From NCBI GenBank assembly GCA_012862575.1, contig BLSF01000030.1, forward strand, positions 458,896 through 522,895: a stretch of 64,000 nucleotides of DNA, in the 5' to 3' direction. How positions within the stretch are numbered: position 1 is the stretch's first letter; the number at the start of each line of letters is the position of its first letter. This document shows positions 1 to 64,000 of this stretch, piece by piece. The position numbers were made by a program, and so were the translations under genes. The stretch comes from Parietichytrium sp. I65-24A (taxonomy: Eukaryota > Sar > Bigyra > Thraustochytrida > Thraustochytriidae). The notes below the pieces were generated by a model. The model did not search any database. It was not told where the DNA came from and saw only the letters and a program-made list of their open reading frames with translations.

Positions 1-57
1 AGTTATTTCTTCTGCAAGCAGAGTCTCCAACGTTTTGTCCTAGGCTAGCAAATTGGG

Positions 58-1257
58 CTACTTTCCGTCGCCGTTGAGGTTGCTGAGGATGAACTGAGAT
101 GGTTCCCGGGGGATCATTTGCATGGAGCTTTCGGCAAAGTTCATTTTGATGTACTCCACATATCGCATGAACGGGAGACCGATGATTGAGCAACCACTTC
201 CAGTGCACTCCTCGACTTCGGTGTCGAAGATCTCCTGAGTAATGAGCATCGGAACTTGAATCGTCTCTCCCTCGCTGGTGGCCAATACCAAAGTGATGTT
301 CACCCCGAAGTCCGTGAATGCGCTAGCAGCTGCTTGGGTGGCTTCTGCTGGAAGTTGAAGAGAAGGTGTGCCGGTGTCGAAAATGGTCTCAAACGGAGCC
401 ATATCGATTGCTTGGCCATTGATGAGGACACCTTGTACTTGAAACGTGTAGAACCCGGAAGACATGTCGATTGGGATCATCGTGTTTGCGTATGGACTGC
501 TTTGAGGCAGTGCAGCGGCTTCGCCAAACCGCAGAGATCCGGTTCTCGGTCCAAGCTCGCCGTTCCAGCTGATACCCCATTGCTCAGTTCGTGCAGACGG
601 ACTCGCCGCTTTGATAGAGGCGAGCAGTGTATCGGGAACGTTCTCGATTGGCTCTGGGCATTGACATTGTCCTTCGCTGGTCTCACATTGTGCATCGGGA
701 GACGCCGCGACTTGCGCCCAGCTTTCCTTCATCTCTTCAGAGAGCACGAAGACGCTATTCAGTGGCGCGCCTGCGATTCCCCAGATACCTCCTAATGGAG
801 AGTCGACTCCCGCGGAGCTTTTGGTAGGAACTCCGCACGAGTTTCCGTTCATACCAACTTGGTAGGTCATTGTGGAAAAGAGGGCGTTGTCAAGCGTTAC
901 CCCATTCGAAAGCTCCACGTCTCCGTAGAAGCTTGGGCCAGTGAATCCGTGGCCTTCTTCGCCGTCGCCATACAAATTACATTGCCACACATGCTGAGAG
1001 TCGACAATGGCAGGTTCGTAGTCAGAGACATCCTTGACTCCCTCGCAGAACCCGAGGGAAGATGACCCAGAGTCCACAAGGACTAGATCGCCTCCGACAT
1101 CGGCCATAACACGGAAGGCGCAGAATTCAGAGCCACAGAATTTATCGAACTGTACAGGAATTGACGAGTTGTCGATCCCCACAGGTCCGGGCATCGGCGC
1201 TCCGCGCAAGTGCGCAACCGCGCCTCCTGCAATTGCGGCTGCTTTCATTGCGAACAT
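58..1257 (-). CDS. Secreted pepsin-like aspartic protease (family A1)
   Basis: A 399-residue single-exon protein. Two catalytic aspartate motifs are visible: VDSGSSSLGF (Asp62, the usual DTGSS written as DSGSS) and IFDTGTPSLQLP (Asp294). Their spacing of about 230 residues fits the two-lobed pepsin fold. GGIWGIAG near residue 157 corresponds to the family GILGLG motif. The N-terminus is short and alanine-rich (MFAMKAAAIAGG), consistent with a signal peptide but not a strong one, and there is little room for a propeptide. Many cysteines suggest disulfides and an extracellular or vacuolar place of action. The start ATG lies in a good context (GAAAATG). Fold assignment is firm; substrate and whether it is active are unknown. 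Confidence 0.85.
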   Translation of the reverse strand: MFAMKAAAIAGGAVAHLRGAPMPGPVGIDNSSIPVQFDKFCGSEFCAFRVMADVGGDLVLVDSGSSSLGFCEGVKDVSDYEPAIVDSQHVWQCNLYGDGEEGHGFTGPSFYGDVELSNGVTLDNALFSTMTYQVGMNGNSCGVPTKSSAGVDSPLGGIWGIAGAPLNSVFVLSEEMKESWAQVAASPDAQCETSEGQCQCPEPIENVPDTLLASIKAASPSARTEQWGISWNGELGPRTGSLRFGEAAALPQSSPYANTMIPIDMSSGFYTFQVQGVLINGQAIDMAPFETIFDTGTPSLQLPAEATQAAASAFTDFGVNITLVLATSEGETIQVPMLITQEIFDTEVEECTGSGCSIIGLPFMRYVEYIKMNFAESSMQMIPREPSQFILSNLNGDGK

Positions 1258-2409
1258 TTTCGATTCCTTTTTTGGTACGTCTATGTCAAGTACTCTGTTA
1301 CGTTGATCCTCTTCTCTTTGGTTGGTATCTTCGTCTTCGTCTTTGCCTTTCTAGTTTTCTGTTTTTTTGTTGTTTTGCTTCTTCGTTGATTTGGTGATTG
1401 CTCAACTTCGGACAAGAGACAAGATCGCAAGCGGGATCGAAGAAAATATGGCAGAGTACATGATACCGCCCTCCAAGTTCGCTGTGACATTCGGTTTCGG
1501 GAGAGATTTCGGCCAAACTATACTTATCGTACTGAAATGCACGAAAGCTGTAGTTCTAGTAATGCATGGTTAGTTGACACTTCGGTCCCACCTTAACGAA
1601 ATGAACTTAGTGCATACAGTATTCATCGAGATTCAGCTCTCTCTGAACCAATGTTTCCGAATGATTGGAGAATGAAACGTGGCCGTCAGTACATTCCTGG
1701 CAGTCTTTCGCGGTCTCGATGCACCCTGGTCCACGTATTGAGCACGAACACAAGATCTTCAAGACCCGAGCAACAATCCTGTTAGAGCGCGCACATGAGT
1801 GCGGTGCAGAGTTCTAAAGGGTATTCGCGACTCTGGAACTCGAAATACCTCGGCCAGCTAGTTGCTTTTTGTGCTCAGCGTTTCGGCCGTGAAAATGCAA
1901 GAGAGCCCTGAACCTGGTATCTAATGTGTTCTGAAATACTGTCAAAGTATCTCGACTCTCGCCCGGCACCGGAACTCTCCGAGACTGAAATGCAGTGAGC
2001 CGCTGCTCGTTCATGCGTCAAATACACATGTTGCAACCTATCTATTTTCTTGCTGCCTCCGCACCGAAACGAACACATACTTTGGAAAATTTCCCAGTCA
2101 AAAAAAAGAACAACCTTGTGCATTACAAGCTGCTGCTGCTGCCTTGGACTTTGCCGTCACGATCCAAACGCCAATCGAAAATAATCTATTACGTTTTTTT
2201 AATTTATAGTCGAGAGATTCTGGGGGGGAAGGGGGTTTACGACAACGCAACTAGGCTGACTGCCAACCTGTCGGCTAAGGTCAATTGATCTTGCCTTCCT
2301 GGGCCCTCCTTTCTCTTGATGGATACATATATATGGTGGTTGACTGTGAATCCGAGATATTTGTACCAGTACGAAGTAAAAATTTATAGTGCATGTACAG
2401 CGCGCGATT
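1258..2409. other. Intergenic, no gene seen
   Basis: About 1.15 kb between the protease start and the TCP11 stop. Small open frames here are short, overlap in several frames and have no recognisable composition. It should hold the protease promoter and the TCP11 3' end. Confidence 0.6.
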
Positions 2410-5301
2410 TTATTCCTCTTGGAGAACGAGCTTATTATGAATCGACTCGTAAAGCATTGAGTGTACTCGCATGTCCAAATTGTAAACGGCGTAAAGATCT
2501 CCGCACATCTTCTTCACGTCCTTTCGCCAATCCTCGAGGTTGATTTTTCGGAGGAGTTGGTCAATGTCGTACTCTGGCGTTTTTAGAGCTTTCCGAAGAA
2601 TGCTCCCGAATTGGCGTCGAACAGTGCCGCTCAGAGTGCCACTCGAGGCTTGGCGCAGAAGAGATGGGATGAGATCTTTTGTGGTTTGCGATAACGATCC
2701 GTTTCGCTTCATCTGAACCACGTGCTCTGCGATTTTCAAAACATCGTCGATGACTTGCTGAAAATCAAATTCCTCCGTGCGCCCCTCGTCAACAATCGAC
2801 TGAACAAGACCCATGAGGGACTCACGGCAGTGCTCGCTGACGATATCCGACGCAAGGAGCACAATGGCTTCGCCAAGCCGCAAGGCTTGCTTGAGAATTA
2901 CATTCAACACACCTAAAGTCGAGTATAAGAAAACTTGTCGGTTGAACTGGAAGAACCGGCTCCCATCGAATTCGCGGAGCGTTTCTGGCAACACCTGGCG
3001 CATCTCCACTTCGTTTGCAATGTCAAACTTAAACAGGACCCGCATGTAGCTCTCCATGCAGACGTCTTGGACATTCGTACTGACCAGCCCGTCTGCCTGA
3101 GCGGACGCAAGGGACTCGAGACCCTGCTGAACCCAAGCTTCGGTAAGGCTTGGCGAATCAGTGAGCTGTCCACGTTGGTACTCTCCGTCAAGAACTCTCT
3201 CCTCAAATTTTGCGCGCAGGTATTCAACCCCGTGGTTGCCTTGAACATGCGAGCTGAGCACGCGCAAGTGAAAGTTGGCCATGTCAATGTCAATGTAGCC
3301 CATTTCGCGCAGGATTTTGTCGAGAGCGTGGGGTGCCAGGACGCGCCAGTCCGACGACTTCTTCTGCGAAGCAGCGTGAAGCTGCATGAGCCACGCCTCG
3401 GTTTGTTCCTGGCGAACTGGCGCTTGAAGGGCAAGGAGGCGCTCACCGATGAATTGAACAAGCTCGTATAGATCCTTCTTATCGAACGCAGATGCTTCGA
3501 GTTGCTGCTCAAGCAGTTTTGAGTCAAGACGCGCTTCAAGTTGTGCGATGAGGTCTTTTCGATTTGGCGTCAAAGCAGCGAGCCTGCTGCTGATGGCTCC
3601 AATCACGGAGAGAAAAGTGCTGTACTCCCCCTCCTTGAGCTGCTCGGTGAATTCCTTGCTACCAACGTCCTCTTGTTGCGCAAGGTTGAGCTCATACTCT
3701 GCGACGGAGAGCTCAAATTCAGGGTTCAACATGAGTTCATGAACCATCTGCTCATTGCTTGGGATGTTGACCAAGCTTGCTGGTCGGCGAGGCAATGGCT
3801 TCTTCGGGGCGGCATGTTCTTCGGGAACGACTTGCTTGCCATTTTCACTTTCTTCTGCCCCAGAGAGGCTCGCGACCTGCTTCTGCGCAGTCTCTATCCA
3901 AGCCTGGTACGCCTTCTCCCCGATCAGCTTCTTGACGCGCACCTCAATCGAGAGCAGCTGACCCTGATTTCCTGCGAGATGCTGCTGCAAGCCAGGATCC
4001 TGAGCTGCGGCTGCGCTCTCCGCGATGAGGGATTCAACATGCTTGAGATTGAGCTGGATTTGCACATACGCTTGCTGCAGCTCCTCTGCCAAACTCAGAG
4101 CGTCTGCTTGCTTCCATGTCAAAAAGGCTCGCGCATACTGCAAATGAATCGTTCGCACGACCCGAATGTGGTTTGTAATTGCCACAAGCCCTGCCCACCG
4201 TTTGCCTTTCTCCTCTTCACAAGCCTCCACAAGGTCCATGAGCTTTTGGCACGCTTTGTATAAGCAATTTGCAGCAAGCTGGAGATGATTCCGGTACTTG
4301 GCGTGACTGGCGTCCTGCTCCACACCGCCTAGTACAGTCTCAGGTTGGTGAAAGATCATGAGGCTCGCGAGAAAGGAGCGCGCTGTAGAGACAGTCGTAG
4401 ATGTTGCAGTGCAAGGTCCAAGTCGAGGAGAAGACCTCGGAGTGGTCGGGCGTTTTCCTGGCTTGATAGAATCCAGGAATCGCTGGGCAGCTACGATGAC
4501 CTGCTTCTGGTTAAGGTGCTGCGCAAGCTCCTCAAACATGCTCTCCACCTGTTCCTCGATGGTGCTGGTGAGATTCTCTGATGCCACCGGAGAAAAGATT
4601 GTCTTGAGCTCATTGCCCGGGTCAGATCGCAGAAAAGAAACCGCAACCTTGCGAGCGCTCAGGTTTCCACGCCACCAGCCTTGAACGCGGCGGATCATGC
4701 GAAGTTGGTCGCAGCGGTCCTTGACTCGCTGAAGGTGTTGGCGGACCTGATCCATTCGCTTCTCAAAGCCGCCATTGCGTCTTTCTTCGGCCTCCAAAAT
4801 TTTGTTTTCCAGATTTACAATCTCCACAGACCTTCGGCGCGGTCGCGATACGGTTGGCGACTTTGGGGCAGCTCGCTGGCGTCTGTCGTTCAGGATGTCC
4901 ACCCTGCGAGTCTCTGCCGCGCGGAGCTTGTCCTCGATTTGGTCAGCCAGCTCCGCCGTCTGCCTGTCGCGCTCGGCGGTGGTCTTCTTGGCAATCTCCT
5001 TCGCCCTCGCAAACTTGCGCCCATTCTCCTTCGCGTGCGCTTCGAGTTTGTCGTCGCGGCGCTTCTTCGCGAGCACCACCGGGCTCTTTGGCGAGCTCCA
5101 TTTCTCGAGCATCACAGGTTTGTCGAAGACGCCACCAGGCGACCTGGACCTCTTCTCGAGCCGCTTTTGCACGGGCGACTTGGGCTCGATCGTGGCCACC
5201 TCTTTCTGGACTTCGACATCCCAGCTCAATGCTCCTTTCGGCACATGGATCGTCAACCCCGATCCTTTCCTTGCCGACGCCGACGCCGATGCCGAGCTCA
5301 T
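2410..5301 (-). CDS. T-complex protein 11 (TCP11/SOK1) family protein
   Basis: A 963-residue single-exon protein, counted from the first ATG (context GAAAATGAG); the frame is open further upstream only from a GTG. The N-terminal third is basic and coiled-coil, with many Lys/Glu/Arg, SP sites, and an IQ-like stretch around residues 200-220 (MIRRVQGWWRGNLSARK). The C-terminal half carries the Tcp11 domain: a DLIAQLEARLD...LLEQQ segment, LQAPVRQEQTEAW (family pattern 'LCAPVRDE') and a helical run to the end. Family members include mouse TCP11 (sperm flagellum, cAMP signalling) and yeast SOK1. Function here is unknown; regulation of PKA-type signalling or a flagellar role are guesses from the family. 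Confidence 0.85.
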   Translation of the reverse strand: MSSASASASARKGSGLTIHVPKGALSWDVEVQKEVATIEPKSPVQKRLEKRSRSPGGVFDKPVMLEKWSSPKSPVVLAKKRRDDKLEAHAKENGRKFARAKEIAKKTTAERDRQTAELADQIEDKLRAAETRRVDILNDRRQRAAPKSPTVSRPRRRSVEIVNLENKILEAEERRNGGFEKRMDQVRQHLQRVKDRCDQLRMIRRVQGWWRGNLSARKVAVSFLRSDPGNELKTIFSPVASENLTSTIEEQVESMFEELAQHLNQKQVIVAAQRFLDSIKPGKRPTTPRSSPRLGPCTATSTTVSTARSFLASLMIFHQPETVLGGVEQDASHAKYRNHLQLAANCLYKACQKLMDLVEACEEEKGKRWAGLVAITNHIRVVRTIHLQYARAFLTWKQADALSLAEELQQAYVQIQLNLKHVESLIAESAAAAQDPGLQQHLAGNQGQLLSIEVRVKKLIGEKAYQAWIETAQKQVASLSGAEESENGKQVVPEEHAAPKKPLPRRPASLVNIPSNEQMVHELMLNPEFELSVAEYELNLAQQEDVGSKEFTEQLKEGEYSTFLSVIGAISSRLAALTPNRKDLIAQLEARLDSKLLEQQLEASAFDKKDLYELVQFIGERLLALQAPVRQEQTEAWLMQLHAASQKKSSDWRVLAPHALDKILREMGYIDIDMANFHLRVLSSHVQGNHGVEYLRAKFEERVLDGEYQRGQLTDSPSLTEAWVQQGLESLASAQADGLVSTNVQDVCMESYMRVLFKFDIANEVEMRQVLPETLREFDGSRFFQFNRQVFLYSTLGVLNVILKQALRLGEAIVLLASDIVSEHCRESLMGLVQSIVDEGRTEEFDFQQVIDDVLKIAEHVVQMKRNGSLSQTTKDLIPSLLRQASSGTLSGTVRRQFGSILRKALKTPEYDIDQLLRKINLEDWRKDVKKMCGDLYAVYNLDMRVHSMLYESIHNKLVLQEE

Positions 5302-5562
5302 TTTCGCCGCCAACTCGTCCGAAGCCTCACGACCGCACGACCGCACCGCGAGATCAAAGCAGCCAACGCCGAATTCGCAACCTCAAACCACACGCCGAGA
5401 GCCCTGCGCTTGCAAGAACACCTTGTCCACTTGTCCGCTGCGTCCAAATCAAAGGTCTGGCGCACCGCTCTATGGCACACGGCAAACGAACGCTGCCCCT
5501 TCCTGCACTCCTTCTTCCCAGGTCTGCACACTTTCTGCACACAATGGCCAGGTGCCCGCGCG

Positions 5563-5593
<31 letters not shown>

Positions 5594-7555
5594 TGTGTGC
5601 AGCTGTAGCTGTTGCGATGGGTTGTGGCTCTACTAGCTAGAAGAAGGAGAATGTGGGGTCTAGAATGTCTAGAATAAGCAATCAGTCAGTCCATCTCGAT
5701 TGTGTCCAGGTCTCCAAGACAGGGCCTGTCTCTATCAAAGCACGGCATGGGAAGAGAATGTACGACTGACTGCGGTCTGCGGTGAGGGTTGTTCAATGTT
5801 CTTTTCATTTTTTTATTTCAATTTGATGATTTCAATTTGATGATTGATTGATGATTGATCGACTGTGAATGGAATGGAATGGACAGCTCGTAACACATGG
5901 GCAGCAGCTATGTCAAGTAAACATTCTATTCTGAGTCTCGTCGACACGCACACGCACACGCACACATCGATCAATACACCTGCGAGCGAGCTAGCAAGCG
6001 AAAGAGAGAGACAGAGAGGGAGGATTCGGCGATGGTCCGAGCAGACTCACCGCTTCTACACGACGGGAGTTGAAGGTCAGCAGTGTAACTTTGGTTGATG
6101 GAGTTGATGATGGAAGCCTTGTATCGAACCGAAACTTGGCCTGTTTTCTTTCTTTCTTTCTCCTTTCCTTTTCCAGAGTTTGATGCATTCAATTAATAGC
6201 AGATTATCGAAGTTGGCTCGGAGAATAGTTGTTCTCGAAACGAAAGAAAGGAGAAGAAAGGCGAGAGCAGGAGAAGGAAAGGAAAGAAATTTCGTCATCG
6301 CACATTCCCGAGATTGATCGCTCTCGGCCAACATAGCACTCACTACCTCTTACTTTAATACTGATTCGTTACGTGCATGGCTATTGCGTATCAGTGTCAA
6401 CTACAGCACTGCGACTGCTACTATTGCTATTGATGGCTTAGCAATCTATTAGTGCACTGGTACACACTTTCGATTGTTCTTCGACTGGTGACGCGATTGC
6501 GTCAATATATAATTAGGCTGATGAATATTATGTGTTCCATGCTTGGATGACGTCATCGGACGCACTTTCGCGCTAGTGATCGTAGTGGCAGGAATCCATT
6601 TCTGGAACCTTGATTATGATTAGCCAAATCTATAATCAAGTATAGTACGTACCTCCATTTCTGAAACAGTGCTAGGGTTCCCCGAGATCCGGTTAGGGTT
6701 CGAGCGTATTATAATTTATACGAATACGATAAGTACGATAATAGAATATTTGTAGATACTCGAACGGTCTTGTGCTCAGCTCGTTGTTCTCTAGAGCCTC
6801 ATCCACCCTTAACACTAAACGTGTTCGAAGAGAGAGAGTCACCTTTTTTGTGAGAGAAACGGGATGTGCATCGCCAAATTGCGCCCCACAGCCGGTGCGC
6901 GGCGCTGGCCTTGTTAATGTAAAAGTTAAGGGTTACTATATCCCGCGAAAACGAGGTGCGCAATTGTCTGTTCTCGAGGACGCCGTCTCGGAGGGCTAGC
7001 TGGCAGGCTAGCCAGAGCTAGAAAGAGATTGATTGGGAGAGCGTAAAGTTGGCAAGCCATCTGCGCAGGTGCTTCAGGTGAGAGAGCAGTTCGTTCAAAA
7101 TTCAAAATTCTTTCGCTTGGGGATGCTGGATGTTGAGGCTTATTCATCAGTTTGACGAATAAGAGAGCAATTCGTTCGAATTTCTTTCTTTCGTTGGGGG
7201 ATGCTGGATGCTGAGGCAGCTCGTTAGTTTGACAACTTGGCCGCTTCTTGACCCTCCCCAGGTGGGTTTATCTGTGGAAGATTGGATGTGCTTTGCTGGC
7301 GATAGGATCGATAGGAAGTGAGCTGTTTGGCGCAGTTACAAGCTTTTGGTTCCAACAGATTGAATAGTATATCTATGGGCTGTGGGACATTGTGAGATTG
7401 TGAGATTGTGAGATTGGACGACTTGGGGAGGAACTTGCAGCTGTGTGGATCATTGAAATTTGTCTCACGTTTTGCAAAGAGGCAACGAGTTTTCAAAGGA
7501 GAGAGGGAGAGAGGGAGGCAGGCGGGATCGCCGCGGAAAAACCTTGGAGAAAGAA
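5302..7555. other. Divergent intergenic region with microsatellites
   Basis: About 2.25 kb between the TCP11 gene and the four-TM gene, which point away from each other, so both promoters should lie here. It includes a CT/GT tract near 5563-5599, ATTGATG-type short repeats near 5825-5870, a CACA run near 5948-5966 and three copies of TGTGAGAT near 7391-7415. No coding frame is convincing. Confidence 0.6.
5563..5599. repeat. CT then GT dinucleotide microsatellite
   Basis: A run of CT repeats passes directly into GT repeats about 260 bp upstream of the TCP11 start. Visible directly in the sequence. Confidence 0.9.
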
Positions 7556-9163
7556 ATGTTTGGCGCCGGTCGAGATGTTGCGGGCGATGATGACGAGGCG
7601 CTGGATTCTATGTTTCGCAAGTTTGCGGGATTTACGAAACACGACGACGAGGACTCGAATTCAGAAGACGAGAATGGCGCGAGACGACACAAATCGAGTG
7701 TTGACGAGGACGAAGAGGTTGGTCGTGTTGTAGACGTCGACTCTGCTGAAATGTCCCTTGAGAGAGGTTTGTCTGGTGACAGGGACGAAGATAAGGACAT
7801 GAGCATCAAGTATCTTAGCGCGGGCAGCTGGGAAAACGACCTCCTTCTGCGATCGTCCATGAAGAACCGAAAAAGTAAAGGAAAGACCGCGGAGAAGAAT
7901 ACTTTTAGTTTACATGAGCTGGATAAGCGCAGGTATTACGAGATCGAATTCCAAGTGGACGACCAACTCTGGGAAGCTCTGGTGGCGATCGTCGGCCGGC
8001 TGCAATCGACGGACAAGGGGCAGATCATCCTCGCCTGCAAGGAGCTGCTCGAGTACTTTGCGATGCCAGACATTTATTCGCCCTTCTACGATGTGATCAT
8101 CCAGCGAACTGCTCCGGATTTGCAGCGAATTGTTGCCGTGATGGAAGACGATGAGGTATCAGAACTTGCGACGAGCTGTGTAGATCAAATGCTCAAATTT
8201 GCGGGCCCCACCCTGTTGAACGCTCTTGTGTCCGACGAGGAAACTCGACGAACCTTGATCGCACAGAACTGGGACGGGTACATGAACAATATCGAGCATG
8301 AGAAGCACCTTCGCACTATAGAGAAAGAAAACGTCAAAGAGAGACACCGGAAGAAGTGCACGGAGGCCGCCCTCATCTGCGTCCTTGGGATAGGCCTTCT
8401 GAGCTCCCTCGGGTTCTTTTTCCTCAACGTCGTCTTCTTGATGAAGTTAAAGGTCCCAGTCTCTGGGTGCATGAGTGTTCAGATCCTGACTGTGGCAAGT
8501 TTACTTTGGATTGGGCTAACCACCCCAATCACAGCTCTCATTTTACACTTTATTAGCTACGACTCCAAAGTGCCGATTTGCAACCGTCTCTCTCTTAGGG
8601 TGGTGTGGATCGTCATCTCCTCGCTGTATGGTGCGGGATGTTATATTGAGCGGGATGGCCCGTCAAGTAACGCGTCCTACAGCTGTACCTCAGTTGCGAT
8701 CGGGCAAGCTGGTCTCAACGTCATCATCTTCTTGATTGACAACGTGTTCCTGATGACTCTGCTGATCTCATGGTTGCCAAAGCGTAATGCTGTGCTTGAA
8801 CCGTTCTTCTTTCGCTGGATATACGTCCCGAGTGTCACTCGGTTTTTTAACTACGGTATCTGGGGCTGCCGGCCGTGCAAGCCGTTGTTTCGAGATGTAG
8901 GAGCAATAGAGACCTATCTCAAGTCGTTTTCGGAGGACGTGTCCGTGCAAGCTACGGTGAGACTCGCTGCCACAAAAAATCCTGAGGAAAGCACTATCAC
9001 GTTGGACAGCAGCTCAACAGATTCCAAAGAGGGCTTTTGCGGGACTTTCACAGAGCAGCGGAAAAACGCGGCCATCAAGGAGTACATGGCATTGTACAAA
9101 ATTGTCAAGAGCAAGGAAAAGAAGACCTCGACCCGCCGCCGAGTTTCGAGGCTACAGCAGTAG
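7556..9163 (+). CDS. Unknown four-TM membrane protein with long cytosolic N-terminus
   Basis: A 535-residue protein from the first ATG (GAAAGAAATG); the upstream extension starts at TTG and is not used. The N-terminus is acidic and disordered (DDDEALDS, EDSNSEDEN). A soluble helical domain follows (about residues 125-265, with runs such as QLWEALVAIVGRLQS and LLEYFAMPDIYSPF). Four hydrophobic segments follow at roughly 271-297, 306-333, 345-364 and 382-407, with a possible N-glycosylation site (NAS) between the last two. The tail is Ser/Thr-rich and ends in basic residues. I do not recognise the family. It ends only 40 bp from the stop of the convergent GPCR-like gene, so their 3' ends must be adjacent or overlap. 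Confidence 0.7.
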   Translation: MFGAGRDVAGDDDEALDSMFRKFAGFTKHDDEDSNSEDENGARRHKSSVDEDEEVGRVVDVDSAEMSLERGLSGDRDEDKDMSIKYLSAGSWENDLLLRSSMKNRKSKGKTAEKNTFSLHELDKRRYYEIEFQVDDQLWEALVAIVGRLQSTDKGQIILACKELLEYFAMPDIYSPFYDVIIQRTAPDLQRIVAVMEDDEVSELATSCVDQMLKFAGPTLLNALVSDEETRRTLIAQNWDGYMNNIEHEKHLRTIEKENVKERHRKKCTEAALICVLGIGLLSSLGFFFLNVVFLMKLKVPVSGCMSVQILTVASLLWIGLTTPITALILHFISYDSKVPICNRLSLRVVWIVISSLYGAGCYIERDGPSSNASYSCTSVAIGQAGLNVIIFLIDNVFLMTLLISWLPKRNAVLEPFFFRWIYVPSVTRFFNYGIWGCRPCKPLFRDVGAIETYLKSFSEDVSVQATVRLAATKNPEESTITLDSSSTDSKEGFCGTFTEQRKNAAIKEYMALYKIVKSKEKKTSTRRRVSRLQQ

Positions 9164-9203
9164 GGCTACGCAAGCAACAAAAAATCCTGCTCCAATCCCT
9201 TAC

Positions 9204-10469
9204 TCACACGCCGCTTTTGAACCCTTTCTCCTTTGGCGTGCGCTCTGGGCTATAATGTTCCGTAAGAAAGCGAGAGCTGCGATGGGTATCCCCCGCCTCG
9301 ACTGCCAGGGAAGTATTCGCAATAGGAGCTGGCATGCTGCTGCTCTTGTAAATTTCAACCACAGGAAGTGCATCAGAAGTTTTGGTCCGTTTCCATAACG
9401 GTTTCGTGATTCCAATGTTGACAAGGCTGTTGAGCGCCAGGTCCACCGCACTCCCGTAGTACTGCTGCAATCGCCACGCAGATTGTGACGGGAGCTCGCT
9501 TGTAGCCAGAATTTGACTCAGAACACTTAAGATGATCATAAAAATAAACGTGCTCACGATAGCAATCGACGACAAAATCATATTTCGACGAGCCAGTGAA
9601 TAGAGCTGCTGTGCACGTCCTTTATTGGAGCCCTCCTGGAAATTGTTGATAAATCCGGCGTGATTGTAGAGTGGGATGACGAACAGCAACAAAAATCCAA
9701 CGGAGAGTGTGGTGTCTAGAAAGAGAAAAACCCAGGATATGATCGGAGAGACGTCCTCGACGCACGCCTGCTCTTGAAAGTAAAGTTTACCGCTGAAGAG
9801 GAACACAGAAGTCATGGCGAGAATCGGCACCGAGATGGTTCCAATCCTCACCAGCATGAGCAACTTGTGCGGCCGCTTTTGGTCAAAGACATACACAGCC
9901 TCAGCCCGTTGGAGCAAAATGAAATAGCTCGCGGCGTTCGCACCAATGTAGAACAGCCCTCCAAAGCCGCCCACCCAGGCACAGATTTTCCACTCAATTT
10001 CTGCGGTGACCATAATTAACATGAACGCGATATTCGTGGCGGACAAGACGAAATTTGCCAGCAGAAGCCCAAACATGGAGCAGTTTTGCCTCTTCGACGA
10101 GGTCCACCTCCAGATCGTGAGCACGATTGCGATCGCGTAGAACGGGAGCGCGATGGTCGCCAGCCAACGCGTCGCGAGGACGCCTCTTTGGAAGCTCGGT
10201 GGCGCATCCATATCTGCGAAGCGCAGCGTGGAGTTCATATCTCGCGAGGGCAAGAGAGCGCTCATTTTGTCGTTCACCAAACCTCTATCCGACCGAGATG
10301 CTGCCTTCCAGCGACGAGTGATTCTGGTTTGCAACGCTACCCCAAGCTGACCCAAACCAAGCTGTGTTCCCAACTCTTGGGCCAGAACGTTTCTATCTGC
10401 TCTCGTAGCTCGAAATGTACGCAAGTTTTGGACCGCTCTATGGAGTAATGCAGCTGCATCCCAGAACAT
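9204..10469 (-). CDS. Seven-TM GPCR-like receptor
   Basis: 421 residues. Seven hydrophobic segments can be counted, at about residues 104-124, 134-156, 163-190, 203-228, 243-270, 290-318 and 337-355. A cysteine at the start of TM3 (KICAWVGG) and one in the second outer loop (EQACVEDV) are placed like the conserved GPCR disulfide. TM3 ends in LLQRAEAVYVF rather than a clear DRY. The C-terminal tail is Ser/Thr-rich, as expected for phosphorylation. The first ATG gives a long N-terminus; an ATG 68 codons later (ACAAAATGAG) has a better context, so the true protein may be about 353 residues. Class cannot be assigned from sequence alone; another seven-TM family remains possible. Confidence 0.65.
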   Translation of the reverse strand: MFWDAAALLHRAVQNLRTFRATRADRNVLAQELGTQLGLGQLGVALQTRITRRWKAASRSDRGLVNDKMSALLPSRDMNSTLRFADMDAPPSFQRGVLATRWLATIALPFYAIAIVLTIWRWTSSKRQNCSMFGLLLANFVLSATNIAFMLIMVTAEIEWKICAWVGGFGGLFYIGANAASYFILLQRAEAVYVFDQKRPHKLLMLVRIGTISVPILAMTSVFLFSGKLYFQEQACVEDVSPIISWVFLFLDTTLSVGFLLLFVIPLYNHAGFINNFQEGSNKGRAQQLYSLARRNMILSSIAIVSTFIFMIILSVLSQILATSELPSQSAWRLQQYYGSAVDLALNSLVNIGITKPLWKRTKTSDALPVVEIYKSSSMPAPIANTSLAVEAGDTHRSSRFLTEHYSPERTPKEKGFKSGV

Positions 10470-12361
10470 TCGAATAGCTTCTTCATAGTCAATTGAACGA
10501 TGAAAGTAAGAAACTCACGGAACAAATGCTCCTCGGTCAGTACTCACTGTCGGTGTTGCCTTTGAAAAAGTGGAGCTGGGAGCCACTCCGATCCCCAGTT
10601 TAAGTTTTTTGGTCGATTTGAACGGCAACGGCGCGCAATGCGGGTCCGTATGACGGTCCAGAGTTCAACGAAAAGGACGCAAGTGCTTCAATACTTTGCG
10701 AAACTGCGAAGGAGAGCGAGTGGGTGAGTGAGTGAGCAAGGAAGGCTTGTGCACTCCAATTCTAAGATCTGCGGGCAACTATGAGGAAGTGTAGGTCTCC
10801 CGGTCTCACATGTGCTGTCGGTGGATGGTGTCGGTAGGTGTTTTGTCGGATTTTGCAATTTTCAATTTGCAATTGCAATGTTTTCGCCTTACCTATCGAT
10901 TATCTTCTTCAAGTCATTCACGATTCATTCGAGAAGGAGGCACTGGCTCTGGCAGCAACGTCATAAAGTTAAAAAGAAACAAACAAAAAGAACGAAAAAT
11001 TGCGATCTCACAAATGCGCGCCAGTGTGTATGTGGGTGTTTCCGTGAGTGTGCACATTATGCACATGCACATCGTGCACACGTGGGACTGAGGAGCAGCT
11101 CGTTGTTCTCCGTTTAGAATAGCTCCTTGTTCTCTTGATCTGCGATGTGCTTTGCGAGGAATCCCTGCTAGCTACTGAGAATACGTGTGACACGAGCTCG
11201 AAATTATTCTAGTAAGCCATACCTCATAATAGTATTAATCGTAGTGTGCACACTCTACGCTCAAAGAGCCAAAATGTAAATGATTCGTTATACATTCAAC
11301 GTGTCGTTATCTCAAAGAATGGGATCGGTTGATTGCCATAACGCTCCTTTCTTTTTTCCATTTTTTCAGAATTCAGAGGTCACTGTCAATTTCGATTTCA
11401 GCTGACAGTCAAGACGAACTACAAAAGCTGGAGGAAGCACGAGATGAACGAAAACAACAAACAAAAGAAATGCATAGAACTATTGCTTGCAAGCCACGCG
11501 ATCTTCGCGCGTGTTGCCCCGAATGCACACCCAGTCAGCCAGCAGAGCCTGACGAAAGAAAGAATACTAGAAGGGCCTGATATGCGCAGTTTGCCGTAGC
11601 TGGCGTGGGGCCGCAATGCCGCGAGACCTTCAGAGAGCCGCAGCCTTGTCTGTTGGCTTGGCGGAGTTGTGCAGTTTGCCTGGTTTGGCTTCCGGAAAAC
11701 GAGTTGCAGCGTCTTTTTAAAGTTAGTTGTTGAGGGATCCTGATTGGCTTGTGGGGAAGAGTCGCGTGGCGATACATGGCGCATCGCACTGCAAGGTCAG
11801 TGGCTGTCAGTCCTGCCTCTTATACCTATACACGTTCCCGTACCCGTAGTTCACTCGCATGTGTTTTTGTAAGTATGTGCCAGTACCGCCCCTTCCCCCC
11901 GAACTACTAGTTTTGGAAGGGGAGGGCGTGAGAGCGTGAGAGCGCGAGAGCGAGAGCGCAAATGAGAAGTGCACACTGGACACCCACCACATGCTCAGTG
12001 CCCGACTTGTAAGGAGAGAATCAGAGCGCATGGGCCGCCTTTCCTTTGGATCCATGCAATCACACTGATTCACTGCACGAATTGCGGAGTTTTGTGATTC
12101 GCGGGTTTAAGATTGTTGGGATGAAGCGTGAGGAGTAAGGATTTAGATGATTTCTACCAATGGGCTGCGCAAGCGCAGTTCCATCGCAGTTCACTCTTCC
12201 AGGTAGCACCGGTAAGCGAAGGGCCCCAGCGACCACTTCGAGGTGCCCCTTAGCATTGCCACCCAAACTCGCGATGCGTAGTTTTACACTGCAGCAGAAC
12301 CGAAACTGAGACACACGACTCGAAACCTTCAACACAGAGGCAGATCAGGCCAACTGGAGAG
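10470..12361. other. Divergent intergenic region, no gene seen
   Basis: About 1.9 kb between the GPCR-like gene (-) and the type I membrane protein (+). It contains AAAC/AAAG-rich and GT-rich stretches near 10970-11050 and GAGAGCGC repeats near 11930-11960. Small frames have no coding character. Confidence 0.6.
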
Positions 12362-13216
12362 ATGATGAAGCTTGCAAAAGTGATGGGAGTCCTCGGCTCC
12401 TTCGTCGTTCTGACTATGGGCCTCGAGTACGAAGATGTCAAAGCTTCTCTTGAGGAGACTCAACAGCATGTTTTGAGCAAACTAGCCAAAGCAGAGAGCG
12501 CTCTGAAGGAGGAGACGCGCGAAATCAAAAGGGAACTTAAGAAGAAGGTGAGGAGTATGGACCTCAACAAGACCATGGAGGAGCTCTGGCAGGAGACATC
12601 AGCACTGTATAGCAGCCTTGATGAGCAAGGATCGCAGGTATACGTGGAATTCTTGGACCCATACTTCTCCGCGAACGACGATCTTTACGCGTACCTTGAG
12701 AGCAAAATAAGCCCATGGTACGATGAGTTTGATCGCCTGGAGATTTGGGACTACAAATTCTACAGCCTTGTAGACAGCTATGATGTTCTTTACACCAAGG
12801 TGGATGACAAGAACGACGCACTCTACGATCTCGCCGACCGAAAGCTGGAAGGGGCCTACGAAATCCTGGAGGACCACTCCATCTTTCTTGATGAGCTTGC
12901 TGATGAACGCGACGAGGCTTTCGAGCACAATTTGGAAGAAGCACACTCTTATGCGGGGCGCGTCGTCTCCGGCAAGGAGCAAGCCTTTGCGCGCAGTATC
13001 GCTGTGGCTACTGTGAGGGCCGACAAGAAAGCAGCTGCACAGCAAGCCTTGGCATCGCACACCTCTGGAAGCGAGGCTGTGGTCCCATACGTGGTGGCTG
13101 GATGCTCGGCGTTCCTTGCTGTTATTGCGCTGGCGGCGTCAATGGTTGCCATCAGAAAGAACAAATCCGCAGCTGAACAGATGAACCAGGACGTTGCGGT
13201 AGCAAACGAGATTTGA
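12362..13216 (+). CDS. Small type I membrane protein, acidic helical ectodomain
   Basis: 284 residues. The N-terminus (KLAKVMGVLGSFVVLTMG) looks like a signal peptide. The body is almost wholly helical, acidic and rich in Tyr, Asp, Glu and Leu, with coiled-coil character at residues 25-75 (ETREIKRELKKKV) and regular aromatic spacing afterwards. One C-terminal hydrophobic helix (about 239-264, VVPYVVAGCSAFLAVIALAA) is followed by a short basic tail, giving a predicted type I topology. Two tandem Met codons start the frame; either may be used. I do not recognise the family and assign no function. The unusual Asp/Tyr-rich helices could form an amphipathic, membrane- or lipid-contacting surface (guess). 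Confidence 0.7.
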   Translation: MMKLAKVMGVLGSFVVLTMGLEYEDVKASLEETQQHVLSKLAKAESALKEETREIKRELKKKVRSMDLNKTMEELWQETSALYSSLDEQGSQVYVEFLDPYFSANDDLYAYLESKISPWYDEFDRLEIWDYKFYSLVDSYDVLYTKVDDKNDALYDLADRKLEGAYEILEDHSIFLDELADERDEAFEHNLEEAHSYAGRVVSGKEQAFARSIAVATVRADKKAAAQQALASHTSGSEAVVPYVVAGCSAFLAVIALAASMVAIRKNKSAAEQMNQDVAVANEI

Positions 13217-13651
13217 AACAATAATCTTTGAAATTGCAGCATTCGAGGCTTCGCATGTGGTCTTGAGCACCTTTGAAAAACTATCAATACATTCTAAACA
13301 ATGTTTATCACGGTCAAAGACGTCTTTTTGGTATGTGTGTGTTTCTTTTCGTTTACTCAGTGTGTTGATGAAATCTAGCAAGAAGAAGAAGAATAGAACC
13401 AATGCTCACAGCTCGCATTCACTTGCAGACGTTTGCTCTGGTCTCACGGATACTCAATCGTCAAGGTATCGGGATATTGTACGGGGGAAGAAATTCGCGG
13501 CAAATGTGACTGGAGGGGGGGAATCGCATGATACATTAATGGCAGGTATACTGATATGGAAGCAAAGCCATTTCGCCAACAAAATCCCTCACACCAAATG
13601 ACATGATAGCGGTCATATGAATATGGTGTGATTGGACGATAAATGGTGTTT
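13217..13651. other. Convergent intergenic region
   Basis: 435 bp between the 3' ends of the type I membrane protein gene and ZIP transporter 1. It has AT-rich patches and a GAAGAAGAAGAA run near 13380. Nothing coding is seen. Confidence 0.6.
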
Positions 13652-14866
13652 TTAAAAGGCTGACTCCCGAATGATGACCTGTGCGAGCCCCATGCATATC
13701 ATGGAGACAAACGAGATTGCATAGGTCTTGTGTGGCGGCAAATGCTCCAAGGCCTCTGGAATCAATTCATTGACAACCACCAAACCCATCGCCCCGGCTG
13801 CAAGCCCTAAACCAATCGGAAGCACAAACTTGAACTGCTGCGTGAACAAAAACGCAGGGACCGCCATGAGTGGTTGTGGCAGGCTCGAGAAGATGCACCA
13901 CAGTGTCGTAGCCAAAAGAGAAAACCCACGCGGGATGAGAACGATCGCAATCGCCAATCCTTCTGGAACGTTATGAATGGCCAGGGTTGCAGAGACGAAA
14001 CCGCCGAGTGACTGAGAGTGGTAGGACACACCGATTCCGACACCTTCCGAGAAACTGTGCAGAGTCATAACAGCCATAATGATCAAGACTCTTCTCATGC
14101 TGAGCGCTGAAGGGTCCAGCATGTCAGTCGTCTCCTTGTCCCCAAAAAAGTGCTCCGAGCATTTCACAAATCCCACGCCAAGGTACAAGCCCATAAGAAC
14201 CCTCAGAGCTGGAAGCAAGACGGTATCCGGGGTGGTCTCCTCCATGCACCCTTCTGCGACAAGCCCGATGGAAGCGGCCAGCATCATGCCGGCAGCCACG
14301 GCGTTGCACACTGCAACAGCCTTCTCGCTGGGGTGCGAGAAGGATAGGAACGGCAAAGCTCCAAGTCCTGTGCTCGCAGCTGTGATCCACCCGGAGCACC
14401 AAACCAGCAGGATCTGCTCCGACCAGGTCGCCGTGGCAAATTCAAAGTTAGAATCCTTTGCTAGCGCATACCTGAGGAAAAAGATACTGTGCACAGATAA
14501 TGCAATGGCAACGGCAAGCAAGCAGTACTGCGCCGCGATCAAGCTCCCCGTCTGCACAATGGCTGCGCTGGGAAGCGAGTCTGCATCGCTATTGCGCCTC
14601 AGGAAAAGCACTTTGCCGCTCTCTTTTGGGCTGCCTTTACCCTCGCTCTGCGACCCCGACGCAGGCCTGCCACCATTCTGGGTCGCGGACTCGTAGGAGC
14701 GCTCGCTTGTCTCGAGCTTGAGAGACGGATCATTGTGCTCTTTCCCACCACTGTTCCGCCGGGAAATTAGCATGCGCTCGCCATTTTTCGACATGCTGCG
14801 ACGCCGAAGGGTGTCTCTGGACTCCTCCGCGCCGTTTTTACTAGATCGCGCGTCAGGCACGGACAT
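13652..14866 (-). CDS. ZIP-family metal transporter 1 (ZupT/GufA-like)
   Basis: 404 residues. A disordered, phosphorylatable N-terminus of about 100 residues precedes some eight TM helices. The two metal-binding helices carry the family signatures: HSFSEGVGIG at residue 270 and HNVPEGLAIA at residue 298. ZIP proteins move Zn2+, Fe2+ or Mn2+ into the cytosol. The HNxPEG form and the sequence through WCIFSSLPQPLMAVPA place it near the bacterial ZupT/GufA branch. A close paralogue lies about 13 kb away on the other strand (27146-28240). The start ATG has a poor context (T at -3), so a later Met (residue 25) could be used. Metal specificity cannot be read from sequence. Confidence 0.9.
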   Translation of the reverse strand: MSVPDARSSKNGAEESRDTLRRRSMSKNGERMLISRRNSGGKEHNDPSLKLETSERSYESATQNGGRPASGSQSEGKGSPKESGKVLFLRRNSDADSLPSAAIVQTGSLIAAQYCLLAVAIALSVHSIFFLRYALAKDSNFEFATATWSEQILLVWCSGWITAASTGLGALPFLSFSHPSEKAVAVCNAVAAGMMLAASIGLVAEGCMEETTPDTVLLPALRVLMGLYLGVGFVKCSEHFFGDKETTDMLDPSALSMRRVLIIMAVMTLHSFSEGVGIGVSYHSQSLGGFVSATLAIHNVPEGLAIAIVLIPRGFSLLATTLWCIFSSLPQPLMAVPAFLFTQQFKFVLPIGLGLAAGAMGLVVVNELIPEALEHLPPHKTYAISFVSMICMGLAQVIIRESAF

Positions 14867-16368
14867 TCAGACGCATGCTCCGCGCGAAAGCCCTCCTAAT
14901 AATCCAACAAACCTCGCCGCACCTTTTGACACCGATTTCGCGCTGACTTTACTTTCCCAGTCTCCGCTCACCCAACCCGACTCTATCAATTAACTCAAAT
15001 CAATCAATCAATCGATCGATCGTCTCCAAATGATAAGCTAAAGTTCACCAAAATCCACTCTCACCGTCAATCAAGGATCTCCGATTCGACTGCTCCAACC
15101 TAATTGCAACAACCGCGAAGAAACAACACGTCAGCGCATCGACCAGACCACACCAGCTCCCACGAACATCAACTCCCGCAAGGACCATGTACATGTACAC
15201 AAACCAATACAAAGTACACAAAGCAATACAAAGTATACAAGGTATACAACATACACAATGTAACAATGTAACATATACATTTGCCGAGACCACACCGCCG
15301 CACCAGCCAGCCAGCCAGCACACAAGCATCCTCGCCCACTTTCACGAAACTCACTCCAAATATCCCGCCCAAGTTCACAGCACACGAACCCGTGGTCGTG
15401 TATGGTTTCTCCCCCCTTGCCGAAGCTTGCTTGTTCCTCTCTCTGTTCCGCAGTTCCGCAGTTCCGCAGTTCCGCTGCTCTGCTGTTCTGTTGTTCCGCG
15501 ATTCCGTGCAACGGCGCCGCCCCACAGTACGCGCGCGCCCCACGGATCGATAGTGTTGTCGCTACACGTGGCGCTAGCACTCAGGGTGGCCTGTGGGTCC
15601 TGTGGGGATTGTAATGCTTTGATAGGGGATTGCTAGGCAGGAGAAGGAAGGAAGAGCCTTTCCGACGGCGAGGACACGGCCAGTGCTACTGTTTACGGTA
15701 GATGAGGGCCAGTGGGGAGGCTGGCGCGCTCCTATGTGTTGGTGGTAGGATTGGAGTGCTAGCGAGGGCGTTAGCGTTTGAGGTGTTCGAGAGGGGGGAA
15801 GGTACTATAGAAAAAGATAGTTATGGATTAGATGGGGGTGATGTTGACAATCTCCACCTCATTGCAGAGGTCCGTTAATGGCGAAGATGAAGTGAGGTAG
15901 TGCGTATGAATTGTCCATGGAGAGGATTTGTGTTACAAGACTCGTGGGAATGGCAGAACTTTAAGGAAGTGATAGACTTGGTACCTCTTGTGAGATGTTG
16001 TGAGTTTATAGTTACTTACTAGTTCAGATTCACTATCAGAAGAGTTTTACTGTTCTGTTACTCATTCAGTTTCATTTCAAGTCAAGACACGAAAGTGACC
16101 CAGAGCTTCTGGGACCTGCTCCGTTGTCAAGAACCGTGGCGGCGACACCTTGTGAATACTGCAAAGGTTTTCATTTCATGGTTGAAAAGGGGTCTTTGAA
16201 GTGGTTTTACGTCTTCGAAAAATTTCCAGGCCGGAAGAGTCGATTGGCGATCTCACGAAGTGCTTGAAGGTGGACTTCAATTCAATGCAATTTAGCGGCC
16301 GGGCGCCTGATTGATTTCAAAACACTATAGAGTTCAGCTGGCGGGGAGCTCCATGCGTTGGCCAAAAC
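14867..16368. other. Intergenic with simple repeats
   Basis: About 1.5 kb upstream of ZIP 1 and downstream of the transposase relative. It carries CAAT/CGAT repeats (about 14996-15022), TACACAAAG-type repeats (15185-15280) and tandem GTTCCGCA units (15451-15480). Long overlapping open frames near 15130-15640 on both strands result from these repeats and are not credible genes. Confidence 0.6.
15451..15480. repeat. GTTCCGCA tandem microsatellite
   Basis: Three to four head-to-tail copies of an 8-bp unit, degenerating downstream into GTTCTG/GTTGTTCCG variants. Seen directly. Confidence 0.8.
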
Positions 16369-17817
16369 TTAGGCGCTGTTCTCTTTTACATGTCGAAGCA
16401 CATCTTTTAAAAGACTAGCGTGCTTCTTGGCGTCCTCATGCTCGAAAAAGTGGCGACGAAGACCGCCAAAACCTCCTGCGAGAGAGACAGGAAAAGTGAA
16501 ATCCAGGCGGACCTTAGGGTAACCCGGCAGGGTCTTTTCTTCTTCTAGCTTAGATTCCGCGACTCGAAAAACGGGAGCAATTCTTCCGTCGTACACCAGC
16601 ATGTTCAACAAGATTGTACAGGTTTGCAGAACTAACCAAGTGCGGTCCAGGTTGAGGGACATTGCTGGTCGCCGAAGAATATGGAAGGTTCCAAACAAGG
16701 CGCGTAAACCATCATTGGCAGTTCCAGGGAGATCGTCATCCGTGAGAATGTCAAGAGCGCTGTTAGACCTCAAAATTTTCGGGTGCTGTGGATAACAGTA
16801 GGATAGAAGAAAACCCTGACACCGTGACTTCCTGTTCAGAGTGTATTCAACTTTGGGCAGGGTGTCCTGCGCCACAGAGTAAAAAAACTCACTATGCGAA
16901 AGAGCACCCTCCCCATTGTCGGTCTCGCCTGCCATCCCGCAAAAGACGTGCCAACACCATAGGTCCTCCGAAAACACAGTTTCAAGGGCAAGCTGAGGCT
17001 TAGTGAGCTTGCCAATGTCATCTTTGTCCCAGCCTCTTGGAAGCCTATTCCACAGCATCATACAGCAATCAATTTCGCCAATCAATCCTGGTGCTTTTAG
17101 GTGGCCCTCGTGGAGAAAGTATAGCCACTTGAGATCGCGTTCCGTCGGAGAACGAAGCCATTCTTCTCCAAACTCGTTGATCATCTGGCGGCAAAAGTCG
17201 AGAAAAGACAATTGCGCGACGTAATCGCTCATGTGAATATTGTGCTCCCTAACTAGGGAGCCACCTGCGGCTAGAGTCCTAAGGGCAGCCAACATTCTGG
17301 ATTCAGGTGACATAGTATCGTCCACCAAGTCCTCAGAAGATACAAATGTCCCCTTTCCTTTCAGTCTCTCGTAGATGCTTTCAAAGCGCTCTTCGGAGAT
17401 TCTGTAACGTGCTTCAAAGTCAGTGGTGGCGCAGAGTTTGTTGTGCCTGAACTTGTTCACGAGGTCCAAACGCAAGCTGTTTCCTTTCTTTTTCAAGACC
17501 CGGCGGCGCTTCGCGCGCGGGCCGACTTTCTCTTCCTCGCCATCTTGTTGTGTTTTGACGATTAGACGTAGCTTATAGCACAGCTCAATCAAACAATCAC
17601 TGAAAGCTTGTGCCTCCGTGGCTTTCGGTGTGTCGTCATCGTCGTCGTTGGCAAAAGTCTTCAACGTGCTCTTCTCTCCCCACCCCGGGGTGATTGTCAC
17701 CAGAGTCTCCAGGGCTTCCAACACTTGCGCGTTCAACGCCGAGTGACATTCATTGTCCAAAACGTCATTCGCGATGATCACCAAAGAGCAAAAGCTAAGA
17801 GCAATTGACGAGCTCAT
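16369..17817 (-). CDS. PIF/Harbinger (Plant_tran-like) transposase relative, probably domesticated or dead
   Basis: 482 residues from the first ATG (context ATAGCATG); upstream extension begins at GTG. A nuclear signal (RAKRRRVLKKK) is followed by a region matching the plant-type Harbinger transposase layout: FEARYRISEERFESIYERL, FGEEWLRSPTERDLKWL, GLIGEIDCCMMLWNRLP (first catalytic Asp, about residue 250), ALETVFSEDLWCWHVFCGMAGETDN (second Asp, about residue 300) and CTILLNMLVYDGR. Where the family has the third catalytic residue, an ERAFG/ERTFG glutamate, this protein reads GLRALFG; no glutamate is present in either plausible alignment. The usual aDxxYP motif is SYCYP. The frame is otherwise full length and uninterrupted. 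I infer a host gene derived from a transposase, or a recently inactivated copy. Confidence 0.75.
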   Translation of the reverse strand: MSSSIALSFCSLVIIANDVLDNECHSALNAQVLEALETLVTITPGWGEKSTLKTFANDDDDDTPKATEAQAFSDCLIELCYKLRLIVKTQQDGEEEKVGPRAKRRRVLKKKGNSLRLDLVNKFRHNKLCATTDFEARYRISEERFESIYERLKGKGTFVSSEDLVDDTMSPESRMLAALRTLAAGGSLVREHNIHMSDYVAQLSFLDFCRQMINEFGEEWLRSPTERDLKWLYFLHEGHLKAPGLIGEIDCCMMLWNRLPRGWDKDDIGKLTKPQLALETVFSEDLWCWHVFCGMAGETDNGEGALSHSEFFYSVAQDTLPKVEYTLNRKSRCQGFLLSYCYPQHPKILRSNSALDILTDDDLPGTANDGLRALFGTFHILRRPAMSLNLDRTWLVLQTCTILLNMLVYDGRIAPVFRVAESKLEEEKTLPGYPKVRLDFTFPVSLAGGFGGLRRHFFEHEDAKKHASLLKDVLRHVKENSA

Positions 17818-18961
17818 GCTATGCTTCCTTCGAAAGACAAAACCCAATATTATCACACTCCCGCAGCCCAGCCTGAATTTTCCAGCTCGGACCGCTCAAG
17901 AGATAGATCCCTCCTTTTTCCTCTCTAGCTAGTAGATCCCAACTCCTTTGCTCTTTCGTTCAAAACTTCTTCCGGCCAACTTGGACGATCTACAAACTAC
18001 TTCTGCTTGACTGTTGTGCAAAGTTCCTTCGGCTCAGGCAGGAAGCGCAGTGTAGCTACTGGCTCACTTGCTCACTTGCTCACTTGCTCGAGGGACGACA
18101 GGGTCCGCGACCCACTTGGGACGCGAACTCTAGCTGCGGGTGTGTACTGACGGCGTTACTGTGGTGTAACGGAAGAGCTAGCTAGACACACAGAGAGAGA
18201 GAGAGAGCTCATAGTGACAGCGAGAGCTGAGTGGTTTCGGTATTAACGTATTACTATAAATCATAGGAGTACATTTTGAAAATTTTAAATTTTGTATGGG
18301 ATGGAGGAGGGTGGGTTCTCTCTCACACAGTGGGTTCTCCGGTTCTCCGTTGATTATTTTTTGTCTATTTGTTTTTGCAGAGATTGAGTTGAGCCGATCT
18401 TCTATCCATATCTGACGAGCGGCCAGACTCCAAGCTTGGAAATCTCGCCTCTCAAAAAGTTTTGTTGTTCACGAGCAGCCTCACCGGGTCGATATCACAG
18501 CGCCACCGGACCATCCCCACGCGCATATGTTACCAGCCACCGTGTCAAACTAATATCCGGTGCACAGAGACTTGATGCTCCCCCACGTAGGAGCGAGCGA
18601 TCATTGATTTGTTCGTTTAAATACTGCTACAATCTCCCACCCACACACTCAATCGCATTTTAAACCAGCTCACCAACTTGCATTCGTCCAAAAAAGTACG
18701 ATTCTACAGACTCCTACCCTCGTTGCTATCCACCCCTACGCAAGCTGCTAGGTCCGCACCCTCGCAGTTTACGCGCCAAATTGCCGACCGGCCAATTCGC
18801 ACTCCCGTCGCACATTCCCCCCGCAGTAAAACCACTAACCGCGCAGCTAGGGCCCGTTGTGGTCCAGAGGATCCGGAGGATCCAGAGGAGCATTAAAAGC
18901 GCGACGTGGTTTCGCAGGACGGGAGGATCCACCGAAATTGCGGTGTAGGCGGCGGCGCGGC
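17818..18961. other. Divergent intergenic region
   Basis: About 1.1 kb between the transposase relative and the voltage-sensor gene. It includes CTCACTTG units (about 18062-18090) and a GA run near 18194-18208. No coding frame stands out; terminal inverted repeats of a Harbinger element were not recognised by eye. Confidence 0.55.
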
Positions 18962-19813
18962 ATGAACGGTGAGCAGCAGCATAGCGGCGGGTGGTACAGC
19001 GTTCGTGAGGAGAGTAGCAGCGCATTGGGAGTGCGTGAAATGGCAAGCCATTTCGCGGAAGAGCGGCGGGACGCGCTGCGCATCGGCGTGGGGGAGTTGG
19101 TGCGGCTAATAGCGAACCGGGTGTACTTTTCCAAGGCGTATGCGGTCTTGTATGGGTGCATGGTGGCGCTGAATGTGGTCATGTTGTTGTGGCTTGTGTG
19201 GAATGGGTCCGAAGCACTGCCAGATGCTTTTATTGCGCTGGAGATTACGGTGACGGTGCTGCTCGGTCTGGAGGTGCTCACGAGAATGCTGTCGCAAGGA
19301 AAAGGTTATTGGACGCGGTATTCGAATTGGTTCGAGTTTATGGTGCTCGTCTTCTGCAGTCTATCGATATACTTTACGAGCTCGCACCAATCGCTGTCGG
19401 CTTCGGAGGAAATGGACGAGCTGCTCTCATGGGGACTCTTGATTCTGCGATATGTTCTTCAAGGACTCCGGCTCCTTGCCTTGTTGCGACACAGGAAGAA
19501 GATGCAGCAGCTGAGTCTGCCTTACAGTGCGGCCTCGCTAGAGCGCTTTCAACGCCGCACATCTTCGGCAGGGATTATTGACTTTGAGGCTATCGCCAGC
19601 GACGAGGAATTCGGGTTGGCTCTGGCGGATCATGAAGATGAGGATGCAGATGATATGCTGGATCAAGATTTGTTCGATTCTCGGAGGTCGTCCTTCTCGG
19701 ATGCCCCGCGGAAAGTGGGGATAGGGCAAGTCTGGCGAAGCGCTTCGCTCAACAGCGGGAGCTCTACGAGCAGAGCTGTGGAGCTGGCCAAGTCATCCGT
19801 ACGAAGGGCTTGA
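18962..19813 (+). CDS. Voltage-sensor-domain-only membrane protein
   Basis: 283 residues from the first ATG (GCGGCATGAAC); the upstream frame starts at TTG. Four hydrophobic helices form a voltage-sensor layout. S1 is YAVLYGCMVALNVVMLLWLV. S2 is FIALEITVTVLLGLEVLTRM, with acidic residues inside the helix. S3 is NWFEFMVLVFCSLSIYF. The S4-like helix contains LRYVLQGLRLLALLRHRKK, with arginines spaced irregularly rather than at every third residue. No pore helices or selectivity filter follow; the rest is an acidic, Ser-rich cytosolic tail with RRSSF-type phosphosites. This resembles TMEM266/Hv1-like voltage-sensor proteins in architecture. Whether it conducts protons is not decidable here. Confidence 0.7.
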   Translation: MNGEQQHSGGWYSVREESSSALGVREMASHFAEERRDALRIGVGELVRLIANRVYFSKAYAVLYGCMVALNVVMLLWLVWNGSEALPDAFIALEITVTVLLGLEVLTRMLSQGKGYWTRYSNWFEFMVLVFCSLSIYFTSSHQSLSASEEMDELLSWGLLILRYVLQGLRLLALLRHRKKMQQLSLPYSAASLERFQRRTSSAGIIDFEAIASDEEFGLALADHEDEDADDMLDQDLFDSRRSSFSDAPRKVGIGQVWRSASLNSGSSTSRAVELAKSSVRRA

Positions 19814-22735
<2,922 letters not shown>

Positions 22736-23214
22736 GACTGTAAGAGGTTCCCGAATTCGTGTTTACCAGCAGCGCCGTCAGCGTGATCAATGGAATGGAC
22801 GACTAGTCGTCGCCTGTGACCGTTATTGGTGCTGGGCAGATCTCGGCCTCCGACAAAATAAATGACAGCTTGATCAGCTGGAACACATGTACTCGCAGCT
22901 CCCCAACGGAAGGTATGATGAGACTGTTTGTGGGGCGGTGACACAGTAGTGCAAGTTGAAGAGCTGAAACGTGACCGTGACCGACACAGACGCCTGGCCA
23001 AGATTTCTCAGAGTTTTGGGTTTTGCCCGCGCACCTCTTCCCAGAGTGCAAAAATGTCTCTTGTAAAGCCATTTCTTGCGTCCAAGCAATTTGCGATCGT
23101 AGGTGCGCCAGCGGAAGGGACCTTCCTATAGAGAACAAAATAAAACAAAATTCAACAAAAGAAAAGCTTCAAACCAGAAAAAACGGAATTTGTTGGAAAA
23201 GAATGGCATTTCAG
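22736..23214. other. Convergent intergenic region
   Basis: About 480 bp between the 3' ends of HPPK-DHPS and AMPK gamma. The part near 23130-23190 is A-rich. Nothing coding is seen. Confidence 0.6.
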
Positions 23215-24645
23215 TCATTCGAGGAAATATGATAGCAAGTCCGAGAGCGACACAATCCCTTGTAGGAAGCCCTCTTCGTCCACGTACAAGAGGCGATGGA
23301 CCCGGACCTGGGCAAATTTTACAAAGACCTGCTGCAAAGTGTCCGTGATACTACATGTGTGCAGCCGCATACGGTCTGGTATTTCTTCATTCAACCCCTC
23401 CTCCTCGATTTCCTCCACGGACCCAAAAATTAAATTTCCGAGTGTGAGGTCCAGACTATTTTCAACAGAATTGTGCGAGACGAGATCGATCACATTAGTT
23501 CGGGCGTAGACGGCGATGGGCTTGCCTTCGTCGCTCACGATTGGAACGCAGGATATCCTGTTCAGGCTGAGCATGTCGAGGATTTTGTGCACCTTTGTGT
23601 TCAAGGTGGCGGTTACCATTTTATGTCCATTCGACACTAAGGTGCCGATCCCCAAAGTATGTATGGGCTGCTCGAAAAGACGGCGGTCCTCCACAAAGTG
23701 TGTAACGAGGTATTGCAGAACAGCAAGGTGAGTGATTACTCCCAGGCACAGCTGGCCGGAAACGTCAACGATAGGTAGCCAGTGCATGCTGTTTTCCTTG
23801 AGCGCCCGGCATGCCTCGTACAATGAACTATCGGGAGAGATGCTGAGCGAAGCGCGACTAGGCTGCGTGTAGATTGAATTGGGTCTCGAGTTTTCATATT
23901 CTGCCGCCATTAGAGCTGCCTTTACCGCGGGCATGCCAGCCTCCTCCAGCGATTCCGCAATCGTCGGCGATTCACATAATTGCATCACAAGGCTGCGCCA
24001 TGAAGCCACCGAGTGATTATCTAATATTTCTATGATCGATCCTGTATGGTGCCCGTACCGCAGTATTTCGATAAAGTCTAAGGTGGTGATAATACCCGAC
24101 AGCTTTTGCGTCATTGGGTCCCACAGGGGCGCGGCACCAATCTCGTGCTCTACCAGTGCATAATAGGATAAGCGAATTGGGATGTTTCTATCAAAGACGA
24201 CCACTTTGCTGCTTTCCGGGGTGATATCATAGCACGTGGATCCCCGCAAAAACTTGGCAATCACACGCCGGCCTTCAATTCTGTCCGCGTTATGCTCGCC
24301 CGTATCCTCTGCTATTCCGCGGTTTCGTGAGCCTTTGGGACTTGCAGCCGAGGGCTCCTTGCCGTCGCCGCTACCTTGACTCTCGTCGCAATCCTGTCCT
24401 TCCTCGCTCCCCGTTCCAGCGCCGCCAGCTTTGAAGTGAGAATCGCTGGCTTGATCCGTGTCCTCATCTAGGCCGGACAAGAAGCTCTCCACCACGGCAT
24501 TTTCCTCTACATATGAGCTACTATCGTCGTGGTCGCCGTAGTCGTCATCGTCCTCTCGCAGCCTCAACCTATGGACGCCATCTCTGACCTGCACAACGTG
24601 ATCGTTATCTGACGCCTCCTTCTCGGAAGACGATTGGCTCTCCAT
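23215..24645 (-). CDS. AMPK/SNF1 gamma subunit (four CBS domains)
   Basis: 476 residues from the first ATG (AAAGGAATGG); an upstream TTG extension is discarded. After an acidic disordered N-terminus of about 125 residues, four CBS motifs follow. CBS1 has CYDITPESSKVVVFD and AAPLWDPMTQKLSGIITTLDF, an unmistakable match to PRKAG/SNF4. CBS2 ends LGVITHLAVLQYL. The LGIGT motif precedes CBS3, and CBS4 ends VHRLLYVDEEG...GIVSLSDLL. Ribose-contacting aspartates are kept in CBS1 (TTLDF) and CBS4 (SLSDLL); the CBS3 position reads YARTNVIDL, with Asn where Asp is usual. The protein is the nucleotide-sensing subunit of the AMPK heterotrimer. The CBS1-CBS2 spacing is slightly expanded. Confidence 0.92.
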   Translation of the reverse strand: MESQSSSEKEASDNDHVVQVRDGVHRLRLREDDDDYGDHDDSSSYVEENAVVESFLSGLDEDTDQASDSHFKAGGAGTGSEEGQDCDESQGSGDGKEPSAASPKGSRNRGIAEDTGEHNADRIEGRRVIAKFLRGSTCYDITPESSKVVVFDRNIPIRLSYYALVEHEIGAAPLWDPMTQKLSGIITTLDFIEILRYGHHTGSIIEILDNHSVASWRSLVMQLCESPTIAESLEEAGMPAVKAALMAAEYENSRPNSIYTQPSRASLSISPDSSLYEACRALKENSMHWLPIVDVSGQLCLGVITHLAVLQYLVTHFVEDRRLFEQPIHTLGIGTLVSNGHKMVTATLNTKVHKILDMLSLNRISCVPIVSDEGKPIAVYARTNVIDLVSHNSVENSLDLTLGNLIFGSVEEIEEEGLNEEIPDRMRLHTCSITDTLQQVFVKFAQVRVHRLLYVDEEGFLQGIVSLSDLLSYFLE

Positions 24646-25508
24646 TCCTTTCAGTCGATTCTTCACAAACGGCACCAATTTAAAGAAGCGCGTTTCCCAT
24701 CAATACTTCAAACAGTCGCCAGCTGAGCTCGTTTCCCGCAACACGAGCAGAACCTGCTCAAAGACGGTGACGGGCGTGTTCGCCGATCGCGCGGTCCGGG
24801 TACTAGATCCGTCGCACGCAGCACACAACACCGGCGACTTGACGATTTCGGGGCTGCTGGGCCGGCCACCTGCAGCCGTCAGCCAGCCCAGCTCGCACAA
24901 TTCGTCGCCGACTGCGTGGATAACCACGGATCCCTCAACGGTTGCGTCGCTGCTGCTCAAATCCGAAGGAGCAGTCAAGTAAGACCAAATCACAGTTCAA
25001 ATCAGAATTTAACAAATACGCATGTTAGCCAGAGCTCCCACCCAATTTCCATCTCCCATCTCCCATCTCGACCAAACTGCCTGCACACATTTGCCAACAG
25101 AGATGAAGATGACACTTGAACAGATTCGAGTGAGACATCTTCGGCGCTCTGCATCCTTCCATCCTTCTTTCGGCTTCACCCAATCAGCTCTTAGCCCATG
25201 CACATCCCCAACATTTTGCCGACAAACATGCAAACGACATCTTCGCAGACATCGCAATACAATATACAACATACAATATACAACACAAACCAAACCAAAC
25301 CAAACAAACCAATCAACCACTCAGTAACTCACCCGCAACTTCGGTCCAATGTAACGCCGATGCACGCCGCCTAAGCAAAACACTAACGCCACCGAGGCTC
25401 CGTCCCCGCCGCGTTCGTTTTCTTCTTCCTCCTCCCGCCGCCAGGAAAGAAGGGAGAAGGCAAGAGACAGCCAGAGAGAGAAAGAAAGAAAGAAAGCAAG
25501 AAAGAAAG

Positions 25509-25539
<31 letters not shown>

Positions 25540-27145
25540 AAGTGAAAGAGGAGACGAAAGAGAGAGCTGTCCACCAACGAGCGAGCAAGCAAGAGAGCAA
25601 GAGAGCAAGAGAGAAAGCAGGAAAGAAATCTCCTCCTTATTCAAGCGAGGAACTTCGCAAGCGAGATACTTCGCAACTTCCCTCCGCCCAGCGCTCGCGC
25701 GGACCTTTCTTCCCACACCAACACTCGCGTACACTCACTGTCCGCGGCGCGTACGTACCCTGTCCTCGCGCTCAGTCACACACTCTCGCGTTGTGCGCTT
25801 TTCCTTCGGCTGCAGCAAGGATACCGGAGGAGCGATCATCAGAGTCGATTGAACGTCTCCTCGAAAGACGCTCTAGCGGCGACGGGAGAGGTCCCGCGGA
25901 ACGAAGAGCTGTTCGGTGGAGCTCGTTGTTCGTTGCTGGAGAGCGGACGGACGAGCAAAGAGCTGTTCCACGGGAGAACAAGGAGTTGATCGGTTGGAGG
26001 AACCAACGGTTTGTTCCTTGCGCGAAGGGCTCCTTGATCGTGATACTGCGCGTGGTTTGGTATTGATAATGATTAGCTAAGGATTTTACACCAAGCTGCG
26101 CAGGTGAGTGACAAAATATTAGCAGAATCAGACAGAGATTCGATTGCCTCAGTTGGCGAAGAACACGAGGAACGCCCGTGAGAAACACGTGCTGTCTCTC
26201 CTACGACTTCTACCATTAACCCATAGCGATGCGCCACCCACGAGGGGAGCTACCAACCCCAGTTAACCGCTCACTAGTCTCTAGCCCCTAATCGACTCTA
26301 ATCGAGACTAGCACATTTGATCCAAAGGTTCGGTTCCACGCAAATCTCCCAATCACTACAACCTCCATAATCTAAACACTACTCAAAACCGCATGCTCTG
26401 AACCTCCATCACTTCGCCAAGCCTCCTCCAAGTCCTACTGAAAGTACTACCTACGCCACGGTCAAGAGACTAGGACTGGGCATCGCACTCCTGCTCCACT
26501 TCCTCCTTCCCTTCCTCCTCCCTAATGCCATCTACCCGCCACGGCTAACGGCCGTGCGCGTTCAAGCTGCCAATCACACGCGATGAGAACCTAAATGGCA
26601 GAAGGAAGGAAACGAAAAGAGAGAAAAGAGAGTAAAGAGAGAGACAGTTCCTAAATAGAGGAGAGCGGCGAGGACACATTTCGCCAAATATATAAGAAGC
26701 ACGGGTACGCGGCGAGGACACTTTCGGCAAATCATTCAGACGGGCACGGTGGACGGTGGGGAACGAGTTTTGAATTTGTGTTGTTTGCTCCGGGGCACTG
26801 TCTGTCTGCGTTGAAGTGGTTGTTTCTTTGGAAAATTTCGTGGTGGCGAGTGTCTTTCTTTGGAGATTTGCCCTGCGCGTTTTTGGGGTCGATTTAGAAG
26901 AGGCGAGCTGGCTGATAGAAAGAAAGCAAGCAAGAAAGAAAGAGTTGAGATTCAGTTCTCTTTGCAGTGAATTGACGGAGTCGTTGGTTTGGAGGAGTCC
27001 GACTCGAAATTGAACGAACGTTGTTTCGCTTGGCGTTTGGTCTTTTTTCACAGTCAGTTTCAGTTTCAGATCCAGGAAAAAGGGGAAACGGAAGAGAGAT
27101 TGGCTCAAGTTGTAGTGGTTGGTCGATCGGAGAGCGGGACACGAG
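24646..27145. other. Divergent intergenic region, 2.5 kb, purine-rich tracts
   Basis: Lies between AMPK gamma (-) and ZIP 2 (+), so both promoters should be here. It contains AACCAAACC repeats (25285-25320), a long GA/GAAA tract (about 25470-25560) and GAGAGCAA units (25577-25615). Overlapping open frames in three phases across 25313-25734 are products of the tract. No convincing gene. Confidence 0.55.
25470..25560. repeat. GA/GAAA polypurine tract
   Basis: Almost uninterrupted purines on the + strand (AGAAAGAAAG and GAGAGAGA runs) for about 90 bp. Such mirror-like polypurine runs can adopt non-B DNA, but that is inference. Confidence 0.85.
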
Positions 27146-28240
27146 ATGTGCAACCTCGAACCTGGCCAGGACGGGCATCGGCGGCACTGTAAAGCAGGGC
27201 AAAAGGAGAAAGATGGATTTGCACTGGTGACTGTGGACAAACTGGACAAGTTAGAGCTGGGAAACGGCGAAAGCTCACCGGAGCGGCCGCTGTTGGGAAC
27301 TGAATCTTCGTCAAATCAAGCCCCATCTAAAAAGCCGCGGTTCAAGCTCAAGCTGGAGCATTACCTCGCGTTCGGTGCGGCTCTGATGACGGTGCACAGT
27401 GTGTATTATTTGTATCAGTGCCTGAAAGATGGGGAGTTTGAGCTTAATGAGGCCCCAAAGGCTGACGCAGCTATGTTTGTCTGGTCCAGTGCGTGGATGA
27501 GCGCTGCATGCTCTGGCTTTGGCGTTTTACCTTTCGTGGCTGTAAAGAATCTGTCGGATAGTCTTGTGTCCGCAAGCAACGCGATTGCGGCCGGAGTGAT
27601 GATTGCCGCTTCGATCGGCCTGATTGCAGAAGGGGTGTTTAACGAGGATGCCGTTTTGGCCGGGATCAACCCCGTGTACAGCCTCAGCGTAGGTTTTTGG
27701 CTCGGCATTCTGTTCATAAAAGCGACCGAGTACTTTGTGGAAGACGTGGAGCCCACCAATCTGGCGGATGCGGACACCGATAAGAAAGGATTGGCTAAGG
27801 TGCTTGTTGTTATGGCTGCGATGACTGTACACGCATTCAGCGAGGGGGTAGGCATTGGTGTATCGCACCGTTCGCAAGCGCTTGGCGGAATTGTGTCCGC
27901 CTCTCTTGCAATTCACAACATCCCGGAAGGGCTGGCATGCGCAATCGTCCTCATCCCGCGCGGTTATTCTAGGCTTGCAACCATGCTTTGGTGTATTTTC
28001 TCGAGTATTCCCCAGCCTCTCCTTGCGGTTCCTGCATACTTGCTGGTCGATGTTTTTCAGTTCATCACGCCTGTCGGTTGTGCTTTCGCCGCAGGGGCGA
28101 TGTCATACGTGTCCATATTCGAGCTTTTGAAAGAAGCACACGAAAAAATGCCTGTGTTCAAGGCAAACCTGATTGCCTTCGTGTCCATGCTTCTGATGGG
28201 CGTGGCTCAAATGTTTGTGCATACTCTTAGTTCTCAATAA
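27146..28240 (+). CDS. ZIP-family metal transporter 2 (paralogue of ZIP 1)
   Basis: 364 residues from the ATG at 27146 (ACGAGATG); the frame opens earlier only from TTG. A 60-residue polar N-terminus is followed by about eight TM helices. The metal-site helices carry HAFSEGVGIG (about residue 229) and HNIPEGLACA (about residue 257). The stretch through VLIPRGYSRLATMLWCIFSSIPQPLLAVPA is nearly the same as in ZIP 1 (13652-14866), showing common descent; N-termini and the cytosolic loop before TM4 (DVEPTNLADADTD versus GDKETTDMLDPS) have diverged. ZIP proteins import divalent metals. Neither gene has an intron. Confidence 0.9.
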   Translation: MCNLEPGQDGHRRHCKAGQKEKDGFALVTVDKLDKLELGNGESSPERPLLGTESSSNQAPSKKPRFKLKLEHYLAFGAALMTVHSVYYLYQCLKDGEFELNEAPKADAAMFVWSSAWMSAACSGFGVLPFVAVKNLSDSLVSASNAIAAGVMIAASIGLIAEGVFNEDAVLAGINPVYSLSVGFWLGILFIKATEYFVEDVEPTNLADADTDKKGLAKVLVVMAAMTVHAFSEGVGIGVSHRSQALGGIVSASLAIHNIPEGLACAIVLIPRGYSRLATMLWCIFSSIPQPLLAVPAYLLVDVFQFITPVGCAFAAGAMSYVSIFELLKEAHEKMPVFKANLIAFVSMLLMGVAQMFVHTLSSQ

Positions 28241-28521
28241 CATATTGCTTCCTGTTTCATTAAAAGCGCTGGTGAACCATAAAAAGAATTTCTTGAATTG
28301 TCATTGGTGTGTTGCTCACTTGTTTAGGTACGTGTACATAATTTCACAGCAAACTTGGATCACAACAATCGGTGTGAGCGGTCTGCATATTTTTTCTCAG
28401 GTCAGAAGACCACAAGAAACCGATGTTCTAGCGTCACAGCTACCCGGCGAAAGAGTTTTCTTTGGTCGTTTCGTGGCTTTTCTCTGCTCAACGCTCGATC
28501 CCTTCCTGAAACAGACATCGC

Positions 28522-29829
28522 TTAGCATTCTCCTCGCAGCAAAGCTTGGAAAGTATTGAACAAGTCGAGCCCTACGGGCTCATCTCCGAAAAGTACTCTG
28601 GCAGAAGCGATAGTGTCACTTCGCGTCCGTGCGCCGTTATTCAGCTCTTTCATGTATTTTAGCAATTGATCAAATTTCGAGCTTGAGAAAAAGTTCCTCG
28701 TGTCCCGAAAGAACGTTCTGCCCTTTTCCGTGATCTGACGTGCCCTGCTTTCTGCTGGTGCAATTGGGCTTTGGCGCTCACCGGACTCAAAGGAATCTGA
28801 TAGATTCTCTACTCCGCGCCAAGGCGCCGATCGGGCGTTTTCAGCAGTAGTCCTGCTAGATCCGGACCGCACAGATCGCACTGGGGATAACTCGCGAAAC
28901 AGAGAAGATACCCTGGTTGTTTGCGGTGGCGGAGCCGACAAACTTTTGTCAATCTCTGCAATGAGGTCCGAATGAGGCTCTGTGCTATTTCGAAGCTCCT
29001 GCCAGTCCACCAGAGACGTGCTACGCCTTTGTGGTGACGGGCTTCTCACACGCTCCCTAACTATTCCATCTACGTGAAGCAACGCTGAACTCGACCGCGA
29101 CACCCTATTCTTTGACGGTTCAAGATTCTCTCGCCATCGAGACAAGCTGCTTCTATTCACGTCAACCATGCCCAAGAACTGCTCATCCAAAGACCGAGCC
29201 GAACGCCCAGCATCACTCATTCCATCGCCTTCAAACCTCAGCTCAGATGCATTAATCCCATTTCCGCCAAACTTGACATCATTCGCTACATTCGCTTCAA
29301 CAGACCGCGCCACATCGTATCCATTATACTCATAATCGCGCCCACGCATCCGTTCACCATTCTCATTCCCATTTCCATTCCCATTCACATTCACATTTCC
29401 ATTTCCATTTCCATTCTCATTCTCATTCTCATTCTCATTCTCATTCTCATTCTCATTCTCATTCTCATTCTCATTTCTATTTCTATTCCTATTCCCATTT
29501 CCATTCCCATTCCAATTTCCATTCTCATCCTCGCTTTCTTCCATCACATTCTGAACGTTCCGCAAATCCGCGCGGCCACCATTCCAACTATCGCGTTCCC
29601 TTCCCCGCAGCTGGGCCGCGAGCGACTCGTTCTCTGTTCGCAGGCGCTGCACCTCCCTTCGCGCGCGCGCCAGCTCCTCCCGCAGCGCCTGCCGCTCCCG
29701 CTCCGACGCGTCCCACGCCGCGCGTACTGCGCGCTGTAGCGACTCCCACTCGGCCGGCACTGGGACGCTCATCGCCTGTGCACCGCAAAATACGCTCCAG
29801 TCAGTCCCCTTCCCAGAGCTACCCTCCAT
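28522..29829 (-). CDS. At4g15545/NAIP1-like protein with Asn-Glu repeat
   Basis: 435 residues (from Met20, which has the better context, 416). An N-terminal coiled coil (ASERERQALREELARARREV) is followed by a low-complexity run of alternating Asn and Glu/Gly/Arg/Val (about residues 104-157). A long Ser/Arg-rich disordered region comes next. The last 60 residues (RNFFSSSKFDQLLKYMKELN...TRSDTIASARVLFG...LFNTFQALL) match the C-terminal domain of the plant At4g15545 family, known as NAI1-interacting proteins and linked to ER bodies. The family role outside plants is not defined. The gene converges on ZIP 2 with 281 bp between stops. Confidence 0.7.
   Translation of the reverse strand: MEGSSGKGTDWSVFCGAQAMSVPVPAEWESLQRAVRAAWDASERERQALREELARARREVQRLRTENESLAAQLRGRERDSWNGGRADLRNVQNVMEESEDENGNWNGNGNGNRNRNRNENENENENENENENENENENGNGNGNVNVNGNGNGNENGERMRGRDYEYNGYDVARSVEANVANDVKFGGNGINASELRFEGDGMSDAGRSARSLDEQFLGMVDVNRSSLSRWRENLEPSKNRVSRSSSALLHVDGIVRERVRSPSPQRRSTSLVDWQELRNSTEPHSDLIAEIDKSLSAPPPQTTRVSSLFRELSPVRSVRSGSSRTTAENARSAPWRGVENLSDSFESGERQSPIAPAESRARQITEKGRTFFRDTRNFFSSSKFDQLLKYMKELNNGARTRSDTIASARVLFGDEPVGLDLFNTFQALLRGEC
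29357..29528. repeat. Coding hexanucleotide microsatellite (CATTCT)n and variants
   Basis: On the + strand, ten perfect CATTCT units (29412-29471) are flanked by one-base variants (CATTTC, CATTCC, CATTCA). On the minus strand the units encode Asn-Glu, Asn-Gly, Asn-Arg or Asn-Val, so any unit gain or loss keeps the reading frame of the NAIP1-like protein. Confidence 0.93.
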
Positions 29830-30254
29830 CTATAGGAAATGAGAGAAGCCCTAGAAGTCCCAGTATTTTGAATTGCGTTCCGCAACACTGCTGCGAAGCG
29901 TTCCGCAGTCGCTCGGTTTAGCTCATGGTACTACAAGTCTACCGATAACAGTACGAATGCGGGGGTTATGTGACCAGGGAGTAGGTACCACTACTGAGTA
30001 CTTGATATTTACTGGCACGGTACTAATACTATGTCTAGATGGAAATAGGAGAATAGTTCTTTGATCGCGAACAAACTCAGGCTTCGCGTAGCGTGAACGG
30101 TCATGTGTTCGCTCCTACCGTATCTGCTAGCCGCACGCTACACAGACCGCTCTTTCTTCATTCTTCTTTCTTCCGCGCTCTCCGTCCGCGCACGTGCGCG
30201 CACCGGGAGGAAAAGTCCTGCGTTTTATTCTAACAAGAAGACATAGGGCCCGCG
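29830..30254. other. Short divergent promoter region
   Basis: 425 bp separates the starts of the NAIP1-like gene (-) and the IQ/WW gene (+); probably a shared bidirectional promoter. A CGCACGTGCGCGCAC palindrome-rich patch lies at about 30187-30202 (contains CACGTG). Confidence 0.5.
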
Positions 30255-31763
30255 ATGGCCTGGCGGCTGGACGTGGACGAGCTGCTGCGACACGAAGTGA
30301 GCCGTGCGCGCGACGTATGGCGGCTGCTGCGCGGGGACCCCACTGCCCCCGCGAAGCCTATGGAAAAGCGTAGCGCCGGCGGTAGGAGTGGCGGGGGGAG
30401 GAAATTGCGGGAGAAATCCATGCGTGAAATTGGCGGGGCGGAAATGGCGCTGGCGCAGGCCAAGTATGGGGACGAATATAGGAGGGCGAAGGAGGAGAAT
30501 GTATTGCGAAATGTGGTGCGAGCATGTGAGGAATGCAATAATAATGAGATGTGCAGGTATATGAAAATGGCTTCTTTCAAAGCGTATGGAGAATGCGATG
30601 ATGGACTGCAAGATTTGCTGTGTCTCTCGGCATGGAAAGATGGCTCCGCAGCACAGCTGGAAGAGCTGGTGGCAATGTCGAAAGCGTATTTTGACAAGGT
30701 TTTGGCATGGTTTGATTCGTCGGTCGTGTATCGAGACGGCGAAAATGCAGCCCAGGCTACTTCGAAGCCGTCCACGGACGAGATGCCCGGGAGAGTTGTG
30801 CAGAAGGTCGTTCAACATCGAATTCACGAACTGCGCGAGAGCTATAATGTTGGGGTTTTGCAGCGGGCTGTGAGGCAGTTCTTGGCGCGGCAAAAGCGGG
30901 GCAAGCTCCTTGCGGCGGCTAGGATTCTCAAGTGGTATCGAGAACGCGCTGCTGGCAAGATGGTGTTGCACCTCATTCGGCTCAAAGCTGCATGTCGCTC
31001 GCTGGTCCGTGCCTGGTTGGACCGGCGCATGCGGCAACGATCGACGCCCAAAACGAAGGTGGAGCGCGAATTGTACATGAAGAAATATTACTCGCCGAGA
31101 AAGCTGTCCAAGGTGCAATGCGTGCTACGGATGTGGCTCGCGCAACGGAGAGCCCGCTACCTGAGGTGGGAGAGGAGAAACACCTCCGAGTCTCGGCAAG
31201 CCAAGCAGTGGAGAGTATCTCGGCGGGCGTGGAACGATACAAGTGCTCAGATAGATAAAGCCATTTGGGCAAGGTTGATCTGCGAGAAGCAAATTTGTGA
31301 GCTTGAAGTCCTTAAAACAGTGGAATCGAGGCGCTGCTCGCAGCAATTCAAGGCCTTTGAGAAGAAGGTAGCTCAGACACTTTTGCGGGGAAAGCTCCCA
31401 CCGGGTTGGGTAGAACACGAGTCCGACGACCGTGCGGAGTATTGTGAAGACGAGGAGGTCGTTCGAAGTGAGAGCTCCCGCACACTGCAGGCCGGTTCCG
31501 AATTAGATGGCCAGAAGGGAAACAAAAAAGACGTGCTTTTGAAGATCCGTCGAAGCTATTTAAATATGAAAACTGGCCAGGTTGTCCATTCACACCCAAA
31601 CCAATCAAAACTGGACGAGGTACGAAAGTCCCAGCGCGAACAGGCGACCCTCATGCTCCAGGACCAAATACAACGAATGAACGGACATATCTTTTGGTTA
31701 CAAGAGTCGGCTACCATAGACTCGCAGCATCTTGCCCGAAAGGTATTGCAATCGTTGCAGTGA
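30255..31763 (+). CDS. IQ-motif and degenerate WW-domain protein
   Basis: 502 residues, single exon, start GCGATGG. The protein is basic and helical. IQ-like calmodulin sites are seen near residues 202-217 (LQRAVRQFLARQKRGK) and 286-301 (VQCVLRMWLAQRRARY), with further Arg-rich helices between. Near residue 381 a WW-type start (LPPGWVEH) is followed after an acidic insertion of about 35 residues by YLNMKTGQVVHSHP; the second WW tryptophan is replaced by His. IQ arrays with a WW domain occur in ciliary and cytoskeletal proteins of protists. I infer a calmodulin-binding cytoskeletal role; no named orthologue is recognised. Confidence 0.65.
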   Translation: MAWRLDVDELLRHEVSRARDVWRLLRGDPTAPAKPMEKRSAGGRSGGGRKLREKSMREIGGAEMALAQAKYGDEYRRAKEENVLRNVVRACEECNNNEMCRYMKMASFKAYGECDDGLQDLLCLSAWKDGSAAQLEELVAMSKAYFDKVLAWFDSSVVYRDGENAAQATSKPSTDEMPGRVVQKVVQHRIHELRESYNVGVLQRAVRQFLARQKRGKLLAAARILKWYRERAAGKMVLHLIRLKAACRSLVRAWLDRRMRQRSTPKTKVERELYMKKYYSPRKLSKVQCVLRMWLAQRRARYLRWERRNTSESRQAKQWRVSRRAWNDTSAQIDKAIWARLICEKQICELEVLKTVESRRCSQQFKAFEKKVAQTLLRGKLPPGWVEHESDDRAEYCEDEEVVRSESSRTLQAGSELDGQKGNKKDVLLKIRRSYLNMKTGQVVHSHPNQSKLDEVRKSQREQATLMLQDQIQRMNGHIFWLQESATIDSQHLARKVLQSLQ

Positions 31764-32083
31764 TGCAAGCCGCGTATACCTACAATACCTGTTGCGGAAG
31801 AAACTTTCATTCTTCGACTCGCGCAACGACTTTCATCACTCTTGCTTTTGTTCTGTATTCTGTAAAAAGCTTGCAAAAGTGGATAATTAAAAAATGGCAG
31901 TGCTCTGTTCATGACTATATAATTACACAACTTTTAATTAATTAACAGATTTAATCATATACCTGTGATGAATCTCTATTTCTCCATCTCACGAACTCTA
32001 CAATTCGAAAGATTTCACCATTTTACTACACTATGTCACCTCGCCGTCGCGCGGCAAAGTGATTGTCTTACAAGAAATTATTT
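31764..32083. other. Convergent intergenic region
   Basis: 320 bp, AT-rich, between the 3' ends of the IQ/WW and WD40 genes. Nothing coding is seen. Confidence 0.6.
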
Positions 32084-33781
32084 TCAGCCTCCGAAAGTAC
32101 TGGAGCTACTGGAGCTACTTGAGCGGCAGAGCTCGACGCTCCGGATAGACACTCGGCTGTCGAGCCCACATTGCGCAAATATGCCAATATCTCCGTAGGT
32201 TCCAAGATTGAGCAGTGCGCGAGTTTCCATGAGGTGATCCTGCGCGCTCAGAATTGACCTGTTGCCAGTCTCTGGAACAAACATCTCTGAAGTCCCGTTC
32301 TCGCAACCGCCTACTAGAATCTGACGACCGCCAAGGTCAACAGTACAGGCAGTCGAGAAGGGAGACTTTTTCTTCCCTTTACAAACTGATACGAGACTAG
32401 CCGTGTCAGCGGTAATCACACGAATCGTTGCGTCGCTGGAGCACGTTGCAAAGCACTTGCGCCCATCGCTAAGCTTGACACAGCAAATATGATTGATCTT
32501 TTCTGTGTGCCCTTCAAAAGTTGCAAGCAGTTTGCCATCCGTGGCGCTCCAAATTTTGACAGTGTGATCAGAGGAGCCTGAAGCCACAACGGTGAGCCCG
32601 TTGTCCAGCTTTTGGACGCACAGGCAATTCACATCATCCCGATGAGCCTTGCGCGTTTTCAAGCCTGACAGTCCCTGAAGATACTGAGGAGAAAAGATAC
32701 CTAGAACGCCACGAGGCCGAAGAGGCTCTTTGGCGGTCCATAAACACTGGCCATTCTTGGGATTCCAGAGGTAGATCGACCTGTCGTCCGACGCAGTGCA
32801 AAGTGCCGAGCTGGAATCGCCTATATCGACTGCCTTCATGCACCACACCGCATCCTTATGCTTGCGAATCCGTTGAGCGAGCCTACCGGAGGCAGGGTCC
32901 CAGATATTGACGACACCAGCGCGATTGCCAGTGGCAACATACCAGTGCCCGCTGACAAAGATTTTGGCCATGGAGTATAACGGCTGCTTTTTGCTTGTCT
33001 TACACACGACGCCAAGCAGCCCACTCGTAGGATCCCAGGTCATCAACCTCCCGTCCCATGAGATGGAAACTAGCATCTCCTTGCTTCCCACAGACACTGT
33101 GTCAATCTTCCAGATCAGGTCCTGGTGGCCCTTGCAAATCGCAATCACGGGATTTTTGGCGAGGAGGTCACGAACAACAATCCTCCTATCTGATCCTGCT
33201 GTGGCGAGCCCGAGGCGGCCTTCTCCGAACTTGACCGTGCAAGCCGTCCACACCACGCTGCTGTGCTCTGCATGCATGGCTACCGGCTCCGTGTCCACGA
33301 AGAACCCGGACTCGATCTCCACGCCTTTCGGAGTCAATGCTACGGCCAGCTCCATGGCGGCCTCCGTGAGTTGTTGCGCGTCAAGGTCCGCACTCGCGTC
33401 GTCATCGGGCTCGGACTCTGCGCCATTATTGGTGCTCCTGGCAGGTTGGCCCGGCTCTTCAACATCGATACTGAGCGCAATTTTGCCACCATCGTGGCTC
33501 GGACTGGCAGACTCACCATCCCAGGCAGGCTCCTCTTCCGCAATCTGCAGCTCATCCCTCCATTCTTCGTTCTCCTGTGGTCCAGGCGGGCTCTCCACCG
33601 CAAATTTGCCCTTTCTCCCGGCGTCTCCCAACACTCCGGAGCTCTCAAATTTGCACCCTCCGATGAACCCGCGACTGCCTCCTTTTTGCTGCTGATGCTG
33701 ATGCTGATACTGATTCTGCTGCTGCTTATCATTCGACGCGGGCCACTCTTTCGGGATCACCTTAGCTTTGGGCTCTTCCAT
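32084..33781 (-). CDS. WD40-repeat protein
   Basis: 565 residues from the first ATG (ATAAGATGG); a TTG-initiated extension is discarded. The N-terminal 170 residues are disordered, with a Gln/His run (QQQNQYQHQHQQQ) encoded by CTGATG-like repeats. About seven WD units follow, for example LATAGSDRRIVVRD, SISWDGRLMTWD, GNRAGVVNIWD, CTASDDRSIYLWN, ASGSSDHTVKIWS and ATCSSDATIRVI, so a single seven-bladed propeller is likely. A longer insert between blades four and five (FSPQYLQGLSGLKTRKAH) is unusual. It is probably a scaffold; the specific pathway is not recognisable. Confidence 0.8.
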   Translation of the reverse strand: MEEPKAKVIPKEWPASNDKQQQNQYQHQHQQQKGGSRGFIGGCKFESSGVLGDAGRKGKFAVESPPGPQENEEWRDELQIAEEEPAWDGESASPSHDGGKIALSIDVEEPGQPARSTNNGAESEPDDDASADLDAQQLTEAAMELAVALTPKGVEIESGFFVDTEPVAMHAEHSSVVWTACTVKFGEGRLGLATAGSDRRIVVRDLLAKNPVIAICKGHQDLIWKIDTVSVGSKEMLVSISWDGRLMTWDPTSGLLGVVCKTSKKQPLYSMAKIFVSGHWYVATGNRAGVVNIWDPASGRLAQRIRKHKDAVWCMKAVDIGDSSSALCTASDDRSIYLWNPKNGQCLWTAKEPLRPRGVLGIFSPQYLQGLSGLKTRKAHRDDVNCLCVQKLDNGLTVVASGSSDHTVKIWSATDGKLLATFEGHTEKINHICCVKLSDGRKCFATCSSDATIRVITADTASLVSVCKGKKKSPFSTACTVDLGGRQILVGGCENGTSEMFVPETGNRSILSAQDHLMETRALLNLGTYGDIGIFAQCGLDSRVSIRSVELCRSSSSSSSSTFGG

Positions 33782-34156
33782 CTTATCCACTCCGCACTCT
33801 GCCACTCCCAATTCCTCGATTCCTCAATTCCCCACCGAATCAGAATCAGAAACAGAATCAGAATCGTCTCGCAGCGTCCCCCACACCTAGCTTCCCACAG
33901 CTACTCTCACTCTCACTCTCTCTCTCTCTTTTTCGCGCGCGCTCACTGAACACTCAACACTTTTCTCTCTCCGCGGTGCAGTGGACCCCGCAGCAACCCA
34001 CATACACACACACACGCAGGCGCGTAGTCGGTAACAGACGAGCCCCGCGCGAGCGCGCACGTGCGCGGGGACAGGCGAGGAGGAGGAAGGGGCGGCGTGA
34101 GAGGGAGCGCGTACCCTTCGCTTTGGGGAACTGCCGCCTCCGCTCCAGCTGAGTGC

Positions 34157-34159
34157 CTG

Positions 34160-34190
<31 letters not shown>

Positions 34191-34218
34191 AACAAAGAGA
34201 GAGAGAGAGAAAGAAGAG
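34157..34218. repeat. GA-rich microsatellite
   Basis: GAGAGAAA and GAGAGAGA units in tandem, about 380-440 bp upstream of the WD40 start. Seen directly. Confidence 0.85.
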
Positions 34219-36483
34219 AGACGAAATTTCAGTTTTCTCTGCTTTCCTAAACAAGGACTAACTTTGATAAATTGTGAGTTGTGAGGAAGAGAGGAAGACT
34301 GGCATGGAGGTTATCTCTAGGCGATTGTTAAGCACTCGTAAGCGCTTCTTCAGGGCTCCCTCACTCTGCTTGTTGGTCCTGTTGTGAGGGTGAGGGGAAA
34401 CACTGCGGGAGGAGGGTGAAGGAGGCGGCAGCATGTGGCACCACTGCTCCCTCCGAGGTTTCTACCGAGGTTGTATAGATTTTCGAGTAGCACCAGGCAC
34501 ATTGTCAGCCAACGCGAGTCATACCGCTTTCACTTACGAATTATGAGACACTCGTATGAGGGTATAGGCAGCTCGTTTAACGGAAAAGGGTGGGAGTCTC
34601 GGAAGTGACTAGGATAGGGAACATAATGGGTATTTAGAACCATCGAAGCGTATTGAGAGTAGAGGGCGTTAGATGTATCCTACGGCCGAGCGGATCTCCT
34701 CTCTCTGCTCGCTGTAGACGAGGAATAACGAATGCTAGCTACCGGTGAGAGACTCTGTGGAGGGAGAAAGCTGACTTTGCAAATGCGGCTTTTCATTGCT
34801 TCCCACAGCCTTACCTGTGACTGGCAATCCATTCTTATGCCACGGCTACTATTAACACTGGGAGCTGAGGTTTATGTTGTGGGCTGGTTGCATCCGATCG
34901 GGGTACTATTATGACCACGGATGGGATAGCTACTCGTGTAGGGTCAGCAGTTAGCTGTTTTGGACAGGAGGACTTTCTTTTCTTTGCAATTTTTTGGTTT
35001 GCCTTTTGTATTTTCATTTCTTTTTATCATTTTGATAATAACCTACTTTCCTTTAAAACTGTTAAAATTACATTGCAATGAATAAGCTTAACTTATATTT
35101 ATTTGCAGTTCGTTCTTTTTTCCTGATGCGTATCTTTCTGTTTGGAAAATTGCGACTTACCTGTGTTGCGGTAAACGGTAAGTGGGAATTAGTGGCTTAC
35201 TGGACAACTAGAGTGAACGTTCCTTCCCTTACTCGTTTCTCCTTCCTCTCTGTGTTCAGCAGATGGAAGCTGTCATTCCTACTGTAATTGTTATAGTTTC
35301 GTGAAACGACCTAGCCTACTCATTCCTCGTTCCACCGCAAAGAAAACCTAAATTTTCCTAACCCAAACTTAGTTCTTCTTAGCAATGCGGAGTGGAGGAT
35401 TTGACATGATTTTGACACTCGAATCCCAAATCTTGAATGATCTGGACATCTCTCCTTCTCTTCCCTCACTACCGCATCCTACCATTTATGCTAATACCTC
35501 GCCCTTCAAGCAGCACACCTTCTGGATTCGCTTCCTGTTTGCCAGGTTTATGGCTAAGACGACATTACCATCACAATTTGGACTGCAGATGGTGACCCCG
35601 CTAGATACACACTAGACAGTTTTGACACCCTGTATCTTACTGTTTATGTATAGTCAACCACATAAGCCGAGCCAAACGGACGCTGGGAGGACTACCAAGA
35701 AACTTGTACTACTAGTCGTGAATCTAACAAGTAACTGTAAATCTCCTTCCACAATGATCGCAGTCACTTCAACATTGATTGACTGAATGTTCTGAATGAA
35801 CAGTTGAATTAGAGTAGAACAGTCACAACATTGGATTGAACTAGAGTCGAACATTGAACACTGAATTTCTTGTTTGATGGCTGGCAGGGTTGGCAGTGTG
35901 TGAGAAAAAAAGCAACTTGAAGGGAAGCAGAATAGCGCGTTTGGACAGTAGCCCGTATAACTTTGCGAGTTGGATCGTTTGATCGTTGGATCTCACACGC
36001 ATGCCAAAACGCGTCTCCTTCTGGAAAAGGCAGAACAAGAAAAGCATATCTATATCTATATCTCCGCCAGAGCAAACGCGTCGCTTTGGGCCAGGGCACT
36101 GTGACCAATCTGAATGCATGCATGAATGAATGAACACATTTTTTCCACACAGCGAATGCGAATGAGCGTTGAATAGGACGAGCAGGTACCCAGACCCTAA
36201 TGCTGGTATTCGCGTACTAGCAGCACCTCTCTTGTGGGACCAAGGAAGGTTGAATTTGCGCTTTGGGGCAATCCTCAGGACTTTGGGGTCTTTGAGCTCT
36301 TTGGGGTCTTTGGGAGCGCGAGCTCAATACCGGTAAGACAGCTTCGCTCGGGCCAGAGGATGCTAGAGGCCATCGACGATGTCTTTGTGTAACCTTGAGG
36401 ATTGGAATATCAGAGTGTTGTTACGCGCTACTTGATAAGCACAACGAGTGAGAGCCGCGTGACTTGAGGCTGGCTCCATTACT

Positions 36484-36512
36484 TTTGCTTCTGCTTTTGC
36501 TTTTGCTTTTGC
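36484..36512. repeat. TTTTGC hexamer repeat
   Basis: Four to five tandem TTTTGC units with one CTTCTG variant, lying about 325 bp beyond the stop of the TCP10-like gene. Confidence 0.85.
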
Positions 36513-36836
36513 TTATGCCGGTACAGTGGAAGTGCTCCGCGTGCTAGTATTGAGAGTGAGTACAGCTCACGTGGCTCAGCGCTCACTCTGGCTGGCCTTC
36601 ATTTCTTTTGGTGAAATCTTGACTCCCGGATTGTGTGATGTGAACACGTTGGAAGACGTTGCAGTACTACGTGCCGAGTACCCGGCACCCGTGTCACCCG
36701 TGATAGAAAGAACGATGAGAAACCAGATTGTTTTGATTGAACACATAGTTCTGATAGTAGCAAAACGAAAGTAATCGACGATAATCAACGCTACAATAGC
36801 AAGGCTCGAAATGCCGAAGCAAATAAAAAGATAGCG

Positions 36837-37823
36837 CTACTTTGGCGACGGCGCCACGAAGGCGATCTCCCCTGAGCTAACCTGGACAATTTTCACGCCG
36901 TCTTCCAACGTGTGGATGACGGGAGCGCTTGGTTCTGCGAGAGGTGGCGCAATCACTGGTATCTCGTCGCCGTTTTCTGTCTCCATTCGCACCTCGCCTT
37001 CCATCTCTCGAATCTGTTTCCGCCCATCCACATACTCGATGATTTGGATATTCTCCTTGAGGAGAATCTTGGTCTTATCTTCAAGCTTAAAAAACACCGT
37101 GTTGTCGTGCTCGTTGATGTCAATCCGCATCTGGCCGGGACGCTCTATCGAATAGAGCATCGCTCCTGGCACGTACTGCGTTCGAGTCTGAGTGTCTTCC
37201 TCGAGGGTAATGCGATAGTCCAGACCCACTTGCACGACTGTTCCCCCGGCAAGAGAAAATGTTAACGTCCCGTCAGCAGCTTGAGAGAACCGTTCCACAG
37301 ACAAACTCGGCGGAATCTTGTACGACTTTGACCCATCCGTGTGCCAGGTGATCTCCACTCCGTTCGAGCAAATATCCATCACGTCCCCGGACGGGTATCT
37401 CACAACCTGTGACCCGTCCAGACGCTCTAGAATCTGCTCCCCGGTTGCACAAGCTGTCACCGTAATCCCGCTAAGGTACGCGTGGACGGAAGCTCCGTCT
37501 GCGAGACTCACCACCGTCCTGCCATCGGGAAGGTTCGAGCAGTGCTTGGCCATCATGTAGTCCGCCAGAGCCTGGAACACCTGGCTAATGTCGAGCAGAC
37601 TTGCGTCATCCCCGACTCCGAACATGTCCCCAATCCATTTAAGCGCACCGGCCTCGTCATCGAACCCTGACTCGGGATCCTCCACTATTTTTTGAGCCAG
37701 TAGGTGCCTGCTGAGTTTACCTGACCCGTCCAGTCCCTGCTCGCCGAGAGCCTCGTGTACAGTCTTTTGGAAAGATCCATCTTTAAGCAAGGGTCCCTTC
37801 TCCGCTGACGCCCCGGCCCCCAT
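36837..37823 (-). CDS. N-myristoylated TCP10/CPAP G-box-like protein
   Basis: 328 residues. The frame is open upstream but only from GTG; the first ATG (CGAAAATGGGG, an excellent context) gives MGAGASAEKG, a textbook N-myristoylation signal (Gly2, Ser6). An EF-hand-like helical region follows (GLDGSGKLSRHLL, about residues 32-44). From about residue 100 short beta units repeat: LPDGRTVVSLADG, LDGSQVVRYPSGDVMDI, TDGSKSYKI, ADGTLTFSLAGGTVVQV and GRKQIREMEGEVRM. These resemble the TCP10_C/G-box single-sheet repeats of CPAP/SAS-4 and TCP10. I infer a membrane-anchored scaffold, perhaps at the centriole or flagellar base; the match is by pattern only. Confidence 0.6.
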   Translation of the reverse strand: MGAGASAEKGPLLKDGSFQKTVHEALGEQGLDGSGKLSRHLLAQKIVEDPESGFDDEAGALKWIGDMFGVGDDASLLDISQVFQALADYMMAKHCSNLPDGRTVVSLADGASVHAYLSGITVTACATGEQILERLDGSQVVRYPSGDVMDICSNGVEITWHTDGSKSYKIPPSLSVERFSQAADGTLTFSLAGGTVVQVGLDYRITLEEDTQTRTQYVPGAMLYSIERPGQMRIDINEHDNTVFFKLEDKTKILLKENIQIIEYVDGRKQIREMEGEVRMETENGDEIPVIAPPLAEPSAPVIHTLEDGVKIVQVSSGEIAFVAPSPK

Positions 37824-38878
37824 TTTCGAGGGTTCTTCGGCGCCAACCTGGTCAGCACGATAGAACCAAAACCGGCAGTCTACGACGTCCTCGAGCAACA
37901 CTCCTTGCGAAACTTTGATGAAAGGCGCAGGCTCGACAGCTCAACAGCTCAACAGCTCGCACAATGCCGCCGCCCGTAGCTTGCAAAGCTTGCAAAGTTT
38001 GCAAGCGACCTCGACCGAGTCTTTCGTTTCGGGAACCTAAACTTACAAACCTACAGACTGTCCGACCTGACAGCTTGCTCGCTCCAAAGTGCAGGAACCA
38101 GCCACGCTCAGTCAGTCATGCTCACACCTTTCGCCCGTGTCGCCCTTCTGTGCAGCCGTCTCAAACTCTTTTTCCAGTGCCTCTGATGAGCTCTCGATTG
38201 GACCCTCGTTTCTTGAATCTTGGAACTTGGCTCTTGGTCCCCTAACTTTGCACTTGACAAGCCTTTGAGAGAAGCGAACAACGCCACAGTGTGTCCGCGA
38301 AACTCACTCACCGAGACGTACGTACGTTACGTCCCATCAGTCTCCAATACCGTGCCCCACCCCACGCGGCCTAGAGTCTGCTACCCGGAAGTCGTAAGAA
38401 CCGGAACCCGTGCCATTTGACATGTGTCACATGTACAACAACATGACCGTTGGCGCAATTCACCGAGGTGTAACGGGAACGTCTATGTGACGATAACATG
38501 CTGGCGCAGACGTGAGGCACGAGTAACGCAGACGCAAACGTTACGTGGGTGTCGTCTTGTCTCCTTCGTCTTTTACACTGCATTCATCTGAATTCTGCAT
38601 TCACCGAATTTTGCGATATTTTGCGATGCAGAAGAGAGAGAGAGAAGAGAGAGAGAGACAACTGAAGGTCGTCGACGCGAGTGTACCGATCGGATAGCAG
38701 CGGCGCAGCGCTGTGGGTACGATATCTGTGTCAAATAAGGTTACTGGCGCAGTAAGTTTCTGTCTATGCAGAACTCGGCGTCTGGACTATCTGGACCGGT
38801 TGCTTGGATCGAAAAGTCGCGGCGCACGACTGGACTGCGGAAGCGAGTATTGTGCAGATTGTGCGGATTGTGCGAGCA
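37824..38878. other. Divergent promoter region of TCP10-like and nitrate transporter genes
   Basis: About 1.05 kb. AACAGCTC repeats (37938-37958), GCTTGCAAAG repeats (37978-38003) and a GA run (38632-38659) are present. No gene is seen. Nitrate-responsive control sites cannot be named by eye. Confidence 0.5.
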
Positions 38879-40516
38879 ATGGCGTCGGTAGAGGCGAAGG
38901 ATGGGCTGGAAGTCGATGAAGTTGGCAGGTCGAAGAGGTTCACGGTGTGGTCCCTGGAGAGGCCGTGGTTTCGCGCGTTCCATGTGTCATGGACGTCGTT
39001 TTTCCTGGCATTTGTGGGATGGTTTGCTATTGTTCCAGCGCTCGAGTACATGGTGTCGGACCCCTCCAACGATATCACGAACGACGTCAGGCTGACGTCC
39101 AACATTGTGTCAGTGCTGGGAACAGTGGCCATCAGGCTTGTTCTTGGGCCAGTGATCGAAACCTACGGTCCGAGGCGGATTCAGGCTGCTCTGCTCACGT
39201 ATGGCGGGGTCATGGTGCTCTTGAGCGCTCTTGTGCGGACGGCCGGTGGGCTGTACGCGGTCCGGTTCGCGATCAGCTTTGTTGGCGGAGCGTTCGTGCC
39301 GTGCCAATTTTGGACTTCGATTATGTTTGCAGAGAATGTCGTGGGGCAGGCCAACGCCTTCGCAGGTGGCTGGGGGAATCTGGGAGGTGGACTTACAACG
39401 CTGTTTGTCGCAGCCCTCATCAACGGCTTCAAAAACGTGACGGACGAGTACACTGCTTGGCGATATGCTATGGTTATCCCCGGGGGAATGATGCTCCTCA
39501 GCTTCATTCCTATCATCTTTCTCGCAGACGACTGCCCCCAGGGTCGCTGGGGCGCAAGGCTTTATGGCAAGCCGCTGCTAGAAAACAGCCCAACAAACGC
39601 TTCAACTGGTGCTGGTGAATTTGAGGGCGACGATGATGCTCACTCGAGCTCTGAGGACCAAGCACAGGCTGTAAGGGCCAAAGATGCGCCTAGCGACGGG
39701 GTGGGTGTTGCAGCACCTGCATCAGATGCTCGCAGAGAAATATTTGTAGGACCTTGGTTGGATTGGAGAGTATGGTTGCTCTTTGTCCACTACGCGTGCT
39801 GCTTTGGTGTCGAGCTGGCGATCAACAACTCGATGACCAGCTACCTGTACCGAGAGTTCACGTACGACCAAGTCATTAACGGCACCAATTGTCAGACTGA
39901 GGCCACGAATGCAAATGGAGACTTTTACGCCCCATGCTCGATTCTGGGAAAAGACACCGCGGCTATGATAGCAGCCTTGTTTGGGCTGCAAAACCTTTAC
40001 GCTCGCGCACTCGGAGGTCTCCTCAGTGATTTTGCCAATCGCAAGGCATCGATGCGCGGCCGTATCGCTGTGCAATTTGCGTGTCTCGTATTTGAGGGGG
40101 TAGCGCTGATTATTTTCAGCCGCATGACGGGCTTAGCGGCCGCGATTATCTTTCTGGTGATTTTTAGTATAGCGGTACAGATGTCCGAGGGGTCTACATA
40201 CAGCATTGTGCCTTCTGTGCGCAAAAACATTGGCCCTGTGGCAGGAATCGTTGGCGCGGGAGGAAATCTCGGCGCGGTACTTTGGTCCATCCTCTTCAAA
40301 GAAGTCCCGAGTCAGAGAGACTCGTACCTGTATCTCGGCATCATTGTGTGTATTGCGTCACTCTTAGCGCTCGTTCTTCAGGTCAACAGTGAAAGTTTGT
40401 TTCCAGCTTTGCACAGAGGTCTTGGCTTGCAGCCCAGGCCAAAGGAGGCCGATGGCCCACCTATTGAAGGAGAGAGCACGAGCTTTGCAGCTGAGCGCGA
40501 GCTCGTCCAAATTTAA
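38879..40516 (+). CDS. NRT2: NRT2/NNP-family nitrate transporter (MFS)
   Basis: 545 residues from the first ATG (GAGCAATGG), single exon, about 12 TM helices. Family signatures are clear: FHVSWTSFFLAFVGWFA in TM1, the nitrate signatures AGGWGNLGGG (162-171) and AGIVGAGGNLGAV (455-467), and arginines in TM2 (AIRLVLGP) and TM8 (YARALGG), which bind nitrate in characterised members such as fungal NrtA. A central acidic loop (about 230-285) follows TM6. The plasma-membrane protein imports nitrate or nitrite with protons. No nitrate reductase or nitrite reductase gene lies in this window, so clustering with the rest of the pathway is not seen here. Confidence 0.92.
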   Translation: MASVEAKDGLEVDEVGRSKRFTVWSLERPWFRAFHVSWTSFFLAFVGWFAIVPALEYMVSDPSNDITNDVRLTSNIVSVLGTVAIRLVLGPVIETYGPRRIQAALLTYGGVMVLLSALVRTAGGLYAVRFAISFVGGAFVPCQFWTSIMFAENVVGQANAFAGGWGNLGGGLTTLFVAALINGFKNVTDEYTAWRYAMVIPGGMMLLSFIPIIFLADDCPQGRWGARLYGKPLLENSPTNASTGAGEFEGDDDAHSSSEDQAQAVRAKDAPSDGVGVAAPASDARREIFVGPWLDWRVWLLFVHYACCFGVELAINNSMTSYLYREFTYDQVINGTNCQTEATNANGDFYAPCSILGKDTAAMIAALFGLQNLYARALGGLLSDFANRKASMRGRIAVQFACLVFEGVALIIFSRMTGLAAAIIFLVIFSIAVQMSEGSTYSIVPSVRKNIGPVAGIVGAGGNLGAVLWSILFKEVPSQRDSYLYLGIIVCIASLLALVLQVNSESLFPALHRGLGLQPRPKEADGPPIEGESTSFAAERELVQI

Positions 40517-41638
40517 CTGGAGACTGTTCTTTTTTCTTCTTTTGTTATTTATTCGCGGGCTTGCTCGCCCGCTGTATTTGCAGAGCAGAGGTGTTAATCT
40601 GGGCCGAGCATGAGGCCGAATCTGGCTGATTATTTCTCTCTCCGTAGCTAGAATGGATAAAGATTAAAAACCCTCAAATTCAGCATCTACTTCAACTTGG
40701 CGCAAACTTTCGCGAGCCCCAAATCAGACTCTCCCGATCACCAATTCCATGCACAGCTCTGCTGGTCACTCTTTCCCACGCCATTGCTCCTTCTACAATT
40801 CAGTAAACCCCATTCTCGCGGCGCTGCTTCCCAGTTCCTGCTGCACCTTCTCAACCACTGCATCATTCGCAGTCGGTCTTCATCAGCCAAAGAAAAAAGA
40901 CGTGCTCGATCTCCAGAAAGCCTTCTCCAAAGCATCCAACTCCACCTTCCCTCCAAACATCACCATCTTGGAATCAAAACCCAAATTACACATCTTCCAA
41001 AGCAAAACATTGCGCAATACATTCATTCACTGTCAAGTCATTCAATCAATCAATCAATCAATCGACAGTGCAAAGCAGAGCACATCCTACCGTAACTCCT
41101 ACCCGCAATACTACCTATTAGCATAGGCGCTGAGCTTCCTACTAGCTACACTAGAGGCTATAGAGCAGGGTAAGACAGGGACGTAGGAGGCTAGTAGGTG
41201 ACCGACTAGGATCGGAGGCATAGAGACACACAGAGAGCAGACAGAGAGAGAGAGGGAGATTGTTTGGAATTGGAATTGGAAGATAGGACTCGAAGCGAGG
41301 CGCTGAAAGCATCGAAGGAAGCAGCGCGGGACAAGCTTGCTCGAGCGGGAGCCTGCCTTGGAGTTTGACAGGAGAGAACCCGTTCTTCGTTCTTCGTTTT
41401 CCGTTTTCCGTTTTCCGTTCTCCGTTCTTCATTCTTTGTACTTTGTACTTTGTTCTGCGACCTTGGCTCTGCGGTCTTTGGAGTCTTTGGTCTTTGATAT
41501 TGCGAGGGAAGGGAGGATAGGCGCTGTGGCAAGATTAGTCGCTCCGGAGGATCGATCAAGCGCGTGTCGGACGGTGGGCCTCGCAAGCGTGGATAGGGTT
41601 CACATTGCGCCAGGAGTTGGCGGAGAGCGAGCTCGGAA
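40517..41638. other. Intergenic between two + strand genes
   Basis: About 1.1 kb. It includes CAAT repeats (41042-41063) and TTCCGTTTTC/TTCTTCG repeats (about 41385-41435) near the membralin start. No credible gene. Confidence 0.6.
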
Positions 41639-43379
41639 ATGGCGGTGCTGGGCCGTCGCCGCGGGCACGCTGGCGTGGACATGGAAAAGGTGTTTTTCAG
41701 ACTTCATTCCAGGCTCATCGAGGCCGTGGGGGCTGTGTTTGGGCCGCGAAGTCTGCGTTTCGTGGAGTACTTTACGCTCCTGAGCGCGGTGTGCAGCGTG
41801 AGTTTGCTGGTGTACATGCACAGAACGTTCGTGAGCGGGAACGGGCAGCCAAACTGTGTGGTGCAGCAGCTTAAAGGGCATCTGGACGAGTACGCGGGCG
41901 TCACTGGGGCGCTGCCGGATGTACTGCAACTGCAGGTGGGCGGCATATGGGCCAAAATGGCGGAGGTTGACCCGGAAGGCATCGAGGCGCTGACGAATGC
42001 GCGCATCATGGGAGAAACGGGCCCCAGGGACGAGCTGTTTGGGCCCGAGCTCATGCGCGTCTGGCTCGCGGACCCCACGTTTATCTACTCACGGGAAAAA
42101 GGGATCCTGCTTCTCGACCAGAAAGCTCGCGCCGCATACAACATGACGGAACACACGATTACGCTCAACTTTGAGTGTATGAGCACGAGCTCGTTTCCGA
42201 TTCTCACATTTATGCTGGACAACTTGATTGGCTACGATACCGTCGTGGCAAACGCACTGCTGCAGGCCATGAATGGCACGGGCTGTGTGTATAGCTCACT
42301 CTCGCGAGAGATGGTGGATCTTTCTGCGACGTACGCCCATGACGCGAAGTTTGGTGACGGACTCAGCGGGCTGGACAGGTGGTTCCAGTTTGTGATTTTC
42401 AAGACAGGGATTCTCGCAACAACGCTCTTCCTCTTCTTTATTACCACCACGCTCGTCCATCACACATTGCGTGAGACCCAGGAAATGATGATCACCTTCA
42501 CAATAGACCTTCAGTCCCGAATTGTTGAGCGCCGCCCATGCGCTAGTCTCTTTGCAAATCATCTGGTCAATTCACTCATTTTTGTGCCGATCATGGTTGG
42601 AATGCTGTTCTTCTTGTTCGAGTTCTTCAACGATCAGCTTCTGGCGTTCATGGTGCTAGCTCTCGTGTGGGTGTGTGAGTTGTTTTCAGTGATTGCGCTG
42701 CGGACCAAGGTGAGCATCGCATTCTTTCCCCGTCTCTTTCTGGTGTACTTTTGCTCATTTCACCTGTATTTCTTCTCCTTCCCGGCGGGATTTTCTTATC
42801 TGGCGCTCACTACGGCTGTGCTGTGGCTGCATCACGCCATGCTCTGCTTCTGGAACCGATTTGAGATCCCTGCGTTTCGTAGAGGAGATATTTCTGCGCA
42901 CGTGACTCGGCAGCGTAAGTTATCTCTGTTTGTGCCCATTCAAATTACTCTTTCTACTCAACTAACCCCCGAATCCTGTGATTATCAATGCCGCTTCAGT
43001 AATGTTGTGCACAGATGCCGAGTCGGATGGTCTTTTTACGTTGCCGCCTTCGTTGGCATTCCATGCATTGTTGGGTGAGCGCCTTCCCTCGCAGCCCACG
43101 GCTCCCTCTTCTGCGTTCGCCCAAGAGAGGGCAAGTGCGCCCCAAACGCTCGAGGTGCAGACTCCAGAATCCGTCCCCATTGACAATCGACCGGAACACC
43201 GAGTCAGCGAAGAGCACAGTGCAAGCGATGGCGAGGAGCGCGCAGCGTTTCGGCGCATGCCACCTGAGGCGATCAACACGAGTGTTGTGCGCAGAAAAAA
43301 GCGCCAAACACTGCACAGCTCTCCAAGCTTTTTAGCTGTGAGCCCTGCTCTCGCAGTTGACACTAGGTTTGCTGCATGA
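41639..43379 (+). CDS. Membralin (TMEM259)-like ER membrane protein, one intron
   Basis: Exons 41639-42914 and 43000-43379 give 551 residues; the 85-bp intron 42915-42999 (GTAAGT, branch-like CTAAC, TTCAG; phase 1) joins HVTRQ to LMLCTDAES in frame. The N-terminus has one TM (YFTLLSAVCSVSLLVYMH), then a lumenal domain with N-glycosylation sites, then a cluster of TM helices. Diagnostic membralin stretches are LDNLIGYDTVVANAL, ITFTIDLQSRI, EFFNDQLLAFMVLALVW and ALTTAVLWLHHAMLCFWNRFEIPA. Animal membralin works with ER-associated degradation and gamma-secretase control. The tail encoded by exon 2 is disordered and not conserved. Without splicing, the frame would end at 43078 in an unrelated tail. 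Confidence 0.85.
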
Positions 43380-43813
43380 GGGAGGATGGTGTGTTGGTGT
43401 AGTCCCAAAATCTCTTGATTGATTGTGAATTTGTAGTATAATGACTCTCTCTCTATCTATCTTGGCGCAACACAGGTCACAACCTCTTCAACTCTCCTAG
43501 GTTTGATCGGTTGAGGCGCTTTTGGCTGCCAAGTTCCTCCCGAAAACCCGTGTACGCTCACGTTGTTTGCTGCTGTATTAGTTAAATTTCCAACCTCTTT
43601 TCCGTAGTGTCTTCGGGCTGCAGTTGAAGGAAAAGAAGGGTTTGGGAATGTTTTTGATTTTTTAGGATTATATAAAATATGAAAGTACAAGCAAGCCTAG
43701 TTTCCTTCTTCGTCATCGAGAAAAAATAAAAGGAGCCATTCCAAGGTTCATGTTATTGTACAAAGTGGCCTTGCCGGTCGTCTCAAAGCAGTCCTGCACA
43801 TACGAGGTACGAA
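43380..43813. other. Convergent intergenic region
   Basis: 434 bp between the 3' ends of the membralin and HROB-like genes; AT-rich with AAAATAAAAG near 43723. Nothing coding is seen. Confidence 0.6.
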
Positions 43814-46411
43814 TCAAAAAAGGGCTTCCAGACCCTCGTCGTCGGAGCCGTCGAGCCACACATCATCATTAAATGACGACTTTTGACTGCTACTCCCCAC
43901 CTCCGGCCCTAAGCCTTCCTGCTTGCTCGTGCTTTTCTTTATCGCATTCGACTGCAATAGATTCTCCTTACCCTGAGCTACTTGGCCGGCTTGCAAATAT
44001 GGTTGTGTTCCCCGGGATTGGGGCTGCGGCTCGATCGGATCCAACACTTGCATCCTTTGAGGACTCGAAGTAGACTTGCTCGAATTCGCTTGAGAGAATG
44101 TGAACATGTTGTCAAAGTTTTGAGTCGAGCTTCCACCCTCACCAGAGTCTAGGCTATTTTGCTGCGTTCCTGACTCGATGTTGGGGCACCTTTCCTGAGG
44201 AGAGCCGTCTCTGACCGGACTTGATGGAAGAGCCAATGTCTGCTCTGCCACATCCAAAGGCTCTTGGGCAGCCTCTTTCAACATGAGGGCAATCTCATCA
44301 ACAGAGGCCACATCATCCCTGGGAGTCTTCTCAATGACATTTGCCGGTGTGGTCTGAGTTACAGTTTGTATAGCCATACTCGGCTTTCGCGCGGAGGCAA
44401 CTTTTGCCTCTCCGGGAGAGCGCAACGCATCTTGCGATTTCTGCTTAGGCTGGGACTGAAACTGGGATTGGGACAGAGGCTGCAATTGAGTCGGAGATGG
44501 CTTTGTGTGCTCCGCTTTGTGTTCTCCTTCATCCATATCACTGTCATCTTCAAGCTCCATGAGCATTTTCTTAATTTCCGCCTCGGAAGCATTCATACGA
44601 GACTTCTGTTTGGAGGGCTCGGTAGGCGCGGGATGCGTCATAAAGGCTGATTTGGGAACAGCTTCGTCCACTGCCGGTTTGGGAGAAGAACTTATCGCGG
44701 GGCTCTGGACGCTTGAGTGACTCTGAGATTTGACAGCGACGCCCGCCGAACTTTGCGAGTCCTTCTGGGATATCGCTGCGCCGTGCTCGGACACAGCAGA
44801 AGCATTTTGTGACAACCAGCCAAGCAGTTCGTCGTCATCAAACTTGTCCTGCGGTCGCAAAGTAGACGTCGGGAAATGCAGCTGGCTTTTCGCTCGTGCA
44901 GAGGACAAGTCCAGCTCTTCTTCATGACAGCTAGACTCGCTGCCCTGCGAAAGCCGTTGGTCTTCTTCAGCACTACTCTGTGACGAACTTAGTCTGTTGC
45001 ACGTAGAGACAAACTGCTCCGGCCGCGGGGTGCTTGGGGGAAAGATCCTCTCAATATTTCGAGAGGTGATGATTGCAGAGTGCGTGGCGTATCCCTCCCG
45101 ATTGATGTGTGAGCGAAATACGGTAAACTCCTTGATCACCACAGCTGCGCCTTCCGAAAAATCCAGTGCTTTGTTCGAGAGCACTGCTGAGTGAACTTCA
45201 CTCTGCATCTCGCCCGTAGGATCTGCAATGACCGCCATCGCGCCCTCCTCTAAAAAGTGCAGCTTGACGACAACAAATGCAAGGCGAGACACCTTCTTGC
45301 GGTCTGCAAGGTTGTGATGAAGAATCCGATCAACACTGCATTGTCGGAAAACGTTGCTATCATTGTCTGGGTCATTATTCTGTGACGGGCTCGGAATCTT
45401 GTACCTCCTGCAAAGGGCGAGCCAGGGACCTTGTTGAAAACGATTTGTAGATTGTGTCACCGCCGGGCTGTCCGACTCCACCCCGCTGAGCTGAGAGCTT
45501 CGATTCACCTCTTCTTGCAGGTCAAAGCACTCACTCGTGACGGCAAACGGAGGCGGTTTCGAAGGCTCCGCTGGAGCAAAGCGGATGGTGGATTGTTTGC
45601 AAACTGTTGTCGTTTGCCGCTGCTCGACAGCGGTGTTCACACTTTTATTGTTCAGGTTTGCGAGCAGAAATTCCGCGTCCTGAGACGGCAGTGCAAGGTT
45701 AAATCCCGGAGCGATAGCCGATCCTGCGCCTGAACCAACCAAAACATGTAGGCTTCCTTTGCCCTTTCGACTCTCGAGAGTCTTTGTCGCCTGTTGGTCC
45801 TGGCTATTGTCCAGCTTGCGCTTTTTCGGACTCCTTGCCACGCTCTCCCGGTCTGCATCGTTTTTCCCGTCCTCTTCTTCTCCCTGCAGAAGCATCATCT
45901 CTTCCGCTTCGTCTTGCAGAAATTCGGCCACCTGCTCCTGGATGTTTTTGCGCCCAGGGTACCCTCTCCCTTCTTTTTCTGCCTCGTCACCAGGCCTTCG
46001 CACGTCTTCTTTACCGGTACTCGACTTTCCCAGCTCCTCAAGGCATGACTGCGTCCCTTGCGTATCTGAATTCTTCCCGCGTTTATTCCTCTTCTTCTCG
46101 CGGAGCTTTTCCAGCTGGCGCGCTATTCTATCACCCTCCTTGATCAGCGCTTCCACCTCCTCCGCCGCCGGCTGCGCCTTCGTCCTTGCTGGAGATAAAG
46201 TCGCGCCGCGTACCTCGGACGATGTAGAATTTGAGTGCATCTTCCCTTTTCCCGAGGACTGATGATAAGACGAGGAACTCGGATGCACTCTGCGCTCCGG
46301 CGCGCTGGCTTGCTGCGCCGCTATCTTTGCAGCCGCATTTTGCGAGCTGAACGTCAGCCCTCCGTACGAGACCGCAGACGCCTGGCTGCTCCCGGCCCCG
46401 TGCCCCGACAT
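43814..46411 (-). CDS. HROB: HROB (C17orf53/MCM8IP)-like recombination factor
   Basis: 865 residues from the first ATG (context weak, T at -3); the frame upstream is open but starts at TTG and runs through a microsatellite. Most of the protein is disordered and Ser/Gln-rich. The conserved core begins with QGPWLALCRRYKI (about residue 327) and an OB fold (about 374-457): FVVVKLHFLEEG, VIADPTGEMQSEVHSAVL, GAAVVIKEFTVF and YATHSAIITSRNIERIFPP. This pattern is that of human HROB, which loads and stimulates the MCM8-MCM9 helicase in homologous recombination and crosslink repair. The C-terminus is acidic with DDVWLDGSDDEGLEALF. An internal SPKKRKLD is a likely nuclear signal. Confidence 0.82.
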   Translation of the reverse strand: MSGHGAGSSQASAVSYGGLTFSSQNAAAKIAAQQASAPERRVHPSSSSYHQSSGKGKMHSNSTSSEVRGATLSPARTKAQPAAEEVEALIKEGDRIARQLEKLREKKRNKRGKNSDTQGTQSCLEELGKSSTGKEDVRRPGDEAEKEGRGYPGRKNIQEQVAEFLQDEAEEMMLLQGEEEDGKNDADRESVARSPKKRKLDNSQDQQATKTLESRKGKGSLHVLVGSGAGSAIAPGFNLALPSQDAEFLLANLNNKSVNTAVEQRQTTTVCKQSTIRFAPAEPSKPPPFAVTSECFDLQEEVNRSSQLSGVESDSPAVTQSTNRFQQGPWLALCRRYKIPSPSQNNDPDNDSNVFRQCSVDRILHHNLADRKKVSRLAFVVVKLHFLEEGAMAVIADPTGEMQSEVHSAVLSNKALDFSEGAAVVIKEFTVFRSHINREGYATHSAIITSRNIERIFPPSTPRPEQFVSTCNRLSSSQSSAEEDQRLSQGSESSCHEEELDLSSARAKSQLHFPTSTLRPQDKFDDDELLGWLSQNASAVSEHGAAISQKDSQSSAGVAVKSQSHSSVQSPAISSSPKPAVDEAVPKSAFMTHPAPTEPSKQKSRMNASEAEIKKMLMELEDDSDMDEGEHKAEHTKPSPTQLQPLSQSQFQSQPKQKSQDALRSPGEAKVASARKPSMAIQTVTQTTPANVIEKTPRDDVASVDEIALMLKEAAQEPLDVAEQTLALPSSPVRDGSPQERCPNIESGTQQNSLDSGEGGSSTQNFDNMFTFSQANSSKSTSSPQRMQVLDPIEPQPQSRGTQPYLQAGQVAQGKENLLQSNAIKKSTSKQEGLGPEVGSSSQKSSFNDDVWLDGSDDEGLEALF

Positions 46412-46432
46412 TAACAAGCGAGACACACACAC

Positions 46433-46461
46433 AGACACTGACACTGACACTGACACTGACA
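46433..46461. repeat. ACTGAC hexamer repeat in HROB leader
   Basis: Four to five head-to-tail units 22 bp upstream of the assigned HROB ATG. The repeat keeps the upstream frame open (Ser-Val repeats) but no ATG precedes it. Confidence 0.85.
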
Positions 46462-46638
46462 ACAACAGGCCACCAAAAACACCGCCGATTGACGCCGGCC
46501 TAGGCCGAGTGCAACCAGCTTGGCCAGCTCGTGAGACGAGCGCACTGAGCAAGTCGTGGGCGCCACTGCGTTCGCAAGTGTCCAATCTCCGACCTTCGCG
46601 AGCGGCAATCTAATCTGGCGAGCAGATCTGCCGGTAAC

Positions 46639-46671
46639 TGGTTCAGACTGGTTCAGACTGGTTCAGACTGG
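46639..46671. repeat. TGGTTCAGAC tandem repeat
   Basis: Three perfect copies of a 10-bp unit in the HROB upstream region. Seen directly. Confidence 0.9.
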
Positions 46672-47315
46672 CTAGATCTGGTGAAGACTATCGAGATGTT
46701 CGCGCGCTTTTTGCACGCTCTCACCCTCACTGGAGCAGCGCGTCTCGTTTTGCAATACTTTGCAATACGTTTCCTTCACAGTCCGTGCACAATCGTCGCA
46801 AAGAGGAGTAAGACGAGAGTGGTTCTCAGGGTCGAAATTGTCGGAGTGGGTTTGAAATGCGTTTCGCATCTCTGACGTTAGTAGTGAATGTGGTAAATTG
46901 AGTATTGATCTTGGAGGAAATTGGTTCCCCACCACTTTTGATGGACTTTACTTTCAAGTGCAGCGTAAACAAACCCTATCGGAAGGTGCGGTGAGAGTGG
47001 AGCGCGAAGAGGTTGAAGGCACGAGTGATAGCGGAAATTTATGATTTTGGAGGGTGGATTGCGGGAGTGTTGGAAAGCACGAGCTCTTTTTTTACTTTTT
47101 TCTGAGATTGTTTGTTTGCTTCGAGTTGGTTCGCAGTCTGAGATCGGTCAATTTGGTTTGATGTTGAAAAAGATGATGGCGTACATGACCAACGCTTTTG
47201 CTTTGCTACTTTTGCACGTGCGCGAGAAACTAGAAGCGCCACGACATACGAGCTGACAGAAGAGGGAAAGAGGGAAAGAAGGGCGGCTTGAATGATTCTG
47301 CTTTTGAAGAGCACC

Positions 47316-48233
47316 TCAAGAAGACGCCGGGATGTTCTTGTTCTTCTTCTTGCCTCCTTGTTTACCCTCCTCTGTCTGAGCAAACTGTTTGCGGTTTTTC
47401 ATGCCAACGGCGGAAAGGTATTCGCTAAAGCTGAGCTCGCCGTCGCCGTCTTGCGTGGCAAGGTCCTCTCCGAACAATAGTTTCATTTGCTGCAGCGATG
47501 CAAGAGTGAGTTAGAAATTGAGTTTCTGATGGCAGATTAGCACCGAAAACTTACCCCTTCCAGCTTGTCTTTTCCATAGCGAGTGTAAAGCATGTGCATG
47601 GTCTCATCGACGGTAACTTTTCCGCTGTTTCGGAGCAAACATAAAAGCAAACGTGGTCTTTGTTAGCGGCCCAACTTTTTCGAACAATTGCGCCTCGAGT
47701 CGGCATACGTACCTTCCATCCTTGTCGTAAAGCATGAACTGAATAACGTTGAACAATTGACAAGGTTCAAGACCAGTTGTGTCGGCCAGGTTGCGTTGGT
47801 ACGTCAGCTTAAACTCATCCCAATCCACCATTCCATCGAGATTCTCGTCAACCTCCCAAATCATATCCTCCACCTCCTTCTTCGAGCTTCCTCTGCCGAG
47901 GGTCCGCAAGCAGTCGTTGAGGTCAATAAGTTTAATTTTCTTGTTGGTGTCAGTATCAAGAGTGTGAATCTCCTTTTCAAGCGCAGCGATGTCTCCCTTG
48001 ATTGCATCCAGCTCCTCTGCGATCTCGTCTTCGGTCATCATTTCGTGCTCATCGTTCAACACCACCACCGTGTCCGGGGACTTTCTGTGCGCCAAAAGCT
48101 TGTCCCTCCTCTCCTTCTTCGGGTTCAGTCTGCCGAAAATCTTGGCCTTCGCCTGATAGTTGCACATCGTCGTGAATACCCTCTGCAGCTCCTTCTCCTC
48201 CGTCTGCGAGATTGCCTTGTTGTGCTCCTCCAT
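47316..48233 (-). CDS. Calmodulin-like EF-hand protein, two introns
   Basis: Exons (minus) 48233-47713, 47624-47555 and 47489-47316 give 254 residues. Introns are 88 bp (47625-47712, GTACGT...ACAG, phase 2) and 65 bp (47490-47554, GTAAGT...GCAG, phase 0). Splicing rebuilds a perfect EF-hand loop, DKDGSGKVTVDE, across the first junction. Other loops: DENLDGMVDWDE (canonical), DTDTNKKIKLID (last Glu replaced by Asp) and a partial TQDGDGELSFSE. An N-terminal helical region precedes the hands; the C-terminus is Lys-rich. The start is the first in-frame ATG (GACGATGG); an upstream exon cannot be excluded. It resembles EF-hand proteins of flagellated protists; the target is unknown. Confidence 0.82.
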
Positions 48234-49198
48234 CGTCTCTCTGATTGCTATCACTCGTGCGCGTTTGCCCAGCACAGCCCTCCAGTCACCATTCAAGCGT
48301 ATACACCTGACGTTCGCAGCTCAGCGCAGTACGAAGGTACGGAAGTTGGCCCCGGTGCCACGCTGGCTGCCAGTGCAGACTTGCGCAGATCTCGACAAAA
48401 GCACAGGAGCTCGCCGGACAAGACGCGAAACCCTGGTGCAACAGCGGAATGAAGTACACCTTGAGCTCAGAACATGCGCATACAGGCCGCGTATCGGAGA
48501 GCCTTAACTCACAATACAATGCTCCAATGCGTCAATGCTTCGATAGACGACCTCGGGCAGCTTGGGCTCCGACAAAGTTGTCAGGCATGGAGTGACTCCG
48601 AACTTGGAACTCGCTGTGACCAGAGAGGGAACTTCAAATTTTAAAGTACAGCTCAAAACCTTCAAGTTCGCGGGGATGACTTGACAGCAAAAGAGTCACA
48701 AGAAACTCGTGAAAAATTTCGCATCCATCAATCAACTCTAAGCCATTGGCATTGAATTTTGATGAAAAAACCAATCACTAATGAATGAAGTTCACTGAAA
48801 ATGATCATGATTTGGCGAAGTGAAACGGACAACTTTTTCCCATCGCACTACCGTTTGACCTATCCACTATACAGCAGTCCCACGACATGTGACTATTGTT
48901 TTTGTCAGTACGCTTCTACGGTCCCTCTCGTGTTCCAATTGTTCCTTGAGACCGCTACTTGGAATTTAAAGTCATTGCCTATGACTGCGTGAATGATCGA
49001 TTGATTTTACACAGTCGATCGCTGAGACTATCAGTATTGGGTAGCTGAGCCTAGCAGTTCGACAAGCCGGCTCAGTTGTACGGGACAAGTGTCCTCGCAG
49101 AAAGTGCACGCGGGAAATTCGATATTGGTACCCGCGTCAAGATATATAGTGCAGGATAGGAAGCGAGATAAGGGGCTGACCGTTTGCAGATAGGAACC
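48234..49198. other. Divergent intergenic region
   Basis: About 965 bp between the EF-hand and TMEM128 starts. No gene is seen; a small open frame upstream of the EF-hand start on the minus strand might belong to an unrecognised 5' exon. Confidence 0.5.
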
Positions 49199-49675
49199 AT
49201 GGCGAGCAGACCAAGGAGAAATCAATATGCGCGGGTGTCAAACAACACCGCGGAAGACGTGCGAGAAAAGCGGAAAGCGCGGTCGGCACTCGCAGATGCG
49301 TATGCCGTCAAACTTCATGCAGCCTTGTGGGTCGTTTCTGGCGCTGCTGGTCTGTGGTACTCGGAGCTTATCAGCGTCATTCAGAGCAGCGAGAAGGTGA
49401 ACAGGAACTGGTTTCGTGCGGGAAGCGCGCTCTTTGTCGCTGCCAGTGTACTGGTGCTATACATGGCGATTTGGGTACCGCGCGTGAAGAAGTGCGATCT
49501 GGACCCTGGCGTTTATAGCCCGCGCATGGTGCCGGCCACTGCAGTCACCTCGGTCCTCTCATTCGTTTGTCTGATTGTCGGCTTGTGGCCATCATACGGG
49601 CTCTTCACTCCTGGGCTTCTTGCTCTGCTTTGGATAGCTGCTCTCATGTCTGCCCATTTCCTTCCGGCAATGTAA
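49199..49675 (+). CDS. TMEM128-family membrane protein
   Basis: 158 residues from ACCATGG, an ideal start. A basic, disordered N-terminus of about 40 residues precedes four TM helices: about 44-61 (LHAALWVVSGAAGLWYS), 75-95 (FRAGSALFVAASVLVLYMAIW), 112-130 and 137-154. The layout and the motifs GLWP...GLFTPGLLALLW match the TMEM128 family, small four-TM proteins of unknown function found widely in eukaryotes. Single exon. It faces the DHFR-TS gene tail to tail with about 190 bp between stops. Confidence 0.75.
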   Translation: MASRPRRNQYARVSNNTAEDVREKRKARSALADAYAVKLHAALWVVSGAAGLWYSELISVIQSSEKVNRNWFRAGSALFVAASVLVLYMAIWVPRVKKCDLDPGVYSPRMVPATAVTSVLSFVCLIVGLWPSYGLFTPGLLALLWIAALMSAHFLPAM

Positions 49676-49861
49676 AATGGCTGGAGCAGCCTCACATTCA
49701 ATACATAATCCACCTGCTCTGCCATCGGGCAGCTTGCTGCTCCCCAAAGTTTGGGCATGTGTACGAGCAAACTGCAATGCAAATAACATTGTTGGCGTTG
49801 TCACATGTGCCGAAGGATCAAAACTAATCTGTGTTTTCTTATCATTTTTCCCATAGAGAAT

Positions 49862-51486
49862 CTAAACTGACATTTTCATCTTGATTGCCTTGTGCGGCTC
49901 ATATCCGACAACCTCAAAGTCGGAAAACTTGAATCCATCCACATCAGTATTCTCGGTGTTGATTTTCAAGGTCGGGAATTGCCGAGGCTCTCTGGTAAGC
50001 TGTTCTCTGAGGGGCTCGATGTGGTCTTTGTACACGTGACAGTCTCCGATGACGTGGATAAAGTCACCCGCCTTGAGGCCCGTGCAATGAGCAAGGATAC
50101 GCGTCAAGAGCGAGTAGCTGGCGATATTGAAGGGCACGCCCAATCCCATATCTGCAGAACGCTGATACATTTGGCAGGAGAGCTCGCCGTTGGCAACGTA
50201 AAATTGCGCAAACATGTGGCATGGGGGAAGCGCCATCAGATGGAATGCTGCAGGGTTCCATGCCGATAGAATCATCCGGCGGTCGTTCGGGTTGGTCTTG
50301 ATGGTGTGGACGAGCTGAGCGAGCTGATCAACGCCTTTACCCGAATAGTCATCGTGCATAGTCTTGTACTCTGCCCCAAAATGGCGCCATTGAAAACCGT
50401 AGACAGGACCGAGATCCCCTTCTTCGCGGTCTGTGAGGCCAATTTTATCGAGATACTCGCGCGATCCATTCCCGTCCCAAATGTGGATGTCCTTCTCTTG
50501 CAAGGTCTTCGCGCTAGTGTCCCCTGACATGAACCACAAGAGTTCTTCGGCTACCCCGCGCCAGAAGACGCGCTTAGTCGTCAACAAGGGAAATTTGTCG
50601 TCGCGCAAGTCGAAGCGCATCGTGGTTCCAAAGGTTGACAAAGTACCAGTCCCAGTCCGGTCACCTTTGTCATTTCCGTTCAAGAGAATGTGCCGAATCA
50701 TATCTAGGTATTGATGTTCCTCATGCCTTGGCAAGCCGCTGGTGTCGCTTGACGCAATATCCAATTGGAGGGGTCGTTCAGTACTTGCGTGGATAGGGGA
50801 GCCAGCACAAAGCGCAGGATTGGAAGCCGCGTCGATGTTTCGAATGTAGTGAAGGAATTCGTACTCCACTCCGTCCTCCTTCTGGCGACCGGCAGGAGCA
50901 AAGTCTGGTGTCCCGACGCAGCGGAACTCGCTTCCCATATCAGGAAAATGGACATCGCAATCGTCAAAGGATCCATATACTTGGGTGAGGTAAATTGCCT
51001 CGAGGTCCTGGCGAGCGAGAGCCTCTTCGTAGATGCTTGCTCCACCAATGACAAAGATGTTTTCTACAGGAGATGACTTGTCGGCATCCAAGATCTTTTC
51101 AACAGCTTCTGCAAGACTGGAAGCACATAGAACGTTGCCGTCCTCCGACACCTGTCTCTGCGATTTGCTGAGCACTACGTTCAGCCTGCCAGGCAGTGGA
51201 CGGAACTTCTCAGGAATGGACTCCCAGGTCTTGCGTCCGAGCACCACCGCATTCCGCCGGCCCTCTTGTTCTGTTTTGCATGTCAGCTGTTTAAAATACC
51301 TACGCCAATTCATGCGTGTCAGCAACCCTCCCGCGCCAACGCAGCTCGACAAAAGACAAACACTCGGCGCACCGTTCCCACCCCAACTCACTGAAGTTCT
51401 TTCGCTAGCTTCCACGGCAGACCGCCCTCCTTGCCGATGCCTCGCGAGTTGGCCGCCATGGCCACCACAATCTTGAGCCCAGGCAT
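49862..51486 (-). CDS. DHFR-TS: Bifunctional dihydrofolate reductase-thymidylate synthase, one intron
   Basis: Exons (minus) 51486-51392 and 51299-49862 give 510 residues; the 92-bp intron 51300-51391 (GTGAGT...GTAG, phase 2) joins WKLAKEL to QYFKQLT. DHFR (1-about 190): [18 protein letters not shown], catalytic Glu30, [20 protein letters not shown] and [14 protein letters not shown] short linker of about 35 residues leads to TS (about 225-510): [19 protein letters not shown], catalytic Cys392 in [27 protein letters not shown] and [10 protein letters not shown]. It makes dTMP and recycles dihydrofolate. The DHFR-first fusion is typical of plants, alveolates and stramenopiles and absent from animals and fungi. 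The longer unspliced frame to 51580 reads through the intron. Confidence 0.96.
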
Positions 51487-51933
51487 GTTGCTTCTTTTGA
51501 AGATCTCTTTTGCTTCCTTTTCCTTTTGACAGCGCCGCGGTCCGCGACAAATACGCTCTTTCTGCCGTTCTCTCTCCCACCTTATCTGGCCTGCTCTACC
51601 TTCTGTCTTTTGTCTTCTGTCTTCTGCGCGTTCTCACGTGTCTTGCTTTGCTCCACGTTTGGGCTCTGCACTACTCTCTCGATGGATTTGCTCTTTTCGC
51701 TGAGGCGGCTTAGCTCCTGTGCTACCGGTTGGTACGGGTGGATACGGATGCAGATAGGCGATTGGATAGGTTGTGCGACCGGGCGTAGGCGGTTCTTCGA
51801 TGTGCTGGTGTACGACGAATGCTAAGAGTATTTTGAAAATTTGAAATTTGAATTTTTTTGAATTTTTCATTTGAAAAATGGTCGCTCGGATCTTCTGGGT
51901 TCAACCAGGTGCTTCAGTTCTATAGTTTTCCGC
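51487..51933. other. Intergenic region upstream of DHFR-TS
   Basis: About 450 bp; CTTTTGTCTTC repeats near 51602-51625, probably in the DHFR-TS promoter or leader. Nothing coding is seen. Confidence 0.55.
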
Positions 51934-52701
51934 TTACCATTGAATTTGTTTTCTTTTGCTTTTTGAATGGTAATTGACAGTGAATTCGCAACTGCTTTCG
52001 CAAGAAATTGCATTCGCAGAAGAATATTTTGTCGCTTTTCCCCCTCGTTGCTTGAGCGCAGATGTTGGTACTTCTGCAGATTCGACTGGCTGTGCAGCTG
52101 CCGCTCTAGTGGACGTGATGAACTCTCTCCAAAAGTCCAGAAAGTTGGCATCCACTTTTTCACTCCTTTCTACCTTTTCAAGGACCGCGTTCAGCGCTTT
52201 GCTTCGAAGATCAAGCTTGGTTTTCTCCAGATCAAGCTGCTCACATTGCCCATCTGCCTGCTCCTTTGCTTACCTCCGGTCGGCATCTGCTTGCTCACAT
52301 CAGAGTTTTCGATCCTGATCTGCTTGCTCAGACAGTTGTCTCAGCTGAGCAGTTGCGAGCTTCTTCTCTGTCATCTTCCCATGGACAAATACAACGATGT
52401 AAGTCACACCTGAGAGCACGACCACGATAATGACCATTTGCGCATACGTGCCGCTCTTGTCTTCTGGCTCAGCCTGGAAAATGTCACAGGTTTCAATGTC
52501 GTTACGCTTGTTATACGTCACGATGTACTCGCCATAACCTCTGGAATCCAGGAGCTTGGACGCGTCAAGTCCACTCACAAGTGAGCGACGATTGCAGGCA
52601 TTGTCCGAGAAGAGGTTGTTGCACTGAAAGAGGAACAGCTCCGCAAAGTCACTGAAAGCAGCATCATCATCAGCAGCAGCAGCAACGGCAATTTCCTCGA
52701 G
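51934..52701 (-). pseudogene. Broken or incompletely resolved type I membrane/coiled-coil protein
   Basis: One reading frame on the minus strand stays open from 52701 to 51937 except for two stops: TGA at 52302-52300 and TAA at 52272-52270. The first part has a Cys-containing segment (FQCNNLFSDNACNRR), then a TM helix (MVIIVVVLSGVTYIVVFV) and a coiled coil (KLATAQLRQLSEQADQDRKL). After the stops, still in the same frame, related coil continues (EQADADRR, EQADGQCEQLDLEKTKLDLRSKAL). No ATG opens the frame; a 3' splice site (CTCTTTCAG at about 52638-52630) suggests an upstream exon. Either the gene truly ends at the TGA and the rest is relic, or the whole locus is a decayed gene. Family not recognised. 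Confidence 0.45.
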
Positions 52702-55417
52702 TCAGTCCCTCCTGTTCGGCGACAGCAGCAACCACCTGGCACACTTGCCTGACCAAGTCACACTCGCATTTCCTTATGATCTCTCACGTTTACATTCACG
52801 TCCGGACGCTTTGCTTTCGTCACTCATGAGTGTACGGCCCACTTGAAATACAGTTGCTGAGCCAAAACGCGAGCACGGCTACGATGATTAGTGAGTGTTA
52901 TGTGTGCGCGGTGTGTATACGCGTGTGTGTGTGTGCATGCGAGAACCGGACGTAAAACGACCCCAAATTGATCGCTCCTGGTTCTCCTAGTACTAGAAGA
53001 ATCTCTAGGTGAAAAAAATGAAGCGGGTTTGTTCATGCAGAACTCCAGAAAATGTTCTGTGGTCAGATTAGAGTTGTTGCTAGGTATGTTGCTATGTTGG
53101 GATGTTAAGAAAGCAACTGTGTTGCGTTGAGGGAGCTGGGAGCTGAGAGCTGGGTCAGAATCGCGACCATTTTCGTGGATCAATGGACTTAGATACCAGT
53201 ATTGATCGCCGCTCGTTCTTTAGTAATGCCCTTGCACTATCATTTTTATCATATCCAAGAACTCTTTGGTTCGTAGTTCTTGGGTTCTACTACTAGAGTA
53301 TAGTTCACTGCAAGCAAGCAAAAGCAGTGGTTGACTGTGAGTCTGAGCCACTGACGGTTCGCTGCCAGCGCGATTTTCGAGCAACATTCGCGACTTCGCC
53401 AAAGAAATTCGCGTCTCGAATTGGTTTTTGCAAGCGCAACTACGAACCTTTGACATTACCAAGTCCGACAGGCACCACGGGAAATAGAAAAGGAGTTCTT
53501 GTTAGACATATTGTACGGACGTACATGCCCGCCACAATATTTTTGTAGCTACAAACTCGGTATCAATCGCCATGTCTTGGGCCTGAAGGAGGGGAGGACA
53601 GTACTTTTTACGCAGACCTGCCCCTTCAAAAGCAGATGCGAGACTTTGAGTGGTGAAATTACCAAGCAAGAAGAATCCGAGGTACTTTTTACGTTGTCTA
53701 ATGTGAAAAAGTCCCGAAAGTCTTGGCAAAAGACTATTATCCGGTGTGTTTGTTGTTCGCCCAAAACAGATCAACATTAAAAGTTATCGGTAGAACCATA
53801 ATTTGATTCCTCTGGCGCGTTAGATAAGTGCTCAGCTGTGACAATGTTTAGTAGTTCAAGAAACGCTCAGCGAATGTGAAAGAGTGAAAAAGTGAAAGAA
53901 AAAATGGAGCAACTTGAAACCCACTCGTGAAACGGTGAAATGTGGAGAAGATGATGACATCTTCAATCTAAAAATGTAAATGATAAAAGAAAGCCCTAAA
54001 GGTTGGCGTCACCACCACTGTCAAGATGTGTGTTCATGTACCTGACAGACTAAGTGAGCGCTAGCTAGAGTACCTGATACCTTCTTGCTCTCCTTTAGTT
54101 ACTTTCGTGCGCACGCGAATAAGGTTGAGTTGTGCACAGTTGTGCTAAGGAGGGGGAGCCATAACTCGGCAAGGGCCTAGCCTAGCACGCCGCTCTAGCC
54201 CCATGCAGTGCATGCAAGTTGACTTACGTGTTGCATATGCGCTAACCTGACACCTCCTTGACCACTAAGTGGCCAGCTCACAAAGTTAAAGTTAAGTAAG
54301 CTGGCCATCCGAGTGCACACGTCGCACTCCCTATGAAACGAATGGAGATGAATGGAGCGGGTGAAACTGAATTATTCTAACTTGCCTAAATCTATTCGAT
54401 GGGCACAAGGCGACTAAGGCGACCAGGACGGCCGCGAGTTAGCCACCGTTCAAGCTGGTTCGTTCCACAACACCTGAATTCTGAATTTCTGGTTCTCAGC
54501 ATTCTCAGCCGAGCGCAAGGTCGGTCATCCAAGGAGGAACACGGCGCAAATCTCGGCAAGAGAAAAGCGCCACAGTCTTCACTTTGTTTGCACTTTCCAC
54601 ATCTTCCACTGGCTGGCCGTCCTACCGACAGTAATAACCACGCCACTAACAATACCACCGTCAACCACTCACATCCAGTTGCAAAGGTGTGTGCGTGTGC
54701 ACTACCTTCCCGCCGCTCCTAAGCTTCTTCTACTCGGTTCTATGACTACAGAGCTCTAGTGCTAGCACCGGTATGCTAAGGCTTCTTACTTACTTTCCCC
54801 CTGGGCTCCGTCTTGGCGCTAGTGCACCTATCCCTAAGTGGTAGCACTCCTGGCTGGAGGGAATCTAGCTAGTAGATCCAGAGTGACTCTGTACTACTGG
54901 CACTAGTACTCAACGCCCCAACTCGGCTTTGTTATGCTATCACACCATAGAGCTCGTACTAAGATGAGGGCCTTGATCCCTGGGCGATTAGCTACTAGCT
55001 AGCACTGCAGGAGGAGAGCCACTCGACTCCTATACATTTTTTCGAAGCAGTGGGTGTGGGCTGTGAGGGGGTGAGCTTATTCGAGCTTATGTGAGTGAGC
55101 TTAGAAGGGAGAAAGGAGAAAGAAAGAAGGAAAGCAAAAGGGATGGCAAGAGAGTGCCAAAGAAAGAAGGTGAAGAGACGAGAACAAGGAGGGCGTCCGT
55201 CCAAGAAGCCTTTCCAAGTGCCCGTTCTGAATTCACAGACATACTCTGATGAACAGCTGCTGCAAGGTGTGGCGCATGTGAGGGATCGCGGCATCACACA
55301 GCGAGCGGCAAAGCAAAGCAAAACATAGGAAAGCAAAGCATAGGAAAGGAATCAGTGCTTGGAAAGCGCGTGGGGTGGTTCTTGGGTCCTTGCTTGGTTG
55401 CTCTGGCGGGGAAGGAA
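52702..55417. other. Intergenic region, about 2.7 kb, no gene established
   Basis: It may contain a 5' exon of the broken coiled-coil locus (an ATG on the minus strand near 52830 begins MSDESKASG). GTACTTTTTACG occurs twice (near 53601 and 53682). Small frames elsewhere lack coding character. The RCC1-like promoter lies in the last part. Confidence 0.5.
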
Positions 55418-58400
55418 ATGCGGGGCGCGGGACTGCTTTGCGCAGCGTTGGGAGTGGCGTGCGCGATTGCGGACGAGGGGAGTGCATTGCGCGACGTGAT
55501 CATTTGGGGAAACCGCAACAACGGAGGCTCGTTCCAGCTCAATATTGGCACTGTGCCTATATCGACAACTTCGAGTGTAGACGCGTTTGGTGCGGTGGAT
55601 GGAAACGGAGTTGTCCAGGTGTGGGGGGACTCCAGGGAGGTGTACAAATTTGCTGACGCCTTGCATCCCGTTGTGTCCTCGGGGAAGCTCAAGGCCCGTG
55701 CCATCGCCGGTGGGAATGCACGGTTTAGTGTCATCAGGGAAGATGGATCTGTTCTTGCTTGGAATTCCAAAGGTATCATCAAAGCCACCACGTTTTCGGA
55801 TCCCGTTGCAGAGATCGCAGTTCTTCAAGAGAATGACGTGGCTCTTACGGATGTGAACACCCTTATTTTGTTTAATGCGACCGTTTCCGCAGAAATATCC
55901 CGCGTCGAGAACGTGAAGGCCTATCACGCAAACAAATTTGCCGTGTTTTGCGAGTTAAACAGCGGCTCGTATGCTGCAATCGGCGACAGCTCGAGAGGAG
56001 GAGACATTTCCGGTGTTAATCTGAGCTCCAGAGGGTCCGTGCGCAGTGTCACGCACAATGACTGGGCCTTTGCTGCCTTCATGAATGACGGGTCTGTTGT
56101 GACATGGGGGGACAGCAGCAGAGGAGGTGACAGCAGCACAATTGACTTTGGCTTTGGCGGAGGCGTGCGCGAAGTCGTCTGCAACACCGAGGCTTTTGCG
56201 GTCGTCACGATAGACGGCAGCGTGAAGACGTGGGGGCTCGCGTCCAGCGGAGGGGAGAGCTCCATGATCGACTTCGGCCTTGGTGGAGGGGCGAAGAAAG
56301 TCGTTGGGACTGCCACAGCCTTCGCCGTCCTAAGGGAGAACGGTGCGGTTGTGTCGTGGGGCAACAGCGTGGCAGGTGGGGACAGTACGACCGTAGATTT
56401 GTCAAGCGGTGTGAAAGACGTTGTCGCGAGTGATCAAGTGTTCTCAGCCTTGAAGTTCGATGGGTCGATCATAACCTGGGGAAACAAGAGCCCGCTATTT
56501 CCAGGTGACGTGTTCATAGAGCCTCAGGGGAGCTTGGGGACAATCAAATCGATTTTCAGCACGCGCAAAGGCGGGTTTGCCGCGATCACATCCGACTTGA
56601 GTGTCACGACCTGGGGGCACTCAGGAGCAGGCGGGAATTCCACTAATGTTGATTTCAGTTCTGGAGGTGGGGTGCGCACAATTCTTTCAAACGATGACGC
56701 CTTCTCCGCTATCAAGTACGACGGGACCGTGGAGTTTTGGGGCGGCGCATCATCAGCAGGACAACAATTCAAACCCCTTGTTGAACCTGTCGGAGTTACG
56801 CAAGTTGTCTTTGTTGGAGATAACGAAAAAGGAGCTGTTGCAGCCCTAAACATCGACGGATCCGTGTCTACCTGGGGGAATGCGAAAAGCGGCGGCCGAA
56901 GCGGCCACATCAACTTTTCCTCGGGAGGAGGGGTCAAGGCTCTGTACAACACAAGAAACCAGTTTGCGGCGTTGAAGCATGACGGCTCGGTGGTAACTTG
57001 GGGTCTTGCAACGTATCGACAAGTGTCTGAAACTGGATTTACAACGATCATTGCGACCACCGGAGCATTTGCTGCAATGAAAGAAAACGGCGACTTGACA
57101 GGCTGGAGCGAGAATTATATTCTTCAACTTGAAGGCGTCAGATCAATGTGCGCAAACGACAGGTCTGTTGCTGTCATCATGAAAGATGGCAATAAGATAC
57201 AGAGCTGGGACGCTTTGACCGGCATGTTTAATTACGAGGGTTATGGTGGTGACAGCACAGGAATATTCCCCGAAGGCGGAGTGAAGGAAATTGTTCACAC
57301 TCGTAATGCTTTTGCCGCGCTAACCTACAGCGGAGACGTTGCCGCATGGGGTATGTCCCCCTACGATGCAGGCTACAGCGGTGATATTGACTTTTCTTCT
57401 GGCGGCGGAGCAGCCAAAATTTTTGCGTCCAACCTCGCGTTTGCAGCATTGTTATACGATGGCTCGGTGAAGATCTGGGGCTGCTTTATATACTGGTCGA
57501 ACTCGTGTCGTGTCACCTACACAGTTTCCTCCTCGCTCTATGGGGGCGTGAAAGACATCATTTCAAATCCCAACGCTTTCGCTATTTTGTTCAACGACGG
57601 GTCCGTGAAAGCCCGAGGGGCATCTGATTGGGGAGGCTCAAGCTCAGTTGTTACTTTCTCGTCACCAGTGGAAAATGTTTACGCATCAGAATCCTCGTTT
57701 GCTGCTTTAATGCAGGATGGATCAGTGGTTACTTGGGGAGGACTTGAAATTCCTGGCGCGGATGACTATTCTTTGGGCGGTGGCGTTAAAACTATCGTTG
57801 GCGGGAGACTGAACGAGTTTGCATCAATACAAGAGGATGGGAGTGTGCTTTCCTGGGGGAGAAAAGGCTCTCCATTTGAGACCCCATTCGAAGAAATCAC
57901 CTTTCCCAGACAAGTCGATACGATTTACAGCGACTACCAGCTTGGTGTCTTCGTTGCTGTGTTGAAGGAGACCCCATCGCCATCGAAAGCACCAACAACC
58001 ATGGTACCTACATCAACACCAACGGAACAACCAACTATGGCGCCGACACCAACGGCACCAACACCAACGGCAGAGGACACAACTACGGCACCAACACCAA
58101 CGGCAGAGGACACAACTACGGCACCGACACCATTGACTCCAGGAACAGTGGCAAGTGAAACAGACTACACCCTTGTGCTCGCCCTGTCTTTTGCAGGCAT
58201 CTTCTTGTTTGGAGCTCTCCTGGGAGCATACAAACGGAGAGATATGTTCAAAAGAGGCGTGAAGAGTGCCATTGTCTCTGTCTTCAGCGATTCTGATTCT
58301 GACTCCGACGGAGGAAGCAGTGGGAGAGCTGTCACGGAGCGACATGATAACCGCAGGCAGGTTTCAAGTGTACCCGTGGCATTTGCAGTTGCAGATGTGC

Positions 58401-58471
58401 CTAACCAAGACGAAGACTCAACTACCTACAAAATAGCACCCGCGGTCACCAACATTCAGTACTACGGCTAA
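55418..58471 (+). CDS. Large RCC1-like repeat protein, type I membrane receptor-like
   Basis: 1017 residues from the ATG at 55418 (GGAAATG), which gives a clean signal peptide (RGAGLLCAALGVACAIA); an upstream frame starts only at GTG. The ectodomain (about 20-860) is built of about 15 degenerate units of roughly 45-55 residues with the pattern AFAAL-xxDGSVxTWG-xxxxGGxSxxxDFSSGGGV-xxIxxTxx, an RCC1/beta-propeller-like repeat, enough for about two propellers. A Thr/Pro/Ala mucin-like stalk (APTPTAEDTTTAPTPT) follows, then a TM helix (about 916-938) and a 79-residue tail with an Asp-Ser run (SDSDSDSDGG). Single exon despite 3 kb. Probably cell-surface adhesion or sensing; ligand unknown. Confidence 0.78.
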   Translation: MRGAGLLCAALGVACAIADEGSALRDVIIWGNRNNGGSFQLNIGTVPISTTSSVDAFGAVDGNGVVQVWGDSREVYKFADALHPVVSSGKLKARAIAGGNARFSVIREDGSVLAWNSKGIIKATTFSDPVAEIAVLQENDVALTDVNTLILFNATVSAEISRVENVKAYHANKFAVFCELNSGSYAAIGDSSRGGDISGVNLSSRGSVRSVTHNDWAFAAFMNDGSVVTWGDSSRGGDSSTIDFGFGGGVREVVCNTEAFAVVTIDGSVKTWGLASSGGESSMIDFGLGGGAKKVVGTATAFAVLRENGAVVSWGNSVAGGDSTTVDLSSGVKDVVASDQVFSALKFDGSIITWGNKSPLFPGDVFIEPQGSLGTIKSIFSTRKGGFAAITSDLSVTTWGHSGAGGNSTNVDFSSGGGVRTILSNDDAFSAIKYDGTVEFWGGASSAGQQFKPLVEPVGVTQVVFVGDNEKGAVAALNIDGSVSTWGNAKSGGRSGHINFSSGGGVKALYNTRNQFAALKHDGSVVTWGLATYRQVSETGFTTIIATTGAFAAMKENGDLTGWSENYILQLEGVRSMCANDRSVAVIMKDGNKIQSWDALTGMFNYEGYGGDSTGIFPEGGVKEIVHTRNAFAALTYSGDVAAWGMSPYDAGYSGDIDFSSGGGAAKIFASNLAFAALLYDGSVKIWGCFIYWSNSCRVTYTVSSSLYGGVKDIISNPNAFAILFNDGSVKARGASDWGGSSSVVTFSSPVENVYASESSFAALMQDGSVVTWGGLEIPGADDYSLGGGVKTIVGGRLNEFASIQEDGSVLSWGRKGSPFETPFEEITFPRQVDTIYSDYQLGVFVAVLKETPSPSKAPTTMVPTSTPTEQPTMAPTPTAPTPTAEDTTTAPTPTAEDTTTAPTPLTPGTVASETDYTLVLALSFAGIFLFGALLGAYKRRDMFKRGVKSAIVSVFSDSDSDSDGGSSGRAVTERHDNRRQVSSVPVAFAVADVPNQDEDSTTYKIAPAVTNIQYYG
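58010..58140 (+). repeat. Coding Thr-Pro-Ala stalk repeat
   Basis: Repeated ACACCAACGGCA-type 12-bp units, including a 33-bp block present twice in tandem (about 58060-58125), encode the APTPTAEDTT stalk of the RCC1-like receptor. In-frame, so copy number could change stalk length. Confidence 0.85.
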
Positions 58472-59325
58472 ACGCTCAAGTGCTTGCTCCTCACGGTGTG
58501 ATCGACCAAATTCTAAACTCAAATCTAGGACATTGAATTCACAAGTCCCAAGAGTTCAAAGTCTACAACTTCAGATGAAGTCCTGCTTGCAAGTCAAACT
58601 TCCGGCCCTGCGACCAATCCGTAGTAGGACGTTTCCCTGACGCTTCAACCTCAGACTTAGCAGAGGGCTCTGACTTTTTTCCAAAAGAGACCTTTCTGGT
58701 ACTTTACTAAACCAATACTTTTGGCGCTTTTGTCAAGACCCTGTCTCTGCGCCTCAAGATAAACACCTACGTTGTTCAAATCAGATTTTTTTTACAAAAA
58801 GAAATTTTTCTCTAGCTAGAGCGGTCCGTCGCGTTGCTCTGAACCCTCACCTCTTGCATGACACGCGCGCACCTTTTGGCGTCTGGCTTATCACCTGAGC
58901 GTCGACTTGCACAGCCTCTCTGCGATATTGTCAAGAAGACTCAATAGTCGAAACGCACTCTCTGTCCAGATGCCAGTTCCAAATTTCACTTACTTGCACC
59001 TGTCGAGTCAATTTGTAACTATGGAGATTGCAAAACTGACAGTGAAAACGCTGTCTGCACAAGGCACTCAGATCGGAAGAGGTGTGGGATATTGTGGGAT
59101 CGCATTTTTTGGTCTCAAAATAATAACCTAACCTAACATTTGAGAGACACTATCACTTGCTCACCCAGTTGAGTTGAACGGAGAGCTGTTCCGCCACCGA
59201 CTTGCTACCGGCTACCCGGTAGTGCTTGGTGGTTGCGAGAGTTGCGAGGCAAGTCTCTATTATACGGCTTACCATAGTAATACCTACGATCTACCTGCGA
59301 ACTCATAAGGAAAGAGGGCAGAAGA
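58472..59325. other. Intergenic upstream of the LRR gene
   Basis: About 850 bp between the RCC1-like stop and the proposed LRR-gene start, same strand. No coding frame is convincing; the LRR promoter should lie here. Confidence 0.5.
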
Positions 59326-62300
59326 ATGAGGAGCGAAGCAGAACATCACCTGGCGTGACTTTGACTTTGGTTTATAGAAAAATGCATTACTTGCTCATTT
59401 TTACTTTGACACTGATTTTTGGCGAAACAAGTTTAGTAGTTTCTTTCTCGTTCTTTGGTGACTGACGGCTTTTTTGTAATGAAATTTAGTCTTTTTGGAA
59501 ACTACATTGGTGTTGCAGGAGCATTGGCGATCGGTCGCACGTTGAAGAAGAACACTGCGCTGACTTTCTTGGAGTACGTGTGACTTTGACACCGGTTTGG
59601 AGATAATGTTTATTACCTTGCTCAACTTTCTCAGACTTTGTGGCTGACGGTTTCATGTCATGAAATAGTCTTGAAGACAATCATATTGGCAATGAGGGAG
59701 CATCAGCGATCGCTTTCGCGCTGGAGAAGAACACTGCGCTGACTTCGTTGAGGTACGTATGACTTTGAAACCGGTTTGGTGGTAATGTTTATTACCTTGC
59801 TAAACTTTCTCAGACTTTGTGGCTGACGATTTCATATCTATTTGTAATGAAATAGTCTTGGGCGGAATAATAACATTGGCGCTGAAGGAGCATCATCGAT
59901 TGGTCGCGCGTTGGAGAAGAACACTGCGCTGACTAAGTTGGAGTACGTGTGACTTTGACACCGGTTTGGCGACACCGTTTGGTTTCGTGCTAAACTTTCT
60001 CGGACTTGGTGGCTGACGACTTCATGTCTTTTTGTAATGAAATAGTCTTTCTTATAATTCTATTGGCGCTGAAGGAGCATCAGCGATCGGTCGCGCGTTG
60101 GAGAAGAACACTGCGCTGACTTTCTTGATGTATGTGTGACTTTGGCACCGGTTTGGTGAAAAATAGGAGTGTCGCTGTACTTTCTCCGACTGGGTGTCTG
60201 ACGACTTTATGTCATTTTGTAATGAAATAGTCTTTTTTGGAATGCCATTGGCGATGAAGGAGCATCAGCGATCGGTCGCGCGTTGGAGAAGAACACTGCG
60301 CTGACTAAGTTGGAGTACGTGTGACTTTGACACCGGTTTGGCGACACCGTTTGGTTTCGTGCTTAACTTTCTCGGACTTGGTGGCTGACGACTTCATGTC
60401 TTTTTGTAATGAAATAGTCTTCAATCTAATCAAATTGGTGGTGAAGGAGCATCAGCGATCGGTCGCGCGTTGGAGAAGAACACTGTGCTGACTACATTGC
60501 AGTACGTGTGACTTTGACACCGCTATGGTGAAAAAAGGTTCTTTGCTAAACATTCTCGGACTTGGTGGCTGACGACTTCATGTCTTTTTGTAATGAACTA
60601 GTCTTTGTTGGAATGGTATTGATGATGAAGGAGCATCAGCGATCGGTCGCGCGTTGGAGAAGAACACTTCGCTGACCTCGTTGGAGTACGTGTGAAGTTG
60701 ACACCGGTTTGGTGAAAAAGTTTTGTGGCGTGCTAAACATTCTGGTTCTAAGTGCCTGACGGTTTTGAGTCTTTGTAAACAGTTGTATGTTTGGAAACCC
60801 GAGAATAGACGCAATGCTAGAGCGAAATAAAGACATTGCAAAGCGCCGTGAGGAGGAGCAAAAAAAGGAAGCGGAGAAACTCAGGAAGGAAGAAGAAAGA
60901 GAAAGGAAGCTTGCGCTTGAAGTGAAGAGACGCAAAAATCAAGCGGAGAAACGCAAAAGGCAAGCGGAGAGGCGCAGATGGAAAGCGGAGGGACCAGTGC
61001 CCTGGACGGAGCCTGTCAAGCTCTTCGCGCGATTGGCAAGCTTGAACGCTGATCTTGCGAAGCGACGCGAGTCCGCAAAGGACGGAGTGGAGTTGCCCAA
61101 AACTGCTGTTGCGCTGGAGTGGTGCGCTGCCGAGTTTACGCGGGACCCTACAGACGCATTTCAGAGTTTTATTACCGCGGTGCGTTCTGCGAATGAGAGC
61201 CAAGCAGCCTTCGAGTCGCTCCAGGAGGAGGTGAAGAGCAACATTGAACGGAAACTAGCTCGAAATGAAGCACGCGAGAAGGTTCGAGAAAAGGTCTCCC
61301 TGGTTCTTGAGGAAAGGCCAAATGCAATACTCATCAATGTCGAAAAAGAGTTGCAGCACTGGACGTCAAATCTGACTGACTGTGAGAATGGCCCTGTAAA
61401 GATTAAGAGCAGAGCAGAACTCTCGAGATTTAAAATCGAAAGCTTTCGAGAGGTTTACTCTAGCACGATGGCTCAGCTTCGAGATGCCTGCGAGTCTCTT
61501 CGAAAGTGGAAGGACCGCCACGACTCCCGAGAATGGCGAGCCAAATCCGAGCAAGCGCTGGTACAGCTCAAACGAGCCGCATCACAAGGCGGTAATAGGG
61601 ATGCCTTTGAAGTCGTCTCAAGTGCAGACGGGATGGAGGAAGTACAGCAGCCCTTGAAGAAAGCAGTCGATGCGTTACAAGACGAGTACACTTTCTTGGA
61701 GGAGGATCACCCCGAGGTCGACTTTCCTGAAGTAGAGATTGAAAGAGTTTTGAGGGCTCTCCGCTTCTTCGTCCAAGACGAAATGCCCGTCTTTCTTGCA
61801 TGGGTCCGTGAGCAAGTGAGTACGTTTGATGCTTTACAGGTTTTATACGCGGCAGGAAGCGAAGAACCGTCTACTCAAGCCTTCGAGACACTTGCAGACA
61901 ACGTACATGGCCTTGAGGATGATATTGCTGAGTGTGAGTTTGCGTCAGGGAGGCTTGAGAAGCAAATTCTACGCGGAAAAGACCAAGATGGAACCTTGGC
62001 ATCCGAAAAACAGAGGCTGGAGGCCAAGTCGGAAAACTTGCGTCAAAACTTGAGAGGTCTCTCCCGTCGTTTAGTGGCAGAGCGTGCGCGGTTGCTGTGT
62101 GCTGCTGAGCTCCACTATCCAGAGCTCTTGGCCAGCTCCGATTGGACTCGAGTTCTTGGGCTGGTAGATTTGCCTGGTGCGGAATTGCTGCAAAAGAGCG
62201 GTGTGCTGCTGGAAGGCTTTCGAGCGCGTGATTTTAATATTGTGAGGACGCTGGGCTCTCCGAGCTCTGGAAGACAGGTCGACCTGGTCCAGTCCCCCGA

Positions 62301-63831
62301 TGAACAGGTGACAGATGGATTTCCAGCGGCAGTAACCCCCAAAGTGCTCAAATCTTTTCATCTTGCCAACGCTGATGCCCAAAAACACTTTCTGCGGCAG
62401 TGCGCCGTGCTTACTTCGCTGCGAGACGCAAACGTGGCCCGAGTGGAAAGTGTATTCCTGGATCGCGAAGCGAACCTTGGGTGCATTCTCATGCCCTTCT
62501 ACGAGAACGGTGACCTAGATGCGTGGCTCAAGTCGACTCCACCGACGGCAAGGGAGATACCGAGGTGCAAGTCGCTAGCCATGGATATACTTGAAGCTTT
62601 AAGCAGGATTCATTCGGCGGGTCACGTTCATTGCGACTTGAAGCCACACAACGTATTCCTCACGCGGTCATTCCGCGCCGTTCTTGGAGACTTTGACGGG
62701 TTGCAGAAGGATGGTCGGACGCTTACAACAAACCTCCAAGTAACACTGGACTATCTCGCTCCGGAGCTAAGGGACGGGTCGCAACACAGGGTCACTCCGG
62801 CTGTGGACATGTACGCCTATGGAAGAATTCTGAAGAAGTTACTGGATGGGGTCACAGAAGAGAGTAGTGGGTGCAGTGCCCTGATTTCAAGTTTAATGAG
62901 TGATGATCCTCTCGCGCGACCGACAGCAAACGAAGTTTTGCAAGACGATTTCTTTACTGAAAAGCCTGCTGAGACCCGTGACTGTTCTGCGTGCTGGGAT
63001 ACGTGTCTTCAGCAGAACTCGATCGCATGTGGTAGTGGCTCGCATTGCTTGTGCAAGGCATGTCTAACAAACCTTGTGAGAAGCGGTGTCAACCCCGAAA
63101 CAATTACAATGGACGGCACTATGCAGTGTTGCATGCCTGAGTGCCAAGCACTGCTCTCATCTAGCTCGATCGCGTCCTTGTTGCCCGAATCCGAATGGGG
63201 GATGCTTCTCAAGGTGGCTGCAGATAAACAGGAGGCTCGTCTCCAGCTCGATTTTGCAAAGACGCTAAAGGAGGAGCTCAAGAAGAGTATTGACGACCAG
63301 TCCTTGCTTTTGCACCGAAACAAAATTATTAATGAGATCCTTACTTTGCAGTGCCCCTCATGCAAGAAGGCATTCGTAGACTTTGACGCGTGTTTTGCAG
63401 TGCAGTGCACTGATGAACTGGGAAATGGTTGCAAGACTTACTTTTGCGCGTGGTGCCTTGCAAATTGTGGACCAAACAGCGAGCCTGCACACGACCATGT
63501 AGCGAACTGCCCCTCGAATCGATCAAGGGACGTAGATGTGCACTTTGGCGATCTCGCGGAGCTCGACAAGGAGATGAAACGCCTGCGCGCCAAGAGACTC
63601 GGAGAGTATTGGGCCGCCGAGATCTCCGGTCGCGCGAGCAAGGAAGTGGAAAATGGTCTCAAGTCTATTCTACTTGGGTTTCGTGACTCGATAGATTTCG
63701 AGTTTCTACCCACTCATCTTGCGGAGTTTTTTCGGAGGTCGAGAAAAAGAAAAGCAAAATCGCAGAGATGGAAAGGTGGCAGGACCAAGGCAATTAAAAA
63801 AAATCGCCGTCGGGGTCGGGGTCAGGAATGA
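59326..63831 (+). CDS. LRR / coiled-coil / kinase-like / RING-Rcat protein, nine exons
   Basis: Exons: 59326-59354 (start, tentative), 59490-59573, 59669-59752, 59856-59942, 60046-60129, 60231-60314, 60418-60501, 60602-60685, 60783-63831; 1222 residues, all eight introns phase 2 and GT-AG. Residues about 10-207 are seven LRRs of the NLRC3/ribonuclease-inhibitor type (NxIGxEGASAIGRALEKNTALT). A Lys/Glu/Arg coiled coil follows (about 220-275), then helices to about 690. The kinase-like domain (about 691-931) has a candidate Lys727, HCDLKPHN (Asp825), DFD instead of DFG (843-845), APE and ARPTANEVL. RING Cys/His at 941-994; a Rcat-like finger at 1064-1116 has C-x4-C with candidate catalytic Cys1077. 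A basic tail ends the protein. I infer an innate-sensor-like ubiquitin ligase. Confidence 0.8.
59490..60685 (+). repeat. Tandem array of single-LRR exons and matching introns
   Basis: Seven exon-intron units with a period of 179-190 bp. Exons are 84 bp (28 codons) except the third, 87 bp. Each ends two bases into a codon (TTG-GA, TTG-AG, TTG-AT or TTG-CA) before GTACGTG or a near variant, and each begins T-CTT after an acceptor that is usually TGTAATGAAATAG. Introns following exons 2-7 are 95, 103, 103, 101, 103 and 100 bp. The last two-thirds of exons 5-8 share the same 42-bp block (GAAGGAGCATCAG... to AAGAACACT). Variation is concentrated at the exon ends, in the codons around xLxLxxNxIGx. 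Confidence 0.93.
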
Positions 63832-64000
63832 AGGCGAAGACGCAGGCGAACGAAACAGGCAGTTAACAGCAAGCGCTTTCATGACACGGCTCCATCTCTG
63901 CTAGGGAGGTAAAGATCCTGCCTTGGAGTCTCGGAAGATGCAATTTTCGTAAGTTTCTGCCTTCGTAATTGCGATACCTTTACGCGAATCTGATTTCTCT
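63832..64000. other. 3' flank of the LRR-kinase gene
   Basis: 169 bp to the window edge, downstream of the TGA at 63829-63831. Nothing coding is established. Confidence 0.5.

Follow-up and report, generated by a model that had tools for sequence, protein, structure and literature searches.

Our analysis indicates that the gene studied in the window, i.e., the whole 64,000-nucleotide stretch of DNA analysed here, probably belongs to a large family of receptors, predicted to be cytosolic and to act in recognition, whose cassettes of one leucine-rich repeat (LRR) each have been shuffled under diversifying selection. The LRR region of this gene is composed of such cassettes, which recur across the genome in scrambled order, precede two kinds of output module and diverge at a few codons at the exon junctions. 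The genome was examined as a single assembly of 42.5 Mb in 172 contigs.

The 3′ part of the window contains seven cassette exons with one LRR per exon, six of 84 bp and one of 87 bp, followed by an output exon. The features localized are listed below; splicing at the cassette sites, in the window and in the rest of the family, is predicted from the sequence.

59326..59354, + strand: exon 1 (ATG...) of the original prediction; doubtful, resembles 5′-flank and intron sequence of paralogues
59490..59573, + strand: LRR cassette exon 1, 84 bp, phase 2-2: LFGNYIGVAGALAIGRTLKKNTALTFL
59574..59668, + strand: phase-2 intron after cassette 1, 95 bp, GTACGT...AATAG
59669..59752, + strand: LRR cassette exon 2, 84 bp
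59753..59855, + strand: phase-2 intron after cassette 2, 103 bp
59856..59942, + strand: LRR cassette exon 3, 87 bp, 29 residues
59943..60045, + strand: phase-2 intron after cassette 3, 103 bp
60046..60129, + strand: LRR cassette exon 4, 84 bp
60130..60230, + strand: phase-2 intron after cassette 4, 101 bp
60231..60314, + strand: LRR cassette exon 5, 84 bp
60315..60417, + strand: phase-2 intron after cassette 5, 103 bp
60418..60501, + strand: LRR cassette exon 6, 84 bp
60502..60601, + strand: phase-2 intron after cassette 6, 100 bp
60602..60685, + strand: LRR cassette exon 7, 84 bp
60686..60782, + strand: phase-2 intron linking the array to the output exon, 97 bp
60783..63831, + strand: output exon; protein kinase (PF00069, E 2.1e-24) and Cys/His-rich C-terminal region

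These coordinates confirm the original prediction of seven exons that each encode one LRR of 28 or 29 residues. Each of the seven cassettes is preceded by AG and followed by GT at an identical phase-2 place, and the seven introns, all GT-AG, 95-103 bp long and none divisible by three, cut the same codon after its second base. The phase matching that had been predicted for all introns, flanks included, thereby holds for the seven introns located 3′ of the cassettes but not for the 5′-flanking intron and exon 1. Each intron, if retained, leads to a stop at the fourth codon. The proposal that cassettes can be gained or lost in frame was borne out in silico: omission of any single cassette leaves one open frame to 63831 (7/7, in a run that included the doubtful exon 1). 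The introns 59943-60045 and 60315-60417 are 99% identical. The repeat, at 28-29 residues, is of the ribonuclease-inhibitor (RI) type (LRR_6, PF13516, E 7.4e-42), and the 59 solved sequences matched include ribonuclease inhibitor and NLR chains. Upstream of the array, at 55253-58471 of the window, there is a 1072-aa open frame rich in 'GSVVTWG'-like repeats; it also contains a Thr/Pro-rich stretch and, close to the C-terminus, a hydrophobic segment, and may encode a repeat-rich surface protein.

The dense intron set had been regarded as special to one receptor, a view that has to be abandoned since the exon-plus-intron unit recurs genome-wide. The 185-bp unit has at least 305 DNA matches in the genome, and the intron 60315-60417, used as the sole query, has at least 201, those listed being spread over more than 24 contigs. 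In the loci fetched, we identified 46 arrays of at least three cassettes, with 464 cassettes in all; both figures are lower bounds, and the array counts exclude about a dozen LRR clusters of the genome (counted by eye). After dropping nine cassettes at locus edges or with N, both splice sites were found at the exact phase-2 place in 423 of the 455 usable cassettes, and in 407 of the 428 that scored above 50. For an earlier set of 325 cassettes, the exact place was found in 302, versus 115 of 23,989 (0.5%) shifted registers. The placement in the family is not due to chance. Intron retention would lead to a translation stop for 319 of the 329 introns considered, which come from a filtered set of 399 cassettes (score above 50, a GT donor and both sites matching the 28-residue register), 329 with a downstream intron and 269 with both introns. 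Stop-bearing cassettes number 4 of 464, a count biased low since the scoring penalises stops. The 87-bp length was found twice in the family, one case being window cassette 3. Array size ranges from 3 cassettes, the cut-off, to 24; the largest array probably represents two neighbouring genes. Spreading through spliced RNA (retroposition) is argued against by the lack of fused exons, with none among the 288 neighbour spacings below 400 bp in a 333-cassette set. At locus L013 (C17:183600-190000), a second cassette subtype with a GASSLAEALK-like core is interspersed with the main one; a CACAG acceptor is present in 3/4 and a GTGAGT or GTAAGT donor in 3/4. Elsewhere, on C66, an open frame of 5583 aa repeatedly matches parts of the PfaA model (polyketide- or fatty-acid-synthase-like); the search of the genome with this model gave no match above cut-off. 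A search with one 18S pattern based on a labyrinthulid primer likewise gave no match.

Two kinds of output module were localized behind these arrays. A kinase-type exon lies directly behind 9 of the 46 arrays, and Roc-COR-TIR genes lie behind five arrays of the main cassette kind (C12, C75, C35, C107 and C4):

Arrays before a kinase-type exon: C2; C8, 4-6 kb; C29, 89-92 kb; C30 (the window); C88 (three arrays); C140
Array before a kinase-type exon, with the exon match in two pieces: C45, 115-117 kb
Roc-COR-TIR loci: C12 (L012); C75 (L023); C35 (L035); C107 (L036); C4 (L034); C10 (L037)

The arrays are predicted, from the sequence context, to be spliced to these kinase or Roc-COR-TIR frames. 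Roc and COR-A are found in open frames directly behind the arrays on C12, C75, C35 and C107. On C4, with fewer than three cassettes called, the ROCO match is split over two frames, and the part scanned contains COR-A and TIR; on C10 the Roc-COR-TIR gene lies behind a different LRR subtype. Across the genome, 37 of 38 TIR_2 matches are above the Pfam cut-off. On C73, a single cassette lies ahead of a kinase-type exon cut by the contig end, and for the C13 paralogue, about 40% identical, no cassettes were found within the stretch fetched. For 32 of the 46 arrays, the stretch fetched held neither module as a full match; three of these (C5 at 949 kb, C59 and C91) are at contig ends within ~300 bp. 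The arrays of L009, L015 and L020 share a similar terminal exon that contains a stop and, by eye, looks like the beginning of the L012 ROCO exon. Beyond the last exon, tblastn identified pieces of a ROCO gene and of the kinase exon in L015 and L042, and of the kinase exon alone in L020; these remnants 3′ of the L015, L020 and L042 arrays suggest past module replacement.

The output exon of the window gene is open over 1012 codons. Its first part is predicted to be mostly helical by a low-confidence model (mean pLDDT 54). In its Cys/His-rich tail, 14 Cys and 2 His columns are invariant among nine family members including the window copy. The tail gave no Pfam match, including to the RING and IBR domains that make up RING-between-RING (RING1-IBR-RING2) E3 ligases, and IBR_2 appeared as a weak match below its cut-off (E 0.01) in one of three members scanned. 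At E<=1, the Pfam search of the window output exon found no Roc, COR, NACHT or NB-ARC. When the window copy is compared with seven paralogous copies, the output exon shows a dN/dS of 0.18-0.44, typical of purifying selection. Locus L031 (C140:1-9600) has two kinase-type output exons, with a dN/dS of 1.03 at ~3% divergence.

Cassettes occur in scrambled order when loci are compared. For 126 of 329 cassettes, the nearest relative lay in the same array, and for 203 in a different one; an earlier same-locus figure, 0.48 of 232, was based on 12-kb bins and a smaller set. Nearest relatives were colinear for only 1 of 249 adjacent cassette pairs (3 of 172 in a smaller set). Mixing between output classes is incomplete: for 224 of the 329 nearest relatives in other arrays, the output class, assigned by hand per contig, was the same (permutation mean 174.6; 1% of 2000 as high). 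When all seven window units were compared with 407 others, including units 2, 3 and 7, which are outside the 329-cassette set, five were closest to a unit of another array. Units 3 and 5 are mutually closest, with 94.6% identity. The closest unit outside the array depends on the method for unit 4 (C125 or C12) and for unit 6 (C107 or C45). Two neighbouring paralogues on C88 have downstream exons that are 95% identical over 2788 bp, and their arrays correspond only partly, one of the array counts being a lower bound (~430 bp beside the array were not fetched).

Sequence variation within the cassettes focuses on residues 2, 3, 5, 8 and 26, with diversities of 0.72-0.92 (0.01-0.46 for the other 22 residues), and on the intron-split codon. 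According to the known LRR fold, residue 26, the split codon and residues 2, 3 and 5 would sit in the concave strand, before and after the splice junction, with residue 8 just beyond the strand. The hypervariable residues are thus predicted to lie in the concave strand or directly beside it. Among 25 independent pairs whose two introns each differ by less than 10%, the hypervariable nucleotides differ by 40% (171/425), the other exon nucleotides by 7% (123/1675) and the introns by 6% (296/4974). The divergence of the hypervariable codons is thus about sevenfold that of the introns, the latter being biased low by the choice of pairs on intron similarity. Between loci, the bootstrap mean differences are 0.60 for the first and second positions of the five codons, 0.29 for introns and 0.19 for four-fold sites of other codons. 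The NG86 pN/pS inside the hypervariable codons is 0.96 (0.89-1.03) for between-locus pairs, both terms being saturated; the 30 closest pairs give 1.44 (1.03-2.11), whereas a set of 52 gives 1.19 (0.97-1.47). Because NG86 is saturated and the close-pair values are mixed, a dN/dS above 1 rests mainly on the comparison with introns and neighbouring codons. Positive selection on the hypervariable residues is likely.

Part of this change may have been acquired in blocks. In the strictest matched set of 23 pairs, of which 14 carry two or more changed residues, the interleaved codons L1/N4/I6/G7 diverged at 4/47 silent sites, compared with 28/155 in a laxer set of 47 pairs and 0.27 in random pairs; for N4 alone, the values were 1/12, 11/38 and 0.40, respectively. 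A near match elsewhere was found for 11 of 28 hypervariable blocks, against a baseline of 91 of 399. Since silent-site divergence is low in the strictest pairs and intermediate in the laxer ones, the import of short blocks may contribute to hypervariable change, beside codon-by-codon change.

The 5′ end of the window gene differs from that of its relatives. The other members examined begin with a short exon 1, in most cases followed by an LRR-like exon 2, with phase-2 donors as read from the alignment; neither exon was found upstream of the window array. The sequence at 59295-59356 aligns with the 5′ flank of paralogue L006 with a score of 53 (300 mononucleotide shuffles: mean 26, best 47). 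Its comparison with the L002 5′ flank gave a score of 28, with no alignment above the shuffles (mean 27); from ~59347, the window aligns with the L002 intron that precedes the first cassette. A deletion of exons 1 and 2 would account for the window 5′ sequence, and this copy may have lost them. A translation start at 59326 is possible, because this ATG has the phase that the first cassette requires; it also comes with a GT donor.

We propose that the sensor of these receptors would be assembled from one-LRR cassettes, each an exon plus a phase-2 intron of ~100 bp, of a kind shared genome-wide. Since the intron would split a codon in the middle of the beta strand, each concave strand would combine the last residues of one cassette with the first residues of the following one, and the gain, loss or swap of a cassette would alter two strands with the frame intact. 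New arrays would arise at the DNA level, where the similarity of introns and exon cores would allow unequal crossing-over and a degree of conversion; diversifying selection, probably through changing non-self ligands, would fix new faces, and binding at the LRR face would switch the kinase or GTPase/TIR output. As an extension that we consider distinctly improbable, arrays without a recognised output domain would act as a donor library, whose cassettes or hypervariable codons would be copied into a small number of kinase and Roc-COR-TIR receptor genes, in the germline or somatically. If true, such copying would amount to an anticipatory, adaptive-like receptor repertoire in a single-celled organism.

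The most serious alternative concerns the window copy itself, which could well be a decaying or silent 5′-truncated member of a family that is functional elsewhere; we rate this somewhat below an even chance. The missing exons 1 and 2, and the likeness of the predicted exon 1 to 5′-flank and intron sequence of paralogues, are what such decay would leave, and the arrays of L009, L015 and L020 that end in a stop exon, with ROCO pieces beyond it in L015 and L042, point the same way. Nevertheless, no stop interrupts the seven cassettes or the 1012-codon output exon, the dN/dS of that exon is low (0.18-0.44), and an in-phase ATG with a GT donor is present at 59326. The family could also serve recognition other than immunity, such as self/non-self or mating-type recognition or the sensing of symbionts or prey, to which we assign a modest chance. 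Any hypervariable recognition system is expected to produce the same pattern. TIR and Roc-COR outputs are often tied to defence, and their presence beside sister arrays speaks against a non-immune role, though not decisively.

Ordinary tandem exon duplication by unequal crossing-over, with phase symmetry simply inherited and diversity without a recognition role, would explain the 126 of 329 cassettes whose nearest relative is in their own array, the local position of 23 of the 30 closest independent cassette pairs and the resemblance of window units 3 and 5 (94.6%) to an internal duplication. It is, however, an improbable account of the family, given the 203 nearest relatives that sit in other arrays and the approximately sevenfold excess of divergence at hypervariable codons over introns in flank-matched pairs. 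The number and spread of the intron matches (at least 201, over more than 24 contigs among those listed) would also suit a mobile introner-like element that inserts into genes; this is very unlikely, as the matches listed sit, by eye, in LRR clusters or arrays, save C54:57-159 at a contig end. Finally, 16 of the 46 arrays are within 10 kb of a contig end, against ~8% expected by arithmetic from 172 contigs and 42.5 Mb, as an assembly artefact of repeated sequence would predict. The contigs C5, C45, C59, C91 and C155 end within ~300 bp of an LRR array, so the assembly breaks there; since two telomere patterns searched in the genome gave no match, the arrays close to contig ends are not designated subtelomeric here. 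Misassembly may affect some arrays, and the array counts are lower bounds. As an explanation of the whole pattern, an artefact is hardly credible: the cassettes are nearly all distinct (387 of 399 27-mers), and random errors would have hit the conserved codons and splice sites as well. We favor the reading of the locus as one of many receptors with shuffled cassettes under diversifying selection.

In lampreys and hagfish, the LRR modules of the VLRs are combined into variable binding faces and assembled somatically. The window family resembles this system in its modular LRRs in predicted variable faces; its arrays are known from one genome assembly. The VLR system of jawless vertebrates is mentioned in the sections of PMC6642158 considered here. 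According to these sections, in most human NOD/NLRC genes each LRR exon codes for a single RI-type repeat of 28 residues, its border lies at a fixed point of the beta sheet, and exon skipping preserves the frame. The window family likewise has single-repeat exons of the RI type, 28 residues long, whose border falls in a beta strand, the strand position being taken from the known LRR fold and the register from the cassette sequences. Unlike the NOD/NLRC genes, which are NACHT receptors, the window output exon has no NACHT, and the same sections of PMC6642158 describe no genome-wide cassette exchange.

According to excerpts of PMC11378527, brown-algal LRR-ROCO genes consist of 72-bp phase-2 exons with one 23-residue LRR each and show exon shuffling, alternative splicing, LRR-only loci with shuffling exons and four positively selected sites on the concave face; LRR-ROC-COR is the only ROCO arrangement reported there. 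The likeness to brown-algal receptors that had been pointed out is supported by one-LRR phase-2 exons, shuffling and the Roc-COR genes behind sister arrays. The window family differs in its 84/87-bp exons and 28-residue RI-type repeat, in preceding a kinase/Cys-rich exon as well, and in the TIR of its ROCO genes. The signalling side had been described as unlike that of Ectocarpus; this applies to the window gene, which has a kinase and lacks the Roc-COR tandem that defines the brown-algal LRR-ROCO, but not to the sister arrays that directly precede Roc-COR-TIR genes. In Tetrahymena, as reported in the parts of PMC6564038 used here, very many 90-bp LRR exons have phase-2 introns, some fused to a protein kinase; most species have more than 1,000 LRR genes, and shuffling by ectopic recombination was proposed, with a LINE-like element taking part. 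Many equal-length phase-2 LRR exons, with no or almost no fused exons, are common to both systems, the exons being exactly 90 bp in Tetrahymena and 84/87 bp in the window family.

On the portions of these three sources compared, the design is documented more widely than the original prediction stated (PMC11378527, PMC6564038, PMC6642158), and the window family, with its predicted exon borders, shares it with the brown-algal, Tetrahymena and NOD/NLRC genes. Because its exon length is unlike that of brown algae and Tetrahymena, and the window gene lacks ROC-COR and NACHT, it represents a variant of a known design. Among the papers listed by a search of the open-licence literature for LRR in thraustochytrids or labyrinthulomycetes and for ROCO with TIR or LRR, none deals with such cassettes, judging by titles and abstract openings. 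In the compared portions of the literature, we encountered neither a comparable number of 84-bp RI-type cassettes nor a single cassette kind with two output modules behind it, nor the matched-pair contrast. The family looks like a further case in which a single frame-neutral exon holds the LRR and the splice junction falls within the binding strand. Here, one cassette kind stands before two signalling outputs, and near-identical neighbours differ most at a few predicted surface residues. In this cassette family, the source of receptor diversity, i.e., crossing-over, conversion, selection or splicing, would be directly testable.
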